DNA of 64,000 nucleotides from Rhodospirillales bacterium (GTDB lineage: Bacteria > Pseudomonadota > Alphaproteobacteria > TMED109), in NCBI GenBank assembly GCA_028824295.1, contig JAPPED010000018.1:1-64000 (forward strand), read 5' to 3'. The notes below the pieces were generated by a model. The model did no database searches. It was not told the origin of the DNA and saw only the letters and a program-made list of their open reading frames with translations. Position numbers and translations under genes: made by a program. This document shows positions 1-64,000 of the stretch, piece after piece; positions within the stretch are counted from its first letter, which is position 1, and each line of letters opens with the position of its first letter.

Positions 1-1
1 C

Positions 2-631
2 GCCGCGGGAGAGGAGGTTGTCACCAGCGGCCAGTTCATGCTCGATTCCGAGGTCAGCCTCAGGGGCGGACTCGCGCGCCTGGAGGCACCGCCAGCCATG
101 CTTGCCGGGCCGGATACGCCGCTGTCGGAGCTCCCGGTCGACGCCACGACGCTCGCTGAAATCGATCATCTTGTCGACATGGCGCTGTATTTCCATGAGG
201 CATTGGTCGACGACTACCGGATCGATCCGTATTTCGTCGATCCGGCCCTCCAGATCGGCGATTCTCTCAAGGTTCGTTTTGGCAACACGCGCCTGGTACC
301 GATCATCGAGAACGCCCAAGCCGCCCTGCGTGCAGCCAAGGAATCGATGGCCGGCCAAGCGCTTGCCGGCGATCTCGCATCGCTCATGGCCGCGCTTGAG
401 AGTTGGCTCCTGGAGGGGGCGCCCGCGCACTACGACACGCTTGGGCTCCGTCTTTACGTCGAGGACGAAACCGACCGCCTGTGGCTACAGCTGGGTGACC
501 CCCCCGCCAATCCGTACGGCGCCAACTCGGCGACCGTCGTCGAATGGCCCGACCTGATGGCCGGCATGGATGAGGTCGCAGTGAGCACGGAACGCGCACC
601 CGTCGATCCGCACGCCGGTCACAGGCGCTGA
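2..631 (+). CDS. cusB: CusB-type RND efflux periplasmic adaptor, C-terminal part (5' truncated by window edge)
   Basis: The frame is open from the first bases and ends in TGA at 629-631, so this is the last ~209 residues of a longer protein. The first visible residues (SGQFMLDSEVSLRGGL) resemble the end of the membrane-proximal domain of CusB-like adaptors. About 140 residues follow that look like a divergent DUF3347-type domain found at the end of some copper adaptors, with a Trp/Gln patch and an NPYG segment near residue 170. The protein should bridge the inner-membrane pump CusA to an outer-membrane channel. cusA begins 2 bp downstream, so the two genes are one operon. The domain assignment of the tail is inference; the adaptor call rests mainly on the cusA context and the short N-terminal match. 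Confidence 0.8.
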   Translation, partial: AAGEEVVTSGQFMLDSEVSLRGGLARLEAPPAMLAGPDTPLSELPVDATTLAEIDHLVDMALYFHEALVDDYRIDPYFVDPALQIGDSLKVRFGNTRLVPIIENAQAALRAAKESMAGQALAGDLASLMAALESWLLEGAPAHYDTLGLRLYVEDETDRLWLQLGDPPANPYGANSATVVEWPDLMAGMDEVAVSTERAPVDPHAGHRR

Positions 632-633
632 CC

Positions 634-3600
634 TTGACGACCGTGGAAGGTCACGACCGCCTGACCGGCCGCGATCCTTCCCGTTCGGCCGTGGCCCGGC
701 TGATCGCCTGGTCGATCGAAAACCCCGTCATCGTGCTGATGCTGGCCGGCGCGCTCGGGGCCGCCGGGTGGCTGGCCATGGAGCGGACCCCGCTCGATGC
801 GATTCCCGACCTCACGGACACCCAGGTCATCATCCGCACCGACTTCCCGGGGCAATCACCGCAGATCGTCGAGGACCTGGTGACGTATCCGCTGTCCACC
901 AATCTGCTCGGCCTGCCGCGCACCAAGGACGTGCGCGGCTCCTCCATGTTCGGCACGAGCTTCGTCTATGTGATCTTCGAGGACGACGTCGACCTCTACT
1001 GGGGCCGGGCCCGGGTGGTCGAGGCCCTCTCCAGGCTGGGGTCGGAGCTGCCCCCCGGGGCCACGCCGCAGATCGGCCCCGACGCAACCGGCGTCGGGTG
1101 GATCTTCCAGTACGCGCTGGTCGACCGAAGCGGCCGGACCGACCTCGCCGAATTGCGTTCGTTGCAGGATTGGTTCCTGAAGCTGGAGCTCGCCGGCGTC
1201 GAAGGCGTGGCAGAGGTCGCGTCGGTCGGCGGGTTCGTGCGCGAGTATCAGGTGCTGATCGATCCCAACCAGCTCCGCGCCCACGACATCTCCATCCGCC
1301 GCATCGTGGCGGCCGTTCGGGCAGCTTCCAGCGAGGTCGGCGGCCGGGTGCTCGAGCAAGGTGAAAGCGAGTTTGTCATTCGGTCCTCGGGCTACGTGAA
1401 GGACCGTTTCGATCTCGAACGGGTGGTCATCCACGCGGAAGACGGCACGCCGGTGACTCTTGCCGACATTGCCCGCATCGTGGAGGGACCGGCGCTTCGC
1501 CGCGGCATCGTCGAACTAGATGGCGAGGGTGAGACGGTTGCCGGAATCGTGATCATGCGTGACGGCGAGAACGCCCTTGACGTGATCAATCGGGTCAAGG
1601 CGAAGCTCGCCGATCTCGAGCGCGGGCTTCCCGACGGCGTGGAAATCGTCACTGTCTATGACCGGGCGCCGCTGATTTCCGGCGCGGTGGAATACCTGGA
1701 ACGCAAACTGCTGGAGGAAGGCCTTGCGGTCGCCATCGTGATCGTCGTCTTCCTCCTGCACTTGCGTGCCGCCTTCGTCGTCATCATCACGCTCCCGCTG
1801 GGCGTGCTGGGCGCATTCCTGATCATGTCCGCGCAGGGCGTGACGGCAAACATCATGTCGCTCGGCGGCATCGCGATCGCCATCGGCGCCATGGTGGACG
1901 CTTCCATCGTGATGGTGGAGAACTACAGCCGCAGGCTCGGGGAGCTGGGTCCGCGACCGGCCCCCGAACAGCGCCGCCGGGTACTGCTTCACGCCGCGCA
2001 GGAAGTCGGGCCGGCGCTGTTCTTCTCGCTGCTCATCATCACGGTGTCGTTCCTGCCGGTATTTGCGCTCACCGGCGAGAGCTACCGCCTGTTTTCTCCG
2101 CTCGCCTACACCAAGACCTACGCGATGGCGTTCGCAGCCATCCTGTCGGTCACGCTCGTGCCCGTACTGATGCACTGGCTGCTCCGCGGCCGAATGGTTC
2201 CGGCGCAGTGGAACCCCCTCAACCGGATTCTGGTTTGGCTCTACCGGCCCTTGCTCTACGTGGCACTCAAGTTGCGGTGGCTCACCGTACTTGTCGCCGT
2301 GGCTCTCACGGCGACCGTGATCGTGCCGCTGAGCAAGCTCGGGTCGGAATTCATGCCCGCCCTCTACGAGGGGGAACTCCTCTATATGCCGACGACCCTG
2401 CCCGGTGTGTCGTCGACCAAGATGCGGGAGATCCTGGGCCAGACCAACCGCGTCATCGCCACGGTGCCCGAGGTCGAGAGCATCTTCGGCAAGGCCGGTC
2501 GCGCCGACACCGCCACCGATCCGGCACCCCTCACCATGATCGAGACCTGGATCCGTCTCAAGCCGGAAGCGGCCTGGCGGCCCGGGATGACGGCGGATGG
2601 AATCATCGAGGATCTGAATTCGCGTCTGCAGATGCCAGGCCTCGTCAACTCCTGGGGCTATCCGATCAAGATTCGCATGGACATGGTCTCGACGGGGGTA
2701 CGCACCCCCATCGGGATCAAGATCACAGGCGATGATCTCGAGACCATCGAACGCATTGCGCGCGAGGTCGAAGCCGTAGTCGCGACCATCCCGGGCACGC
2801 GCTCTGCATTCGCCGACCGAGTGCTCGGCGGCAAGTACCTGGAGATCACGCCCGATCGATCGGAGCTCGCCCGTCGCAACATCGACATCGGTACGTTCCA
2901 GTCGGTGATCCAGACGGCGCTCGGCGGAATGAAGCTCGCGGAAAGCGTCGAGGGGCGCGAGCGTTACGACATCATGCTGCGGTACGATCGGGCGTTTCGC
3001 GAGACCCCTGAAGACCTTGAGGACATCCTGGTTCCCACGCCATCCGGCGCGCACATCCCGCTCGGGGAACTCGCAACGGTCACGTTCACCGAGGGACCGC
3101 CGATGATCCGTTCGGAAAACGCCCGTCTCACCGGCTGGGTGTTCGTCGATATCGCCGGACGTGACCTTGGCGGCTACGTCGCGGAGGCACGGGGGGCCGT
3201 TGCGCAGGCGGTCGACCTTCCCCCGGGGTACGCCGTCGGGTGGTCGGGGCAGTACGAGCAGCTGGAAGCGGCGAACGAGCGGCTGAACGTCGCGATTCCG
3301 TCTGCCGTGGCCCTGATTTTCCTGCTTCTGATGCTGCATTTCGGCCGACTCGACCGGATCCTCATGATCATGCTGTCGCTGCCCTTTGCCCTGATCGGCG
3401 GCCTCTGGGCCGTGTGGCTGGCCGGCTACAACCTGTCGGTGGCCGTCGCGGTGGGTTTCATCGCGCTGGGGGGCATCGCCGTGGAAACCGCGGTGGTCAT
3501 GCTGCTCTACATCGATCAATGGGTGCGAGCGGACAAACCGACCACCAAGGAAGAGCTGTTCCTCGCCATCCGCCTTGGCGCCGCCCTGCGAGTGCGCCCG

Positions 3601-3852
3601 CTCCTCATGACGGTCATCACCGTGCTGGCGGGGCTGGCGCCAATTTTTCTCACAGACGGCCTGGGGTCGGACGTGATGCGGCGAATCGCGCTGCCGATGA
3701 TCGGCGGCACCATCTCCACCATCGTGCTGACCCTGTTCGTCATTCCCGCGATCTACTACCTGTGGGTTGAGCGATCGCTGCCAGCGCACCCCAAGACGGC
3801 CGCCCAAGGCTTCGATGCGCTTCCCGCCAAACCGCAAGGAGACACTGCATGA
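634..3852 (+). CDS. cusA: CusA/CzcA-family heavy-metal RND efflux pump, Cu(I)/Ag(I) type
   Basis: This 1072-residue inner-membrane proton antiporter has the full family length and starts at TTG, 2 bp after the adaptor gene. An N-terminal membrane segment (about residues 28-48) is followed by the porter motif PDLTDTQVIIRTDFPG and a TM4 stretch with GAMVDASIVMVEN, which carries the proton-relay Asp. Met585 (LLYMPTTLPG), Met635 (LTMIETW) and Met684 (RMDMVSTG) all fall 12 positions after E. coli CusA Met573, Met623 and Met672. These three methionines form the Cu(I)/Ag(I) site, so monovalent copper or silver is the likely substrate rather than Co/Zn/Cd. The stop overlaps the next start as ATGA. 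An outer-membrane partner (CusC) is not in the window and may lie upstream. Confidence 0.95.
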   Translation: MTTVEGHDRLTGRDPSRSAVARLIAWSIENPVIVLMLAGALGAAGWLAMERTPLDAIPDLTDTQVIIRTDFPGQSPQIVEDLVTYPLSTNLLGLPRTKDVRGSSMFGTSFVYVIFEDDVDLYWGRARVVEALSRLGSELPPGATPQIGPDATGVGWIFQYALVDRSGRTDLAELRSLQDWFLKLELAGVEGVAEVASVGGFVREYQVLIDPNQLRAHDISIRRIVAAVRAASSEVGGRVLEQGESEFVIRSSGYVKDRFDLERVVIHAEDGTPVTLADIARIVEGPALRRGIVELDGEGETVAGIVIMRDGENALDVINRVKAKLADLERGLPDGVEIVTVYDRAPLISGAVEYLERKLLEEGLAVAIVIVVFLLHLRAAFVVIITLPLGVLGAFLIMSAQGVTANIMSLGGIAIAIGAMVDASIVMVENYSRRLGELGPRPAPEQRRRVLLHAAQEVGPALFFSLLIITVSFLPVFALTGESYRLFSPLAYTKTYAMAFAAILSVTLVPVLMHWLLRGRMVPAQWNPLNRILVWLYRPLLYVALKLRWLTVLVAVALTATVIVPLSKLGSEFMPALYEGELLYMPTTLPGVSSTKMREILGQTNRVIATVPEVESIFGKAGRADTATDPAPLTMIETWIRLKPEAAWRPGMTADGIIEDLNSRLQMPGLVNSWGYPIKIRMDMVSTGVRTPIGIKITGDDLETIERIAREVEAVVATIPGTRSAFADRVLGGKYLEITPDRSELARRNIDIGTFQSVIQTALGGMKLAESVEGRERYDIMLRYDRAFRETPEDLEDILVPTPSGAHIPLGELATVTFTEGPPMIRSENARLTGWVFVDIAGRDLGGYVAEARGAVAQAVDLPPGYAVGWSGQYEQLEAANERLNVAIPSAVALIFLLLMLHFGRLDRILMIMLSLPFALIGGLWAVWLAGYNLSVAVAVGFIALGGIAVETAVVMLLYIDQWVRADKPTTKEELFLAIRLGAALRVRPLLMTVITVLAGLAPIFLTDGLGSDVMRRIALPMIGGTISTIVLTLFVIPAIYYLWVERSLPAHPKTAAQGFDALPAKPQGDTA

Positions 3853-4304
3853 CCCGACTACTGACGACGCTTTCCGTGCTCGCCTTCGTGGCAGCGACCG
3901 CTTCCTCTCTTCAGCCGGCTCGCGCCCAGGAAGGATCTTCCCAGGACAGGGCGGTCGGCTCGGAGACGCTCTACCTCCTCGCCGAGAACCATGAAGCCGG
4001 GCATGCCGACCATGGGAGCGGTGCCGCGGACAGCCGTATCGCACACGGCACGGGCGTCATCCATGCGATCGATTCGGAAAGCCGATCATTGACAATTGAT
4101 CACGAGCCCATCGACGAAATCGGCATGGGCGCCATGACCATGGGCTTCGGCGTGGTGGGCGCCGTCGACCTATCCGGGCTCTCCGAAGGCGACCCCGTTG
4201 CTTTCCAACTCAAGCGAGGCCGGGACAATTCCTACCGCGTCACTGCGATCTGCAACCGCGATACCCACGGCCCCGACTGCCTGGCAGGGAGTTCCGATGA
4301 GTAG
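3849..4304 (+). CDS. cusF: CusF-like periplasmic copper chaperone with Met in place of the metal-capping Trp
   Basis: A 151-residue secreted protein whose ATG overlaps the cusA stop. A signal peptide (about residues 1-26, ending PARAQ) is followed by a His-rich linker (residues 48-66) and a CusF domain from about residue 66 to 135. In E. coli CusF the site is His36, Trp44, Met47 and Met49. Here the equally spaced residues are His85, Met93, Met96 and Met98, so the tryptophan is replaced by methionine. Two cysteines (135 and 144) in the tail are unusual for the family. It probably delivers Cu(I)/Ag(I) to the CusBA pump. Function is supported by domain, spacing of ligands and operon position. 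Confidence 0.85.
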   Translation: MTRLLTTLSVLAFVAATASSLQPARAQEGSSQDRAVGSETLYLLAENHEAGHADHGSGAADSRIAHGTGVIHAIDSESRSLTIDHEPIDEIGMGAMTMGFGVVGAVDLSGLSEGDPVAFQLKRGRDNSYRVTAICNRDTHGPDCLAGSSDE

Positions 4305-4788
4305 TGCCCTGGCCGCCGCTCGCGCGCAGACGCGACCGGGCGTCACCCGGTTCACGTCTCCTCCCGAAACGACGTCACGCCGGGGGGCCTGGCATGCCAT
4401 CCCGTCAGTCTGCGCACTCGTGGCGGCAGTTGTACTGGTGGCCGCACAGGCCAGCGCCGAGTCGTTGGTCGAGCACAGCAACATCGTGGCCGGGGATGTG
4501 CTAGACACGGCTCCCGCTGCCTTCGAAATCCGCTTTGCCCAACGCGTGATGCTTGATCAGGCGAGCCTCCAATTGGATTCAGGCGACATCGTGGAACTCA
4601 CCGTTCCCTCACCCATGACGGAGCGGGCGACGTTCGCGATTCCCCTGCCCGAACTACGCGACGGGGACTACGTGCTCAACTGGCGGATTACGGTACCCGG
4701 GGACCGCGTCACGCATGCTCGAGTCGATTTCATCGTGGTGGGGTACCACGATCATTCCGAGCATGACCATTCCGACCATTCCCACTAA
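4297..4788 (+). CDS. CopC-like periplasmic copper-resistance protein with His-rich tail
   Basis: I chose the ATG at 4297, which overlaps the cusF stop and gives 163 residues. The long N-terminal region before the hydrophobic core (AAVVLVAAQASA, about residues 47-59) could be an extended signal peptide. The mature part resembles the CopC/YcnJ fold: a VAGDVLDTAPAAFEIRF stretch near the start and a final beta strand ending DFIVVG. Canonical CopC binds Cu(II) through the N-terminal His and a later Asp-x-His. Neither is visible here: the mature protein would start ESLVEHSN, and the usual DGH position reads GDR. Instead it ends in a His/Asp/Ser-rich tail (HDHSEHDHSDHSH). It is the last gene of the copper operon. 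Confidence 0.7.
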   Translation: MSSALAAARAQTRPGVTRFTSPPETTSRRGAWHAIPSVCALVAAVVLVAAQASAESLVEHSNIVAGDVLDTAPAAFEIRFAQRVMLDQASLQLDSGDIVELTVPSPMTERATFAIPLPELRDGDYVLNWRITVPGDRVTHARVDFIVVGYHDHSEHDHSDHSH

Positions 4789-4931
4789 CCGTCAAGCGAA
4801 GCCAGCCTGATCAACTGAGCAGCACCTGCGTCGAGGCCAGCGGGTCGCATGCAGGCGGTCCACGCCCCATCCGCACGGGCCGCTTCGACGCAGCCCCGTG
4901 CTCCCAATCCCCGTTCGCGGCCCGTTCACGC

Positions 4932-5720
4932 CTAATAGGCGTACCGCAGAGACACCCGGATGCCATGACCCTGGAGCCTGGCTCTTGTCGGTGCCAGGTC
5001 CAGCACCAGAGGCTCCCTGCTTCCGTCCCGCCAGATCACCCTGCCTTCCCCTCTTTCGGTCTCGAGAAACCCCGCATCCGTGTACCGCCATGCCACGTCC
5101 AGGCTCGCCGTGTCGCCCAGCGGGATCGCCATTCCCGCCGTCAGCATCCAGACCCTGCCGGTCCAGGCACCGCCCGGCACCACGGTCGTGGTCCTCGGGA
5201 ATGTCTGCAGCATTTGCCGCACCACATTCCGACCGGCACCGAAGCCGGCACCGACAAACGGCCGGCCCGACCGCAAATTCCCTATCTGGACCGGCGGCAA
5301 GTCCAGATAGGCGGACATCAGGCCGGACCACGACGAGACCCCTGCCTCCACCGACTGCATGCGACCGGGTGCAAGGAAATTGGCCGTACCCCGGAACGTG
5401 TGGTGCGGTCGATAGTCGACCGAGAGCTCCAGCCGCGCCGTGGAGGTCACGGTCCGACCCCAGCCCACCTCGAACGCCGAGGTGCCTCCGAAGCCGCCGA
5501 CCGTGCTGAGCACGTCTCCGTTCTTGCCCGGGCCACATCCATAGAGCGCAGCGGGGGACTCACTCCGACAATCCGTATCCAGAAACCTCGTGTCGGACAG
5601 TTGGTCCAAGCCCACACCGAGCCGGAAGTACGTATGGTTGTCCGCCGCAGCCGCAGGCATGCCTGCTACTAGAAGCAGGAGAGCGACTGCAAAAACAACG
5701 ATATCTGCGTGCTTCTTCAT
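4932..5720 (-). CDS. Secreted outer-membrane beta-barrel protein, function unknown
   Basis: This 262-residue protein starts with a clear signal peptide (MKKHADIVVFAVALLLLVAG, cleavage near AAAADN). Alternating hydrophobic/polar strands with Gly and aromatic residues follow, ending RVSLRYAY. That pattern fits a small eight-stranded barrel of the OmpA/Opa-like type with a terminal aromatic residue. Two cysteines near residues 51 and 62 may pair in an extracellular loop. It is convergent with the copper operon and not obviously part of it. No catalytic motif is visible. The barrel is inferred from sequence pattern only. Confidence 0.65.
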   Translation of the reverse strand: MKKHADIVVFAVALLLLVAGMPAAAADNHTYFRLGVGLDQLSDTRFLDTDCRSESPAALYGCGPGKNGDVLSTVGGFGGTSAFEVGWGRTVTSTARLELSVDYRPHHTFRGTANFLAPGRMQSVEAGVSSWSGLMSAYLDLPPVQIGNLRSGRPFVGAGFGAGRNVVRQMLQTFPRTTTVVPGGAWTGRVWMLTAGMAIPLGDTASLDVAWRYTDAGFLETERGEGRVIWRDGSREPLVLDLAPTRARLQGHGIRVSLRYAY

Positions 5721-5926
5721 GGCAAGATGCAGGGTGGAGCCATCGACACCCGACGCTCAGCCGGGACGGCTGCCAATCGAACCATGGACTGATCCCCGGC
5801 GGCTGGTTTTGGCGAACCGGGGCGCACCTTAGCCGACCGCGGTAACCGCTGCGCTCCCGCCGGACCGCGCCGTAGCCTGCATGACTCGAGGAATCTGGCG
5901 CGGACAGCCGAGGCTCGGTCCGGCCG

Positions 5927-6901
5927 TCAAAACCAGTTCGCCTTGTCGACGACGTTGCGCAGCTCGCGGCCCTGCCCGAATCGCCGACAATTGTCGAAAA
6001 ACACTTCGGTTCGCCGTTGGTTCAGGTACGGGCCCGCGGCCGCGACGTGCGGCGTGATGACCATGCCTGGCGCATTCCACAGCAGATGGCTCACGGGGAG
6101 CGGCTCGATCTGAAACACATCCAGGGCGGCGCCGGCCAGCACGCCGGAACGCAGGGCCGCGTTCAGGTCGTCGAGCTCGACCGTGGCCCCGCGGCCGATG
6201 TTGATGAAGAACGCGGTGGGCTTCATCCGCGCAAACCTGGCGGCGTTGAACAGCCCCTGCGTAGCCGGGGTCTCAGGCACCGTCACGATGACGAAGTCGG
6301 CGGTAGGAAGCACCTCGTCGAGCGCCTCCGGTCCGACGAGACGGCCAACACCTTCGGGGGCGACGGCCGCCCTCGGGTCGACTCCGGTGACCGCCATCCC
6401 GAAGGCAGCGCACAATCGCGCCACCTCGGCGCCGATTGCCCCGACGCCGACAACCAGGACTGTTGCCTCCGGGAGGTGGACGGTCGGTGCGTCCGGCCGC
6501 CAGCGCCGGTCGCGCTGCATGGTCACGTACGTGGGAAGCCCGCGCGCAAACGCTAGGACGAACGCGAGGACGTGCGCCCCGATATGGTCGCTGAAAATCC
6601 CACGCATGTTGGTCACGACCACATCGCTTTCCACCAGTGCCCGGTGGTAAAAACTTGGCCGCGGCCCGGCCAAAGGCGACTGGATCCATCGAAGCTTTCG
6701 CGCCTTGGCGAACGCGTCCGGGTCGACCTTCCCGTAGATTGCGTCCACCTGCCCGATCACGTCGAACGCTTCCTCCGTGCTGTCCGACAAATGTGTCTCC
6801 AGGCCAGGGATCTCGGCCTGCAGCTGTTCCGGCCACCCGCGCACCATGTCCAGCGATGCCCCAGTCTCGAGATTCGTCAGTACGAGCAGTCGGAATCCCA
6901 T
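5927..6901 (-). CDS. D-2-hydroxyacid dehydrogenase, NAD(P)-dependent
   Basis: This cytosolic oxidoreductase interconverts 2-oxo acids and D-2-hydroxy acids. The 324-residue protein has the family layout: a split substrate domain around a Rossmann domain with GVGAIG at residues 152-157. The catalytic Arg237 (INIGRG), Glu266 (FQIEPLP) and His285 (TPHVA) are all present. I used the ATG at 6901, where the homologous region begins; an ATG at 6913 is a close alternative and both follow a G-rich stretch. It is divergent from glnS across 170 bp. The substrate cannot be read from sequence; the protein resembles the GhrA/hydroxyacid group more than phosphoglycerate dehydrogenase and has no ACT domain. 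Confidence 0.85.
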
Positions 6902-7071
6902 TGCCTCCCCCATCCGCGCGAGCACGGTACCAGCCCCGCCGCTCGCGGCTGAATCCTGGTCGCGGCCAACTCCTTGCCCGGCATCGAAGCGAGCCCCCAC
7001 GCTTGGCCATTCGGGCAAAATCTGGCAGACAGGCCGACTGCGCAGGTTGGCCGAGCCCGGAGAGTACCGCC

Positions 7072-8757
<1,686 letters not shown>

Positions 8758-9021
8758 CAGCAGGCAGGCCGACACACGCGCCAATCGACCTGACGGCATC
8801 TTGGCATCGCTACGCCGGTTTCCTCCATGCCTCACCGCCGACACGTGCAGGCTGGTCGCTTTCTACCCTCGAACGAACAGACAATTTCTCTGATAGCTAT
8901 CTGTAATCAAGTTTTCTTCAACGATGCCTAGTGGCAGATTTTAACGGCCTGAGCCGGCCTCGTTTACGACTCGCACCCCGGCCGACCCCGCCGACAGGAG
9001 CGGCTGCAGCCGGCAGCCAGG

Positions 9022-10065
9022 TCAGTCAAACCTGAGGTCGCCCACCGGGGGTTCCGAGAAATGGCGGGCCACCAACTGGTCCGTCACGTCGTCGAGACGG
9101 TCCGGCGACCATCGAGGCTCGCGGTCCCGGTCCACCAGCGCCGCCCGGATTCCTTCCATGAAATCATGGCCGGCGATGCAAGCCTGGCTCATGCGGTACT
9201 CGGTCACGAGCTCATCCTCGAAGGAAGCTGTTCTCGCCTGCTCCAGCTGCCGGAGGGTGATTCGAATGCTGGTCGGCGACTTGCGTGCCAATCCGGCCGC
9301 CGTACGTTCCGCCCAATCCGATCCTTCGATCTCCAGCGCCTGGAGAATCGCCCGGGCGTCCTGCTGACCAAAACACCGGGCAATCACTTCCCGCGCGTCC
9401 AGGGCCGCGCCGGCCACCGGCTCGCCGAGAAACGGCACCAGCGCGGCATCCACGTCGTCGTCGGCCATGGTCGCGATCGCCTGCACGGCATCGTGCACCC
9501 CAGCCGCCGCATCCAGTCCGTGCGTTCCGACGCCGATGTCCAGGCAGTCGCCGGCGCCAAGCCGATTCCCCGTCAGCGCGATCCAAGCGCCCATGCCGGT
9601 GTCCAGTCGGCTCAAGAAATGCCCGGTGCCCACGTCCGGAAACAGCCCGATGCCCGTTTCCGGCATCGCGAACACGGTACGATCCGTCACCACCCGGTGC
9701 GAGGCGTGGAGCGACACCCCGACCCCGCCGCCCATCGTGATCCCGTCCATGAACGCCACGACAGGCTTCGAGTAGCGCTTGATCCGCCGGTTGAGGGTGT
9801 ACTCCTCTCGAAAAAAATCGGCGCCGACCGTGCTGTCGGTGCCTCGGGCCTCGTAGAACGCCAGCACGTCGCCGCCGGCGCAGAAGGCGCGCTCGCCCTT
9901 GCCCTCGACGGTAACGGCGCGCACGCTGGCATCGCTCTCGAAAGTGTCAAGCGCCTGGGCGAACGCCCGTACCATCGCCAGATCGAGGGCGTTCAGCGCC
10001 TCCGGCCGATCAAGGATCACGCGCCCAGCCGCGCCTTCTCGAAACCAGTGAAGACCGGCCGCCAA
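9022..10065 (-). CDS. 3-hydroxyisobutyryl-CoA hydrolase (enoyl-CoA hydratase/isomerase superfamily)
   Basis: This 347-residue crotonase-fold protein should hydrolyse 3-hydroxyisobutyryl-CoA to free acid in valine breakdown. It has AFCAGGDV (oxyanion hole), ITMGGGVGVS, and the PETGIGLFPDVG block with catalytic Glu/Asp typical of the HIBCH subgroup. The end block (DFMEGIRAALVDRDREPRW) also fits that subgroup and separates it from ordinary hydratases. It lies 26 bp downstream of an isobutyryl-CoA-dehydrogenase-like gene on the same strand, which supports the valine role. Later steps (mmsA/mmsB) are not in the window. Confidence 0.85.
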   Translation of the reverse strand: MAAGLHWFREGAAGRVILDRPEALNALDLAMVRAFAQALDTFESDASVRAVTVEGKGERAFCAGGDVLAFYEARGTDSTVGADFFREEYTLNRRIKRYSKPVVAFMDGITMGGGVGVSLHASHRVVTDRTVFAMPETGIGLFPDVGTGHFLSRLDTGMGAWIALTGNRLGAGDCLDIGVGTHGLDAAAGVHDAVQAIATMADDDVDAALVPFLGEPVAGAALDAREVIARCFGQQDARAILQALEIEGSDWAERTAAGLARKSPTSIRITLRQLEQARTASFEDELVTEYRMSQACIAGHDFMEGIRAALVDRDREPRWSPDRLDDVTDQLVARHFSEPPVGDLRFD

Positions 10066-10091
10066 GTTCCTGTCTCCCTGGCGGTTAGGCG

Positions 10092-11240
10092 TCAGTCGTC
10101 GAGGAGGCCGCGCGACACGATGACTCGCATGATCTCGTTGGTTCCCTCGAGAATGCGGTGAACGCGGGTGTCACGCTGGAGGCGCTCCAGCGGGTAGTCG
10201 TTGAGGTAGCCGTATCCGCCGTGCAGCTGGATCGCCTCGTCGCACACGTGGAACCCGACATCCGTGGCGTAGCGTTTCGCCATCGCGCATCGAACCGTGG
10301 CATCGGCGTGGCCCGCGTCAACGGCACGGGCAGCGGCATGCACCATCAGGCGGGCCGCCTCCAGTTCGGTGGCCATGTCCGCATACCGGAACCGCAGGCC
10401 CTGGAACGACGCCAGTGTCTCGCCAAACTGCTTCCGGGTCCGCAGGTGCTCCTTGGTCTCTGCCAGTGCCCGACGCGCCGCGCCGAGCGAGCACGAGGCG
10501 ATGTTGATGCGCCCGCCGTCGAGCCCGCGCATCGCGATTCGAAAGCCCTCCCCCTCGGCACCAATCCGATTGGCAACCGGGACCCGGCAGTCCTCGAAGA
10601 TCACCGCCGCTGTAGGCTGGCTGTGCCAGCCCAGCTTGGCCTCCTGCCGGCCAAATGACAGGCCCGGCGAGCCTTTCTCCACCACCAAGCATGAGATGCC
10701 GCGCGGACCCTCTCCGCCGGTACGGACCATGCAGGCATAGAGGTCGGACACCGACCCGCCTGAAATAAACGCCTTCGAGCCGTTCAGGACGTAGTGGTCG
10801 CCGTCTCGCTCCGCTCGAGTCGACAAGGACGCCGCGTCCGAACCCGAACCTGGCTCGCTCAGGCAGTAGCTGGAGAGAAGGTCCATCGCCATCATGCCCG
10901 GGAGGAACCGCCGTCGCTGCTCATCGGTCCCGAACGTCGCGATCATCCATGCCACCATGTTGTGAATGGAGATATACGCTGCCGTGGACGGGCAGGCGGC
11001 CGAGAGTTCCTCGAACACGACGGCGGCATCCAGACGCGAGAGCCCGCTGCCGCCGTGGTTTGTTGGTACGTAGAGGCCAGCAAGTCCCAGGCGGGCAGAT
11101 TCTCGGAGCACCTCGACCGGAAATGTCCGATCACGGTCCCAGTCGGCGGCTGCAGGCGCCATCCGTTCTTCCGCAAATCGCCGAACCGATTCCTGGAAGA
11201 GCTGCTGTTGCTGATCGAGAAATGCGTCCACAGCGCGCAC
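10092..11240 (-). CDS. Acyl-CoA dehydrogenase, isobutyryl-CoA dehydrogenase-like
   Basis: An FAD flavoprotein of 382 residues, the normal family length. It carries the flavin/substrate motifs [12 protein letters not shown] and ISGGSVSD, the helix with [15 protein letters not shown], and the catalytic base Glu365 in [11 protein letters not shown]. The phrase [16 protein letters not shown] is characteristic of isobutyryl-CoA dehydrogenases. It would oxidise isobutyryl-CoA to methacrylyl-CoA, passing electrons to ETF. The start is GTG at 11240; a second in-frame GTG three codons later is equally possible. It is first in a two-gene operon with the hydrolase and is divergent from the ABC importer genes. 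Confidence 0.85.
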
Positions 11241-11524
11241 CCTGTCGTCGAACCGTCAGGGGATCGTACGACGCGCCCTCTGCCTGTCAACGAGCGCGAT
11301 CGTCCATCTTGCAGGCGATGCACGCGTTCGTCGTGAATTCGGAACTGACCAGGGGAACCCGACGTAGTTGGCGATCCATCTTCCAACAGGTCTCCCAAAA
11401 GTTGCTACCTTGGTGTCATGCAGTCTGCGCAACTCGCGTGTTTGGAGTTCGCGCACCGTCCCCGTTACCCCACAGTTGAGCGCCAAGGGGTGCATCGCCA
11501 AATTGCTCGGGAGAATTCGTCACG

Positions 11525-12745
11525 TTGCTGACACGACGCACGTTCATCGAAGGAACCGCCGCCACTGCTGCCATTTCCATGCTTGGGCGCCAGGCCCAGG
11601 CCGACGATCCGATTTCGGTCGGTGCTATCTATGACCTGTCGGGCCCCCTCCAGGGTTTCGGCGACAACCAGTGGCGTTGCGCCAAGTTGGCGATCGATCA
11701 GATCAACGAAACGGGCGGCCTGCTCGGCAGGCAACTCGAGGTCAAGCTCTACGACGCCCAGTCCGACATGCAGTTTTACAACCAGTTCGCCAACCAGCTG
11801 GCCCTCAGGGATCGGGTGGCGGTGGTCCAAGGTGGACTGACGAGCTCGTCGCGCGAGGTCATCCGGCCCATTCTGCATCGGCTCGACACCCTCTACGTTT
11901 ACAACACGAACTACGAGGGCGGGGTCTGCGACCGCAACTTCTTCGCCACAGGCGCAACGCCGGGTATCTACGTCGACCTGCTGCTGCAGGCAGCTGCTGA
12001 CCGCTGGGGGAAGCGAGTCTACGTCCTAGCGGCCGACTACAACTACGGGCAGATCTCCGCCCAGTGGATCCGGAAGGCCACCCAATCCCTTGGTGGCGAA
12101 GTCGTCGGTGAGGAGTTCTTTCCACTGGACGTAAACCAGTTTGGCGCGACCATCAGCCGCATTCAGGCCGCGGAACCTGACGTCGTGCTCAATGTCTTCG
12201 TCGGCCCGGCGCATGAGGCGTTCTACGGTCAGTGGGCGTCAGCCGGTATGAACCAGCGCATTCCGATGATGTCCACCACGTTTGGCGGCACCAGCGAAAT
12301 CGTCCGCATGCCTCCGGAAGTCGTCAACGGAATCATGGTGATCGGGTCGTATTACGAAAGCCTGGACAACGTATTCAACCAGGCATGGTTGCCCGAATTC
12401 CGTCGTCGCTATGGAACCGACTACGGCTATCTGACCGACGTGCCGATCAAGGATTGGTACGGCTGGACGCTGTGGGCGGAAGCTGTCCGGCAGGCAGGGA
12501 CCACCGAACGGGACGCCGTTATCGAAGCCTTGGAGATGGGGATCAGCGTGGATGGCCCCGGTGGCCCGGTCAGCGTCGATCCCGCCACGCATCACTGCTT
12601 CATGGATACCCATCTGGCGGAAGCCCGCGACGGCGAGTTCAGAATCCTTCAGCGGTATCAGGGCGTGGCCCCCACCAACCCGGCGGCCCAGTGCGACCTG
12701 CAGGCGCGACCCGACACCAACACGATGTTCACCCCGGACATCTGA
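11525..12745 (+). CDS. ABC importer substrate-binding protein, urea/short-chain amide type
   Basis: A 406-residue periplasmic receptor, first gene of a five-gene importer operon. The N-terminus MLTRRTFIEG followed by a hydrophobic Ala-rich core is a Tat-like signal. The mature protein has the type 1 binding-protein fold, with VGAIYDLSGPLQGFG at the start and YEGGVCDRNFFATG and AADYNYGQISAQW in the middle. Those middle motifs are typical of the UrtA/FmdD branch that binds urea or short amides rather than leucine. TTG at 11525 is the start that gives an intact signal peptide. No urease or amidase gene lies nearby, so the true ligand is open. Confidence 0.85.
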   Translation: MLTRRTFIEGTAATAAISMLGRQAQADDPISVGAIYDLSGPLQGFGDNQWRCAKLAIDQINETGGLLGRQLEVKLYDAQSDMQFYNQFANQLALRDRVAVVQGGLTSSSREVIRPILHRLDTLYVYNTNYEGGVCDRNFFATGATPGIYVDLLLQAAADRWGKRVYVLAADYNYGQISAQWIRKATQSLGGEVVGEEFFPLDVNQFGATISRIQAAEPDVVLNVFVGPAHEAFYGQWASAGMNQRIPMMSTTFGGTSEIVRMPPEVVNGIMVIGSYYESLDNVFNQAWLPEFRRRYGTDYGYLTDVPIKDWYGWTLWAEAVRQAGTTERDAVIEALEMGISVDGPGGPVSVDPATHHCFMDTHLAEARDGEFRILQRYQGVAPTNPAAQCDLQARPDTNTMFTPDI

Positions 12746-12768
12746 TCGGCGCCGGGGCGTCGGCAGAC

Positions 12769-13635
12769 ATGGATCACGCCCTCGTCGTAGGTCTCCACCT
12801 CCTGCACGCGATGGCCAGCCTAGCGCTAGTCAGCGTCGGACTGGCCGTGATCTTCGGGATGCTCCGGGTTATCAACTTCGCCCACGGCGAATTCCTGATG
12901 GTCGGGGGCTATGCCTTCGTGCTGTCGGCTGGCGCCGGCCTGAACCTGTGGGTCGCCATGCTGGTCATCGCACCGGCAGCGGTCGGCGCTCTTGGCTTCC
13001 TGGTTGAACGGTTCGTCATCCGTCACCTGCACGGAGACATCATTGCCACGATCCTTGCTACCTGGGGACTCAGCCTCTTCCTGATCGGTCTTGCCGCCAC
13101 AGTGCTCGGGTACCACCAACAAGGCGTGGCGCCACCTTTCGGAACCGTGCAAGTTGGCTCCTACAGCATTGGTATTTATACATTTTTTGTAATCCTCGTT
13201 GCAATCGTAACAATCGTGTCACTGTTCGTTTGGCTGCGCTGGAGCCGGTCGGGCCTGCTGGTCCGGGGTGCCATGCAGAATCCGGAACTTGCGGCCGCAC
13301 TCGGGGCGGACACCATGCGACTCCGGACCGCCATGTTCGTCCTCGGCTCGGCCTTGAGCGGCCTCGCAGGCGCCGTCCTGGCCCCTCTCGCCGGCGTGCT
13401 TCCCGAAATCGGGGCGACGTATGTCGTCAAGGCGTTCATCACGGTCATCAGCGGCGGCGCGACGGCACTCACCGGCACCACGCTTGCCGCGGCACTGTTC
13501 GGTTTCACAAGCCAGGCAGCCGCCTTTCTCAGCCGCCCAGTCGTCGGCGAAGTGGCTTTGCTGATCGTCGCCATCGTACTGCTGCGCCTCCTGCCGACCG
13601 GGATTACCGGGCGTTACTTCCGCAAGGCCCTGTGA
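12769..13635 (+). CDS. ABC importer permease, LivH/UrtB family
   Basis: A 288-residue inner-membrane permease with about eight hydrophobic segments. FGMLRVINFAHGEFLMVG near residues 25-42 is the family signature. The coupling loop around residues 165-185 (GAMQNPELAAALG) would contact the ATPases. The ATG at 12769 begins a short polar stretch followed by the first membrane helix; 23 bp separate it from the receptor gene. Its GTGA overlap with the next permease indicates coupled translation of the two half-permeases. Confidence 0.9.
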   Translation: MDHALVVGLHLLHAMASLALVSVGLAVIFGMLRVINFAHGEFLMVGGYAFVLSAGAGLNLWVAMLVIAPAAVGALGFLVERFVIRHLHGDIIATILATWGLSLFLIGLAATVLGYHQQGVAPPFGTVQVGSYSIGIYTFFVILVAIVTIVSLFVWLRWSRSGLLVRGAMQNPELAAALGADTMRLRTAMFVLGSALSGLAGAVLAPLAGVLPEIGATYVVKAFITVISGGATALTGTTLAAALFGFTSQAAAFLSRPVVGEVALLIVAIVLLRLLPTGITGRYFRKAL

Positions 13636-14636
13636 ACTGGGTGCGTGAACGGGCAAGCCTGCTGGCGGTTGTTGCTGCCGGCGGCGCGCTCATCGTCGTG
13701 GTTCCGGCCGTCGCCGAGATCTTCCTACTGTTCGAACTCACCCTATTCCTGGTGCTTGCGATTCTCGCTCTCAGTCTCGCCTGGGTGTGGGGGTTTGGCG
13801 GCATCCTGTGCTTCGGCCAGTCCGTGTTCTTTGGATTGGGCGGTTACACCTACGCCATTGCCGTAATCAACATGGGCGACAGCACCGTGCCCCTGATGCT
13901 GGGCATCCTGCTGCCGGCCCTCCTGGCCGGGATTCTCGGGTACTTCCTGTTTTGGCAACGAATCAGCGACGTGTATCTGGCCGTCATCACGCTGGCCGTG
14001 TCGCTCATCTTCTACTACCTGACCGGCGCGTCGGCGGGCAGTGAATACCGGATCGGCAGTGCCCTTCTGGGCGGGTACAACGGCATCCCGTCGGTACCCC
14101 CGATCAATGTCCCCGGTGTGCCTGAGCACCAGGTGGTCTACGGCGACCTCTACGTGCTCACCGCGGTCATGCTAGCTGTGGTCTACGGCGGCCTGCGGTG
14201 GCTGCTGGCGACCGACTTTGGTCGCGTCGTCGTCGCCGTTCGCGAGAACGAGGAAAGGGCCCAGTTGCTCGGCTACGACGTCCGGATCACGAAGCTCACG
14301 GTCTTCGTGATCGGCGGTGCGATCGCGGGGCTTTCCGGCGTGCTGTTCGCGGCGTGGGGGTCCTACGTCAGCCCCAACGTGTTTTCTATGACGTTCACCG
14401 CGCAGATCATCGTCTGGGTGCTGGTAGGCGGCCTCGGAACGCTGAGCGGAGCGGTCGTGGGCTGTGTCCTGGTCCAGGCCGTCATGACCTGGCTCGGTGA
14501 AGCCAAGCTCGCCGACACCAACCTGGTACTGGGAGCTGCGTTCGTGGTGCTCGTCCTGTTTGCCCGACGCGGTCTTGTCCCGGGCACCCGAAGCCTGCTG
14601 GCAGACCTACGGGGTCGCGTGCGAAGCGCGCCGTGA
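13632..14636 (+). CDS. ABC importer permease, LivM/UrtC family
   Basis: Starts at GTG 13632, overlapping the previous stop by 4 bp, and gives 334 residues. It has about ten hydrophobic segments, with the family blocks WGFGGILCFGQSVFFGLGGY near the N-terminus and AVRENEERAQLLGYD, the coupling loop, near residue 205. The stretch GGLGTLSGAVVG is typical of LivM late helices. It pairs with the upstream LivH-like permease to form the channel. The next gene (ATPase) again overlaps by 4 bp. Confidence 0.9.
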   Translation: MNWVRERASLLAVVAAGGALIVVVPAVAEIFLLFELTLFLVLAILALSLAWVWGFGGILCFGQSVFFGLGGYTYAIAVINMGDSTVPLMLGILLPALLAGILGYFLFWQRISDVYLAVITLAVSLIFYYLTGASAGSEYRIGSALLGGYNGIPSVPPINVPGVPEHQVVYGDLYVLTAVMLAVVYGGLRWLLATDFGRVVVAVRENEERAQLLGYDVRITKLTVFVIGGAIAGLSGVLFAAWGSYVSPNVFSMTFTAQIIVWVLVGGLGTLSGAVVGCVLVQAVMTWLGEAKLADTNLVLGAAFVVLVLFARRGLVPGTRSLLADLRGRVRSAP

Positions 14637-15367
14637 CGAACCCTCCCCTTCTCGAAACGATCGCATTGACCAAGCGGTTCGGCGGCGTGACCGCGATCGA
14701 CCACGTTGATTTCCGGGTCGAGGCCGGTGAACTGCGTTGCCTGATCGGGCCCAATGGTGCCGGCAAGAGCACATTCTTCCGCTGCCTCACGGGCCAGCTC
14801 CGGCCGACCGCCGGTCACGTGTGTTTCGGCGGCGAGGACATCACCGGTGCGACCACGCATGCCATCGCACGGAGGGGAGTTGCGATCAAGGCCCAGATCC
14901 CCGCGCTGTTCAACGGGTTGAGCGTTGCCGAGAACGTTCGACTGGCCACTTGGAAGGCCGGCGGTCGGGCGGCCCGGACCCGCAAGACTGACGAAATCCT
15001 TGCGGTCACCGGCCTGTCCCCCCTTGCCGCCCAGCTGGCCGGATCACTGCCGCACGGCCAGCGGCAATGGCTCGAACTGGGGTTGGTGATGGCGGGAAAT
15101 CCGGCGCTGATGCTACTGGACGAACCCACCGCCGGTATGACCAGGCAGGAAGTTGCGCAAACCGCCGAACTCGTCCGATCCCTCGCGAAAGAGCGTACCG
15201 TCATTGTCGTCGAGCACGACCTACAGTTCATTCGAATGGTCGCGGCCACCGTCACCGTGTTCCACCGGGGACGAATCCTGGTGGAGGGTCCGGCCGACGC
15301 CGTCATGGCGGACCAGCGGGTCAAGGAGGTCTATCTCGGCCAGCCTCCGACGGCTGACACGTGCTGA
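14633..15367 (+). CDS. ABC importer ATPase, LivG/UrtD family
   Basis: A 244-residue cytoplasmic ATPase starting at GTG 14633 inside a GTGA overlap. Walker A is GPNGAGKST at residues 39-47. The signature motif is the SLPHGQRQ variant seen in the UrtD group, Walker B is LMLLDEP, and the switch His lies in VVEHDLQF. It energises the LivH/LivM-type permeases. The unusual signature sequence supports the urea/amide branch suggested by the receptor. Its end overlaps the next ATPase gene by 7 bp. Confidence 0.9.
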   Translation: MTNPPLLETIALTKRFGGVTAIDHVDFRVEAGELRCLIGPNGAGKSTFFRCLTGQLRPTAGHVCFGGEDITGATTHAIARRGVAIKAQIPALFNGLSVAENVRLATWKAGGRAARTRKTDEILAVTGLSPLAAQLAGSLPHGQRQWLELGLVMAGNPALMLLDEPTAGMTRQEVAQTAELVRSLAKERTVIVVEHDLQFIRMVAATVTVFHRGRILVEGPADAVMADQRVKEVYLGQPPTADTC

Positions 15368-16065
15368 GAGTCGTCGGCCTGTGCGCGGGCTACGGTTCCG
15401 TTCCAGTGCTGGCCGGCGTCGATATCAACGTGAGGCCCGGAACCGCCATGGCCGTGCTCGGCGCCAACGGCATGGGCAAGACCACGCTGATGCGCGCATT
15501 GATGGGGTTTCTCACCGTGACGGCCGGACAAGTCATGCTCGACGGCCGCGACCTTACGGCCGAACCACCACAGGAACGCGCGCGCGCGGGGCTTGGCTAT
15601 GTGCCCCAAGGACGCGGCATCTTCCTGCGCATGACCGTCCGGGACCAACTGCGCTACGCCATGATCGCCAAGGGGCATCCGGGCGGAAACCTGGCCGACG
15701 TCCTTGACCGGTTTCCGGTCCTGAGGCCGCTGCTCGATCGGACCGGAGATACGCTGAGCGGCGGCGAGCGGAAATTGGTCGCACTTGCCTGCTGCCTCAG
15801 CACGCGTCCCGGGACACTGCTTCTTGACGAGCCGACGGAGGGGCTGCAGCCCTCGTATGTCGACCAGATCCTCAAACTGCTGATCATGCTGAAGCGGCAC
15901 GACAGCCTGACCATCCTGCTGGCCGAGCAAAATCTGGAATTCGCGGCCGCCCTTTGCGATCAGATCTCCATCATGCGGAAGGGCTCGATCGCGGCGACGG
16001 CTCCAGTCGCTGCCATCAGGGAAGCTTCGACGGACGTCGACCTCCTGCTTGCCGGGGAACTCTGA
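15361..16065 (+). CDS. ABC importer ATPase, LivF/UrtE family
   Basis: The last gene of the importer operon encodes 234 residues from GTG 15361. Walker A is GANGMGKTT (34-42), the signature is LSGGERK, Walker B is LLLDEPTEG, and the switch His is replaced by Gln in LLAEQNLEF, as is usual for LivF. It should form a heterodimer with the LivG-like ATPase. No obvious strong terminator follows; 273 bp of non-coding DNA separate it from a convergent hydrolase gene. Confidence 0.9.
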   Translation: MLRVVGLCAGYGSVPVLAGVDINVRPGTAMAVLGANGMGKTTLMRALMGFLTVTAGQVMLDGRDLTAEPPQERARAGLGYVPQGRGIFLRMTVRDQLRYAMIAKGHPGGNLADVLDRFPVLRPLLDRTGDTLSGGERKLVALACCLSTRPGTLLLDEPTEGLQPSYVDQILKLLIMLKRHDSLTILLAEQNLEFAAALCDQISIMRKGSIAATAPVAAIREASTDVDLLLAGEL

Positions 16066-16338
16066 ACGATCCGGGCCGGCCGCCAATCCCCGCAGGTGTG
16101 CAGGTGCAGGGTGTTCTGGCAGCGCCAGCAGCCGAGAACTCGCAAGCCCGCCCGCACAACGACTTACCAGCAAATTGCTACTCCCAATTCCCGCAGCGTT
16201 TCCCACTTTCCGGGCAGGAAGCGAGAGAACCCTTTGAGACGTCCGCGGACCGGGCAAGGCGGTCCGAAGATGCCCCGCCATCGCCCAACCCAATGCATGC
16301 GGACGCGCTGGTTTCCGGGCGTCAGTTCTCGAACAGGG

Positions 16339-17367
16339 CTACTCCACGCCTTCCAGCAGGTATTCGACGAGCGCGGGCACGATGATGTCCGGCCGCTCCA
16401 GGTGCGGCACATGGCCCAGCCCGGGGAAAAGCAGCAAGCGACCGTTTCCGTTCGGGACGGTGTCGGCCAACACCTGCATTCGCTCCTGGAAGACCTCCGC
16501 AGGGCCGAGCAGCAGATCCTCCGCCCCCCCGAACGCGAGCGTCGGTACCTGGATGTGCGGCCAGTCGTAGACGACCGGATCCTGGTAGAGCATCTGGAAG
16601 ATGATCGCCTGCACCATGGCGAGGCGCGGAAAGTCGGAGCTGAGCGTCCACGACGAGCGGATGCGGGTGTAGAGCTCGAACTTTTCGTTCCAGGCCGAGG
16701 GGTCGTGCCCGACATACCGGCTGAGGCTTCGACGGGTGCTCTGGTAGTCGGTCTGGAGGACCCGCTCGTAGATCTGGTCCACCGGCGTCATCGGGCGAGT
16801 GAACCGGTTGTCGGAAAGGCCGATAGGGTTGTAGATGACCAGCCGCTCGACCGAGTCGGGATACTGCGTGGTGAACCGCGTCGCGAGCATGCCGCCCATC
16901 GAATGGCCGACCGCCATGACCTTTTCGATCCCCTCGTGCTCGAGGACAAGCTGCGTGTTGCGCGCCTGCGTGTTGAAGTTGTAGGGCGCAATCGGCTTCG
17001 ACGATTTGCCGTACCCGATTTGATCTGGAACGACGACGCGAAATCCGGCGCCGGTCAGCCCGTCGATGATGTCACCGAAGTAGAAGCCACCGAAGTTGTT
17101 GCCGTGCATCAGCAGGACCACGTGGCCGTTGGCCGCGACGGTCGGCGCAATATCCATATAGGAGATACGTACGTCCTGGCTGTACACATTGATGTCGAGA
17201 TACTTGCTTGGGGCCGGATATGGGCACTCGTCGCACGTGATGCTGCCCGGCTTGAGATCTGCGGGTGTCGGTACCGGCGGCAGAATGTCTTGACCAAGGG
17301 CGCTCGTGGTGGCCGCCACACCGACAATTCCGAGCGCCGAGGCGAGTGTTCTGACATATACGCGCAC
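16339..17367 (-). CDS. Secreted alpha/beta hydrolase
   Basis: I chose the GTG at 17367, preceded by GGAG eight bases upstream, giving 342 residues with a signal peptide (RVYVRTLASALGIVGVA, cleavage near SALGQ). An ATG at 17409 in the same frame is an alternative. The fold is the alpha/beta hydrolase type: oxyanion HGNNFGG, nucleophile Ser in VGHSMGG, acid in FGGAEDLLLG and catalytic His in GLGHVPHLERPD. It is predicted to be a periplasmic esterase or related hydrolase; the substrate is unknown. CDECPYPAPSKY just after the signal could form a disulfide. It lies downstream of the molybdenum-hydroxylase gene on the same strand, 159 bp away. Confidence 0.75.
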   Translation of the reverse strand: MRVYVRTLASALGIVGVAATTSALGQDILPPVPTPADLKPGSITCDECPYPAPSKYLDINVYSQDVRISYMDIAPTVAANGHVVLLMHGNNFGGFYFGDIIDGLTGAGFRVVVPDQIGYGKSSKPIAPYNFNTQARNTQLVLEHEGIEKVMAVGHSMGGMLATRFTTQYPDSVERLVIYNPIGLSDNRFTRPMTPVDQIYERVLQTDYQSTRRSLSRYVGHDPSAWNEKFELYTRIRSSWTLSSDFPRLAMVQAIIFQMLYQDPVVYDWPHIQVPTLAFGGAEDLLLGPAEVFQERMQVLADTVPNGNGRLLLFPGLGHVPHLERPDIIVPALVEYLLEGVE

Positions 17368-17526
17368 GAGTCTTACTCCGTGGTCTAGTGGTATCGGCAA
17401 ATGGCCCATTCTGGGGCACGGGGGCGGAAGTCCGCGGAAAGCAGATCCCCCGATCCCCCCAACACAATTTGCACCTTCTGATGTGCCATGGAGGCGGTGA
17501 GGCTCCTCGGCGGCGAAGCGCAAGGA

Positions 17527-19818
17527 CTAGCAACAGCCGGATCCGACGGCGGCCTTCGCTCGCCGCATCGCTTCCCAGACCTTCGCGCCCGTCGCCGGCA
17601 TCGGCACGTCGTCAATGCCGAAGGGAGTCAAGGCGTCGATTACAGCATTCATGATGGTCGCCGGGGACGCGATCGCTCCGGCCTGCCCCGCTCCCTTGAC
17701 CCCGAGAGGATTGCGCCCGGTCGGCGTCTCCCGGAAACCGATCATGAATTCCGGGAGGTCAGCCGCTCGCGGCAGCGTGTAATCCATGAGGCTGCCGCTC
17801 AGGATCTGGCCGGTGCCCGGGTCGTAGACGATGGCCTCCTGCAGGGCCTGACCCGCACCTTGCGCAAGCCCGCCCATCACTTGTCCCAGCGTCAGCTGGG
17901 CATCCAGGCGGCGGCCGTAGTCGTCAACACCCGCATAGCGTGCGAGTGTCACCTCGCCGGTCTCACGGTCGATTTCCACCTCGGCCACGTGGCACCCGGA
18001 CGGGAACGTGATCTCGGCGTCCTCAACCAGTGCAAAGGCGTCGATCTTGGCGTCGGCGGCAATTGCGAAGAGGGTGATCGCCTGCTCCGTGCCGCGCACT
18101 GCAAACGAACCCTCGGCGTAGTCAAGATCATGGATGTCCGCCTGCATGAGGCGGGCCGCTTCCTTCCGACCTTGATCGATCACGGCGTCGATGGCGCGGC
18201 AGAGCGCCGTACCGCCCATGTGCAGGGTCCGGGCGCCGCCGTGTCCCTCTCCCACGCGCGTGAGCCGCGTATCCGCTTGGCGATAGCGAACCACCTCCAC
18301 CGGCACGCCAAACCGCGCGGCTGCGAGCCTAGGCAGAACGGTCTCGTGCCCTTGACCGGTTGAATCGGTGCCCATGCGAAGCTCGATGATGCCGTCCGCC
18401 CCTATCCGCACTTCCGCCCCCTCTCGGTCCGGTCCGCGCGAAGTCTCCAGGAAACAGGCGATCCCGAGACCCCGGAGCTTGCCGGCCTGTTCGGAGTCAG
18501 CTCGGCGCCGAGCAAATCCTTCCCGGTCGGCCAGACGCACCGCCTCGTCGATGTTCGCCGCGAAGTCACCGGTGTCGACAATCTCACCGAGGGCCTTCCG
18601 GTAGGGATAGTCACGAATCACGTTCTGTCGACGCAGGTCGGCCGGGTCGGCGCCAAGTTCGCGGGCTGCCTTGTCGACCAGACGCTCGACAACGTAATTC
18701 GCCTCCGGCTTGCCGGCTCCACGGTAGGCGTCGATCGGGGCGCAATTGGTGAAGGCACCGCGCGTTTCCAGGTAGATGGCGGGAATCGCATAGACGCCGC
18801 CCAAAACGGTCGCCGGCGCGAGCGTCGAACTGTGGGGCCCGGAAGTGGAGAGACCAGCGCCAAGATTTGCCACGGCACGCACGTCGAGGGCGCAGAAATT
18901 ACCGCTGCCATCCAGCGCCAACCGTGCCTTGGCCCGGAAATCCCGTCCGTGCGCCCCGGCGGCAGTCTCTTCTGATCGTTGCGCCGACCAGTGAACCGCC
19001 CGCCGCAGGCGACGGGCCGCCCAGACGAGCAGCACCCACTCCGGGTACAGGTAATTCTTGCTGCCGAAACCACCACCGACATCGGGCGCAACCAGGTGGA
19101 AATTGTCGACCGGCTCGCCGAACACATCGGCAAGCTGGCTTCGAATCGGATGGAGGCCCTGGGCGGTCACGGTCAGTAGCGACCGGCCCGTCTCCGCGTC
19201 GTATTCCGCGACTCCCGCGCGGGGCTCCAGCGGCGACGCCATCACCCGCTGGTTCATCAGATCGAGCGTCGTGACGTGCGCTGCCTGAGCGATCGCGGCC
19301 TCCGTTGCCGCCCGGTCGCCTCTCTCGAATCGAAACGCGAGATTCCCGGGCACCTGGTCCCACAGCTGGGGAGATCCCGGCTCAAGCGCCTCGGTCCCGT
19401 CCGTGACGATCGGGAGGGGCTCGTAGTCGATCTCCACCGCTTCGGCCGCATCGAGCGCTTCGGAATGCGTTTCGGCCACGATGAACGCCACGGGCTCACC
19501 GACGTGGCGCACCCGTTTGCGGGCCAGCGCGGGGCGCTCCGGAATCAGCAGCGGCTCAACGGCATCAAGCGGCGTGATACAGGGAATCGGCCTCAGATCG
19601 AGATCGCTCTCCACCAGCACGGCCAGCACCCCGGGCTTGATCCGTGCGGCCTGTGTATCAATCGAGCGGATCACAGCATGCGCATGGGGCGAACGCAGCA
19701 CCACGGCTTCGGCCACCGACGACCGCGGTAAATCATCGACAAAACGACCCTGACCCGTCAGGAACCGAAAATCTTCCAGCCGTCCCATGCCCGTACTGCC
19801 CCCTGGCGCGAGCGCCAT
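17527..19818 (-). CDS. Xanthine dehydrogenase-family molybdopterin-binding subunit with catalytic Glu replaced by Gln
   Basis: A 763-residue large subunit of the molybdenum hydroxylase family. The N-terminal domain has LTGQGRFVDDLPRS; cofactor-binding blocks include DVGGGFGSKNYLYPE and STGQGHET. AYRGAG at 364-369 places it in the form II group, without the Cys-containing loop of true CO dehydrogenase. The block that normally reads GVGEAG, carrying the catalytic Glu, reads GAGQAG here (Gln712, codon 17685-17683). No FAD or 2Fe-2S subunit gene is adjacent, so electron-transfer partners must come from elsewhere or the protein is not a standard hydroxylase. The start at 19818 is uncertain; ATG 19788 also fits. 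Confidence 0.85.
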   Translation of the reverse strand: MALAPGGSTGMGRLEDFRFLTGQGRFVDDLPRSSVAEAVVLRSPHAHAVIRSIDTQAARIKPGVLAVLVESDLDLRPIPCITPLDAVEPLLIPERPALARKRVRHVGEPVAFIVAETHSEALDAAEAVEIDYEPLPIVTDGTEALEPGSPQLWDQVPGNLAFRFERGDRAATEAAIAQAAHVTTLDLMNQRVMASPLEPRAGVAEYDAETGRSLLTVTAQGLHPIRSQLADVFGEPVDNFHLVAPDVGGGFGSKNYLYPEWVLLVWAARRLRRAVHWSAQRSEETAAGAHGRDFRAKARLALDGSGNFCALDVRAVANLGAGLSTSGPHSSTLAPATVLGGVYAIPAIYLETRGAFTNCAPIDAYRGAGKPEANYVVERLVDKAARELGADPADLRRQNVIRDYPYRKALGEIVDTGDFAANIDEAVRLADREGFARRRADSEQAGKLRGLGIACFLETSRGPDREGAEVRIGADGIIELRMGTDSTGQGHETVLPRLAAARFGVPVEVVRYRQADTRLTRVGEGHGGARTLHMGGTALCRAIDAVIDQGRKEAARLMQADIHDLDYAEGSFAVRGTEQAITLFAIAADAKIDAFALVEDAEITFPSGCHVAEVEIDRETGEVTLARYAGVDDYGRRLDAQLTLGQVMGGLAQGAGQALQEAIVYDPGTGQILSGSLMDYTLPRAADLPEFMIGFRETPTGRNPLGVKGAGQAGAIASPATIMNAVIDALTPFGIDDVPMPATGAKVWEAMRRAKAAVGSGCC

Positions 19819-20116
19819 CGTCGGTCCATTGGCGGGAACCCGCAAATGGGCCCGTCGCCAATCATCTAGCACACACTCGATGGGGCGGGATGCAATCGCA
19901 CGTTACCGATCAGTCGGCGCCCAGGCACACACGCGCCGCCCCAACTTCCGCGCAGCGATCCGGCCCGTGCCGGCCACACTGCGCCAACCGTCGCTGCCAA
20001 CCGGCCGATGACGGCCAGGAAACAGCACCCGCGCTTCTGCTGGGTGCCGGCGCCGACCTCTACGCCTTTCCCATCATTCTGCCGGCAAGCTACTATGCTC
20101 CGCCGTCGAGAACCCC

Positions 20117-20767
20117 ATGCACATCACCGTTGACATCCTGTCCGACACCATTTGCCCGTGGTGTTACATCGGCAAGCGCCGCCTCGAGGCGGCGCTTGCT
20201 TCGGTGGATACGGCCGTGACTGCAGAACTGCGCTGGCATCCGTTTCAGCTCAATCCCGACATGCCGGCGGGCGGGATGAGCCGCAAACGCTACGTCGCGC
20301 TCAAGTTCGGAGGCTCGGAACGGGGGCGAAGCATTTACCGGAACATTGCAGACGTCGCCCAGACTTCCGGCCTCGAGATCGATTTTGATCGCATCACACG
20401 GACTCCCAATACCCTGGACTCGCACCGGCTGCTCGTTCATGCACAGCGCGCCAACCTGCAGAACGAAGTCGTCGAGGCGCTGTTCGCCGCCTATTTCCTC
20501 GAAGGACGTGACATCGGGGCGGTCGACGTCTTGACCGACATCGGCGAGGCGGCCGGGCTGGGGCGCACCGAAACCGAACGCTACCTCCTGAGCGATGCCG
20601 ACCGGGCGCAAGTGATCGAGAGTGACACCCGGGCACGTGGGGCCGGGGCGAGCGGCGTCCCTCACTTCGTCATCAACGGGAAGCTAGCGGTCGCGGGCGC
20701 GCAAGAGCCCCAGGTGTTTCGAAATGTCTTTGCGGTCGTCCTCGCGCGCTCGGAACACCGCGCCTGA
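20117..20767 (+). CDS. DsbA-family oxidoreductase, FrnE-like
   Basis: A 216-residue cytosolic protein (no signal peptide) with a thioredoxin fold interrupted by a helical insert. The active site CPWC is at residues 13-16 and the cis-Pro loop is GVPHFVING near residue 186. This matches the FrnE group of 2-hydroxychromene-2-carboxylate-isomerase-like DsbA proteins, which act as cytoplasmic disulfide oxidoreductases. The ATG at 20117 begins directly with strand 1 (MHITVDILSD). It is not clearly in an operon with either neighbour. Confidence 0.85.
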   Translation: MHITVDILSDTICPWCYIGKRRLEAALASVDTAVTAELRWHPFQLNPDMPAGGMSRKRYVALKFGGSERGRSIYRNIADVAQTSGLEIDFDRITRTPNTLDSHRLLVHAQRANLQNEVVEALFAAYFLEGRDIGAVDVLTDIGEAAGLGRTETERYLLSDADRAQVIESDTRARGAGASGVPHFVINGKLAVAGAQEPQVFRNVFAVVLARSEHRA

Positions 20768-20986
20768 CCCATGTTGTCGCACCGCCTCCGGGGCGGCATT
20801 TCTGAACCGGCATCTGCGCCCCCTATCCATGCTGATTTCCTATTGACCGGCCGCGGGCTGTATCATCGGTGCAGGGAGAGGAGCTTCCTCAGCGGCGGCG
20901 CGAGCACCACGCCCGAATCGCCCAGAGGAAGATATCGCCGAAGTGCGGTCCCGAGACCGCGCCACAGGGCATTGGAGGAAACACAC

Positions 20987-22147
20987 ATGCCAAGTCCACA
21001 GCTTCATAGATTCATCGATCTCACGGCGTCGAAGCAGCCGGACGATGATGCGTCGACGGAACGAAAATCCCGCGCTACCGAAACCACCCGCCGCAGCGTG
21101 TTGTCCGCTGCCGCCGGGGTCGCCGCCGTCACTGCGATGGCACCGGAGGCCTTTGCCCGCAACTTCGGCCCGGATGCCGAGCCGGTCCGGTACCCGGAAC
21201 CCGACGTGGTGCCGCTTGACGGTCGTTTCCGCTACAAGCTGGGCAACACCCCAATCCTGAGGCTCCACCGCGGCACGTTCTGGGCCGAGGGGCCAGCCTG
21301 GAACGGCGTCGGTCGCTACCTCCTCTGGAGCGACATTCCCAGCAACGAACAGCTCCGGTGGATTGAAGAGGACGGCCACGTCTCCCGCCAGTTCCGCTAC
21401 CCGTCCGGGAACTCGAACGGGAATACGTTCGACTACAGCGGCCGGCAGATTGCCTGCGAGCACGGCAATCGCCGGGTCGTCCGGTACGAGTACGACGGCT
21501 CCATCACCGTGCTTGCCAACGAGGCCAACGGCAAGGAGTTCAACGCGCCGAACGACGCCGTCGTGCACCCGGACGACGGTTCGATCTGGTTCACGGACCC
21601 CGGTTACGGTTCACTCATGAACTACGAGGGCCACCGCCTCAACACCGGTAGCCCGCAGCCGATCCAGAAAGAAGCCATCTACCGGATAGACGCGCAGACC
21701 GGAGCGGTGGCGAAGGTCGCGGACGAACCCTTCAAGCCGAACGGGCTCTGCTTCAGCAACGACTACACCAAGCTGTATGCGGCTGACACCGGCGCCAGCC
21801 ACTATCCGGAGGCCTCGCCGAACATCATGGTCTGGGACATCGACGGTGCCACGCTGAAGAATCCGCGCCAGTTCGCCAGCATGGAACTGGACGGCAAGAC
21901 CGGCTTCGCTGATGGCATCCGCTGCGACGAAGACGGGAACATCTGGGCCAGCGCCGGCTGGGTCGGCGACGGCTACGACGGGGTGCACATCTTTGCCCCG
22001 AATGGCGACCGGATCGGTCAGATCCGTCTTCCCGAGATCTGCTCGAACGTGTGCTTCGGCGGCACCAAGCGCAATCGCCTCTTCATGACCGGCAGCCAGT
22101 CGCTGTATGCGGTCTACGTCGAAACGATCGGCGCCCACATCACCTGA
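20987..22147 (+). CDS. SMP-30/gluconolactonase-family protein with Tat signal
   Basis: The ATG at 20987 follows a strong GGAGGA ribosome-binding site six bases upstream, so I prefer it to the longer open frame. The 386-residue protein carries a twin-arginine signal (TTRRSVLSAAAGVAAV, residues 37-52) and is probably exported folded. The mature part is a six-bladed beta-propeller of the SMP-30 family. The metal-site residues fall in WAEGPAW (Glu), NAPNDAV (Asn) and GFADGIR (Asp). Such proteins hydrolyse sugar or other lactones; the substrate is not evident. Its stop is 8 bp from the convergent mfd stop. Confidence 0.85.
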   Translation: MPSPQLHRFIDLTASKQPDDDASTERKSRATETTRRSVLSAAAGVAAVTAMAPEAFARNFGPDAEPVRYPEPDVVPLDGRFRYKLGNTPILRLHRGTFWAEGPAWNGVGRYLLWSDIPSNEQLRWIEEDGHVSRQFRYPSGNSNGNTFDYSGRQIACEHGNRRVVRYEYDGSITVLANEANGKEFNAPNDAVVHPDDGSIWFTDPGYGSLMNYEGHRLNTGSPQPIQKEAIYRIDAQTGAVAKVADEPFKPNGLCFSNDYTKLYAADTGASHYPEASPNIMVWDIDGATLKNPRQFASMELDGKTGFADGIRCDEDGNIWASAGWVGDGYDGVHIFAPNGDRIGQIRLPEICSNVCFGGTKRNRLFMTGSQSLYAVYVETIGAHIT

Positions 22148-22155
22148 CGCGATCG

Positions 22156-25100
22156 CTAGTCGACGCGTTCTCCGCCCGCCTCGCCCTCGTCGGCGAGGCG
22201 GGCGATTTCGTCTGCGATCCGGAACGTCCCGCGGAGGATTTTCCCGGCCCCGATCCACTCGGCCCTGACCCTGATCGATGTCGGGTCCAGAACTGCGGCT
22301 CCGGGTGTGCGGCCGATCCAGTCGAGAAGCGCCTCGGGAGCGGCGGCCTGCCCATGGCGGAACGTCGCAGTGAGCCCCCCACCTCCCGCTGTCAGCCGCT
22401 CAATTCCTGACCTTCGGCAACGCAGCCGGATGGCCATAACGCGGAGCAGGTTGCGGGTTTCCTCGGGAAGGGCCCCGAAGCGATCCTCGAGTTCGTCGCC
22501 AAATGCGGTCAACTCTTCGTCCTCCCGAAGCGCGGCCAACCGGCGGTACAGCGTCAGGCGTACTCCGAGATCGGCGACATAGCCATCGGGTATGAGGCTA
22601 GGCACGCGAATCCGTACCTGGGGGGCCCAGCTGTCGGTGTCCGCGAGCTCGGGGGCTCCCGACCGGAGCGCCTCCACGGCCTCCCGAAGAAGTTGCTGGT
22701 AGAGCTCCGCCCCGACCTCGCGAATGTGCCCCGACTGGTCCGCCCCCAACAGATTTCCGGCGCCACGGATGTCGAGGTCGTGGCTGGCGAGCGTAAACCC
22801 CGCCCCCAGGCCGTCGAGGTTCTGTAGGACCTGCAGGCGCTTCGTGGCGTTTTCCGTCATGGCGCGCGCGGAAGCGAGCGTGAAGTAGGCATATCCCCGG
22901 GTGTGGCGCCGGCCGATGCGGCCGCGCAGTTGGTAGAGCTGGGATAACCCGAAGCGATCAGCGTGCATCACGATCAGCGTGTTCGCACCGGCGATGTCGA
23001 GCCCGGATTCGATGATCGACGTCGACACCAGGATGTCGATCCGCTGGTCGTAGAACCGCGTCATCACATCCTCGAGAGCGGCAGTCCCCATGCGTCCGTG
23101 GGCGGTCGCGATGACCGCGTCAGGGGCAAGCTGCTGGAGTTCTCGCTCAGCCGCATCCAGCATGCGGATTCGCGGCACCACGCAGAACACCTGCCCGCCA
23201 CGGCCGCGCTCGCGGCGGATCGCCTCGGCAATGACCACCGGGTCGAAGGGTGTGACGTACGTCCGTATCGCCAGCCGGTCGACGGGGGGCGTGGAAATCA
23301 AGCTGAGGTCGCGCACGCCCGTCAGCGCCATGTGGAGCGTGCGTGGAATCGGGGTCGCGGTGAGCGTGAGTACATGGACCTGGGCGCGGAGGGTCTTGAG
23401 ACGTTCCTTCTGCGCCACCCCGAAGTGCTGCTCTTCGTCGACCACCAGGAGCCCCAGGTCGGCAAAGCGAATCCGGTCAGCAAGCAGCGCGTGAGTTCCC
23501 ACCACGATGCCAAGCGATCCGTCCGCGAGGCGCCGGCGGAGGTCGTTCCGCTGCGAAACCGGGGTCAGCCGGGACAGCTGACCGACCGAGATGCCGGTGC
23601 CATCAAAGCGTGAACTGAAGGTTTCGTAATGCTGTCGCGCGAGCAAGGTGGTCGGCACGACCACCGCGACCTGCTGGCCGGCGCCGGCGACCGCGCGGGC
23701 CGCGCGGAGCGCCACCTCGGTTTTGCCGAAGCCCACATCGCCGCACACCAGCCGGTCCATCGGTCGCTCGCTCGCCAAGTCGCCTTCGATCTCGCGGATC
23801 GTTTCGAGCTGATCGTCGGTCTCGTCATGCGGAAATGCGGCGCAAAAGGCGGCGTAACTGTCGTCATCCGCTCGAATGGCCGAGACCCGGCGTTCGCTGC
23901 GCTCCGCCGCCAGCCGGATGAGATCGTGCGCCATCTCCGCCACCCGCTTGCGGACGCGGTCACGCCGAAGGGCCCACCCGGAGCCGCCGAGCTTGTCGAG
24001 CGTCGGTACCCGATCGCTCTCCGCATTTCCGTACCGTGAGACGAGATCGATGACCTCCACCGGAACGAACAGTCGGTCTCCGCTCCGGTAGACGATGCGC
24101 AGGCAATCGTGCGGCGCCCCGTCGGCATCCACGGTCTCGAGACCTTCGTAGCGGCCGATTCCATGGTCGACATGGACGACGAAATCGCCGGATGTGAGCG
24201 CCGTGGCCAGGCGAAGCGCCTCGTCAGCCCGCCGTCTTGGTGCCGCAGGACGGTGCGCCCGCGAGCCGAACACGTCGTCTTCCGTAATGACCACCGTTTC
24301 GGCCGAACGGAACCCGGCACGGAACGGCCCCACCATCACCGGAACCTCGGCCGGTGCCGCGGCCATGACGTCGTCCCAAGTCCTGGCCGTGCTCGCGCCC
24401 GGGAGTCCGTGGCGTCGCAGTAGCGGAACCAGGCGGGCCCGCGAAGCCGTGCTCTGGCAGTTGATCGCAACGACCCGTCCGGTCGAACGCTGGTCCAGGG
24501 CGAAGGCCGCGACCGCCTCGAACACGGCATCCGGCCCGCGGTGCCCCTCGCCTGCAAAGTTCCTGCCTGCCCTGCCGCCCACGTCCACGGCGTCGGGCGG
24601 GCCACCGAAGGGGATCAGAACTCCGCTGCGGTATGTTCCGATGCGTGCTCTCAGTTCCTCGGGCGGGAGGTACAGCCGTTCCGGGTCCAGGGGCTTGTAC
24701 GTGGGCATGCCGGCCGACGGCCGGGTTCCCGCCCGGCGCGCGGCGGCGTACTCGCCGATCAACTCCCAGCGCTCGTCCACTTGATCCGAGAAACCGTGCT
24801 CCACAAGTACCGCTGCCGACCGCACGTGGTCCAGCAGCGTTTCCATGGAATCGTGGAACAGCGGCAGCCAGTGTTCCATTCCCGGGTAGGGAACGCCGCC
24901 CGACACCGCCTCGAAGAGCGGATCATGGTCGCGCACCGCCCCGAAGGTCCGTCGGTATCCGTCGCAGAACCGGTCGCGGCCCGAGTTGTCGAACGGCACT
25001 TCCGAGAACGGCAAGATCTCCAGCGCCTCCAGGGTGCCGGAAGTCCGTTGCGACATGGGATCGAACGCCCGGATGCTGTCGACGTCGTCTCCGAAGAAAT

Positions 25101-25653
25101 CCACTCTCGCCGGGTGTGCCGCGCCGGCGGGAAATACGTCAAGGAGCGATCCCCGAGCGGCAAACTCACCAGCCTCCATGACCGTGCCGGTCCGGCGGTA
25201 CCCCCACCCCATCAGACGGTCGATCAGCACGTCGTGGCGCGCGACCGATCCGACCGCGAGCCCTAGCCGTGCGCCGGCAAACATCTCGCGGGGCGGCACC
25301 CGCTGGATTACGGCGTTGACCGTCGTGAGCACGATGTCCGGAGAAGTGTCAGCCAAGCGCACAAGCGCTGTCAGCCGCCGACCCGACACAGCGGGATTCG
25401 GCGATACCCGATCGTACGGCAGGCAGTCCCAGGCAGGAAATGTTGCCAGACCGATGTCGGGCCGGAGTGTCGTGAGCACGGCTTCGGTTGCAGCCAGGTG
25501 CCGGTCGTCGCGGAGGACCCAGAGTATCGGCGCTGCCGTGCGGCGGGCCATCGCGGCCTCTCCGACCTTCAGGGCCGCATAGCCCTCAGGCATGCCGTGC
25601 AGCTGGAGCGGCTCGCCGGCGGGCGGCAACCGGTCCAGGAAGGTTTCGGTCAC
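22156..25653 (-). CDS. mfd: Transcription-repair coupling factor
   Basis: Mfd displaces RNA polymerase stalled at DNA damage and recruits UvrA. The GTG at 25653 overlaps the sdhE stop by 4 bp and gives 1165 residues, close to the 1148 of E. coli. In order there are a UvrB-like N-terminal region (FPAWDCLPYDRVSP), an RNA-polymerase-interaction domain (FVVHVDHGIGRYEGLE), helicase motif I GDVGFGKTE, the DEEQHFGV box, the translocation region after TGVRDLSLI, and the C-terminal TRCF domain. All key helicase motifs are intact. The sdhE-mfd order is typical of alphaproteobacteria. Confidence 0.97.
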   Translation of the reverse strand: MTETFLDRLPPAGEPLQLHGMPEGYAALKVGEAAMARRTAAPILWVLRDDRHLAATEAVLTTLRPDIGLATFPAWDCLPYDRVSPNPAVSGRRLTALVRLADTSPDIVLTTVNAVIQRVPPREMFAGARLGLAVGSVARHDVLIDRLMGWGYRRTGTVMEAGEFAARGSLLDVFPAGAAHPARVDFFGDDVDSIRAFDPMSQRTSGTLEALEILPFSEVPFDNSGRDRFCDGYRRTFGAVRDHDPLFEAVSGGVPYPGMEHWLPLFHDSMETLLDHVRSAAVLVEHGFSDQVDERWELIGEYAAARRAGTRPSAGMPTYKPLDPERLYLPPEELRARIGTYRSGVLIPFGGPPDAVDVGGRAGRNFAGEGHRGPDAVFEAVAAFALDQRSTGRVVAINCQSTASRARLVPLLRRHGLPGASTARTWDDVMAAAPAEVPVMVGPFRAGFRSAETVVITEDDVFGSRAHRPAAPRRRADEALRLATALTSGDFVVHVDHGIGRYEGLETVDADGAPHDCLRIVYRSGDRLFVPVEVIDLVSRYGNAESDRVPTLDKLGGSGWALRRDRVRKRVAEMAHDLIRLAAERSERRVSAIRADDDSYAAFCAAFPHDETDDQLETIREIEGDLASERPMDRLVCGDVGFGKTEVALRAARAVAGAGQQVAVVVPTTLLARQHYETFSSRFDGTGISVGQLSRLTPVSQRNDLRRRLADGSLGIVVGTHALLADRIRFADLGLLVVDEEQHFGVAQKERLKTLRAQVHVLTLTATPIPRTLHMALTGVRDLSLISTPPVDRLAIRTYVTPFDPVVIAEAIRRERGRGGQVFCVVPRIRMLDAAERELQQLAPDAVIATAHGRMGTAALEDVMTRFYDQRIDILVSTSIIESGLDIAGANTLIVMHADRFGLSQLYQLRGRIGRRHTRGYAYFTLASARAMTENATKRLQVLQNLDGLGAGFTLASHDLDIRGAGNLLGADQSGHIREVGAELYQQLLREAVEALRSGAPELADTDSWAPQVRIRVPSLIPDGYVADLGVRLTLYRRLAALREDEELTAFGDELEDRFGALPEETRNLLRVMAIRLRCRRSGIERLTAGGGGLTATFRHGQAAAPEALLDWIGRTPGAAVLDPTSIRVRAEWIGAGKILRGTFRIADEIARLADEGEAGGERVD

Positions 25654-25949
25654 GATCCGGGTCGGCGTCCCCGGACGTGCGCTTCGATGCGCGAGGACAC
25701 CGGCGCGGCCCAGCCGGGCCACGGCTTCGTGCCCAGCAGGAAATCCATCAGGTCAGGGTCGGCATAGGTGTCGAGAAGGCGGGCCAGCAGCCGAAGTTCC
25801 GTGACAGCCATCGATTCGCATTCGGCATCGAAGAATTCCGACATGACTACGGCCAGTTCGCGCATGCCGAGGGTCCGGCATCGAAACCGAAGCTTGCGGA
25901 CCAGGGCGCCGGCTTCAGGCTCGCGACCTTCCCCTTCCTGCGCGCTCAC
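25650..25949 (-). CDS. sdhE: Succinate dehydrogenase flavinylation factor SdhE family
   Basis: A 99-residue protein of the SdhE/CptB (DUF339) family, which helps attach FAD covalently to SdhA. It starts at GTG 25949 overlapping the upstream DUF502 stop and ends overlapping the mfd start. The family motif RGxxE appears as LGMRE near residues 27-31, so the Gly and Glu are kept but the Arg is Leu. The helical FFDAECESMAVTELRLL and terminal LLGTKPWPGW blocks fit the family. Position before mfd supports the call. Confidence 0.85.
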   Translation of the reverse strand: MSAQEGEGREPEAGALVRKLRFRCRTLGMRELAVVMSEFFDAECESMAVTELRLLARLLDTYADPDLMDFLLGTKPWPGWAAPVSSRIEAHVRGRRPGS

Positions 25950-26596
25950 GACCCGGCAGTGGGCGGCACTTCGCCGGGATCACCGGTGGTGGCTCGCGGC
26001 GGAGTGACGATTCCTGCCGAAATCACCATCTTGATGCCTTCCTCGACCGACATGTCCAAGTGCACCAGGTCGTCTCGCGGCACGAAGAGCAGGAAACCCG
26101 AGGTGGGGTTGGGAGTCGTGGGCAAGAACACATTGACCAGCTCGCGGTCGATCCGTTCACGGACCTCACCCCTGGTACGGCCAGTGATGAAGCCCACTGC
26201 CCAAAGGCCGCGACGCGGATACTCGACCAGCACTACCTCGCGGAATGACGACGACGAGTCGGCGAAGACGGTCTCGAAGATCTGCTTGAGGGCGCCGTAG
26301 ACGCTCCGGACCACCGGCACCCTGTCGATGAGACTCTCGCCGAGACGAAACACCATGCGGCCGATGAGCCCGGCCGCGAAGAACCCGACGATCAGCAGCA
26401 TGAGCAGGAGCGCCAGCACCCCGAGCCCCGGGATGTCGAACGGAAGGTACCGGGTGGGGTCGTACTCGGCGGGCACGAGACCGCGCATCTGACCGTCGAC
26501 GAATTCGACGAACAGCACTGCCAGGTAGATCGTGATCCCGATCGGCGCCGTCACCACGATGCCGGCGAGCAGGTAGGTGCGCAGACGCGCTGTCAA
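25946..26596 (-). CDS. DUF502 membrane protein
   Basis: A 216-residue membrane protein of unknown role. There are two hydrophobic segments (about residues 8-30 and 55-80), then a conserved soluble part with VPVVRSVYGALKQI and FLPTTPNPTSGFLLFVP, diagnostic of DUF502. The start is unclear. TTG at 26596 is the only common start codon in the frame, but relatives usually have a further ~20 residues. The frame is open to 26671, with a possible ATT start at 26659 overlapping the upstream gene's TAA. It is cotranscribed with sdhE and mfd (4-bp overlap). Confidence 0.8.
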   Translation of the reverse strand: MTARLRTYLLAGIVVTAPIGITIYLAVLFVEFVDGQMRGLVPAEYDPTRYLPFDIPGLGVLALLLMLLIVGFFAAGLIGRMVFRLGESLIDRVPVVRSVYGALKQIFETVFADSSSSFREVVLVEYPRRGLWAVGFITGRTRGEVRERIDRELVNVFLPTTPNPTSGFLLFVPRDDLVHLDMSVEEGIKMVISAGIVTPPRATTGDPGEVPPTAGS

Positions 26597-26654
26597 TCCG
26601 GGCCGGCGGCGGGTCTCCGGCGGCTGCGAAGGGGCGTCCTGGTCTGGGTGCTCG

Positions 26655-27545
26655 TTAATCGGACGACTCGTTCAGGAATTCCGACAGCGCTCTCAGCGTC
26701 TCGTCGGGAGCTTCTTCAGGCAGGTAGTGGCCACAGTCGATGGGTTCCCCTGCGACATCGTCCGCCCATTCCCGCCAGACCGACAGTGCGTCGTAGAGTT
26801 CGTGCACGACTGCGCGGGCCCCCCACAGGACGAGCAGCGGGCAGCGGATTCGCCGTTCGCGGTCCGCGGCATGGTCGGCCAAGTCGATGGTCGCGCCGGC
26901 ACGGTAGTCCTCGCAGGTCGCACGGATTGTCTCGGGGTCGGCAAAGCAGCGGAGATACTCGTTGCGCACCTCCGCCGGCAGCCACGCAGTGCCCTGTCCC
27001 CAACTCTTGAGCTTGGCGTCGAGATAGAACTCCGGCTCGTTGCCGATCAGGCGTTCCGGCAGGGGCGCCGGCTGGCTGAGGAAAAACCAGTGGTAATAGC
27101 GGCGGGCTATGCGCTGGTCGGCGGTCTCGAATACGTGGGAAGTCGGCACAATGTCGAGCACTGCGGCCCGCCGGACCCGGTCCGGCCAGTCGAGGCACAT
27201 CCGGTGTGTCACCCGGGCCCCTCGGTCATGCCCGACAACCTGAAAGCGCTCATATCCGAGCTGCTCCATCACCGCAACCTGATCGGCAGCCATCAGGCGC
27301 TTCGAGTAGGCGCGATGGTCGGCATCCGACGCCGGCTTGCCGCTGTCGCCGTAGCCGCGCAAGTCCGTTGCCACGACGGTGAAACGCTCGGCCAGTCGGG
27401 GCGCAACCTTGTGCCACATCGCGTGCGTTTCCGGGTACCCGTGCAACAGCAGCAATGGGGGACCACTGCCGCCAATGCGGGCCATGACCGGACATGCGTC
27501 CGTGTCGACCACGCGCTGATCAAAACCGGGAAACAACTGCGGCAT
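26655..27545 (-). CDS. Haloacetate (fluoroacetate) dehalogenase-like alpha/beta hydrolase
   Basis: The ATG at 27545 follows a GGAGG site and gives 296 residues. The residues that define fluoroacetate dehalogenase are present: nucleophile Asp107 in GHDRGAR, the carboxylate-binding Arg108 and Arg111, Asp131, the halide pocket His152-Trp153 (YYHWFF) and Tyr214 (CEDYRAGA), and base His273 in DCGHYLPEEAP. The family hydrolyses the carbon-halogen bond of haloacetates, giving glycolate from fluoroacetate. The protein is cytosolic with no signal peptide. Substrate is predicted by active-site match only; related epoxide hydrolases keep a Tyr pair in the lid that is not the pattern here. Confidence 0.8.
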   Translation of the reverse strand: MPQLFPGFDQRVVDTDACPVMARIGGSGPPLLLLHGYPETHAMWHKVAPRLAERFTVVATDLRGYGDSGKPASDADHRAYSKRLMAADQVAVMEQLGYERFQVVGHDRGARVTHRMCLDWPDRVRRAAVLDIVPTSHVFETADQRIARRYYHWFFLSQPAPLPERLIGNEPEFYLDAKLKSWGQGTAWLPAEVRNEYLRCFADPETIRATCEDYRAGATIDLADHAADRERRIRCPLLVLWGARAVVHELYDALSVWREWADDVAGEPIDCGHYLPEEAPDETLRALSEFLNESSD

Positions 27546-27826
27546 GCGGCCCTCCATCGGACGCACACTACCGTGTGCGTCGCGATCGGTCATGGTTCGA
27601 AGCGCGCAAGCGGTCACGACGTCCCCGCCTCGAGACAGAGTGAAGTTCACTTATCGGATGCCGCTGGCTGCGCCATCGATACGATGAACGGGTTGACCCG
27701 AGAAGACAGTGGAGCCGCGCCTCGGTGGTGCACAGCCCTCGGAACACGGCCGCCCACAACATTCTCGGGCGCCGGCAATGTAGGCGGATTGAGGGAACGG
27801 AGCCTTCGACGCCACCGGATCAAGGG

Positions 27827-28222
27827 TTACTCGAGGTACTCGTAAACCCACACTTCGACAAACCCGTTGACGTGGTCGCCGTTCTTCACGTGTCGGCGGG
27901 TTCCTACCGGCGAGGTCGCCACGATCGCCTCTCCATTCCCGCCAGTCGGGACAATGGCGCGATCGACAACGGTTTCTGCGGTCGTACTGACTTCGGATGC
28001 CGGGGCTTCGCGGAATACCCATGGCTCGGTCGTCATGTCACCACCACGCTCGATCGCATCCACCCTGTTCCCGCAAAAGGTGTCCAAGTCGGCAAAGTCA
28101 CCTTCCGGAGTTGGGTCGTAGTAGTAGGTCGCCGTCAGGCTGCCGCTGTGCCGAAGATCTCCGTCGCCCTTGTTCGATCGGCCTGACACGGGCTCCGGAT
28201 CGATGGAACTCGATGCGCACAC
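27827..28222 (-). CDS. Hypothetical protein
   Basis: A 131-codon frame from GTG 28222 with codon use like its neighbours (third positions mostly G/C) and a natural-looking end (FVEVWVYEYLE). I do not recognise the family. The protein is acidic, rich in Thr and Val, with one Cys in the body (DTFCGNRV) and one at residue 2. Upstream of the GTG the frame stays open to a TAG at 28255-28257 and encodes KRVAATAHLTVCASS, which looks like a worn lipoprotein signal ending at that Cys, but there is no start codon for it. It may therefore be a secreted or lipid-anchored protein with a damaged start, or simply begin at the GTG. Confidence 0.45.
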   Translation of the reverse strand: MCASSSIDPEPVSGRSNKGDGDLRHSGSLTATYYYDPTPEGDFADLDTFCGNRVDAIERGGDMTTEPWVFREAPASEVSTTAETVVDRAIVPTGGNGEAIVATSPVGTRRHVKNGDHVNGFVEVWVYEYLE

Positions 28223-28401
28223 GGTCAGATGCGCGGTGGCCGCGACGCGTTTCTAGGGATGGGAAAACATGGGCAGCGGGAACCCAGGCCGATCGACCAC
28301 ATATCCTGCCCAGGGCATGTCCTTACAGAAACCCTTGCCCGGATTGTGTCTCGGCCATCACGAACCCCCGCGACCTCGCCGACTTCCGGGAGGCGCTGAC
28401 C

Positions 28402-29157
28402 TCAGTCGCGCTCGGCGCCTTCTTCCAGGAGCACGTCGCGCGCCTCATTGACCATCGCCGCGAGGTGATCGGTTCCTCCCGCATCCGGGTGCAGGCGCGC
28501 CTGAAGGCGGCGGTGAGCTGCCTGCACGGCGTCCGCATCGGCGTCATCGTCCAGCCCCAGCACCCGCAAGGCCTCCGCCCGCGTCATGGGCCCGGCCGCG
28601 GCCGCGGTCCCGCCCGTTGCCTGGCCCAAGTGATCCCGCCAGTCACCGCCATACCGGTCGAGCCAGCTCTCCAGCAGCCGCAGCGAACGCTCACACCGGG
28701 CCGAGCATTCCGCGTACAGGGCGCGCATTTCGTCCGTCGACAGCGACCGGAGTGCCCGGCCCGCCAAGGGCCCCGAGAGTACCTCCCCCTCCAAATCGCC
28801 GCTGGCATGGTCCAGCGTCATCCTGAGAACAAGACCCTGGACCTGCGAGGTTCCGGCCCGCGGGCCGCCGCCTGCGGCCGCCGTCGCGGCGCGGCCGAGC
28901 AGACCGGACAGCAGCCGACCCAGTACGAACCCGCCCCCATGGCGCATCAGCCAGACGATCACCATGCCGACGAATGCGGGGATGGCCGCTAAGGCCCCGG
29001 TGCCTCGCAACGCAAGAAATCCGACCAATGCCAGCAGGGCCAGCATCAGGGCGATCCAGAACATCCGCGGTCCGGAACCCGGCGCGGTTCGCAGCAGCAC
29101 TTCGCGCCCGATTCCGACGAGGGCTATGACAGTGAGCCCGATCAGCAGGTAGGTCAC
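28402..29157 (-). CDS. Membrane-anchored J-domain protein
   Basis: A 251-residue protein starting at GTG 29157. Two or three hydrophobic segments occupy residues 1-85. A linker follows, and the last ~65 residues form a J-like domain with MTRAEALRVLGL and the invariant HPD in LHPDAGGTDH. It should recruit DnaK at the inner membrane. Alphaproteobacteria commonly carry such a protein, sometimes annotated as a DnaJ-domain molecular chaperone. The upstream VWA gene is on the same strand 21 bp away, so the two are probably cotranscribed. Confidence 0.8.
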   Translation of the reverse strand: MTYLLIGLTVIALVGIGREVLLRTAPGSGPRMFWIALMLALLALVGFLALRGTGALAAIPAFVGMVIVWLMRHGGGFVLGRLLSGLLGRAATAAAGGGPRAGTSQVQGLVLRMTLDHASGDLEGEVLSGPLAGRALRSLSTDEMRALYAECSARCERSLRLLESWLDRYGGDWRDHLGQATGGTAAAAGPMTRAEALRVLGLDDDADADAVQAAHRRLQARLHPDAGGTDHLAAMVNEARDVLLEEGAERD

Positions 29158-29178
29158 GATGCTTCGGAGTGACGGAAC

Positions 29179-29880
29179 TCAGCGGGGCGCGCTAAGCCGG
29201 AGGACACTCTCGCCCGTCCGCCGCTCGTGCGCTTGCAGGGCCTTGAGACCGCCGGCGGCGTAAACAGCAGTGGCCTGCAGCAAAGCCCGAAGGGTCGCCG
29301 CGCTGCCCGGTCCGAACCGGGCGTAGGCCCCACCCGATACCTTGGCGACTGCCTGATACACGTCCGCGGCAACCGGATCGTGTCCCTCCTGGAACATGAA
29401 GAGGCGCAGGCCCTGCATGCCGAGCACGCCAGCCTGGGCAACCAGTGGATCTGCTGGTTCCTCGCACGCATCACCGGCGTAGACCATGGCCGCTACCGGA
29501 ACCCGCTCGTGCTCGACGGCAGCGTGCGAGAACGCACGGCTGATTTGCGTTAGGCCCGCCCGGCATCGGACGGCCGTCATCGCGCGGACGAGGTCGGCAG
29601 GCTCCGCCGTCCATGGATACACCTGAAATTCCCCGACCCCGCGAAACCACATGAGCTGCACGGAAAGACCGCCAACCCGACCCGCCTCGCGAAACAGGTC
29701 GGCCTGCACCGCAGCTGCCTGATCCCACGTTCCCTCCCGGCTCATCGTGGCGTCGAGTGCGAACAGGAGGCGGCCGCGCCCGCGCGTCGCCGGCGGCGCG
29801 GTCCGAACTGCTTTAAGAAAAGCGTCAATATCCCCGTCGTTCGACACGACGGTCGGAGACCTCTGGCTCCCTTCGTTCAT
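29179..29880 (-). CDS. VWA-domain protein
   Basis: The ATG at 29880, with GGGAG nine bases before it, gives 233 residues. A von Willebrand A domain starts near residue 37 with LLFALDATMS, where Asp43-x-Thr-x-Ser47 is the metal-ion-dependent adhesion site. A later Asp lies in VYAGDACEE. No signal peptide or membrane segment is seen, so it is likely cytosolic. The partner protein is not known. It sits directly upstream of the J-domain gene and is divergent from the old yellow enzyme gene across 47 bp, where both promoters must lie. Confidence 0.75.
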   Translation of the reverse strand: MNEGSQRSPTVVSNDGDIDAFLKAVRTAPPATRGRGRLLFALDATMSREGTWDQAAAVQADLFREAGRVGGLSVQLMWFRGVGEFQVYPWTAEPADLVRAMTAVRCRAGLTQISRAFSHAAVEHERVPVAAMVYAGDACEEPADPLVAQAGVLGMQGLRLFMFQEGHDPVAADVYQAVAKVSGGAYARFGPGSAATLRALLQATAVYAAGGLKALQAHERRTGESVLRLSAPR

Positions 29881-29927
29881 GTCTCTATTCTCCCGCTTCC
29901 CGTCAACATGTCGAGTGTGCCCCTGCC

Positions 29928-31061
29928 ATGTCCCAGCCACTGCTGTTCACCCCGCTGACCATTCGCGACGTCACTATCAGAAACCGCATTGTGATCTCAC
30001 CGATGTGCCAGTACTCCGCCAACGACGGCGTCGCCGGCGACTGGCACATGGTGCACCTCGGCCGATACGCGACGGGCGGGGCCGGTCTCGTGTTTAGCGA
30101 GGCGGCGGCGGTCGAACGGATCGGCAGGATCACCCACGGTGACCTCGGAATCTGGTCGGACACGCACCGTGACGCCCTCGCGCGCATCGTGGGCTTCCTC
30201 AAGACCGAAGGTGCAACGCCCGCAATCCAGCTGGCTCATGCCGGCCGCAAGGCAAGCATGCAACGCCCCTGGGAAGGGAACGGTCCGCTGGGTGCGGAGG
30301 AATTTGCGCGCGGTGAGACCGCCTGGCCGATCCAGGCTCCGTCCGCCGACCCGGTCATGGACGGCTGGCTGGAACCCACGGCCATGAGCACCGGCGACAT
30401 TGCCCGGGTGGTCCAGGCATTTGCCGACAGCGCCCGCCGTGCCGATCAGGCCGGGTTTGAGGTCGTCGAGATCCACAGTGCGCACGGATACCTGTGTGCC
30501 AGCTACCTGTCGCCGGTCTCGAATCTCCGCAACGACCGCTATGGCGGCGACCGCGTGGGCCGGTCGCGGTTCCTCATGGAGACCGTCGAGGCAGTGCGGG
30601 CCGTGTGGCCGGACGGGAAACCGCTGTTCGTCCGCGTCTCCGCGGTCGACGGTTCACCGGACGGCTGGTCCCTCGATGACACCGTGGCGTTGGCCCGGGA
30701 TCTCAAAGCAGCCGGAGTCGATGTCGTGGACTGCTCCTCAGGAGGGATTTCTGGACCGGTTACCGCTGCCCGCGGCCCGCTGCCGGGGCCGGGTTTCCAG
30801 GTGCCATACGCCGAAGCCGTGAAGCAACGCGGCGGAATCGCCAGCCAGGCCGTCGGCATGATCCTGGAGCCGGAACATGCCGAAGCCATCCTGCAGGAAG
30901 GCAGGGCCGATCTGATCGCAATCGGTCGCGAGGCACTGCTGGACCCGTACTGGGCACACCATGCCGCACGGGTCCTGCAGGCCGATCCGGAGTTCCAGGC
31001 CTGGCCGACGCAGTACGGCTGGTGGCTCCATCGCCGGGAACAGGCCATGTCTCGGGCATGA
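29928..31061 (+). CDS. NADH:flavin oxidoreductase, YqjM-like old yellow enzyme
   Basis: An FMN-dependent ene-reductase of 377 residues with a TIM-barrel fold. Cys27 in SPMCQYS is the flavin-tuning residue of the thermophilic-like YqjM class. His183 and His186 in EIHSAHGYL bind substrate. FMN-binding segments QLAHAGRK and IAIGREALLDPYW are present. It reduces activated C=C bonds with NAD(P)H. An FAD oxidase gene follows 1 bp after the stop, which suggests one operon. Confidence 0.9.
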   Translation: MSQPLLFTPLTIRDVTIRNRIVISPMCQYSANDGVAGDWHMVHLGRYATGGAGLVFSEAAAVERIGRITHGDLGIWSDTHRDALARIVGFLKTEGATPAIQLAHAGRKASMQRPWEGNGPLGAEEFARGETAWPIQAPSADPVMDGWLEPTAMSTGDIARVVQAFADSARRADQAGFEVVEIHSAHGYLCASYLSPVSNLRNDRYGGDRVGRSRFLMETVEAVRAVWPDGKPLFVRVSAVDGSPDGWSLDDTVALARDLKAAGVDVVDCSSGGISGPVTAARGPLPGPGFQVPYAEAVKQRGGIASQAVGMILEPEHAEAILQEGRADLIAIGREALLDPYWAHHAARVLQADPEFQAWPTQYGWWLHRREQAMSRA

Positions 31062-31062
31062 C

Positions 31063-32190
31063 GTGACGGAACGGATCGACGCGGCCGTCATTGGCGCTGG
31101 CGTAGTTGGGCTCGCGACCGCGCGGGCGTTGGCACTCGCCGGACGCGAGGTCGTGGTCATCGAGGCGTCAGAGACCATCGGCACCGAGGTGAGTTCGCGC
31201 AACAGCGAAGTCATCCACGCGGGCATCTATTACCCGTCGAACAGCCGGAAGGCCGTGCACTGCGTGCGCGGCCGCGAACGGCTCTACGCCTATTGCCGCC
31301 GGCACGGCGTCGGGCACCGCCGGATCGGCAAGCTGATCGTCGCCACCTCGGGGGGGCAGCGGGATACGCTCGGCGCGATTGCCCGTCAGGCCGCGGCCAA
31401 CGGCGTGGACGATCTCCGCGTGCTGGAGCGTGCCGAGATCCGGCGCCTCGAACCCGCACTGCACGCCATAGCGGCGCTCCATTCACCGTCGACCGGCATT
31501 GTGGACAGCCACGGCCTCATGCTGGCCTTCCAGGGCGACGCGGAAGACCACGGCACCCTCATCGCCTTCCGGTCACGGGTGACCGGCGGGGCCGTCCGTG
31601 CGGACGGGATCGAACTGTCCGTCGAGGATGCCTCCGGCACCGCGACCACGTTCCGGGCCGGCATTGTCGTCAACAGCGCCGGGCTCGATGCCCAGGGACT
31701 TGCACACACCATTGGAGGGGTGCCCAGCCACGCCATTCCGCCCCTGTATTACGCACGCGGGTGCTATTTCACGATGTCGGAACGGTCCCCGTTTTCACAC
31801 CTGATCTATCCGGTTCCGGAAGACGGCGGCCTCGGCGTCCACGTCACGCTGGATCTTGCCGGCCAGTGCCGCTTCGGCCCGGACGTCGAGTGGATCGACA
31901 CCCTCGACTACACGATCGACCCGGCCCGCGCCGAGCGCTTCTATCCCGTGATCCGGACCTACTGGCCCGATCTGCGGGACGGTGCCCTCATGCCCGGTTA
32001 CGCCGGCGTTCGGCCCAAGGTGGCGGGACCGGGAGAGCCCGCCGGCGACTTCATGGTGGTGGGGCCGCGGCAGCATGGTGTCCCCGGCCTGGTGCATCTC
32101 TTCGGAATCGAATCCCCTGGACTGACCTCGGCGTTGAGCCTCGCCGACGAGGTCTGCGAGGAACTGGGGCTCTCGCCGAGGGAACCGTAG
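31063..32190 (+). CDS. FAD-dependent oxidoreductase, L-2-hydroxyglutarate oxidase (LhgO)-like
   Basis: Starts at GTG 31063 and gives 375 residues of the DAO family. The dinucleotide-binding motif GAGVVGLA is at residues 11-18. SSRNSEVIHAGIYYP, near residue 45, is the typical LhgO/L2HGDH flavin block, and the C-terminal GIESPGLTSALSLAD also fits. LhgO oxidises L-2-hydroxyglutarate to 2-oxoglutarate; a related 2-hydroxy acid is possible. No signal peptide is seen, so it is probably cytosolic or peripherally membrane-bound. It is the second gene of the operon with the OYE gene. Confidence 0.8.
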   Translation: MTERIDAAVIGAGVVGLATARALALAGREVVVIEASETIGTEVSSRNSEVIHAGIYYPSNSRKAVHCVRGRERLYAYCRRHGVGHRRIGKLIVATSGGQRDTLGAIARQAAANGVDDLRVLERAEIRRLEPALHAIAALHSPSTGIVDSHGLMLAFQGDAEDHGTLIAFRSRVTGGAVRADGIELSVEDASGTATTFRAGIVVNSAGLDAQGLAHTIGGVPSHAIPPLYYARGCYFTMSERSPFSHLIYPVPEDGGLGVHVTLDLAGQCRFGPDVEWIDTLDYTIDPARAERFYPVIRTYWPDLRDGALMPGYAGVRPKVAGPGEPAGDFMVVGPRQHGVPGLVHLFGIESPGLTSALSLADEVCEELGLSPREP

Positions 32191-32342
32191 TCGGGACCCT
32201 CGCCTCCACCGGTCCGGCCCCTGCCACGACGTCGGCACGTGCTGGGAGCGTAACTGCGAGTGGTTCCTGACGGCGGAGGGGCACACGCGCCTGCGCCAGA
32301 GGCTGGACGAGGTCAAAGGGGTCCGCGAAAAGGCCATCAGTA

Positions 32343-32373
32343 GCCTGCTACGGAGAAATGTCGTGTAGCAGGC
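32343..32373 (+). terminator. Stem-loop, possible terminator between the LhgO-like gene and hipBA
   Basis: GCCTGCTAC at 32343-32351 pairs perfectly with GTAGCAGGC at 32365-32373 around a 13-base loop. A moderately T-rich stretch follows (CTTGTATTGCCTCTTTT). The geometry fits a weak rho-independent terminator for the upstream two-gene operon and would insulate the hipBA promoter. The loop is longer than usual, so confidence is modest. Confidence 0.4.
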
Positions 32374-32426
32374 CTTGTATTGCCTCTTTTATTGACTCAC
32401 AATTATCAGTAATATGTGACCTTTAT

Positions 32427-32443
32427 TATCCTGTAACAGGATA
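32427..32443. promoter_or_regulatory. HipB-type operator upstream of hipBA
   Basis: The 17-bp inverted repeat TATCCTG-TAA-CAGGATA lies 31 bp before the hipB start in an AT-rich stretch. E. coli HipB binds TATCC-N8-GGATA; here the same half-sites are separated by seven bases. The position over the probable promoter fits autorepression by HipB/HipBA. No well-spaced -35/-10 pair can be assigned with confidence, although TATTAT at 32424-32429 overlaps the left arm. Confidence 0.65.
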
Positions 32444-32474
32444 TAAAAGGCCATTTGATGCTGGTTAGGATCCA

Positions 32475-32813
32475 ATGAAGACATCTCGACACATCGAGTC
32501 CGAGATCGGTTCCCGTCTGGCACGATTGCGGCTGTCCCGCAACGTGACGCAAGCCGCGTTGGCAGAGGACGCCGGAATCAGTCTCCGTACCCTGCGGCGA
32601 CTCGAGGCCGGCGATCCTTCGACCCTCGACACATTTCTGCGTGTCGCCCTGGCTTTGGATCTGGGTGACGCCATTGTCGGCGCGATACCCACGGGTCAGA
32701 TCCGACCCATCGAGCGCGTCTCGCGGACTGGTTCTGAGCGTCGGCGCGCCCGTCCGCGATCGCCGGAACGCAGGGATCCGACTTGGGCATGGGGTGACGA
32801 CCCGGGTGACTGA
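32475..32813 (+). CDS. hipB: HipB-like XRE-family antitoxin
   Basis: A 112-residue protein with a helix-turn-helix from about residue 14 to 62 (RLARLRLSRNVTQAALAEDA, then GISLRTLRRLE). The basic C-terminal tail ends in TWAWGDD, a feature seen in other antitoxins of this HipB branch. An AGGA site lies just before the ATG. It should neutralise HipA and repress the operon through the inverted repeat at 32427-32443. The gene overlaps hipA by 8 bp, the usual antitoxin-first arrangement. Confidence 0.85.
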   Translation: MKTSRHIESEIGSRLARLRLSRNVTQAALAEDAGISLRTLRRLEAGDPSTLDTFLRVALALDLGDAIVGAIPTGQIRPIERVSRTGSERRRARPRSPERRDPTWAWGDDPGD

Positions 32814-34113
32814 CGCAAACGTCATGCTCTGGGGCCGACGCATCGGAGCGGTGTCCTGGGATGAAACGCGCGCCTTGGGGGTCTTCCAGTACGACCCGGA
32901 TTTCGTCGGAGTCGGCATAGAGGTGGCGCCTCTGACGATGCCCGCCAGAGAAACGCCCTACGAATTCCCGGCTCTCAATAGGGATACCTTCAGGGGGTTG
33001 CCCGGGATGCTTGCAGATGCCCTACCGGACAGGTTCGGCAACCGGCTCATTGACGCCTGGCTGGCGGAAACCGGCAAGAACCCGGAAACCTTCAATTCGG
33101 TCGACCGACTCTGCTACATCGGCCGCCGCGGCATCGGCGCTCTCGAGTTCGAGCCCGACCTTCGACGGCGGACTGGGGTGAAGAAACTGGAGATCGACCG
33201 ACTGGTCGAGCTGGCGAATCGGGTACTCGACGAACGCGCAAACCTTGCCGGGCGCCTGGACGGCAAGAACGATGCCGATGCCCTTGAGGACATTCTGAGC
33301 GTCAGCACGTCGGCAGGCGGCGCACGACCCAAAGCCGTTCTCGCCTGGAACCCGAAGACCGGCGAATTCCGATCCGGTCAACTTGAGGTCGACGAGGGCT
33401 TCGAGCACTGGCTCTTGAAGTTCGACGGCGTGCGGAACAGCAGGGACAGGGAATTGGCCGATCCCGAAGGGTTCGGCAAGGTCGAATACGCCTACGCCAG
33501 CATGGCGCGCGCTGCCGGCGTCACGATATCGGAATGCCGGCTCCACCACGAGGACGGCCGCAGCCACTTCATGACGAAGAGGTTCGATCGAGATCCTGGC
33601 GGCCGCAAGCTCCACATGCAGTCACTCGGAGCGATGCAGCACTTCGACTTCAACGACCCATCGGCCTATTCCTACGAGCAGGCCGTCATGACGATCCAAG
33701 ACCTGCGTCTCGGGATGCGTGCAATCGAAGAGCAATACCGCCGAGCGGTCTTCAACGTCATCGCGCGCAATCAGGATGACCACGTGAAGAACATCTCTTT
33801 CCTGATGGACCAGTCAGGACAATGGTCGCTGGCCCCGGCCTACGACGTCGCCTACGCCTACAGTCCGCATGACACATGGACCCGCGAGCATCAGATGAGC
33901 CTGGCGGGCCGCCGGAACGACTTTGGGCGCGACGATCTAATTCACTTTGCCGAGATGGTTGGCGTGAAGAAGCGCAAAGCACTGAAAATACTGGACCAAG
34001 TGAGCACCGCAGTTCGGGATTGGGGCCAACTCGCAGAAGCAGCCGGGGTCACGCCCCGTGATGTAGCACGGATCGAGAAGACCTTCAGATCGAATCTGAT
34101 GTCGGGCCGATAG
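32806..34113 (+). CDS. hipA: HipA-like toxin, Ser/Thr kinase
   Basis: GTG 32806 overlaps the hipB end and gives 435 residues, against 440 in E. coli; ATG 32824 is an alternative. HipA kinases phosphorylate glutamyl-tRNA synthetase or other targets and cause growth arrest. The Gly-rich loop is SAGGARPK at 169-176, where Ser169 aligns with the autophosphorylated Ser150 of E. coli. The catalytic loop RNQDDHVKN (321-329) and the metal-binding Asp347 in APAYDV are intact. The toxin looks functional. The SAGGARPK form matches the Shewanella-type HipA subgroup. Confidence 0.92.
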   Translation: MTDANVMLWGRRIGAVSWDETRALGVFQYDPDFVGVGIEVAPLTMPARETPYEFPALNRDTFRGLPGMLADALPDRFGNRLIDAWLAETGKNPETFNSVDRLCYIGRRGIGALEFEPDLRRRTGVKKLEIDRLVELANRVLDERANLAGRLDGKNDADALEDILSVSTSAGGARPKAVLAWNPKTGEFRSGQLEVDEGFEHWLLKFDGVRNSRDRELADPEGFGKVEYAYASMARAAGVTISECRLHHEDGRSHFMTKRFDRDPGGRKLHMQSLGAMQHFDFNDPSAYSYEQAVMTIQDLRLGMRAIEEQYRRAVFNVIARNQDDHVKNISFLMDQSGQWSLAPAYDVAYAYSPHDTWTREHQMSLAGRRNDFGRDDLIHFAEMVGVKKRKALKILDQVSTAVRDWGQLAEAAGVTPRDVARIEKTFRSNLMSGR

Positions 34114-34236
34114 AGTTACCCCCATCGCATTCCGAGTGCTCCGAGTAAGTTGGCTTCCCCGCCCCGTTATTGGGCGATTCTGGACTTGCGCCGGCTGGCA
34201 AGTTCCGGTCGGACCGCACGGGAGACGTCGGCTGGA

Positions 34237-34971
34237 TCAGCGTCCCCCTGACACGTCGAGCGACGCCCCGGTGGAATAGGAAGCCTCATCGGATAGGAGA
34301 TAGAGAACGGCCGCCGCCACTTCCTCCGGGCTGCCAGCGCGTCTCAACGGCAGCGAAGGCGCGATCTCTTCCAGCCGTCCCTCCGGATGAATGTCGGTGT
34401 CGATGATGCCGGGCCGGACGCCGTTCACCCGGATCCCGAGTTCCGCGCATTCCATGGCCAGCCCGGTGGTCAGGGTGTCCACCGCGCCCTTCGACGCGCC
34501 GTAGTGGACCCAGAGGAACGGGTTCGCGAGGCGCGCCGCGACCGACGAGATGTTGACGATGGCGCCCCCTGCCCCGCCCCGGCGGGTGGACATCCGGCGA
34601 ATCGCCTCCCGGGCGCACAGGAAGTAGCCCGAGATGTTCACCGCGAAACAGCGTTCGAGGATGTCTCCGGTGACTTCCTCGATCAGGCACTGCCCGCCGA
34701 CCACGCCGGCATTGTTGACCAGCCCGGTGACGGTCCCCAGCTCACGGTCGCACGTCTCGAACAACCGCTCGATTTCGGCTTCGGATCCCGTGTCGGCCTG
34801 TACGGCGATCGCCTGCTGGCCTGCCTTTTCGATATCGGCAACGACCGCCCGCGCCAAGGCTTCGTTGCTGTAGTAGTTCACGCATACGTCGTAGCCGGCT
34901 ACGCCGGCGGCCCGGGCCACCGCGGCGCCAATCCCGCGGCTCGCCCCTGTCACCATCAGAATGTTCGGCAT
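34237..34971 (-). CDS. Short-chain dehydrogenase/reductase
   Basis: The ATG at 34971, with GGGAGGA nine bases upstream, gives 244 residues. The cofactor motif TGASRGIG is at 8-15, NNAG at 85-88, catalytic Ser at 141/142, and Tyr156-x-x-x-Lys160 in HYGASK. The classical SDR fold is complete and ends with SLDVSGGR. It is a cytosolic NAD(P)H oxidoreductase similar to glucose-dehydrogenase or 3-oxoacyl-ACP-reductase-like proteins; the substrate is unknown. It is convergent with hipA. Confidence 0.85.
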   Translation of the reverse strand: MPNILMVTGASRGIGAAVARAAGVAGYDVCVNYYSNEALARAVVADIEKAGQQAIAVQADTGSEAEIERLFETCDRELGTVTGLVNNAGVVGGQCLIEEVTGDILERCFAVNISGYFLCAREAIRRMSTRRGGAGGAIVNISSVAARLANPFLWVHYGASKGAVDTLTTGLAMECAELGIRVNGVRPGIIDTDIHPEGRLEEIAPSLPLRRAGSPEEVAAAVLYLLSDEASYSTGASLDVSGGR

Positions 34972-35354
34972 GGCTGTCGATCCTCCCACCGTATGGCGGC
35001 CCGGACCATACAGGCATCGTTGGCCCATGTGTTGACAGCCAAGGAGTCATGACCGGGAGATGTCAGGCTAGGTCATTCCTGCAAGGGCCGGTTCTCGTGG
35101 AGTGGCCCATCCGGTTGTCGAGCGAACTTAGTGCACGACACACTCGCCCGCAGTGGCGTCAGACTCCTGAGGGCCGGCCACTGACGTCGCGAGGCCCCCG
35201 GCTAGGATGGACACGCGCACCTTCGAATCGGTGGCTGGCACACCTTCACGCGCAATGAAGCACAGGGATCGCTCCCGCCCCTCGGGAGCAACGCTTTGCT
35301 GACATGATCTTTGTGCAACACGATGTTTGTGTCCTTTGCAACGGGCTTCCTCCC
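34972..35354. other. Non-coding gap between divergent SDR and vapB genes
   Basis: About 380 bp with no convincing gene in any frame. The part next to the SDR gene holds its ribosome-binding site. Near the vapB start, a short imperfect repeat (TTTGTGCAACACGATGTTTG, around 35308-35330) might belong to a VapB operator, but I cannot support it further. No RNA gene or terminator was seen. Confidence 0.5.
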
Positions 35355-35597
35355 ATGAAAAACGTGACGATCACGCTGCTGGAAGACGTGGCCCGCTGGC
35401 TGCGCGTCAAGGCGGCCGAGGACGACCGCAGCGTCTCACGCTGGATCGCCGAGTTGCTGGAACGGATGCCACGCCGGGAAGACGAATACGAGTTAGCCAT
35501 GCGACGGGCCTTGTCCATCGAGCCCCGCCGGATCAAATGGCCTGACGGCCGCAAACCGACGCGGGAGGAACTGTATGACCGGCCCGGTCTTCGTTGA
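35355..35597 (+). CDS. vapB: VapB-like ribbon-helix-helix antitoxin
   Basis: From ATG 35355 the product has 80 residues. The N-terminus MKNVTITLLEDVARWLRVKA with DRSVSRWIAELL is a CopG/ribbon-helix-helix DNA-binding domain. The C-terminal half (KWPDGRKPTREELYDRPGLR) would wrap the toxin. An upstream ATG at 35304 exists but the homologous region begins at 35355. The gene overlaps the toxin frame by 23 bp. The antitoxin is intact although its toxin gene is interrupted. Confidence 0.75.
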   Translation: MKNVTITLLEDVARWLRVKAAEDDRSVSRWIAELLERMPRREDEYELAMRRALSIEPRRIKWPDGRKPTREELYDRPGLR

Positions 35598-36033
35598 CAC
35601 GAATGTTCTCGTCTACCGGCACGACACGTCGGACATCGCCAAGCAAACGCTGGCCGATGCTTGGCACAGGCTTCTCTGACGCCGACGCCTGGGTCGCCTG
35701 AGCATTCAGGTCTTGCAGGAATTCTGCGCAACCTTGAAGCAAGGCAGTGGGCCCTCGCTGGATCCCGCGGCTGCCCGCGACATCGTCGCGAACTACCTGC
35801 AGTGGGAGCCGGTCCGAATCGACGCAGGTGTGCTGCGAAGGGCCTGGGAGGTCGAGGAACGGTTTCGCCTGTCCTGGTGGGATGCGCTCATCGTGGCCTC
35901 CGCGCAAGCTTCCGAATGTCCGATTCTGCTGACCGAAGACCTCCAACACGGGCAGGACCTCAACGGCGTGCGTGCGGTTGACCCCTTCGCGGCGCCTCAG
36001 CTGAGCTCCCAGGAAGTACTCGAGCAACCATGA
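35575..36033 (+). pseudogene. vapC: VapC-like PIN-domain toxin interrupted by an in-frame TGA
   Basis: ATG 35575 begins TGPVFVDTNVLVYRHD, the first strand of a PIN domain with its catalytic Asp8. After 34 codons a TGA occurs at 35677-35679. The same frame then continues without a shift through IQVLQEFC (Glu), SWWDALIVASA (Asp) and LLTEDLQHG (Asp) to a stop at 36031-36033. All four acidic PIN residues are thus present on the two sides of one nonsense codon. Relatives usually have Trp at or next to this position, so a TGG-to-TGA change is likely. Translation from an internal start would lose the first Asp, so the toxin is probably inactive unless the stop is read through. Confidence 0.75.
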
Positions 36034-36485
36034 CCCGTCGGAAATCGCCCTTGCTGGGCGAATGCGAGCGCCCGGGAAAGCAGCCGCCCATCGACAGGAG
36101 TAACCTGGGCCGCCCAATCCGGAACGAGCGGCCGGGCCCAGTGTTTCGCACGGCACGGACATCGAAACCGACACAGTCGACAAGCTGGAATCTCGCGCCT
36201 GCGACGGCATCCTCCGTCGAAGCGCGGAAATAGCTCCGGCCGGACAAGATCATCGAGATCTGGCGCCCGGGACAAGCCTCCGCTCCGGAGCGCCCGACGA
36301 TCGCGACCCATTACGCCGCAATTTGTCAACGGGACGTGGTGCCCGGCGTCCTCAACGGTACGGTGCGCGACACGAGGTCGTATGTGCGCACACCGGCTCG
36401 ATCGGTTCCAGAGCAGGAATCGGAGAAAGTGCTGCCTTATCTCAGCAGGTGGGACGACGCGTTCTGCATGAGAGAGGATGGGACC
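36034..36485. other. Non-coding gap before msrA
   Basis: About 450 bp. The short open frames here lack conserved-looking features and I do not support any as genes. The last part holds the msrA leader, with GAGAGG upstream of the chosen start. No RNA gene or repeat was recognised. Confidence 0.5.
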
Positions 36486-37115
36486 ATGCGCCGAATTGCA
36501 TCGTTCCTCGCCGCACCGCTGCTCGCCTTGGTCGCGCCGCACACCGTCTTTGCCGCAACCGACGATGGAATCGCGGTCGCCACGTTCGCAGGTGGGTGCT
36601 TCTGGTGCGTGGAGTCGGACTTCGACAAGGTACCGGGGGTGCTGGAAACCATATCCGGGTACACCGGCGGGACCGTGGAGAATCCAACCTACAGGCAGGT
36701 CACCAAGGGGGGCACCGGACATCGGGAGGCGGTGCAGATCCGCTATGACCCCATGCATGTCTCCTACGAACGGCTACTGCATATCTTCTGGCGCAGCGTC
36801 GACCCCACCGACGACGGCGGGCAGTTCTGCGACCGCGGGGAGAGCTACCAGACCGCGATCTTCGTCGGGAACGAGGAGGAGCGGCGCCTCGCCGAGACCT
36901 CGAGGGAGATGCTGAAGGAGTCGATGGTGCTGGACGCGCCCGTAGTCACGCCGATCGAGCCGGTCGGTGTGTTCTACCCGGCCGAGGACTACCACCAGGA
37001 CTACTACACGAAAAACCCGATCCGCTATCGGTTCTACCGGTTTTCGTGCGGGCGCGACTCACGCGTGAAGCAAGTCTGGGGCGGGCAGGCGCACGAGGGC
37101 ATCGGGCCGCACTGA
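36486..37115 (+). CDS. msrA: Periplasmic peptide-methionine (S)-S-oxide reductase
   Basis: The ATG at 36486 gives 209 residues with a signal peptide (MRRIASFLAAPLLALVAPHT, cleavage near VFAA). MsrA reduces methionine-S-sulfoxide in proteins. The active site is GCFWC at 37-41 with catalytic Cys38. YTGGTVENPTYRQV, GHREAVQIRYDP and DYHQDYY are further family blocks. Cys188 near the C-terminus is positioned as a resolving cysteine. Export suggests repair of periplasmic proteins, which would need a periplasmic electron donor not visible here. ATG 36468 in frame is an alternative start but weakens the signal peptide. Confidence 0.92.
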   Translation: MRRIASFLAAPLLALVAPHTVFAATDDGIAVATFAGGCFWCVESDFDKVPGVLETISGYTGGTVENPTYRQVTKGGTGHREAVQIRYDPMHVSYERLLHIFWRSVDPTDDGGQFCDRGESYQTAIFVGNEEERRLAETSREMLKESMVLDAPVVTPIEPVGVFYPAEDYHQDYYTKNPIRYRFYRFSCGRDSRVKQVWGGQAHEGIGPH

Positions 37116-37496
37116 CGACAGGGTTCATGCAGGAGGCGTTGCCATCGCGCGAGGAGCAATGAGGTTCCCCGATAGCAAGACTGCGTACCGTAGTCACACA
37201 GAAGCGCCTGCCGACAAGAAGGCCACGTTCAGCACTCCTTTGCCTCATGGGCATGCGCGCGGGAGGGACTCCGCGAAGGACTTTGCCGCGGGCGCGTCAC
37301 AACAGGCCGGCTCCAGGAGTTCGCGCGCACGGCACGTGTCCGGTCGGTGACGCGGCCTGGCGGCGCGGCGATGGTGGCCGGTCGCAAGTGAGCTTCGCAG
37401 GCCCCAAGCCGGCGAGCGGGGCACGCTTCCGGCCGTCAGAGCTACCGGTAACCCTGCGTCAGGGTTCCAAGCCTAAGCGAAGCTCCCGGAATTCTC
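37116..37496. other. Non-coding gap downstream of msrA and of the truncated permease
   Basis: About 380 bp between two convergent genes. I checked the minus-strand frames for the missing second half of the permease and saw none: no EAA-loop-like or membrane-segment coding follows the stop. A small hairpin at 37450-37466 is listed separately. Nothing else was recognised. Confidence 0.5.
37450..37466 (-). terminator. Short hairpin after the ProW-like permease gene
   Basis: AACCCTG and CAGGGTT form a perfect 7-bp stem with a three-base loop, and outer GG/CC may extend it across a bulge. It starts 31 bp past the permease stop on the minus strand. There is no T tract after it, so it may be a weak terminator or an mRNA-stabilising hairpin. 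Confidence 0.3.
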
Positions 37497-39080
37497 TCAG
37501 CACGTAATGATGGTCCTGCTCCGGTCCCGGCGCGATGCCCAGACGCCAACGGGAAATCCGAAGATCACGCAAATGACGACCGCCACGAAGACGAGGTACG
37601 TGGTCACCATGGCCTCGGTCCACCAGCCAGAGAGCACGATGAAGCCGACATACGCTCCCACCAGCGCCGCGAGGCGCCACCCGCCCAGTACCCATCCGCA
37701 CAAACCGGCCGCGCCAAGGAACACGGTCCAGGGAAGCTGTTCGAAGAAAGTCCGGATGGGAATGAGGACGTAGGGCGGGAGATACTCCCTGATGAAGCTC
37801 AGGGGTTCGAACAGTGCGGACACGACGCCCCTGATGAGCAGATCCCACTGCGGCGCCAGGGTGACGGTCAACTCGCGGGGCAGTTGCCCGGCCTCGGGCA
37901 CGAGATAGGCCAGCAGGATTCCCGCTGCTGCGGCAAGGCCGGCCGCAGTCAGGTACGGATGGACACTCCAGAAGGGGCCGTCCTGCCGGTGCACCGGCTC
38001 CTTCTCTGACAATGCCTGGCTGAGCCGATCAAGCGCGATCGCCATCAAAACGATCGCGATGCCGCTCTCCAGGGCACGACCCAACTGGAGCGTCTGCAGG
38101 CGGAAGAGGAGATCAATGCCGAGGCCCCTGGCGCCGATGAACGCCGAGATCACGACCATCGCCAAGCACTGCATGATGACCTGGTTCACGCCGACCATAA
38201 GCGTTGGTCGAGCCGCCGGAATACGTACGCGCCAGAGCATCTGCCGCCTCGTGCACCCCGCCATGACACCCGCTTCCAACACTTCCTCGGCGACGCCGCG
38301 CAACCCCAGGATCGTGATCTTCGCCATCGGCGGGAGCGCGAAGAGGATTGTGGCGATCGCACCGGCCTTGTGGCCCAACCCGACGAAGACCACGATCGGG
38401 ATCAGGTAGCCGAAGTGTGGCAGCGACTGCATGAGGTTGAGGATGGGCCAGAGCGCCCTCTCGAACCGTCTCCATTTCAGCGCAAAGATTCCGAGCACCA
38501 GCCCGATGAGGATTGCGATCGGTGCCGTGACCAGAACCAGCGACAGCGTGGTCATCGCCAGCTCCCACTTGCCGAACACGGCGCAATAGGCGATGCACGA
38601 GGAAGCGAGGAGTGCAAGACCCCACCCCCGCAGATACCAGCCCAGGATCCCCGCCAGCGCAGTCGTGACCACCCACGGAATCGGCGGAATTTCCCAATCC
38701 GAGAATCCGGAGATCAACAGATCTTCGGAAAAGTTCAGCGGCCACACGATCAGTCCCGCGATGCCGCGTGTGACGTCCCGGAAAGTAAAGAAACCGAATA
38801 TCTCGTGCTCTCGCAGGACGCTGACGATGCCGTTGAACCAGTCGGCGACGCTGCTGCCCTTGATCGTGAGCGCGGGGAAGGACCCGTCTCCGAAGATGAA
38901 GAAAGGCAGCGGCAGGTTCGTGGTCCACAATTCGGGAGGAGTGATCGCCCAATCAGGCAGCGTGCCCCGGAACAGGATGAGAAAGGCGACTCCGAGTGCC
39001 GCCACGATCGGCCAGCGCAGCCGGAACCACACAGATTGCGGCCCGGCGGTCGAAAGTGCAGGCCAGACAGTCCCCGTCAC
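37497..39080 (-). CDS. ProW-like glycine betaine/choline ABC permease, tandem form with truncated second module
   Basis: A 527-residue inner-membrane permease starting at GTG, 2 bp after the ATPase gene. The first module is complete, with membrane segments from about residue 165 and the EAA coupling loop GLRGVAEEVLEAGVMAG. From about residue 355 a second copy begins (new N-terminal helices, then LVFVAVVICVIFGFPVGVWA). It stops after RRDRSRTIITC, where the first copy continues with LMQSLPHFGYLIPIVV. The second module therefore lacks its core helices and coupling loop. One intact module could still dimerise. The family call rests on sequence style and on the ProV and ProX neighbours. Confidence 0.8.
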   Translation of the reverse strand: MTGTVWPALSTAGPQSVWFRLRWPIVAALGVAFLILFRGTLPDWAITPPELWTTNLPLPFFIFGDGSFPALTIKGSSVADWFNGIVSVLREHEIFGFFTFRDVTRGIAGLIVWPLNFSEDLLISGFSDWEIPPIPWVVTTALAGILGWYLRGWGLALLASSCIAYCAVFGKWELAMTTLSLVLVTAPIAILIGLVLGIFALKWRRFERALWPILNLMQSLPHFGYLIPIVVFVGLGHKAGAIATILFALPPMAKITILGLRGVAEEVLEAGVMAGCTRRQMLWRVRIPAARPTLMVGVNQVIMQCLAMVVISAFIGARGLGIDLLFRLQTLQLGRALESGIAIVLMAIALDRLSQALSEKEPVHRQDGPFWSVHPYLTAAGLAAAAGILLAYLVPEAGQLPRELTVTLAPQWDLLIRGVVSALFEPLSFIREYLPPYVLIPIRTFFEQLPWTVFLGAAGLCGWVLGGWRLAALVGAYVGFIVLSGWWTEAMVTTYLVFVAVVICVIFGFPVGVWASRRDRSRTIITC

Positions 39081-39082
39081 GA

Positions 39083-40105
39083 TCAGTTTCTGTCGGCGAA
39101 CAGCGCGTCAACCACCTGCTGTCGGGCCAAGGATCCCACCACGTTCCCCGATCCGTTCACTACGGTCACGGGCTTGTCCTGGCCGATCACCAAACCTGCG
39201 ACATCTCCAATGCGTTGGTCGTCGGTGACTGCCGGACCGTCGCTGTGGTCCCCGTCAGCTGGCCCCATGACGCTAGCGACCGTCAGCAGCTTGGCCTTCG
39301 GGATGTCACGCGTGAACGCCCGTACGTAGTCGGTGGCCGGCTTCGTAACCAACTCTTCAGCCGTACCGAGTTGCACAATCCTGCCCTCGTACATGATGGC
39401 GATCCGATCGGCCAGCCGGACGGTCTCGTCGAAGTCGTGCGTGATAAAGATGATCGTCTTATGCAGCAGATTTTGGAGCCGGAGGAATTCGTCCTGCATC
39501 TCTCGCCGGATCAACGGGTCGAGCGCTGAAAACGGCTCATCCAGAAACCAGACGTCCGGCTCCACCGCGAGCGACCTCCCGATTCCCACGCGTTGTTGCT
39601 GGCCACCCGACAGTTCGCGCGGGTAATACTTCTCGCGACCTTTCAACCCGACCAGTTCGATGATCTCTAGGGCCCGTTCGTGCCGCTTCGCACGATCCAC
39701 GCCCTGAACCTCAAGCGGAAATGCGACGTTGTCGATCACCGTGCGGTGGGGAAGCAACGCAAAGTTCTGAAACACCATGCCCATCTTGTGACGGCGAATC
39801 TCGATCATCTCCTTCTCGGTAGCCTTGAGAAGGTCGGTGCCCTGAAAAATCACCTGACCGTGAGTGGGTTCGATTAGCCGCGAAAGGCACCGGACGATGG
39901 TTGATTTGCCTGACCCGGACAGCCCCATGATGACCAGGATCTCGCCCGGCTGAACGTCGAGATTGACGTCCTGCACCGCACCGATGTGTCCTGACTGCGT
40001 GAACTGGTCGGGCGAGGGTTTGGAGTCATGCCGGGCAAGGAATTTGGCTGGCTCGGGCCCGTAGATCTTCCAGAGTCCGCGGCAGAGAATTACAGGCTCA
40101 GCCAT
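39083..40105 (-). CDS. ProV-like ABC ATPase for betaine/choline import
   Basis: A 340-residue ATPase from ATG 40105. Walker A is GLSGSGKST at 61-69, the signature is ELSGGQQQR, Walker B is VWFLDEP, and the switch His is in FITHDFDE. The N-terminal extension before the nucleotide domain (KIYGPEPAKFL) is typical of ProV/OpuAA. The last ~80 residues resemble a single short CBS-like regulatory segment (RIGDVAGLVIGQDKPVTVVN), which in relatives senses ionic strength. It is followed 2 bp later by the permease gene. The receptor gene lies upstream, across a 457-bp gap with a strong hairpin. Confidence 0.9.
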   Translation of the reverse strand: MAEPVILCRGLWKIYGPEPAKFLARHDSKPSPDQFTQSGHIGAVQDVNLDVQPGEILVIMGLSGSGKSTIVRCLSRLIEPTHGQVIFQGTDLLKATEKEMIEIRRHKMGMVFQNFALLPHRTVIDNVAFPLEVQGVDRAKRHERALEIIELVGLKGREKYYPRELSGGQQQRVGIGRSLAVEPDVWFLDEPFSALDPLIRREMQDEFLRLQNLLHKTIIFITHDFDETVRLADRIAIMYEGRIVQLGTAEELVTKPATDYVRAFTRDIPKAKLLTVASVMGPADGDHSDGPAVTDDQRIGDVAGLVIGQDKPVTVVNGSGNVVGSLARQQVVDALFADRN

Positions 40106-40562
40106 CGCGCAATCGCTCCACCGGACTGCTTGGTCCACTTGGGCGCATTGTGTCACGGCTTGATGCCGTTAGCAGCGTATCTGCACCGCCCAAGAAGCGC
40201 GGCCGCTCAGCAAGGTCACGGGCAAACACAGGAAACCGCGCACCGTCGGTTCACCGTGGACGGCATCGACGCCACGCGGCTGCGAACGGGACAGCCGTGC
40301 ATCCTTACCGACATCTCGAAGCGCCGGCTTGCGGCGGGGCCGAACATGGCTCCTTGCCTGCACCTATCGCAGGTAGCTTCCCGGCGGCCATCCCGTCCAG
40401 CGAATGTTTGGTGTGGCGGCCGTGGCGATACGCTCAACGCCGAACCTTCCTGAACACGCAAGAACGAAAATGCCGGTCAGCGGATGACTCCGCTGACCGG
40501 CATTCGACCAACCATCAATGACGGTGCGATCGGGCGCTGGTTCGCCGGCTCTGTATCACCGA
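40106..40562. other. Leader region between the betaine-type receptor gene and its ATPase gene
   Basis: About 457 bp without a supported gene, on the minus-strand transcript between receptor and ATPase. The receptor-proximal part contains a perfect 16-bp hairpin (listed separately). The remaining ~360 bp have no conserved coding; this region could hold a separate promoter for the ATPase and permease, but I cannot assign one. Confidence 0.5.
40469..40504 (-). terminator. Perfect 16-bp hairpin after the substrate-binding gene
   Basis: AATGCCGGTCAGCGGA (40469-40484) is exactly complementary to 40489-40504, with a four-base loop. Read on the minus strand the stem is followed by TTCGTTCTT, a short T-rich run, about 60 bp after the receptor stop. 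This fits an intrinsic terminator or a partial terminator/3' stabiliser that makes more receptor than ATPase and permease, a common arrangement in binding-protein importers. Confidence 0.8.
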
Positions 40563-41510
40563 TTATCCATCGGAGGACAGCCAAGCCTTCCACTTGGCCT
40601 CGTTGTCCGCGAGCCACTTGGCCGCCGCGTCCGTGACTTCCATCTTGTCGATGTCCACCAGCTTGGCCATCACCGCGATGTCCAGATTGGTGAAGTTGAT
40701 CCTCTGGACCACCGCGTAGGCGGCCGGATGCTTTTCAGGGAATTCGTTCCAGACACCAATCTTCAGGTAGCCGTCCTTCGGATTTCCGCAGTCGTGCGTG
40801 GTTTCGGGATTGATTCCCAACGCCGCATCTTCACGGCATCCTTCGAAGTACTCCGGAAATTCCACGAACTTCCCGTTATAGAGAGCCTCGATGAAATTCG
40901 GGGTCCAGTTGAAGAGGACGATCGGTCTTGACTTTTCGGATGCGATCGCGAGCTCTGCCCAAAGCGCGTCTGCGGAGCCGGCGTTGATCACGGCAAAGTT
41001 CATGCCCAGCCCTGCGACACGCTCGTCGTCTCCCTTGAGCCACTCGGCGGGACCGCCCAAGAAGCGCCCCTTCGGTGAAGTCTCGGAAGTGACGAAAAGT
41101 TCCGCACAATTGTTCAGGGCCTCCCAGTCGGGCAGACCCGGGCAGGCCTCTTCGACGTACGCGGGGTACCACCATTCCTCGCGCGTCAGGGCATCGTGCG
41201 TTGCCGCATCGATCACGCATCCCTTGGCAACCTGCTTCTCGAATGCGACACCGAAGGCGCCCTGCCAAACCTCGTGCACTAGATCAACGTCGCCCTCGCA
41301 CATGGCTTCGTAGACCGCGCCGCTGTCGGCCGGCACGTACTCGACCTCACTCCCGGCCGCCTCCAAGATGCGACCGACGACTTCTGCCCCGACCAGCTGG
41401 CTGGTCCAGTTGTGGAGCGGGATTCGAATTGGATCGTCGGCGTTCGCGGAACCCACGATCGCAAAAGACCAAACCAAGACGACACCGACTATTAGCTTAC
41501 GGACAACCAT
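40563..41510 (-). CDS. ProX/OpuAC-like substrate-binding protein for glycine betaine or choline
   Basis: ATG 41510 sits six bases after GGAGG and gives 315 residues, so I prefer it to the ATG two codons upstream. A signal peptide (MVVRKLIVGVVLVWSFAIVG, cleavage near ANA) precedes an OpuAC-type domain starting IRIPLHNWTSQLVG. Several Trp residues (HNWTS, EVWQG, REEWWYP, LFNWTPN) could form the aromatic cage that binds quaternary amines. Cysteines at about 80, 107, 131 and 143 could form disulfides. It is the receptor for the ATPase and permease genes downstream. Betaine, choline or a similar compound is the expected ligand; which one cannot be told. Confidence 0.85.
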   Translation of the reverse strand: MVVRKLIVGVVLVWSFAIVGSANADDPIRIPLHNWTSQLVGAEVVGRILEAAGSEVEYVPADSGAVYEAMCEGDVDLVHEVWQGAFGVAFEKQVAKGCVIDAATHDALTREEWWYPAYVEEACPGLPDWEALNNCAELFVTSETSPKGRFLGGPAEWLKGDDERVAGLGMNFAVINAGSADALWAELAIASEKSRPIVLFNWTPNFIEALYNGKFVEFPEYFEGCREDAALGINPETTHDCGNPKDGYLKIGVWNEFPEKHPAAYAVVQRINFTNLDIAVMAKLVDIDKMEVTDAAAKWLADNEAKWKAWLSSDG

Positions 41511-42044
41511 GTCCATCCTCCCTTGCTGCCAGCGCATGCTTCAACCATCGCGTCCAAGCGGTCCGTGATCGGGAGGCCTTGAAAAGCCGAAATCTCTCGT
41601 TCCATCGATCCGTCTGTCGTTAGCGGGCGTCAGCCATTCGCACAGCCCAGATCCCGCTGACCGACAATCAAGCGAAAAGACGTAGAAGTCGGCCTGAAAC
41701 CAAATTCGCCTGGTCTCCAGTTCTCGATCGGATCGCCAGTGGGCGCGTGGCCCGTGCAATACGCACGGCAGCAAAGGGTACCAAAGGCACCCCTCGGTGG
41801 ATATCCCACAATTGGATGACAAATCGTGCCTGCAGATCGAAATTGTACGCTATTTCCGATGATTAGACCCCGAATACCTGACACGGTCCGGTCGTGCCGA
41901 CCTGCCGCTTGGCCCGTCAGTCCCGACGGCTTCCGCTCATCCGGGCTCAAACCAGTTCGGCCGGTCTCGGATTGAAGGTTGCCCCGCTGGCCTAGTACGC
42001 GGAGCGGGTTTGACAAGTGATCGCAACAACCCAACATTGCAGGT
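41511..42044. other. Non-coding gap between the importer operon and erpA
   Basis: About 530 bp between divergent genes. I see no convincing coding, RNA gene or repeat. A TTGACA at 42010-42015 lies too close to the erpA start to be a normal -35 element. Promoters for both sides must lie here. Confidence 0.5.
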
Positions 42045-42407
42045 ATGGATACTTCCGTCGAAGCGCCGATCCGGCTCACCGAGCGGGCCCGACAGCGGCT
42101 TTCCTTCATTCTGAGTCAGCCTGAGCTGGCCGCGAAATTCGTCAGGATCGCCATTCAGGGCGGTGGCTGCTCCGGATTCTCTTACGACTTTTCGCTTGAT
42201 GACGCGCTGGACGGACAGGACGATGTTGTCATCTCGCAACGGCCGGACGGGACGGGTGCCGGCCTAGTGATCGATTCGATGTCGATGATCTACGTGGCAG
42301 GGAGCGAGATCGACTGGGTCGAAAGTCCCGGCGGCGCGATGTTCAACATCGAAAACCCCAACGCGACAGCGAGTTGTGGCTGCGGCACATCCTTCGCGAT
42401 CGACTGA
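42045..42407 (+). CDS. erpA: Iron-sulfur cluster insertion protein, ErpA/HesB/IscA family
   Basis: A 120-residue A-type carrier that transfers Fe-S clusters to apoproteins. The three cluster-binding cysteines are in GGGCSGFSYDF (Cys42) and SCGCGTSFAID (Cys111, Cys113). AGSEIDWVESPGGAMFNIENPNA is the usual family region, here split by me as AGSEIDWVE and FNIENPNA. It is followed 9 bp later by xthA, a pairing seen in other alphaproteobacteria. ErpA rather than IscA is inferred from the absence of other isc genes. Confidence 0.88.
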   Translation: MDTSVEAPIRLTERARQRLSFILSQPELAAKFVRIAIQGGGCSGFSYDFSLDDALDGQDDVVISQRPDGTGAGLVIDSMSMIYVAGSEIDWVESPGGAMFNIENPNATASCGCGTSFAID

Positions 42408-42416
42408 TCGCTCCAC

Positions 42417-43199
42417 ATGAAAATCGCCAGTTGGAACGTGAATTCGATCCGGATTCGGATCGAACACGTAGCCGATTGGCTGCGCGACGCAGAGCCCGAC
42501 GTACTCGCGTTGCAGGAGTTGAAGGCCACCAGCGAACAGGTGCCGGTCGACATGCTGGAAGCCTGCGGCTACACCGTGGCAGTGGCGGGCCAGAAAGGCT
42601 TCAACGGTGTTGCGCTGGTGTCCCGCTACCCCCTGGAGGACGTGGTTTCCGGGCTCCCCGGCAACGATCGCGACGACGCTGCCCGGTACATTGAGGCGTG
42701 GGTTGACGCGCCCGAAGGGCGCGGCGTTCGGGTGGGATGCATCTACCTGCCGAACGGCAACCCGGTCGAGAGTCCCAAGTTCCCTTACAAGCTGGACTGG
42801 ATGGCGCACCTGCAGGTCCGGGCCCGGCGACTGTTGGAGCTCGAGGAGGCAGTCGTGCTCGCGGGCGACTTCAACGTCTGCCCGACCGACCGCGATCTGG
42901 CGGATCCGGCATCCATGCAGGATGATGCGCTGTGTCGCCCCGAATCACGTGCGCGGTTCCGAAGCCTCCTGCACCTCGGCTACACCGACGCTTACCGGGA
43001 CCTGCATCCGGACTCCGAGGAGGTGTACACGTATTGGGACTACGGGCGGGCGTTCGATGACAACCGAGGTCTCAGAATCGATCACTTGCTGCTCTCGCCG
43101 CAGGCGGCCGACCGGCTCGAGACGTGCGACGTCGATATCCGCCCGCGCACACGAAAACGCCCGTCGGATCACGCGCCAATCTGGTGCGCCCTTGCGTGA
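42417..43199 (+). CDS. xthA: Exodeoxyribonuclease III
   Basis: A 260-residue AP endonuclease/3' exonuclease of base-excision repair. MKIASWNVNSIRIR gives the N-terminal Asn; LALQELKAT gives the metal-binding Glu. GCIYLPNGNP, AGDFNVCPTD (catalytic Asp and Asn) and RIDHLLLS plus PSDHAPIW (Asp-His pair) follow in the usual order. Full length for the family. It is probably cotranscribed with erpA. Confidence 0.93.
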   Translation: MKIASWNVNSIRIRIEHVADWLRDAEPDVLALQELKATSEQVPVDMLEACGYTVAVAGQKGFNGVALVSRYPLEDVVSGLPGNDRDDAARYIEAWVDAPEGRGVRVGCIYLPNGNPVESPKFPYKLDWMAHLQVRARRLLELEEAVVLAGDFNVCPTDRDLADPASMQDDALCRPESRARFRSLLHLGYTDAYRDLHPDSEEVYTYWDYGRAFDDNRGLRIDHLLLSPQAADRLETCDVDIRPRTRKRPSDHAPIWCALA

Positions 43200-43315
43200 G
43201 GAAATCGCCACCGTCCAGACAAACGGTGGGGTCGGACGGTCGAAGACGGCGCTTCCGCTGTATTCTCGGGGCCGGCACACGCTAACCGGTGCCCGTTCCC
43301 AACTCCGGTAATTCC

Positions 43316-44716
43316 ATGACCAACCAGGCTCCCTCTTCGCCCGGAACCATGTGGGGCGGCCGGTTCGATTCGGGACCGGTCGAGCTGATGCGGCGCATCA
43401 ACGCCTCACACCCGTTCGACCGCAAACTCTGGCAGCAGGACATCCGGCAGTCGCGAGCGCACGCCGAGATGCTGAAGGACCGGGGACTGATCAGTGCGTC
43501 CGACCATCAGGCCATTCTGGACGGGCTGGCCCAGGTCGAGACCGAAATCGCATCTGGAGCCTTCTCCTGGAGCGACGAACTCGAAGACATCCACATGCAC
43601 GTGGAACACCGCCTGACGGAAATCTCCGGACCGGCCGGTAAGCGGCTGCACACTGCGCGTTCGCGCAACGACCAGGTGGCGACCTCCATGCGATTGTGGG
43701 TACGCGACACGCTCGACCAGCTTGATGCTGGCCTGCGCGCCCTGCAGTCGGCACTGCTCGATCACGCCGACCGGCACGCCGGCTCGGTCATGCCGGGGTT
43801 CACGCATCTCCAGCCGGCCCAGCCGGTCACGCTCGGCCACCACCTGCTCGCGTACGTCGAGATGCTGGATAGGGACCGAGGACGGATCCGCGATGCACGC
43901 GACCGGCTGAACGAATGTCCGCTTGGATCGGCAGCATTGGCCGGCACGCCGTTTCCCATTGACCGTGAGGAAACGGCGCAAGCGCTCGGCTTCCGACAGC
44001 CCATGCGGAATTCGATCGACGCGGTCTCCGACCGTGACTTCGTGCTGGAAGTCCTGTCGGCGGCCGTCATCGCTGCCGTGCACCTGTCACGTCTGGCCGA
44101 GGAGCTGGTGCTGTGGTCCACGCCGGCGTTCGGCTTTGTCTCGCTGCCAGACGCGTTCTCGACCGGATCGTCGATCATGCCGCAGAAGCGGAATCCGGAC
44201 GCGGCGGAGCTTGTACGCGGCAAGACGGGACGGATTCTCGGCGCGTTCGTGGCCATCGCCACGGTTCTCAAGGCCCTGCCGCTTGCCTACGCAAAGGACC
44301 TCCAAGAGGACAAGGAACCCCTGTTCGACGCGGCCGATGCGCTGGCGGTGTCGGTGGCCGCGCTGACCGGGATGATCGAAGCCCTGTCGTTCAACACCAC
44401 CGCCATGCGGGCGATGGCAGAGGTCGGACATCCCACAGCCACCGACCTGGCAGATTGGCTGGTCGGCCAGGCCGAGATGCCGTTCCGGGACGCCCACGCG
44501 GCCGCCGGACGCGCCGTCAGGCTGGCGGAGGAGCGGAGCTGCCGGCTCGACGAGTTGTCCCTGGCCGACCTTCAGTCGGTGGTTCCCGAAGCGAACGCCG
44601 ACGTGTTCAACGTGCTCGGCATCGAAGCATCGCTGGGCCGCCGCACCAGCGCCGGGGGAGCAGCCCCGGACCTAGTCCGCTCCGCCGTGGCGGCAGCGCG
44701 GACGAGGCTCCAGTGA
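43316..44716 (+). CDS. argH: Argininosuccinate lyase
   Basis: The last enzyme of arginine synthesis, splitting argininosuccinate into arginine and fumarate. ATG 43316 gives 466 residues. MWGGRF at the N-terminus, [33 protein letters not shown] and the fumarase-superfamily signature [12 protein letters not shown] at residue 284 are all intact. It overlaps the next small lipoprotein gene by 4 bp, and lysA follows, the standard alphaproteobacterial order. Confidence 0.97.
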
Positions 44717-44856
44717 CCTGGCTGTCCGCCGTGTTCGGCATCGCCTTGCTGTTGCTGTCCGGTTGCGGCAGAGCGGGCGACCTGGTCCGACCTCAAGGCA
44801 GTGAGCACGATCCCGCCCCGCCGGGGCTGGAAACCGATCCGCCGTACCAGTTCTGA
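44713..44856 (+). CDS. lptM: Small LptM-like lipoprotein
   Basis: A 47-residue protein beginning at GTG 44713 in a GTGA overlap with argH. A hydrophobic stretch ([14 protein letters not shown]) leads to the lipobox LSGC at Cys18, followed by [10 protein letters not shown], similar to the CGRKGPL start of LptM/YifL. In E. coli LptM assists assembly of the LptD lipopolysaccharide translocon. The tail is short and Pro-rich. The location between argH and lysA is the conserved home of this gene, which supports it despite its small size. Confidence 0.8.
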
Positions 44857-44861
44857 TTCCC

Positions 44862-46145
44862 GTGCATCATTTTCACTACGACGAGGCAGGAATCCTGTGC
44901 GCGGAAGGCGTGCCATTGCCGGATATTGCCCGCGAAGTCGGGACCCCGGTCTATGTCTATGCAGCGGCAACGCTGCGCCGTCATTACGGCGTCTTTCGGG
45001 ATGCGCTCGACGGTCTGGATTCGTTGATCGCGTACTCCCTCAAGGCAAATCCCAACCTGTCGGTATTGCGGCTGCTGGCCGATCTCGGCGCCGGCGCCGA
45101 CGTGGTGTCTGGCGGCGAACTGGACCGGGCTAGGCGGGCAGGGATTCCAAGCGAGCGCATCGTGTTTTCCGGGGTCGGCAAGACGGAGAGCGAAATCGGC
45201 GAGGCGGTGGCCACGGAGATCCTCCAGTTCAATGTCGAATCCGACGCCGAACTCGAGGTCATCAATCGCGTTGCCTGCGAGGCCAACCGGAGCGCCCCGA
45301 TCGCCTTCCGGGTCAACCCGGACGTTACGGCGGGCGGCCACGAGAAAATCGCCACCGGCCATAGACACACCAAGTTCGGCGTGCCGATCACGCGATCGCG
45401 CGAACTGTACGCCAAGGCGCGAGAGATGCCGGGCATCGTGGTGACCGGGATCGACGTGCACATCGGGTCGCAGATCCTTGACGTGGTCCCGTTCCGTTCG
45501 GCGTTTCGTGCGGTGGCCGAACTCGCCGGTAACCTGCGGGTCGACGGGCACGACATCCGGATCATCGACGTCGGCGGTGGCATCGGCATTCCCTACGGAG
45601 ATCAGCCGGGCCTCGCGCTCCGGACGTACGCCGACGCGGTACGCGACACGCTGGGAACGGGCACCCGACTCGTCTTCGAGCCCGGCCGACTGATTGTCGG
45701 CAACGCCGGGATGCTGTTGTCCTCCGTGCTCTATATGAAGGAGGACTCCGAGCGCCGATTCGTCATCCTCGATGCCGCCATGAACGATCTCTTGCGTCCC
45801 ACCCTGTACGGTGCCCATCATCAGCCGGTCGCGGTAACGAAGCCCGGGGCACGGGCGAGCCAGCACCCGTGTGACCTGGTAGGGCCAGTCTGCGAATCCG
45901 GAGATGTTTTCGCGGAAGGCGCACTCATGCCACCGCTTGCACCCGGTGACCTTGTGGCGTTCAGCACCGCCGGTGCCTACGGAGCTGTCATGGCGTCCGA
46001 GTACAATTCCCGTCCACTCGTCCCCGAGGTCATGGTTTCCGGTAACCGTTTCGGAGTCATCCGCAGGCGTCCCACCCGCGAGGAATCACTGTCGCTCGAG
46101 GTGCCGTTCAGCGCCGCGCCCGCCACAGCCGATTGCAGTCCATGA
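44862..46145 (+). CDS. lysA: Diaminopimelate decarboxylase
   Basis: A PLP enzyme making lysine from meso-diaminopimelate; 427 residues from GTG 44862. The PLP lysine is Lys61 in YSLKANPN. DVVSGGEL, HIGSQI, DVGGGIGIPY and CESGDVFAE (the active-site Cys/Glu block) follow in order. Full length. The stop overlaps the DUF4175 gene start as ATGA, and the lipoprotein gene ends 5 bp upstream. Confidence 0.96.
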   Translation: MHHFHYDEAGILCAEGVPLPDIAREVGTPVYVYAAATLRRHYGVFRDALDGLDSLIAYSLKANPNLSVLRLLADLGAGADVVSGGELDRARRAGIPSERIVFSGVGKTESEIGEAVATEILQFNVESDAELEVINRVACEANRSAPIAFRVNPDVTAGGHEKIATGHRHTKFGVPITRSRELYAKAREMPGIVVTGIDVHIGSQILDVVPFRSAFRAVAELAGNLRVDGHDIRIIDVGGGIGIPYGDQPGLALRTYADAVRDTLGTGTRLVFEPGRLIVGNAGMLLSSVLYMKEDSERRFVILDAAMNDLLRPTLYGAHHQPVAVTKPGARASQHPCDLVGPVCESGDVFAEGALMPPLAPGDLVAFSTAGAYGAVMASEYNSRPLVPEVMVSGNRFGVIRRRPTREESLSLEVPFSAAPATADCSP

Positions 46146-48583
46146 ACCAGCTTTCCACCCTGCCCAGTGGCATTGCCTCTCGCGTTGCCGTGTCGCGGGC
46201 CCTGCTCTGGATCGAACGCGCCGTACCGGCCTTCCTGCCGGCAGCGCTGATCGTTGCCGCGTTCATTGTCCTCAGCCTGTTCGGACTGTGGACCGCGCTT
46301 CCGGGCTGGCTCCACCTGCTACTGCTGATCACGTTTGCCGCCGGCCTGCTGTTGGCGGTCGGGCGCGCGATCCTTGGACTGCGCTATCCGAGCGCCGCGG
46401 AGGGCATCCGAAGGCTGGAGCGCACGAACAACGCGCCGCACCGGCCCGTGACGACGCTGGTCGACCCGCCGGCCGCGTTGATCGATTCGGCCCGAAGAGC
46501 GTGGTCCCTGCACCTCGAGCGCACCCTCATCCGAGCCCGACGGCTCCGGCTCCGTGGTCCCCGGCAGCTGTTTGTGCGCGGTGACCCGCTGGCCCTGCGC
46601 TGGGCCCTGGCAATCCTTCTCGTTGCTGGATTCGCCGCCTTCGGCAACGAGACAGCGGCGCGCGTGGCCGACGCGTTCCAACCGAACTTCTCCAGACCCA
46701 GCGCCGTGCCCGGAACACTGACCGCCTGGGTGGCGCCACCGGGCTACACCGCCTTGCCGTCCATACCGCTCGAAGCCGGCCCCGGCGGCGTCGACGGCGC
46801 CGTTGTCGAGGTGCCGGACGGCAGTGTGCTCCTGGTCCGCGTGCACGGCGGATCGGGAGAATCCGAAGCAGAGACGGCTGCCGGGGCCCAGCTCTCCTTT
46901 GTCCAGCTGGATGCCGCCAACGCCGCGCTCGAGGTGCCGATCGACGATGGCGGCCCGGTAACGATCCGCCAAGGATCAGAGATCCTGGCCCACTGGGTGT
47001 TTGAGGTCAGCCCCGATGAAGCGCCGGAGGCCCGGTTCGCCCACCCGCCATCCGGAACCGCGCGCGGCTCGCTGCAGCTTGACGTCGCTGCCAGTGACGA
47101 CTACGGGGTCCGGTCGCTGGAGACGGTGATCCGCTGGCACGGAGAGGAAGCCGTCGCCGCCGAGGGACCCATTCAGCTCGAACTCCCCGTCTCCTCGCGG
47201 CGCGCTCGCGAGATCGAGCATGTCACCTATCACGACCTCGCGTCGCATATCTGGGCCGGCGAACCGGTACAGATGGAACTTGCCGCCACCGACGCGCGTG
47301 GCCAGACCGGTACCGACACCGTCGAGACCAGGCTTCCCGCGCGCCGTTTCGACCATCCGATCGCCGCCACCATCATCACCGAACGCAAGAAATTCGCCTT
47401 CGAACAGGCGCCTCGACGACTCGTTGGTCAAAATCTGAAAGCGCTGGCAGCTGCCGGCGCCACCTACGGCGATGTGTCTCGGGTTCGCGACGCACTCGTC
47501 GAGGCCGCCGCCCTGGTGTCCGGGGAGCCCGCGCCGGAAACGCGCCGACGTGCCATCGACCTTCTGTGGGAGGCGGCGGTGTGGGTTGAAGAGGGAACCT
47601 TCGCCCAAGCGGACGCAGCGTTCCGGGATGCCCAGGACCAGCTCGCCGAGGCCTTGCGTCAGGACAGCCGGCCCGAGGCGCTCGAGCAGCTGCTCTCCGA
47701 CCTCGGCGAGAACCTGATGGACTATCTCGAGGAAATGGAAGAGGCCTTCCCGCCGCCGGATCAAGGCGAGGAATCCGGGGCTTCGGTACCGGGCGGCTTC
47801 GATGCGGACCAGAACGCCACCCGCCGTGAACTTCAGGACAAGGTGGATGAAATCGTGGATCTCGCCACGACCGGGGCCCCGGAAGAAGCGGAAGACGCCC
47901 TCGATGACCTGCGCGACATCACCGAGAACATGGAACGCGCCGGCGAGCGGATGCTTGCAGAGTCGGACCAGCGGCTCGACCAGCGGCAGGCGATGATGCA
48001 GCAGATGCAGGAGATGATGGAGCAGCAGGAACAGCTGATGGAGCAGAGCTTCTACCAGTCCGCCCGGGCCGGTGTTGCCGATCAGAAGTCGCCGGGATCA
48101 GGGAGTTTTGACCCTCCGGAAGACCGCCAGAACCGGCTCCGCCGGGAACTCGGCGAGATGATGCGGCGGCTCGGGGAAGAAGGCGAGGAGATCCCGTCCG
48201 AACTGGGTGAGGCGGAACAGGCGATGCGGCAAGCTGCTCAGGAATTGCAGCGCAGTCGGCCCGGGCAGGCCTCCGAAGCCCAGGGGAAAGCGATCGATCT
48301 TCTCCGCCTGGGGTACGAACAGGTCCGGCCCATGCCGGGCGGGCTGGGCCCCAGCCAGGTAGCCGGCGAGCGGCCGGGTGAACACAACCGACAGTCGCGC
48401 GACCCGCTCGGACGCGTGCCGCCCGGTGACGGTGCTTCCCCCACCGGCGACGTGGGCATCCCGAAGAAGCTCGAACGGCGGCGGGCGCGCGAGATCGTCG
48501 AGGAACTCCGGCTACGCGCAGGTGACGCCACCCGGCCGGAGCTCGACCGCGACTACGCGACGCGTCTCCTCGACTGGTATTGA
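46142..48583 (+). CDS. DUF4175 (TIGR02302-type) membrane protein
   Basis: An 813-residue protein of unknown function conserved in alphaproteobacteria next to lysA. Hydrophobic segments lie at about residues 25-50, 55-80 and 155-172. A large periplasmic-type region with beta-rich segments follows, then a long helical part rich in Gln, Met and Glu (QAMMQQMQEMMEQQEQLMEQ near residue 620) that should form a coiled coil. The last part is Gly/Pro-rich and ends DRDYATRLLDWY. The ATG overlaps the lysA stop, so expression is coupled to lysine synthesis genes. Confidence 0.85.
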   Translation: MNQLSTLPSGIASRVAVSRALLWIERAVPAFLPAALIVAAFIVLSLFGLWTALPGWLHLLLLITFAAGLLLAVGRAILGLRYPSAAEGIRRLERTNNAPHRPVTTLVDPPAALIDSARRAWSLHLERTLIRARRLRLRGPRQLFVRGDPLALRWALAILLVAGFAAFGNETAARVADAFQPNFSRPSAVPGTLTAWVAPPGYTALPSIPLEAGPGGVDGAVVEVPDGSVLLVRVHGGSGESEAETAAGAQLSFVQLDAANAALEVPIDDGGPVTIRQGSEILAHWVFEVSPDEAPEARFAHPPSGTARGSLQLDVAASDDYGVRSLETVIRWHGEEAVAAEGPIQLELPVSSRRAREIEHVTYHDLASHIWAGEPVQMELAATDARGQTGTDTVETRLPARRFDHPIAATIITERKKFAFEQAPRRLVGQNLKALAAAGATYGDVSRVRDALVEAAALVSGEPAPETRRRAIDLLWEAAVWVEEGTFAQADAAFRDAQDQLAEALRQDSRPEALEQLLSDLGENLMDYLEEMEEAFPPPDQGEESGASVPGGFDADQNATRRELQDKVDEIVDLATTGAPEEAEDALDDLRDITENMERAGERMLAESDQRLDQRQAMMQQMQEMMEQQEQLMEQSFYQSARAGVADQKSPGSGSFDPPEDRQNRLRRELGEMMRRLGEEGEEIPSELGEAEQAMRQAAQELQRSRPGQASEAQGKAIDLLRLGYEQVRPMPGGLGPSQVAGERPGEHNRQSRDPLGRVPPGDGASPTGDVGIPKKLERRRAREIVEELRLRAGDATRPELDRDYATRLLDWY

Positions 48584-48635
48584 GTTCAAGGCGTAGCCCG
48601 GCTGCACGGACCCCGCCGCGGCCCTGACAAGGCGG

Positions 48636-49775
48636 CTACGAGGAGCCGTCCTCGGCGAATGCGCGGGGACCGCTGCCGTGCGGGAACAGTCGCGTGACGT
48701 GCCCCATCTTTCGACCGGGCCGGCTGATCTTCTTGCCATAGAGATGCAGGCGGACGCTGCCGTCCCCCAGATAGCGGCTCCAGGCCTCCACGTCGTTCCC
48801 GATCATGTTTTCCATCACTGCATCGTGCAGCCGGTCCACGCTCCCCAGCGGAAGTCCGCAGCACACCCGGACCTGCTGCTCGAACTGACTGGTCTCCGCC
48901 GCATCGATCGTCCAGTGTCCCGAGTTGTGCGGGCGGGGGGCAATTTCGTTGACGACAACGCCGCCGTCCGCCAGCACGAACATCTCCACGGCGAGCACGC
49001 CGACGCAGTCCAGTTCGCGGACCACCGTGCGGGCCGCCGAAACTGCGGCGTCCGCCGTGGCCCGGGAAATCAGCGCCGGCACGATGGACGTCCGAAGAAT
49101 GCCACCGGCATGCCGGTTCTCAGCCGGCTCGTAGGCTGCTTCCTCCCCATCCTGCGAACGGGCAATGATCACCGACACCTCACACGCGAAGTCGATCCAG
49201 CGTTCCAGGACGACTGGTACGTGCCCCAGGCGTTCCCAAGCCGCCGATAGGTCGTGCGCTGACTTGACCCGCACTTGGCCTTTTCCGTCATAGCCTTCTC
49301 GGCGGGTCTTGAGAACCGCCGGAAATCCAACCTCGGTCGCGAGTTGAAGTTCCTCAGGGTTCTCGATTCCGCGGAACGGGGCGACCGGTAGGGCTGCCTT
49401 AGAAAGGAAGTTCTTTTCGGCGAGTCGGTCCTGCGCGATTGCGAGCACGTTGGGGCCCGGACGGACCGCGACCCGTTCGGCAACGACCTTGGCTGCAGCG
49501 AGGGGAACGTTCTCAAATTCGTACGTGACGACCTGAACGGAGTTGGCAAAGCGCTCGAGAGCAGCCTGGTCGGAGAACGAGGCGACGGTGACGGCGGCTG
49601 CGACCTCTCCTGCCGGTGTGTGCTGCTGGTCAGTGAATACGTGCGTGCGATAACCCATGCGGGCGGCAGCCATGGCCATCATCCGGCCGAGCTGCCCGCC
49701 GCCCATGAGGCCGAGGGTTGAACCCGGCGGTCGGTGGAGTTCCGGAACTGAGGAGAAGCGGAGTGGCCGATTCAC
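48636..49775 (-). CDS. purK: N5-carboxyaminoimidazole ribonucleotide synthase
   Basis: An ATP-grasp enzyme of purine synthesis that carboxylates AIR using bicarbonate and ATP. GTG 49775 overlaps the purE stop by 4 bp and gives 379 residues. [14 protein letters not shown] near the start, [10 protein letters not shown] in the ATP-grasp loop, and [13 protein letters not shown] near the C-terminus are diagnostic. It is cotranscribed with purE. Confidence 0.95.
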
Positions 49776-50272
49776 GCCCCGTCGTCCGGCTCGTGCGCCA
49801 CGCTCTCGGTCTGAGTGTTCCGCCAAGCCCGAAGCTTTTCTTCCAGTTCTGCATCGGTGCCGCTGAGGACGGCGACCGCAAGCAGGGCGGCGTTGATGGC
49901 ACCGGCCTTGCCGACGGCCAGTGTCCCGACCGGTATTCCCGCCGGCATCTGGACGATCGAGAGCAGGCTGTCGACACCGTTGCCGAAAGCCGTCGGAATG
50001 GGAACGGCAAACACAGGGACCGTCGTCATCGCCGCCGTCATGCCAGGCAAGTGCGCCGCCCCGCCGGCACCGGCGATCACGACTGCGAGACCGCGGTCAC
50101 GCGCCGTGCGGGCGTATTCATAGAGACGTTCCGGAGTGCGATGCGCGGAAATGATCCGTCGCTCGTGCGGAACGCCGAACTTCTCCAACAGTTCCGCAGC
50201 GTGCTGCAGTATGGGCCAGTCGGACTGGCTGCCCATGATGACCCCGACCTTGGGAAGCTGCCCGCCAGCCAT
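49772..50272 (-). CDS. purE: N5-carboxyaminoimidazole ribonucleotide mutase, class I
   Basis: A 166-residue enzyme that moves the carboxylate of N5-CAIR to C4 in purine synthesis. The active-site blocks [21 protein letters not shown] and [12 protein letters not shown] are intact. Full length and of the bacterial class I type, matching the presence of purK. The ATG is preceded by a GGAG-like sequence. A DUF465 gene lies 77 bp upstream on the same strand. Confidence 0.96.
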
Positions 50273-50349
50273 AGTCCCTCCCTTCTAACCACCGTCTTCC
50301 GGGAGCGTCACGAGCAGCCCCCCCGTGAAGCAGTCAACCGTCAACAACC

Positions 50350-50547
50350 TCAGGCGATGATGTCTGGAGGCGTGCGTTCGAAGGCCGCAATCCGGTCCAT
50401 AACATTGCGTTTTTCTTCCCGCAATCGCCGTATTTCGGCGAAATCGCTGACCGCGCCCCTCGATTGTTCCGAAATTAGGCGATCGAGTTCTTCTGATCGC
50501 TCGCGCAGCGCAGCCAACTCGTCTGCATGATCTGTACTGCTGCTCAT
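50350..50547 (-). CDS. YdcH-family DUF465 small coiled-coil protein
   Basis: A 65-residue protein from ATG 50547, with GGGAG eight bases upstream. It is a charged helical hairpin (ELAALRERSEELDRLISEQ, then FAEIRRLREEKRNVMDRI) typical of the DUF465/YdcH and SlyX-like group. Function is unknown. In alphaproteobacteria such a gene often precedes purE, and here it is on the same strand. It is divergent from pyrD. Confidence 0.75.
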   Translation of the reverse strand: MSSSTDHADELAALRERSEELDRLISEQSRGAVSDFAEIRRLREEKRNVMDRIAAFERTPPDIIA

Positions 50548-50561
50548 ACGCTTCGTCTCCC

Positions 50562-50579
50562 TTTGCAGGGCTCTGCAAA
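50562..50579. promoter_or_regulatory. Inverted repeat in the pyrD/DUF465 divergent region
   Basis: TTTGCAG and CTGCAAA form perfect 7-bp arms around a four-base spacer, 14 bp before the DUF465 start and 127 bp before pyrD. A TATACAAT reading toward DUF465 overlaps its edge, as expected of a promoter under an operator. It could equally form an mRNA hairpin in the DUF465 leader. The regulator is not known. Confidence 0.4.
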
Positions 50580-50706
50580 TTGTATACCAGAGCGTCGGAC
50601 TCCGGTTTGCGATCCCGCCGTGAATTCGTGCTATGCAGGGAAACGTGCCGGGCCCGAGTGCGGTTGAACAGCTGATGGCAGTAATTCGCGGCGGGACAGT
50701 GGAATC

Positions 50707-51798
50707 GTGACGTACATCGAATCGCTGGCTGCACCGTTCCTGCGAGCGCTCGGACCCGAAGCCGCGCACCACCTGGCGCTTCGGGCACTGGAAGCCGGGA
50801 TGGTCAGTGTTGCCGGCGTGGAGCCGGACGCCGTTCTGGCCAACGAGGTTGCCGGAATTTCCTTCCCTTCACCGCTCGGACTGGCCGCCGGCTTCGACAA
50901 GGACGCGCGTGCAGTTCCGGCGCTGGGACGGATCGGGTTCGGACACGTCGAAGTCGGTACCGTCACGCCGAAACCTCAACCCGGCAATCCGCGCCCAAGG
51001 ATATTTCGGTTGCGGGCGCAGGAAGCGATGATTAACCGGCTCGGATTCCCTAGCGAGGGACTGGAAGCGATCACCACGCGCCTTGCCAGGCGCCCAGAAC
51101 GGCTGATTGTTGGCGCCAACGTCGGCTGCAACCGGGTAACGCCAGATCCGATCGCTGACATTGTCGAAGGCATCAATCGATTGGGAGGATTGATCGACTA
51201 CGTCTGCGTCAACGTGTCATCGCCCAACACTCCCGGGCTGCGCGACCTCCAGACCGGATCAGCCCTGGACCAGCTGCTCCGGCGAACCCGCCAGGCCAGA
51301 GATGATGTTGAGGGGAAGACCGGCCGACCGCTCCCGTTGTTCCTGAAGATCGCGCCGGATCTGACCGCACCACAGGTACAAGATCTGGCTGACCGGCTTG
51401 TCCACCAACCGGTGGATGCCCTGGCGGTGTCCAACACCACCGTCGCGCGACCCACGACGCTGACGGGTCGGCACCGAGCAGAGGCTGGTGGCCTAAGCGG
51501 GCCACCCCTGTTCGAATCCTCGACGCGACTGTTAGCGACGCTGCACCAATCGCTTCCCAGATCCATCAGTCTCGTCGGGGTCGGGGGGATTGCCAGCGCC
51601 GCCGACGCCTGGCGGAAGATCGAGGCCGGGGCCAGTCTCGTGCAGCTCTATACGGCCTTCGTTTACCAGGGAACTGAATTGATCAATCGTATCCACAGAG
51701 GATTGGCTGAGTTCGTCAGGGAGTCCGGTTCGCGATCGTTGGCCGCAGCCGTCGGCACCCGCTCGGAAGAGATCAGCGAGACCCAAGCGAATGCCTGA
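50707..51798 (+). CDS. pyrD: Dihydroorotate dehydrogenase, quinone-dependent class 2
   Basis: A membrane-associated FMN enzyme of pyrimidine synthesis; 363 residues from GTG 50707. The N-terminal helices typical of class 2 (SLAAPFLRALGPEAAHHLAL) are present. FMN motifs include GLAAGFDKDA and VGVGGIAS; the catalytic Ser172 is in NVSSPNTPGLR. The stop overlaps the following HAD gene by 8 bp, showing one operon. Confidence 0.96.
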   Translation: MTYIESLAAPFLRALGPEAAHHLALRALEAGMVSVAGVEPDAVLANEVAGISFPSPLGLAAGFDKDARAVPALGRIGFGHVEVGTVTPKPQPGNPRPRIFRLRAQEAMINRLGFPSEGLEAITTRLARRPERLIVGANVGCNRVTPDPIADIVEGINRLGGLIDYVCVNVSSPNTPGLRDLQTGSALDQLLRRTRQARDDVEGKTGRPLPLFLKIAPDLTAPQVQDLADRLVHQPVDALAVSNTTVARPTTLTGRHRAEAGGLSGPPLFESSTRLLATLHQSLPRSISLVGVGGIASAADAWRKIEAGASLVQLYTAFVYQGTELINRIHRGLAEFVRESGSRSLAAAVGTRSEEISETQANA

Positions 51799-52687
51799 CA
51801 TGCCACCGCCGCCGATCTACGACTCGCTGGCAGCCCCGGAACTCTCGACGAAGGCGTACGTGCTCGATGTATGGGGAGTGCTCTGGGACGGTATCCACGC
51901 CTATCCCGACGCGGCAGCCTGTCTGCTCGAACTTCGGCGGCAAGACAAGCGGGTTCTCTTGCTCTCCAATGCGCCGCGCCCAAGCCGCAGCGTGGTTCAC
52001 GGTCTGGCCGAGATCGGCATTGCGGAACACCTCTTTGACGGCATCCTGACTTCCGGTGATCTGTGCAGGGAGGCTTGCGCCAACGGCGGTGGCGAGTTCG
52101 GCACCGCGTATCACTACCTCGGGCTCGAAAAGGATCGAGCCTTGCTGGAAGGCCTGCCGTTTCGGGAAGCCGCCGAGCTCACTGCCGCGGACTTCATACT
52201 GAACCTCGGTACCCGGCAGCTTGGTGAGTCGGCAGGGGCGTATCGCGCCGAGTTGTCACGGGCACGTGATCGGGATCTGCCCATGCTCTGCGCCAATCCG
52301 GATCGGATCATCGTGCGTTCCGATGGAACCTCCGTCGACTGCGCGGGTGCGCTGGCGGACCTGTACGCGGCGCTCGGGGGCTCGGTGCGATCATTCGGGA
52401 AACCTCTGCGTCCCACCTATGACGCATGTCTTGAGCGCCTGCGGAATTGGTTGCCTGATCTGGTCCCAAGCGCCGTACTGGCGGTCGGCGACTCCCTCAC
52501 GACGGACATCCGCGGAGCCCAGGCCGCGGGGTTTCGCACCGCTCTAGTGGCCGGGGGAATCCACGGACTGGAACTCGGTCTGCAACGACATGGCGACCGC
52601 CCCGACCCGCGACGGATTGCCGCACTGACCGAGCGGATCGGGGTTCGTCCGGACGCCGTCCTGTCGACATTCCAGTGGCGTGCATGA
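51791..52687 (+). CDS. HAD-family hydrolase, TIGR01459/NagD-like (class IIA)
   Basis: A 298-residue phosphatase-like protein overlapping pyrD. HAD motif I appears as YVLDVWGVLWDG, motif II is LLLSNAPRPS, and the Lys and motif IV region are FGKPLRPTYDA and AVGDSLTTDIRGAQAAG. The cap insertion between motifs II and III marks class IIA. The substrate is not known; the alphaproteobacterial subgroup is often linked to small phosphoesters. The first motif has Trp where DxDGT enzymes have Asp, as in other members of this group. Confidence 0.85.
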   Translation: MPDMPPPPIYDSLAAPELSTKAYVLDVWGVLWDGIHAYPDAAACLLELRRQDKRVLLLSNAPRPSRSVVHGLAEIGIAEHLFDGILTSGDLCREACANGGGEFGTAYHYLGLEKDRALLEGLPFREAAELTAADFILNLGTRQLGESAGAYRAELSRARDRDLPMLCANPDRIIVRSDGTSVDCAGALADLYAALGGSVRSFGKPLRPTYDACLERLRNWLPDLVPSAVLAVGDSLTTDIRGAQAAGFRTALVAGGIHGLELGLQRHGDRPDPRRIAALTERIGVRPDAVLSTFQWRA

Positions 52688-52890
52688 CGATAGCTGGGGC
52701 CGCGGTGGCCACCGCGTGGCACCGGACGGTGGAACTGCGTCCGCGGAGCGCCAGTCCCTCTCTGCTGGCGCGCTTCCGCGGAACGCCGATCCCGCCAATC
52801 GCTTGGACGATCTATCAAATCCCGTCAATATCTTGACTAGCATTCGCCACCAAGCGGGCGCGTTGCTGCAAATCTCGAATTGAATTTCCG

Positions 52891-52905
52891 ATAGTCGTCG
52901 ACTAT
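52891..52905. promoter_or_regulatory. Palindrome just upstream of the nucleobase permease gene
   Basis: ATAGTCG-T-CGACTAT is a perfect 15-bp palindrome ending 10 bp before the ATG at 52916. Its position over the ribosome-binding region suits an operator or a translation-blocking hairpin. A TTGACT at 52833 is the only -35-like sequence nearby and lacks a matching -10. The role is inferred. Confidence 0.35.
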
Positions 52906-52915
52906 AGGTCCCGAT

Positions 52916-54682
52916 ATGGCGACTGATACTTCCGAGCTTCAATCCCGCGTTCGCTACGAACCGGATGACCGGCCCCCCGCGTTGCTGGCAGCGGGTCTGG
53001 GACTGCAACTCACCATCCTGACGATTTCCGGGATCGTCATCACGCCGCTGATTGTGATTCAGGCCGCCGGCGGCTCCGACACGTACATGATGTGGGCGGT
53101 CTTCGGGTCCGTGGTGGTCAGCGGAGTCAGCACGATTCTCCAAGCTGTCAGGGTCGGTCGGATCGGCGCTGGCTACGTGCTCTTGATGGGGACCTCCGGG
53201 GCCTTCATCGCCATCTGCATTACCGCCATCGCGGAGGGCGGGCCGGCGATGCTGGCAACGCTGGTCATCATTTCCTCACTCTTCCAGTTTGTACTGGCAA
53301 GGCGGTTGTCGCTGTTCCGCCGGGTGCTGACTCCGACCGTCGCGGGCACCGTCATCATGCTGATTCCGGTGACCGTGATGCCCATCATCTTCGACTTGCT
53401 CGGGCGGGTTCCGGACGGAACGCCAGCCGAGGCAGCGCCGTTGAGTGCGCTTGTCACGCTGCTCGTCATCGTCGGGATCGCCGTCAAGGCGACCGGCGTG
53501 CTCCGACTGTGGGCGCCTGTCATCGGCGTCGTCGCCGGGTCGTTGGTTGGCGGGTACTTCGGGATCTACGACACGGCTAGGATTTCCGAAGCACCGTGGA
53601 TCGGTTTTCCGGACGCCAGCGCGTGGCCCGGCTTTGACCTGAGTTTCGGTCCGACGTTTTGGGCATTGTTGCCGGGTTTCGTCTTCGTGACGCTGATCGG
53701 CGCCATCGAAACCGTCGGCGATTCCGTAGCGATCCAGCGGGTTTCGTGGCGGCGTCCTCGGGCAGTCAACTTCCGTTCGGTCCAGGGGGCCGTCACCGCA
53801 GACGGTGTGGGAAACCTCCTGTCGGGCTGCGTCGGCACGGTTCCGAACACCACGTACTCCTCGAGCGTCTCCGTCACCGAGTTGACGGGCGTCGGCGCAC
53901 GCACGGTCGGCATTGCCGCCGGAACGATATTCCTCGGGCTCGCGTGTTTCCCGAAGTTGCTGTCGCTGATTCTTGCGATCCCGAGTCCCGTCGCCGGCGC
54001 GTACGTCAGCGTCCTGCTTGCCATCCTCTTCGTGGTGGGCATGAAGGTCCTGATACAGGAAGGAATCGACTACCGGAACGGCATGATTGCCGGCGTGTCG
54101 TTCTGGGTCGGGGTCGGCTTCCAGAACGGCATGATCTTTCCCGAAGTCTTCGCGGAGTTTGCGGGCGGTCTGCTGCAAAACGGCATGACAGCCGGAGGGC
54201 TGACGGCACTGCTGCTGACCCTGTTCGTCGAACTCGCCGAACCCCGCCGCTGGCGCATCGAGGTGCCCTTCCAGGTTTCCGTTCTGCCCAAGGTCAGAGA
54301 ATTTCTCCAGGCGTTCGCCACGCGAAGCGGCTGGGGGAAGACGATGATGAACCGTCTCGACAGCGCAAGCGAGGAGACCTTGCTGACGCTGCTCCGGCAG
54401 TATGGCGACGAAGACCCCGGTGGCGACGCTGCACGACGATTGCTGCTGGTCGCGCACAAGGAAAGCGACGAAGCGGTTCTGGAATTCATCGCGTCAACCG
54501 GTGAGGCGAATCTCCAGGATCAGATCGCGCTGCTCAGTGAACGCGCGACCGAAGCCCCCGTCGAGCACGAAGTTTCCCTCAGGCTCTTGCGGCACGTTGC
54601 CTCGTCGGTTCACCACCAGCAGTACCACGACACCGACATCGTGACCGTACGGGTCAAGGTCCCCGCCGAGCCAGAACCCTAG
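52916..54682 (+). CDS. NCS2-family xanthine/uracil permease with RsbW-like C-terminal domain
   Basis: A 588-residue inner-membrane protein. Residues 1-450 form the 14-helix NCS2 nucleobase transporter, with GFVFVTLIGAIETVGDSVAIQ (substrate Glu region) and SGCVGTVPNTTYSSSV (NxxT motif), here cited in short parts. From residue 452 a soluble cytoplasmic domain of about 130 residues follows (LPKVREFLQAFATRSGW, SLRLLRHVASSVHHQQYHDT, VTVRVKV). Its pattern of helices and strands resembles a worn RsbW/anti-sigma-type ATPase domain. That resemblance is my judgement, not a search result. The transported base is unknown, but pyrD and purEK nearby fit salvage of purines or pyrimidines. Confidence 0.85.
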   Translation: MATDTSELQSRVRYEPDDRPPALLAAGLGLQLTILTISGIVITPLIVIQAAGGSDTYMMWAVFGSVVVSGVSTILQAVRVGRIGAGYVLLMGTSGAFIAICITAIAEGGPAMLATLVIISSLFQFVLARRLSLFRRVLTPTVAGTVIMLIPVTVMPIIFDLLGRVPDGTPAEAAPLSALVTLLVIVGIAVKATGVLRLWAPVIGVVAGSLVGGYFGIYDTARISEAPWIGFPDASAWPGFDLSFGPTFWALLPGFVFVTLIGAIETVGDSVAIQRVSWRRPRAVNFRSVQGAVTADGVGNLLSGCVGTVPNTTYSSSVSVTELTGVGARTVGIAAGTIFLGLACFPKLLSLILAIPSPVAGAYVSVLLAILFVVGMKVLIQEGIDYRNGMIAGVSFWVGVGFQNGMIFPEVFAEFAGGLLQNGMTAGGLTALLLTLFVELAEPRRWRIEVPFQVSVLPKVREFLQAFATRSGWGKTMMNRLDSASEETLLTLLRQYGDEDPGGDAARRLLLVAHKESDEAVLEFIASTGEANLQDQIALLSERATEAPVEHEVSLRLLRHVASSVHHQQYHDTDIVTVRVKVPAEPEP

Positions 54683-54744
54683 CACCGGCCGTGCCGGCCG
54701 ATTGACATCCAGCAAGCTGCGCCCGGCGTTCTCCCGGCGGCGCA

Positions 54745-57700
54745 TCAATGGGTGCGGCCATCGATCAGCATGACCAGTGTCGGGAGAACGAACAGGATAA
54801 ACAGCGCCGAGAGCAGCAGCCCACCCAACATGCTCACGACGAACGGCACCAGGAAAATCAATTCGTCGCCCCGTTCGTAGAGCAGCGGCGACAGCCCGAG
54901 CACGGTCGTCAAGCTCGTCAGGAACACGGCCCGGAATCGATGCCGGGCGGCCGCCGATGCGGCCGCAATGGCAGGTAGCATCCGGTTCTCTCGACGCAGC
55001 AGGTTGTATCGATCCATGAGCACCAACGCGTCGTTCACGACAACTCCTGACACGCCGATCATTCCGAAGATGGATATCGCCGTCAGATCCCAGCCCAGAA
55101 TCCAGTGACCGAATACCGCGCCCGCAAATGAGAGAAATATCCCCACCACGGCGACCAGGGGCTTCCAGTAGCTGCGCAGGAACGCGGCCATAAACGCGTA
55201 CATCGCGATCAACACGATGGGAACCAAGACCCCCAGCGTCGTCAGCATCGTTCTTTCGTCCCGGGCGCCGCCTTCGGTTTCGACCTTCAAACCGGGATAT
55301 TTCGCAAGCAGGTCCGGCATGAACTCGGTGTTGACGTGTCGTCGTGCCTGAATCGGCGTGATGACCGAGGGATCGGCTTGCGCGTTCACGACCGCCGCCT
55401 GCTGACCATCGATCCGCTTTAGCGTGCCCAGTTCGCGCGTCTCGGTGAGTCGCGTGACCATCGACAGTGGCATCTCGTCGTTGGTGACCCTGTCGCTCGC
55501 GCCAGCCCGCAGGCCGGGGCCAACCTGGAAGATCCGCTCACGGGCCAGCTCACCCAAGCTCGTTCGGCGCTCCGGCGGATACCTCACCATGACCTTCAGT
55601 TCTTCGTGTCCACGCTGAAGGCGTTGGACTTCGATGCCGTGAAAGTTGGCACGCAGCTGTGCCCCGACCAGAGCAGCGCTCATCCCTGCCGCCTCCGCGG
55701 CCGGCGTCAACTCGACCTCGACGTGCCGCTTGCCAACGGACAGGCTGTCGGACACGCCATAGATGCCTGGAATGGTCGCCAAGTATTCCCGCAACTCCGC
55801 AACCGCTCCTTTCAGCGTTTCCAGGTCTTCGTGCTTAAACGCGTAGGCGACACCCGGCTTGGTGCGCACCCTGGTGGTTTCGTAATCAACCGATTCCAGA
55901 TAGGACGTATCCCCGACGTTGTGGCGCCACAGCTGCGCGATCTCCCACGGGGAAGCCGTGCGAATCGGCCGATCATTGAGATGCAGACGTACCGACGCGA
56001 CGTGACTGCGCGGACGGTCCTCCTTGCCGGCCCTGGACGAGGCCACGTTGCCAACCATCATGCTCACGGCATTGATGGAATCACTACCCAGCTCGTCGTT
56101 GATGCTCTCGGCCGCGCTCACGAACCGCTCAGCGACCGCCAGCGTGCTCTCAAAGGGCGCACCCATCGGAAGCTTGAGATCCGCCTGCACGCTGTTCGTC
56201 ACATTGGCCCGGCTGTCATACATCACGACCCGGACGATTTCTGAACGGACCAGCAAGACCGCAGCGACAATGACCACCAGCCCGCCCGTCAGGGTCAGCC
56301 CAATATTCGTGACCGACCAGGACACGGCCGGAACTACCACACTCTCGCGAAGATTCTCCAGCCAGCCCCGCACAAATTCCTGCACGTCCTTGAGCGGGGA
56401 CAGACTCCAAGGCCGTTCGTGCGCTAGGTGCGCCGGCAGGATCAGGAACGCTTCCGCCAGCGAAACCAGCAAGACAAAGAGTGCGACGTACGGGAATACC
56501 TTCAGAATCTGAAAGTCGCCGGACGTAATGAACGCAAACGGTACCAGTGCCAGCAACGTGGTCACGACACCGACCAGAATCGGGCCGAAAACAGCTTTCG
56601 CGCCACTGATGGCAGCGTCCAATGCGCTCTTGCCGGTCTCCCGCTCAGCGGCGATGCTTTCTCCCACCACGACTGCATCGTCGACAACAATTCCTATGAG
56701 CAGGAAGAACGCGAAGACGGTGCCCATGTTCAGTGTAAGGCCTGCCGGGCCAAAGAAGATCAGCGATCCGATAAATGACAGCGGGATGCCGACAGCAATC
56801 CACGATGCCACCCGCAGGTCAAACACCAGCACCAAACAAATGAACACGAGCAGCGCGCCAATCACCCCGTTCCGGATGATCTCCGTCAGCCGGTCCAACG
56901 CGGGCTTCGCGCTATCGCTCCATACGTCAATGACAACGTCCTCTGGTGTCTGGTAGCTGCCCAGCCACTCCCGGACGTCCTCTGACATCTCGACAATTGA
57001 CTGCTCCTCGGCTGCATCGACGCGGACGAGGACGGCTGGCCAGCCATTGAATCGGGTAACTGTCTGGTCATCGACGAAACCGTCGCGAACCTCAGCAACG
57101 TCACCAAGCCGCAGAATGGTGCCGTCCAGCCGGGTCAGCAGCGGAATATCCTTGAAGTCCTCGCCAACCCTCCGTTTGGCGATGGTATGCAGGATCACCC
57201 CGCCGGCATCGGTGTGGAGTTCGCCAAATGTCACGTTGACCGATTCCCGTTGCACCGCGTTGGCAATTCTGCGAATCGTGAGACGGTTCCGGCGCAACGC
57301 CTCCTCGTGAACCTCGATGGAGATCTCGCGGTCCCGGGTTCCTCGAAGCTCCACTTGCGACACGGTCGGCAATTGCAGTAGCTCGCCACGGACGCTTTCC
57401 GCCGCAACTCTTAGCTCGTCCTCGGTCAGCCGTGACGACGAGACCGCAAGCGTCACGACTTCAAGCGCGACTTCCTGCAGCCTTACTTCCGGCTGCTCCG
57501 CGTTGGCCGGCGGAAAACGCTCGATGCTGTCCACGGCGTTCTGGACATCCAGCAGCGCGGAAGCGGAACGTGCAAACGGAGCAATCTCAATGTCGACGCG
57601 CCCGAGGCCGTGGGTAGCCGTCGTGATGACCCGCTCTACCCCCGACAACCCGAGGATGTTCTCTTCTATTCGCCGGTTGATGTCCTCTTCCACTTCCTGC

Positions 57701-57918
57701 GGAGAAGACCCAGGTGCCGGTACGGTTACCGTGACCATCCGAAGATCCATCTGCGGGAAACGCTGAATGGGAATCTGGGATCCCGAGATGATCCCGCCGA
57801 CGATGAACAGCACCATCAGCAGATTGGCGGCAACCGGGTTACGGGCGAAATAGGCGATCAGTCCCGCTCTCGATGGCGCGCCGGGCTGGGCCGTCGTTGG
57901 GAGATCGGTTGTACTCAT
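54745..57918 (-). CDS. RND multidrug efflux permease (AcrB-like, HAE family)
   Basis: A 1057-residue proton-driven exporter with the usual two sets of membrane helices and two large periplasmic loops. The N-terminal FARNPVAANLLMVLFIVGG and PQMDLRMVTVTVPAPGSSP fit the family. The paired Asp of TM4 is in GIVVDDAVVVGES. TM10 has GVSGVVVNDALVLMD. It belongs to the less-studied AcrB relatives common in proteobacteria rather than the AcrB/MexB core. The adaptor gene lies 12 bp upstream; no outer-membrane channel gene is adjacent. Confidence 0.93.
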   Translation of the reverse strand: MSTTDLPTTAQPGAPSRAGLIAYFARNPVAANLLMVLFIVGGIISGSQIPIQRFPQMDLRMVTVTVPAPGSSPQEVEEDINRRIEENILGLSGVERVITTATHGLGRVDIEIAPFARSASALLDVQNAVDSIERFPPANAEQPEVRLQEVALEVVTLAVSSSRLTEDELRVAAESVRGELLQLPTVSQVELRGTRDREISIEVHEEALRRNRLTIRRIANAVQRESVNVTFGELHTDAGGVILHTIAKRRVGEDFKDIPLLTRLDGTILRLGDVAEVRDGFVDDQTVTRFNGWPAVLVRVDAAEEQSIVEMSEDVREWLGSYQTPEDVVIDVWSDSAKPALDRLTEIIRNGVIGALLVFICLVLVFDLRVASWIAVGIPLSFIGSLIFFGPAGLTLNMGTVFAFFLLIGIVVDDAVVVGESIAAERETGKSALDAAISGAKAVFGPILVGVVTTLLALVPFAFITSGDFQILKVFPYVALFVLLVSLAEAFLILPAHLAHERPWSLSPLKDVQEFVRGWLENLRESVVVPAVSWSVTNIGLTLTGGLVVIVAAVLLVRSEIVRVVMYDSRANVTNSVQADLKLPMGAPFESTLAVAERFVSAAESINDELGSDSINAVSMMVGNVASSRAGKEDRPRSHVASVRLHLNDRPIRTASPWEIAQLWRHNVGDTSYLESVDYETTRVRTKPGVAYAFKHEDLETLKGAVAELREYLATIPGIYGVSDSLSVGKRHVEVELTPAAEAAGMSAALVGAQLRANFHGIEVQRLQRGHEELKVMVRYPPERRTSLGELARERIFQVGPGLRAGASDRVTNDEMPLSMVTRLTETRELGTLKRIDGQQAAVVNAQADPSVITPIQARRHVNTEFMPDLLAKYPGLKVETEGGARDERTMLTTLGVLVPIVLIAMYAFMAAFLRSYWKPLVAVVGIFLSFAGAVFGHWILGWDLTAISIFGMIGVSGVVVNDALVLMDRYNLLRRENRMLPAIAAASAAARHRFRAVFLTSLTTVLGLSPLLYERGDELIFLVPFVVSMLGGLLLSALFILFVLPTLVMLIDGRTH

Positions 57919-57930
57919 GTCGAAGCTCCG

Positions 57931-59052
57931 CTACTCGGACGGCACCGCTTCCGCAATCGTGACCGCCAATCCTTCTCTTGCTTCCGGCAGAATGCCGAAG
58001 ACCACGCCCTCCCCGGCGTCGAACGCCTCCACGACCAGCCCGTTCTCCACGCGGCCCAATGCTGTCGGCGTAAACAACGTCAACTCGCCGTCCCGGACGA
58101 CCCACACGCGGTTCTGCTCCTGAATGGCGGCTTCCGGCAGTGTGTAGACATTCTCGTAGGCGGGACCTTCGATCTCGCCCTCACCAAACGAGCCCGGCAA
58201 GGGCAACGAAGCTACCGTCTGATTCGAGGCAAACCTGAAAAACACGGTAGCCAGACGGCTGCTCGGAGCGACCATCGAGGACACGCGTGTCGCCTCCAAC
58301 CGATGGGTACCCACTTCGGTGCGAACTATCGCGGAACGCCCCTTGAGCGGGCTCAAATACGCGAGGCTGGAGACTTCCATCGGTGCCTCGAACTGCAACG
58401 CGTCGACCCGATACACGGTCCCGATCCTGCCCCCGGGGCCAACGTCGCGATGCGGACCGACGACCTCGCCAACCTCCAATTCGGTACTGATCACTCGACT
58501 CTCGTACGGCAGGGAAATACTCGTTCGTTCAAGTTGGAGACGTGCCAGCTCAAGCCCTGTCTCCGCGCTGGCCAGCTGCGCTTCCGCAAGCGCGACCCGC
58601 AACGCATTTCCCCGGGCCTCCTCGATTTGCAGCCGGACCGCCGCTTCACTGACCGCGTTCCCAGCCGCCTTGACCTGAAGCTCGTATTCGGTTGGATCAA
58701 TCTGAACAAACTTCTCGTCCGCCGGAATCACCCCGCCGTTATTGAAGTTTGGTGATATCCAGCTAACACGCCCGGTGACTTCTGCAACAACGCCCGTCTG
58801 TTCTTCCAGTGTTACTGCCCCGGTCAGCTTTAACTTAATTGACTGGTCTACAGTTTCGGGTTTGACTACCTGTACGACAGGTTTAGCTGCATCAAATGAC
58901 AAATCAGAAGATGTATCGATTTGAACATGACCAGGAGCTCTTGCGAAATACAATGCCACGACAATCGCCGCTAAAATCAGCGCCGCCTGCACGAAGCCAG
59001 GCAACCGAAACCGTCCGGGCTGCCCGGCTTGGCCGTCATTAAGCTGTGCCAT
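57931..59052 (-). CDS. RND efflux periplasmic adaptor (AcrA/HlyD-like)
   Basis: From ATG 59052 the protein has 373 residues. One membrane anchor (LPGFVQAALILAAIVVALYF, about residues 17-36) precedes a lipoyl-type half (GAVTLEEQTGVVAEVTGRV), a helical hairpin (EAAVRLQIEEARGN and AEAQLASAETGLELARLQLE), and the beta-barrel and membrane-proximal parts. It couples the downstream permease to an outer-membrane channel. The anchor is a transmembrane helix rather than a lipoprotein signal. A TTG eight codons upstream is an alternative start. Confidence 0.9.
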   Translation of the reverse strand: MAQLNDGQAGQPGRFRLPGFVQAALILAAIVVALYFARAPGHVQIDTSSDLSFDAAKPVVQVVKPETVDQSIKLKLTGAVTLEEQTGVVAEVTGRVSWISPNFNNGGVIPADEKFVQIDPTEYELQVKAAGNAVSEAAVRLQIEEARGNALRVALAEAQLASAETGLELARLQLERTSISLPYESRVISTELEVGEVVGPHRDVGPGGRIGTVYRVDALQFEAPMEVSSLAYLSPLKGRSAIVRTEVGTHRLEATRVSSMVAPSSRLATVFFRFASNQTVASLPLPGSFGEGEIEGPAYENVYTLPEAAIQEQNRVWVVRDGELTLFTPTALGRVENGLVVEAFDAGEGVVFGILPEAREGLAVTIAEAVPSE

Positions 59053-59534
59053 CTTGATTTCCGATTGCTGATACAAGTTCCCCGGTGCAAGGGACGAAGA
59101 ACTAGAGGCCAGGTATCAAGGAACCACGCCGTACTGCATCCGCTCCCGGATTTGATGAGCCTCTTTCCATCCTCACAACGGTGCCAGTAATCCGCAAAAT
59201 ACACCTCGTAACCGTACGTGTCCACACGCCTCAATGCCAATTATCCGTAACTTGCATCTGCTCTTTACTCTGACTTGACGTTTGTCAAGCTTGCTAGCAA
59301 CTCCATCTTAGGGCGGCAGACTGATTCCGCCACAAATCTTTGCCGTAGCACGCCAGTCAAACCAGCTCTGCAAGCGACTTGTCGGCCAATGTCCTTACCG
59401 ACCTTGTCGCAGATACGTGATACTTCACCTGATAACCATTCACTTACGTATCAATAGGACCTATGGCGCAAACCAGGTGCGTCCCCAGCTATGCATTCTC
59501 GTTCTATATTATTGTTACAACATTCATGAGCTGC
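59053..59534. other. AT-richer intergenic region upstream of the RND operon, with a small palindrome
   Basis: About 480 bp that are less GC-rich than the genes around them and hold no convincing gene. CTTGAC-GTTT-GTCAAG at 59274-59289 is a perfect inverted repeat; on the minus strand it contains TTGACA with TAAAGA 15 bp later, a possible promoter for the efflux operon with an overlapping operator. The spacing is short, so this is tentative. Confidence 0.35.
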
Positions 59535-60043
59535 ATGGCAAAGAACATTTCTGATAGCGGCGAACGTTCAATTGCAGGTAACAAGAACTTGCAATAAAGA
59601 TTGTCGGTGCTGCACTGTTTATCCTGGCATATGCCGTCGACCGCTGGCTGGACATGCAGGAAAGTGTGAAGGCCCGCGACCTCGGCACGGTGTTGTCGCT
59701 CTGGGCCCTGCAGTTTGCACTGCTCTTGCTGACCGTACTGAGCTTCGACGCGCCCTGGGAACGAGTGCTCTCCGCCGGCTGGGATTATCAGACGTCGATG
59801 TGGATCATTGTTGCCGCCGTCATCGCAGCCGCAATCTGGATCGGTTGGAAGTCCGCGAGCCGCCGGCTCCTGTTCGGGATGACCGTTGGGAGCAGCGCAA
59901 CCATGATCGCGGTGATCGCATCCGGTACGGGCAATGCAGGGACCGATTCGAAATGGCGGGCGCGCAATAGCATCGAACGCATGCAAGTGCAGACCCTGCG
60001 CTCCGCGTCCCAGCCAACCATGATGTTGAACAGACAAGCGGCC
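59535..60043 (+). pseudogene. Small multi-span membrane protein gene with apparent frameshift
   Basis: From 59582 one frame encodes four regularly spaced hydrophobic segments: IVGAALFILAYAVD, TVLSLWALQFALLLLTVL, MWIIVAAVIAAAIWIGW and a fourth near TVGSSATMIAVIAS. Codon use is coding-like, but the first segment has no normal start codon. An ATG at 59535 in a neighbouring frame gives MAKNISDSGERSIAGNKN and then a stop at 59595; a one-base shift near 59585-59593 would join the two. The 3' end is also unclear, because the frame runs on into DNA antisense to the GH3 gene. Either a damaged gene or one starting at ATG 59654 with three helices. The family is not recognised. Confidence 0.4.
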
Positions 60044-61582
60044 CTAGCGGATCGGGAACTCCCTCGCCAGCTTGCGCAACGTCCCGAAGAGCTCCGTATC
60101 GTTGATCACGCGAGGAACCTTGTTTTGCCCGCCGAGCTTCCCGCGTCCCTTCATCCAAGCGACAAACCCCCCGGGAGGCAGCACCGCGACCCGCGGTGGA
60201 TCGAGCCCCCAGCCGTCGGCGCGATGAGCCGCATAGTCCTCGTTCAGGCGCATCAGTACCAAGTCGACGCCTGCCGCGAACGTCCGAACTTGGGCGGAGT
60301 CCACGTTGGGATCGGAAAACTCGACGACGAAGAGATGTCCTCCACGTTCGCCGCTCCGTTCCGAAAACAGGCTGCCAACGGCAAAATCGTCGACGGTCGC
60401 CCCGATCGCCTTCGCGGATTCCGACACGGCACGCTCGAGTTCCGCCCCGATCACGTGCTCGCCGAACGCCGAGAGCGTGTAGCTGGTCCGACCGGTGACC
60501 AGAACACGTGGCGGGTTGCGATCGACCAATGTGACGGTGTCGCCGACCAGGTACCGCCAAAGGCCCGCGCCGGTCGAAATGACGAGAGCGTAGTTCACGC
60601 CCATCTCTACGTCGCCGATCCAGCGGCAATCCGGTTCCCGGGCTCCGAGTTCGCTCACCGGAATGAATTCGTAGAAAATTTCGTTGTCCAGGAGGAGCCG
60701 CAGGCCTGCACCGTCGGCGCCGTCCGCCACACCGAAGAAGCCCTCGCTCGCCGGATAGACCTCCCGGGTTTCAGCCCCGGTGCCCTCAAGGAGGGCCTCG
60801 AAGCGGTCCCGGTAGGGCGCCCAAGCGACACCGCCATGGACCAGCAATTCCAGATCCGGATACACGGACGCGATCCGCCCGTCCCCGGCACCGGCGATCT
60901 CCAGCAGTCGGTCGAAATAGATGAGAAGCCAGCTCGGCGTCCCGCCGACCGCACGGATGTCCTCCTGCCGGGAACTCCGGGCGATACGTTCGACCTTCGT
61001 CTCCCAGTCGGCAATTCCCTCCAGGCGGCCCGGAGGAAAGTAACGCGGTCCCGTCCAGGCCGGCCGGACCGCCGCCGCGATCCCGCTGAGATCCCCGCTG
61101 TAGACACCGCGCTCCTGACGCGTGAGGCCCGTTGATCCTCCCAGCATGAAGCAGCGCCCGGCCAGCACTCGACTGTCCGGCCGGTTCTCTACGTGGTGGA
61201 CGAGCAGGTCCGCCACAGCACGTGCGTTGGCGCGGTTGATCTCTCGGCTGACCGGGATGTACTTGGTTGCCCCGCGGGTGGTTCCTGATGACAGGGCGAA
61301 GTAAGGGATCGTTCCGCGCCAGGTGCAATCGACCAGCCGGGGAAACGAATCCCGCCAATAGTTGTCCCAGAATTCCTCATAGGTCCGGATGGGGACGCGC
61401 TCCCGATAGTCTCCCAAAGTTCGGATCGCTCCGAATTCATGCTGCCCAGCAAAGCGCGTGCCGCGCGCACGATGGACAAGGGATCGCAGGACACCCTGCT
61501 GGACCTCTTCCGGATTCATTCGCTTGAGCCTGCGCAGACGCCGGCTCGCGTAAGCCCGGAGCAGCCAAGTCAAGTCGTACAC
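60044..61582 (-). CDS. GH3-family acyl-acid amido synthetase
   Basis: A 512-residue cytosolic protein from GTG 61582. GH3 enzymes adenylate a carboxylic acid and join it to an amino acid, as plant enzymes do with auxin or jasmonate. The adenylation motifs are present: ALSSGTTRGATKYIPVS (P-loop), VYPASEGFFGV, and LWRYLVGDTV with LVTGRTSYTLSAFGEH. The C-terminal domain ends with GGQNKVPRV. Bacterial members exist but their substrates are mostly unknown. It is single-gene on the minus strand, convergent with the damaged membrane-protein gene. Confidence 0.88.
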   Translation of the reverse strand: MYDLTWLLRAYASRRLRRLKRMNPEEVQQGVLRSLVHRARGTRFAGQHEFGAIRTLGDYRERVPIRTYEEFWDNYWRDSFPRLVDCTWRGTIPYFALSSGTTRGATKYIPVSREINRANARAVADLLVHHVENRPDSRVLAGRCFMLGGSTGLTRQERGVYSGDLSGIAAAVRPAWTGPRYFPPGRLEGIADWETKVERIARSSRQEDIRAVGGTPSWLLIYFDRLLEIAGAGDGRIASVYPDLELLVHGGVAWAPYRDRFEALLEGTGAETREVYPASEGFFGVADGADGAGLRLLLDNEIFYEFIPVSELGAREPDCRWIGDVEMGVNYALVISTGAGLWRYLVGDTVTLVDRNPPRVLVTGRTSYTLSAFGEHVIGAELERAVSESAKAIGATVDDFAVGSLFSERSGERGGHLFVVEFSDPNVDSAQVRTFAAGVDLVLMRLNEDYAAHRADGWGLDPPRVAVLPPGGFVAWMKGRGKLGGQNKVPRVINDTELFGTLRKLAREFPIR

Positions 61583-62007
61583 CGATCAAGTCACCGGGAA
61601 CGATCGGTCGCCCCACGGCTTCGACAGACCGGGATTCGTCGAAGCGGCCGGGTCTCCTCGCACCGCACGGAAGGTTCCTTGCGAATTCGGGCATCCGTCC
61701 TGCGGCGCTCCGGGCCTCCGTCGAGACCTTTGGCCACGCATCTTCCAAGCGTTGTAGCTTGCCCCCGGCGTCCTGTCGGCACGCCAGCGGGACCGGCACG
61801 TGCGGAGTGTCCTGCCGGCATGCTTCCCAAGTTTACGGGGCCCGCTGGATCCAATTGCCCTGCTTTCACGCAAGCAATGCGAACGTCTCGTCGACACCGT
61901 AACCGCAGGCTGAACCAGGTGCCAATCAATGGTCCCGCGAACGAGCGCCGATCCGCCGACGGGTGCAAACTGCTCGGACCGAGGCCGCCGCGGTCGCTAC
62001 CTGATGC
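61583..62007. other. Non-coding gap between GH3 and penicillin acylase genes
   Basis: About 425 bp between two minus-strand genes. Open frames here are short and lack family features. No RNA gene, terminator or repeat was recognised. Confidence 0.5.
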
Positions 62008-63999
62008 TCAGTTTTGGAGCACCAGCTTGTGCGGAAAGCGTTCGCGAACCGTGTCGATCGACAACGGCACTTGGACGTAGCCGCCGTCTCTCCAAAGGGG
62101 CCACTGGTCCAGCATGGTCGAACTGTTCAACCATCCGTCCTGGCCCCCGAGCAGCACAAAGTAGTTTGCGTCGGGATCGGTCAGGTCGGAGACATGCCTT
62201 GCGTTGGCGCCATAGCGCACCCTGTGGCGCTCGGACGTGGCGTCGTGGGCGGTTTTCATGAGCGTGTCTGAACTTCCGCCCACCCCGTACTCGGCAAACC
62301 GGTAGCGCTCGCCGATTACGGGAGCAGAGGCCAGTGGATGCGCCAGCTCCAAACGGTGCATGTCGGCCCAGCGCACGAAGGTCGGAAGGCCCGAAGCGGC
62401 GTTCTCCAGCGCGGCTGCAAGCGCAGCATGCACGACATCCGGGCTGGCCGCCGCCATATCGGCGGGGAGTAACGCAGCCATCCTGCCGACGGCGGCGAGG
62501 GCCTGACCCTCTCCCTCGCCGAACGCCAGCGGATAGAACGCCTTGACGAAGCCGTCCCGGAACTGCTCGAAGCTGACGGCGCCAACCGAGTCTGCCCGGT
62601 AATGCCCGTCCCAGTCGCGCAACCGCCCGATCACCTCGGCCGCATCCCCGGTCGCGGCCTGAGACAGACCGGCTGCGTCCAGCTGGGCCACGAACAGGTC
62701 CCGGAGCACGACCGCCGACGCCATCTGCACATCCCGTTGCAGCGCCATCACGGCATCCAGATCGACCGGCGTCTCGGCTTCGATCACCTGGGCCATGCGC
62801 TGCACGCGATCATCTGAAGAAAAGAAGAAACCGACCGGCATACCGGCCGTCGACGGACGATTGTTGGCTGACGCCAGGTACCCGGAATTCGGGTTGAAGC
62901 TGAACGGCAGGTCCCCGACGGACTGCATGGCGTCCCAGTCGCCGCCGGCCCTTCCTTTGTCGAGGATGACGTCGTCGGGAGCAGCCGTTCGAAGCGGCAG
63001 CTGCACCGCCATGACCTGGCCGATGTTGCCGCTGTCATCCGCGTACAGCATGTTCTGGCCAGGTACCGAGAAGCCCTCGAACGCTGCCCGGAACTCGGCG
63101 AATCCGCGGGCCCGGCTCACCTTGAGCATGGAGCCGATTTCGTCACTCACGCGGTGACCCGTCCAGCGGAGCGCGACGGGCGGAAGTCCGTACTCCGAAA
63201 GGAAGGGAACGTCCGACAGGATCGGGCCATAGGATGTTTCCCGAACGGTGACCTCCTCGTCCAGCCACCAGCGCACGGCGATCCGCTCGCGACGCTCGGT
63301 GATCTCCGATGGCGGTAATCCGCTGACGTCGTAGAGGTCGCTTGAGGCGGCGCGCATATTGGTGCCGCCCCAAGCGATGTTCGGATTGCGTCCAATGGCA
63401 AAGATCGGGAGCCCGGGGCCCATCAGCCCAACCGCGTGATACGACGGCGATTTCACGCCGGCTATCAGCCACACGTTGGGCACGAAGATGCCGAGGTGCG
63501 GATCGTTCGCGATGATGCTCCCTCCCGTGGCTGTCCGACCGGGCCCCAGCGCCAGGCTGTTGCTGCCTGACCGTCCCAGGCCGCCCAGCACTTCGTGCAG
63601 GCCAGCCGTCTTCGGGTCCCCGTCGAAGCTGGGGAGCGATGCGCTGCCGTGAGTCACCAGACGTGCCCACAGTTCCGGCCAATCCGGACGTGTGCGCAGC
63701 GGCAGCAGGCTCGCCCACACCAGCCAATTGACGTCCGTTCCGGCCAGCCGACCGATCGTGAGCACATCGGTGATGGTCCAGGGCTCCCTCGAAAGCCCCA
63801 GCACCCGGAATTCGTGTGGCAGTTCCTCGGTGGTGGCGAGGTAATGATTGATGCCGTCGACGAACCGCTGGGCCCAGCGCCGGGATCGATCGTCCATGTT
63901 GCGTTCGATTTCTGCTGCGGCCCGGGAGAACGAGAGCGTCCTGAGCCCGCGGTCGACGTCGACCGCGATGGGGCCGACCATTTCGGACAGTCGGCCGTG
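62008..63999 (-). CDS. Penicillin acylase-family Ntn-hydrolase, N-terminus beyond window
   Basis: At least 663 residues; the frame is open to the window edge (HGRLSEMVGP), so the signal peptide and start lie outside. Penicillin acylases are self-cleaving periplasmic amidases. The alpha-chain part has MDDRSRRWAQRFVDGINHYL. The new N-terminal Ser of the beta chain is in RSGSNSLALG (codon 63564-63562), followed by GGSIIANDPHLG. The Asn of the oxyanion hole is likely in SANNRPS. The group also contains acyl-homoserine-lactone acylases, so the substrate may be a beta-lactam, N-acyl amino acid or AHL. Function is otherwise open. Confidence 0.9.
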   Translation of the reverse strand, partial: HGRLSEMVGPIAVDVDRGLRTLSFSRAAAEIERNMDDRSRRWAQRFVDGINHYLATTEELPHEFRVLGLSREPWTITDVLTIGRLAGTDVNWLVWASLLPLRTRPDWPELWARLVTHGSASLPSFDGDPKTAGLHEVLGGLGRSGSNSLALGPGRTATGGSIIANDPHLGIFVPNVWLIAGVKSPSYHAVGLMGPGLPIFAIGRNPNIAWGGTNMRAASSDLYDVSGLPPSEITERRERIAVRWWLDEEVTVRETSYGPILSDVPFLSEYGLPPVALRWTGHRVSDEIGSMLKVSRARGFAEFRAAFEGFSVPGQNMLYADDSGNIGQVMAVQLPLRTAAPDDVILDKGRAGGDWDAMQSVGDLPFSFNPNSGYLASANNRPSTAGMPVGFFFSSDDRVQRMAQVIEAETPVDLDAVMALQRDVQMASAVVLRDLFVAQLDAAGLSQAATGDAAEVIGRLRDWDGHYRADSVGAVSFEQFRDGFVKAFYPLAFGEGEGQALAAVGRMAALLPADMAAASPDVVHAALAAALENAASGLPTFVRWADMHRLELAHPLASAPVIGERYRFAEYGVGGSSDTLMKTAHDATSERHRVRYGANARHVSDLTDPDANYFVLLGGQDGWLNSSTMLDQWPLWRDGGYVQVPLSIDTVRERFPHKLVLQN

Positions 64000-64000
64000 G

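Follow-up and report, generated by a model that had tools for sequence, protein, structure and literature searches.

A divergent NCS2/SLC23-fold permease with a degenerate RsbW-like domain that may act as a built-in transporter regulator

Within a stretch of 64,000 nucleotides from a Rhodospirillales bacterium (contig JAPPED010000018.1, positions 1 to 64,000; referred to here as the window), one gene encodes a membrane transporter of the NCS2/SLC23 fold that carries at its C-terminus a soluble domain with the predicted fold of RsbW, an anti-sigma kinase, from which the motifs for ATP have been lost. This dead RsbW domain may represent a novel type of regulator built into a transporter. The open reading frame begins with ATG and gives a product of 588 aa, and the features discussed below are located in Table 1. 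In the open-licence literature, as covered by titles and the first parts of abstracts, no report was found in which an NCS2 permease carries an RsbW-like domain.

Table 1. Features of the permease gene and its product, with the positions of the two further copies in the same genome.
Feature	Position	Strand	Basis
Whole permease of the NCS2/SLC23 fold, ending in a pseudo-RsbW domain, 588 aa	52916..54682	+	ORF, PF00860, Foldseek
Transmembrane part, residues 1-441	52916..54238	+	full-length AlphaFold model
TM1 Gln31-Leu32, Gln of Gln-His motif kept, His replaced	53006..53011	+	column counts, 91 rows
TM8 motif E265-T-V-G-D269, kept	53708..53722	+	column counts; alignment to UapA
TM10 site of NAT signature [QEP]NxGxxxxT[GRK], here SSVSVTELTG	53861..53890	+	alignment to UapA; column counts
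Soluble C-terminal domain, RsbW/SpoIIAB fold (predicted), residues 444-588	54245..54679	+	AlphaFold model, PDB structure matches, relatives' PF13581 matches
Remnant of the N-box helix (residues 480-492), with T491 in place of the Asn and no variation at R480, E486, E487	54353..54391	+	
Remnant of the G1 strand (residues 520-527), with A526 in place of the G1 Asp	54473..54496	+	alignment to RsbW of L179
N532-L-Q-D535; neither N nor D varies across the 91 rows	54509..54520	+	
Vestigial G2 region and next helix, residues 552-560; L555, R556, L558 invariant	54569..54595	+	column counts
HHQQYHD motif of the family (residues 566-572), next to the last two strands; no variation at H567 and Y570 (91 rows)	54611..54631	+	
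Further permease copy in the window genome (L013)	G000:C21:92508-94220		
Further permease copy in the window genome (L019)	G000:C1:39572-41281		

A full-length AlphaFold model of the permease (58 rows, pLDDT 83.4) places the last membrane helix at residues 423-441 and the soluble domain from a strand at residues 446-451 to the C-terminus. The original prediction had described a soluble tail after the last membrane helix, which the model confirms, and had started it at residue 452 (54269-54682, or residues 452-588 and the stop codon); the domain begins slightly before this, at about residue 444 (54245), and a start at 452 cuts the first domain strand because this strand occupies residues 446-451. 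The stretch quoted in that prediction, EVSLRLLRHVASSVHHQQYHD, corresponds to residues 552-572. Modelled by itself, the domain (77 rows, pLDDT 80.0, pTM 0.77) has the order strand-helix-helix-strand-strand-helix-helix-strand-strand, with pLDDT below 50 around the G2 box (residues 543-552 of the protein, 100-109 of the model; residues 541-557 in the full-length model). Comparison of the domain model with PDB structures gave 429 matches at E ≤ 10, and the 15 at E ≤ 0.001 are all RsbW, UsfX or SpoIIAB. With VIA-align the top match was RsbW 6m37_C (Z 14.6, rmsd 2.5, 114 aligned), followed by UsfX (Z 13.9), SpoIIAB (12.5), SiaB (10.9), and LvrC (10.4). Histidine kinases and other GHKL proteins scored Z 7.3 and below; as candidates (Z 6-7) they were taken to represent the wider superfamily and no better match. 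An identity of the tail as STAS was rejected on the predicted fold, the matches of the domain being of the RsbW type.

The family assignment can be followed in the sequences of relatives. Among 91 aligned members, 49 match PF13581 (HATPase_c_2) at E ≤ 1, the best at 4e-7. When ten members were scanned singly, three of them (L042, L044, and L060) passed the cut-off of 27.4, with scores among them of 30.5, 30.0, and 28.0 bits, and covered profile positions 2 to 117-122 of 127; L064, L080, and L084 matched below the cut-off and four had no match. A PF13581 scan of 20 whole genomes also hit the tails of four permeases, none of which reached the cut-off; the best of them, at G465:C2:86239-86583, scored 24.6 bits. 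The domain of the window permease has no PF13581 match of its own at E ≤ 1, eight full-length relatives have none at E ≤ 0.1, and Pfam and NCBIfam searches with the window permease found no C-terminal family. No RsbW came up in sequence searches of the PDB, whether the query was the isolated domain or the profile of 91 rows. An hhalign comparison with the intact RsbW of the window's own genus, represented by two nearly identical rows, gave a weak match (probability 1.7%, E 0.029) with 68 columns in register. The predicted structure and the PF13581 matches in relatives nevertheless support the original suggestion of a degenerate, anti-sigma-type GHKL ATPase, and the fold search that it recommended returned an RsbW-like fold rather than an unrelated one.

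The loss of the ATP site was read from an alignment of 91 distinct proteins, the window's included, drawn from two sources: the 80 best among 114 confirmed stretches that a full-length query had found, and the loci from the search of the window's own family. Loci L008-L011 were left out of this alignment, and the tail of L008, similar by eye but without a match to the domain profile, was not counted. The register of the N-box was taken from an hhalign alignment to the RsbW of the window genome, which has a weak score, and from an hmmsearch alignment to the RsbW of L179, and the G2 box was placed by eye against the intact RsbW of the window genome. The N-box Glu is E487 and is invariant, and position 491 of the N-box Asn holds T in 76 rows, S in 5, I in 4, L in 4, and A in 2. 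The G1 Asp position, 526, is A in 76 rows, V in 13, S in 1, and T in 1, and no row has a Gly at 551-555, the G2 box in its by-eye placement. Thus all 91 rows lack the residues that mark an active RsbW/SpoIIAB kinase, an enzyme that binds a sigma factor and phosphorylates a STAS protein: the Asn of the N-box, the Asp of G1, and the glycines of G2. The N-box Asn is also missing in the more distant members L103, L170, and L186, the first of which has a single Gly in the G2 stretch, at 554, and no permease tail with intact ATP motifs was seen among the tails inspected. From these alignments we infer that the loss of the motifs is old and that the remaining surface has been kept by selection. Elsewhere the window genome encodes an RsbW with ATP motifs (L106, PF13581, 65.2 bits), after which comes a STAS gene (PF01740, 49.3 bits). 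The original prediction had further proposed that the domain could sense nucleotides; in its ordinary form this is disfavoured because the three ATP motifs have been lost, and ordinary sensing of ATP was rejected on the same ground.

The domain was found in all 91 distinct proteins aligned, and the absence from close homologues that had been named as evidence against the original prediction did not occur. Thirteen positions are invariant across the 91 rows (F463, R480, E486, E487, E523, N532, D535, L555, R556, L558, V565, H567, and Y570), ten of which remain so in the 77-row set with the distant L103 added, and the sequence HQQY or HEQF is retained in L103, L170, and L186. Values of dN/dS for the domain lie between 0.07 and 0.17 against seven relatives, with dS above 1.9, and so saturated, in the two Dadabacteria comparisons. 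These sequence comparisons indicate that the domain is under purifying selection, and this together with the conservation rules out the tail as a chance open frame.

The membrane part is related to known nucleobase transporters and departs from them in TM1 and TM10. PF00860 (Xan_ur_permease) matches residues 28-402 (E 9.7e-49, 166.5 bits, cut-off 27), and Foldseek with the full-length model lists UapA (E 5.6e-17), UraA, and SVCT1 first and then SLC26 chains; the PF00860 match and the UraA/UapA fold place the protein in the broad NCS2/NAT family. The NCBIfam models ncs2 and pbuX also match, but neither reaches its cut-off (176.9 bits where 291.8 are required for ncs2, 203.7 where 414.2 are required for pbuX). 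The canonical NAT motif in TM1 is Gln-His, as defined in PMC5972032. In all 91 rows position 31 is Q, and the canonical His is absent from position 32 (L63, Y10, F8, I6, M2, Q2). The canonical E-x-x-G-D motif of TM8 is present in the window permease as E265-TVG-D269, where E265 aligns with the Glu of UapA 'acEcigd'; across the 91 rows, position 265 is E75, D11, R3, Q2 and position 269 is D86, S3, G2. By contrast, the canonical TM10 signature is absent: none of the 91 rows has Q, E or P at 316 (T58, S22, N5, I3, L2, V1), N at 317 (S81, G9, A1) or G at 319 (S61, A30), and T324 and G325 of this site are retained in every row. The permease is therefore non-canonical and, in the preferred reading, a divergent NCS2/SLC23 elevator transporter; divergent prokaryotic NAT branches of unknown function are mentioned in PMC5972032. 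Because the TM10 substrate motif is replaced, binding of the transported compound is probably unlike that of xanthine or uracil. The three copies in the window genome differ at the TM8 substrate position: the window copy has E there, L013 has Q, and L019 has D. Judged by the altered motifs and these residues, the substrates may be other than the usual xanthine or uracil, and each copy perhaps has its own.

The permease occurs in several phyla, in metagenome-assembled genomes (MAGs) of which many come from sponges. Copies at least 50% identical are present in all 7 genomes of the window's genus and in 0 of 21 others of its family. Each of the genome counts includes the genome that seeded it. 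With at most ten candidates scored per genome, matches to the domain profile were found in 2 of 398 genomes of the window's phylum, including the window's own, and in 3 of 369 genomes of the class of G456. Copies were found in 12 of 57 genomes of the phylum of Dadabacteria genome G454 (one a short fragment), in 13 of 16 of the phylum of Latescibacterota genome G464 (one weak), and in 4 of 12 of the family of G371. A set of 19 genomes chosen for having the permease contains 44 matches, one to four per genome, two of which are short fragments. In a quick tree, made without an AU test and with long-branch warnings, seven Dadabacteria proteins form the sister group of the window clade (SH-aLRT 100), and rows from Latescibacterota and Gemmatimonadota are intermingled. 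The permeases of the window and of a Dadabacteria locus (L036) are 78% identical, in comparison with 34% for their dihydroorotate dehydrogenases, which are a single control gene and may not be an ortholog pair; this difference suggests that the permease moved horizontally between phyla. Tandem permease pairs occur in Latescibacterota, as in one MAG (L181:4609-10061, G464:C140) where phytanoyl-CoA dioxygenase-like genes, named by eye, lie on both sides of the pair; two PhyH proteins are among the neighbour proteins scanned with Pfam. Habitat was read from record tags, and tags of two sponge MAG studies are found on 41 of the best 80 of 114 loci; the other 39 of these 80 are probably mostly sponge MAGs as well. 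The tag jk18x belongs to Caribbean Ircinia MAGs, according to PMC9531527, and RHO, COS, IRC, CAR, and APA were deduced from the host list in PMC8163846. The altered substrate motif, the one to four copies per genome, and the spread over several phyla with many sponge MAGs point to a transported compound that may matter in the sponge.

Comparison with known systems helps to define what is unusual in this protein. Like RsbW, SpoIIAB, and UsfX (PF13581), the domain has the same fold and order of strands and helices over nearly its whole length and keeps the N-box Glu; unlike them it has lost the ATP motifs, is fused to a transporter rather than free, and has no known sigma factor or STAS partner. 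With UapA, UraA, and SVCT1 the permease shares the membrane fold and the TM8 motif, whereas it lacks the TM10 signature and the TM1 His and has an extra C-terminal domain. STAS is the C-terminal domain of SLC26/SulP transporters and the natural partner of RsbW. SLC26 transporters share the membrane fold of seven plus seven helices, as PMC11362169 describes. They resemble the permease in both a related transmembrane fold and a C-terminal soluble module of the partner-switching type. They differ in that the module here is the RsbW side and not STAS, and in that the membrane part is closer to NCS2/SLC23 proteins by Foldseek. SLC26 proteins carry the STAS side of an RsbV/RsbW-type switch, and the transporters of related fold described here carry a dead RsbW side.

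By analogy with STAS in SLC26, we consider that the chances are about even that transport by this elevator protein is regulated by its dead RsbW module, which is probably dimeric. The domain would be suspended from the last helix, and in this transporter fold the last helix is part of the scaffold half, through which dimers form. RsbW-type proteins are dimers. Given this and the attachment to a scaffold helix, two copies of the domain would be expected to pair in the cytoplasm beneath the transporter dimer. The pair could then regulate the elevator movement by contact, through the conserved hairpin and a helix face, and this would proceed without ATP hydrolysis or classical ATP binding. If true, it would be an independent, testable case of elevator transporters gaining cytoplasmic regulators, and a case of anti-sigma kinases turning into pseudo-enzymes.

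Different models can be proposed for what the domain does. It may dock a STAS protein (RsbV-like) encoded elsewhere, tying transport or signalling to the Rsb network with the transporter possibly serving as a receptor, and this would be compatible with the presence of STAS domains in 20 of 20 genomes searched, in each of which at least one PF13581 match exceeds 60 bits. The original prediction had suggested looking for a co-conserved anti-anti-sigma or STAS gene, and rsbW or STAS neighbours do exist in three separate lineages: at L178 (Nitrospira), where one copy and an rsbW having ATP motifs are arranged tail to tail, with STAS and response-regulator-like genes beyond; at L179 (Nitrospinae, the same place as L057), where an rsbW with ATP motifs is about 3 kb from the permease; and at near relatives of the window gene, where a STAS gene comes directly after the permease (L026, L028) or after one ORF (L029). 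Most loci have no such neighbour, however. Small HMMs, built from 3 RsbW and 2 STAS sequences and applied to flanks that are short at some loci, detected RsbW or STAS in 4 of the best 80 loci, and in 20 genomes with 47 copies (two of them fragments) a strong RsbW match or a STAS match lies no more than 3 kb from just 2 of the copies. This exceeds the roughly estimated 0.2-0.35 copies expected by chance, in a comparison that was not planned beforehand. In the searches made the window copy has no RsbW or STAS gene nearby. A generally co-conserved STAS gene was accordingly rejected after the flank and whole-genome searches, and no general partner gene for the permease was found among the loci and genomes searched. 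We rate docking of this kind as unlikely.

In another model the old ATP pocket has been remade to take a different small ligand, such as the substrate itself, a purine or a second messenger, whose binding would switch transport. In keeping with this, R480, E486, E487, E523, N532, D535, R556, H567, and Y570 are polar and invariant in 91 rows, E487 occupying the position of the N-box Glu; however, the Asn, the Asp, and the glycines with which GHKL proteins hold Mg and ATP have been lost, and such a sensor seems unlikely. The domain may instead be a structural scaffold only, stabilizing the transporter dimer or its folding without a switching role. It is less conserved than the membrane part, with identities of 65-82% against 82-93% in seven comparisons, as a scaffold might be, but the 13 positions invariant in 91 rows from several phyla and the dN/dS of 0.07-0.17 suggest a specific surface, and we think a purely structural role improbable. 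A wider form of partner switching also appears improbable to us: the permease would be the membrane arm of a network in which its dead domain and soluble RsbW compete for a STAS protein, so that uptake of a compound specific to the symbiosis resets sigma-factor or second-messenger signalling, and the device would have spread by transfer among symbionts of several phyla.

Of 236 neighbour clusters of at least 130 aa within 2.5 kb, 106 were scanned with Pfam, and among the first 25 of 121 families listed none was shared by more than 3 of the scanned clusters; single STAS or RsbW matches could lie among the other families. Besides the permease, the commonest neighbour cluster is a dihydroorotate dehydrogenase, present at 11 of the best 80 loci in two lineages. 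The Nitrospira MAG locus (L178:2-5017, G460:C53:8500-15500) has a second permease copy at 3281-5017 (−), the rsbW-like gene with ATP motifs at 2862-3278 (+), and the STAS gene at 2082-2459 (−); the response-regulator-like gene and a periplasmic-binding-protein-like gene, both beyond rsbW, were named by eye. On the 3' side of the permease in L028 (7049-11763), and also in L026 and L029, genes on the same strand are STAS, GPP34-like, ammonium-transporter-like, a second STAS, and glutamine-synthetase-like, named by eye except for STAS and preceded in L029 by the extra ORF. In the window, the region upstream of the permease (48636-51798) contains purK-like and purE-like genes (−), named by eye, and a dihydroorotate dehydrogenase gene (+), identified by the Pfam DHO_dh match in relative L027. 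Directly downstream (54745-59076, −) lie genes for an RND-type efflux transporter and a membrane-fusion protein, again named by eye.
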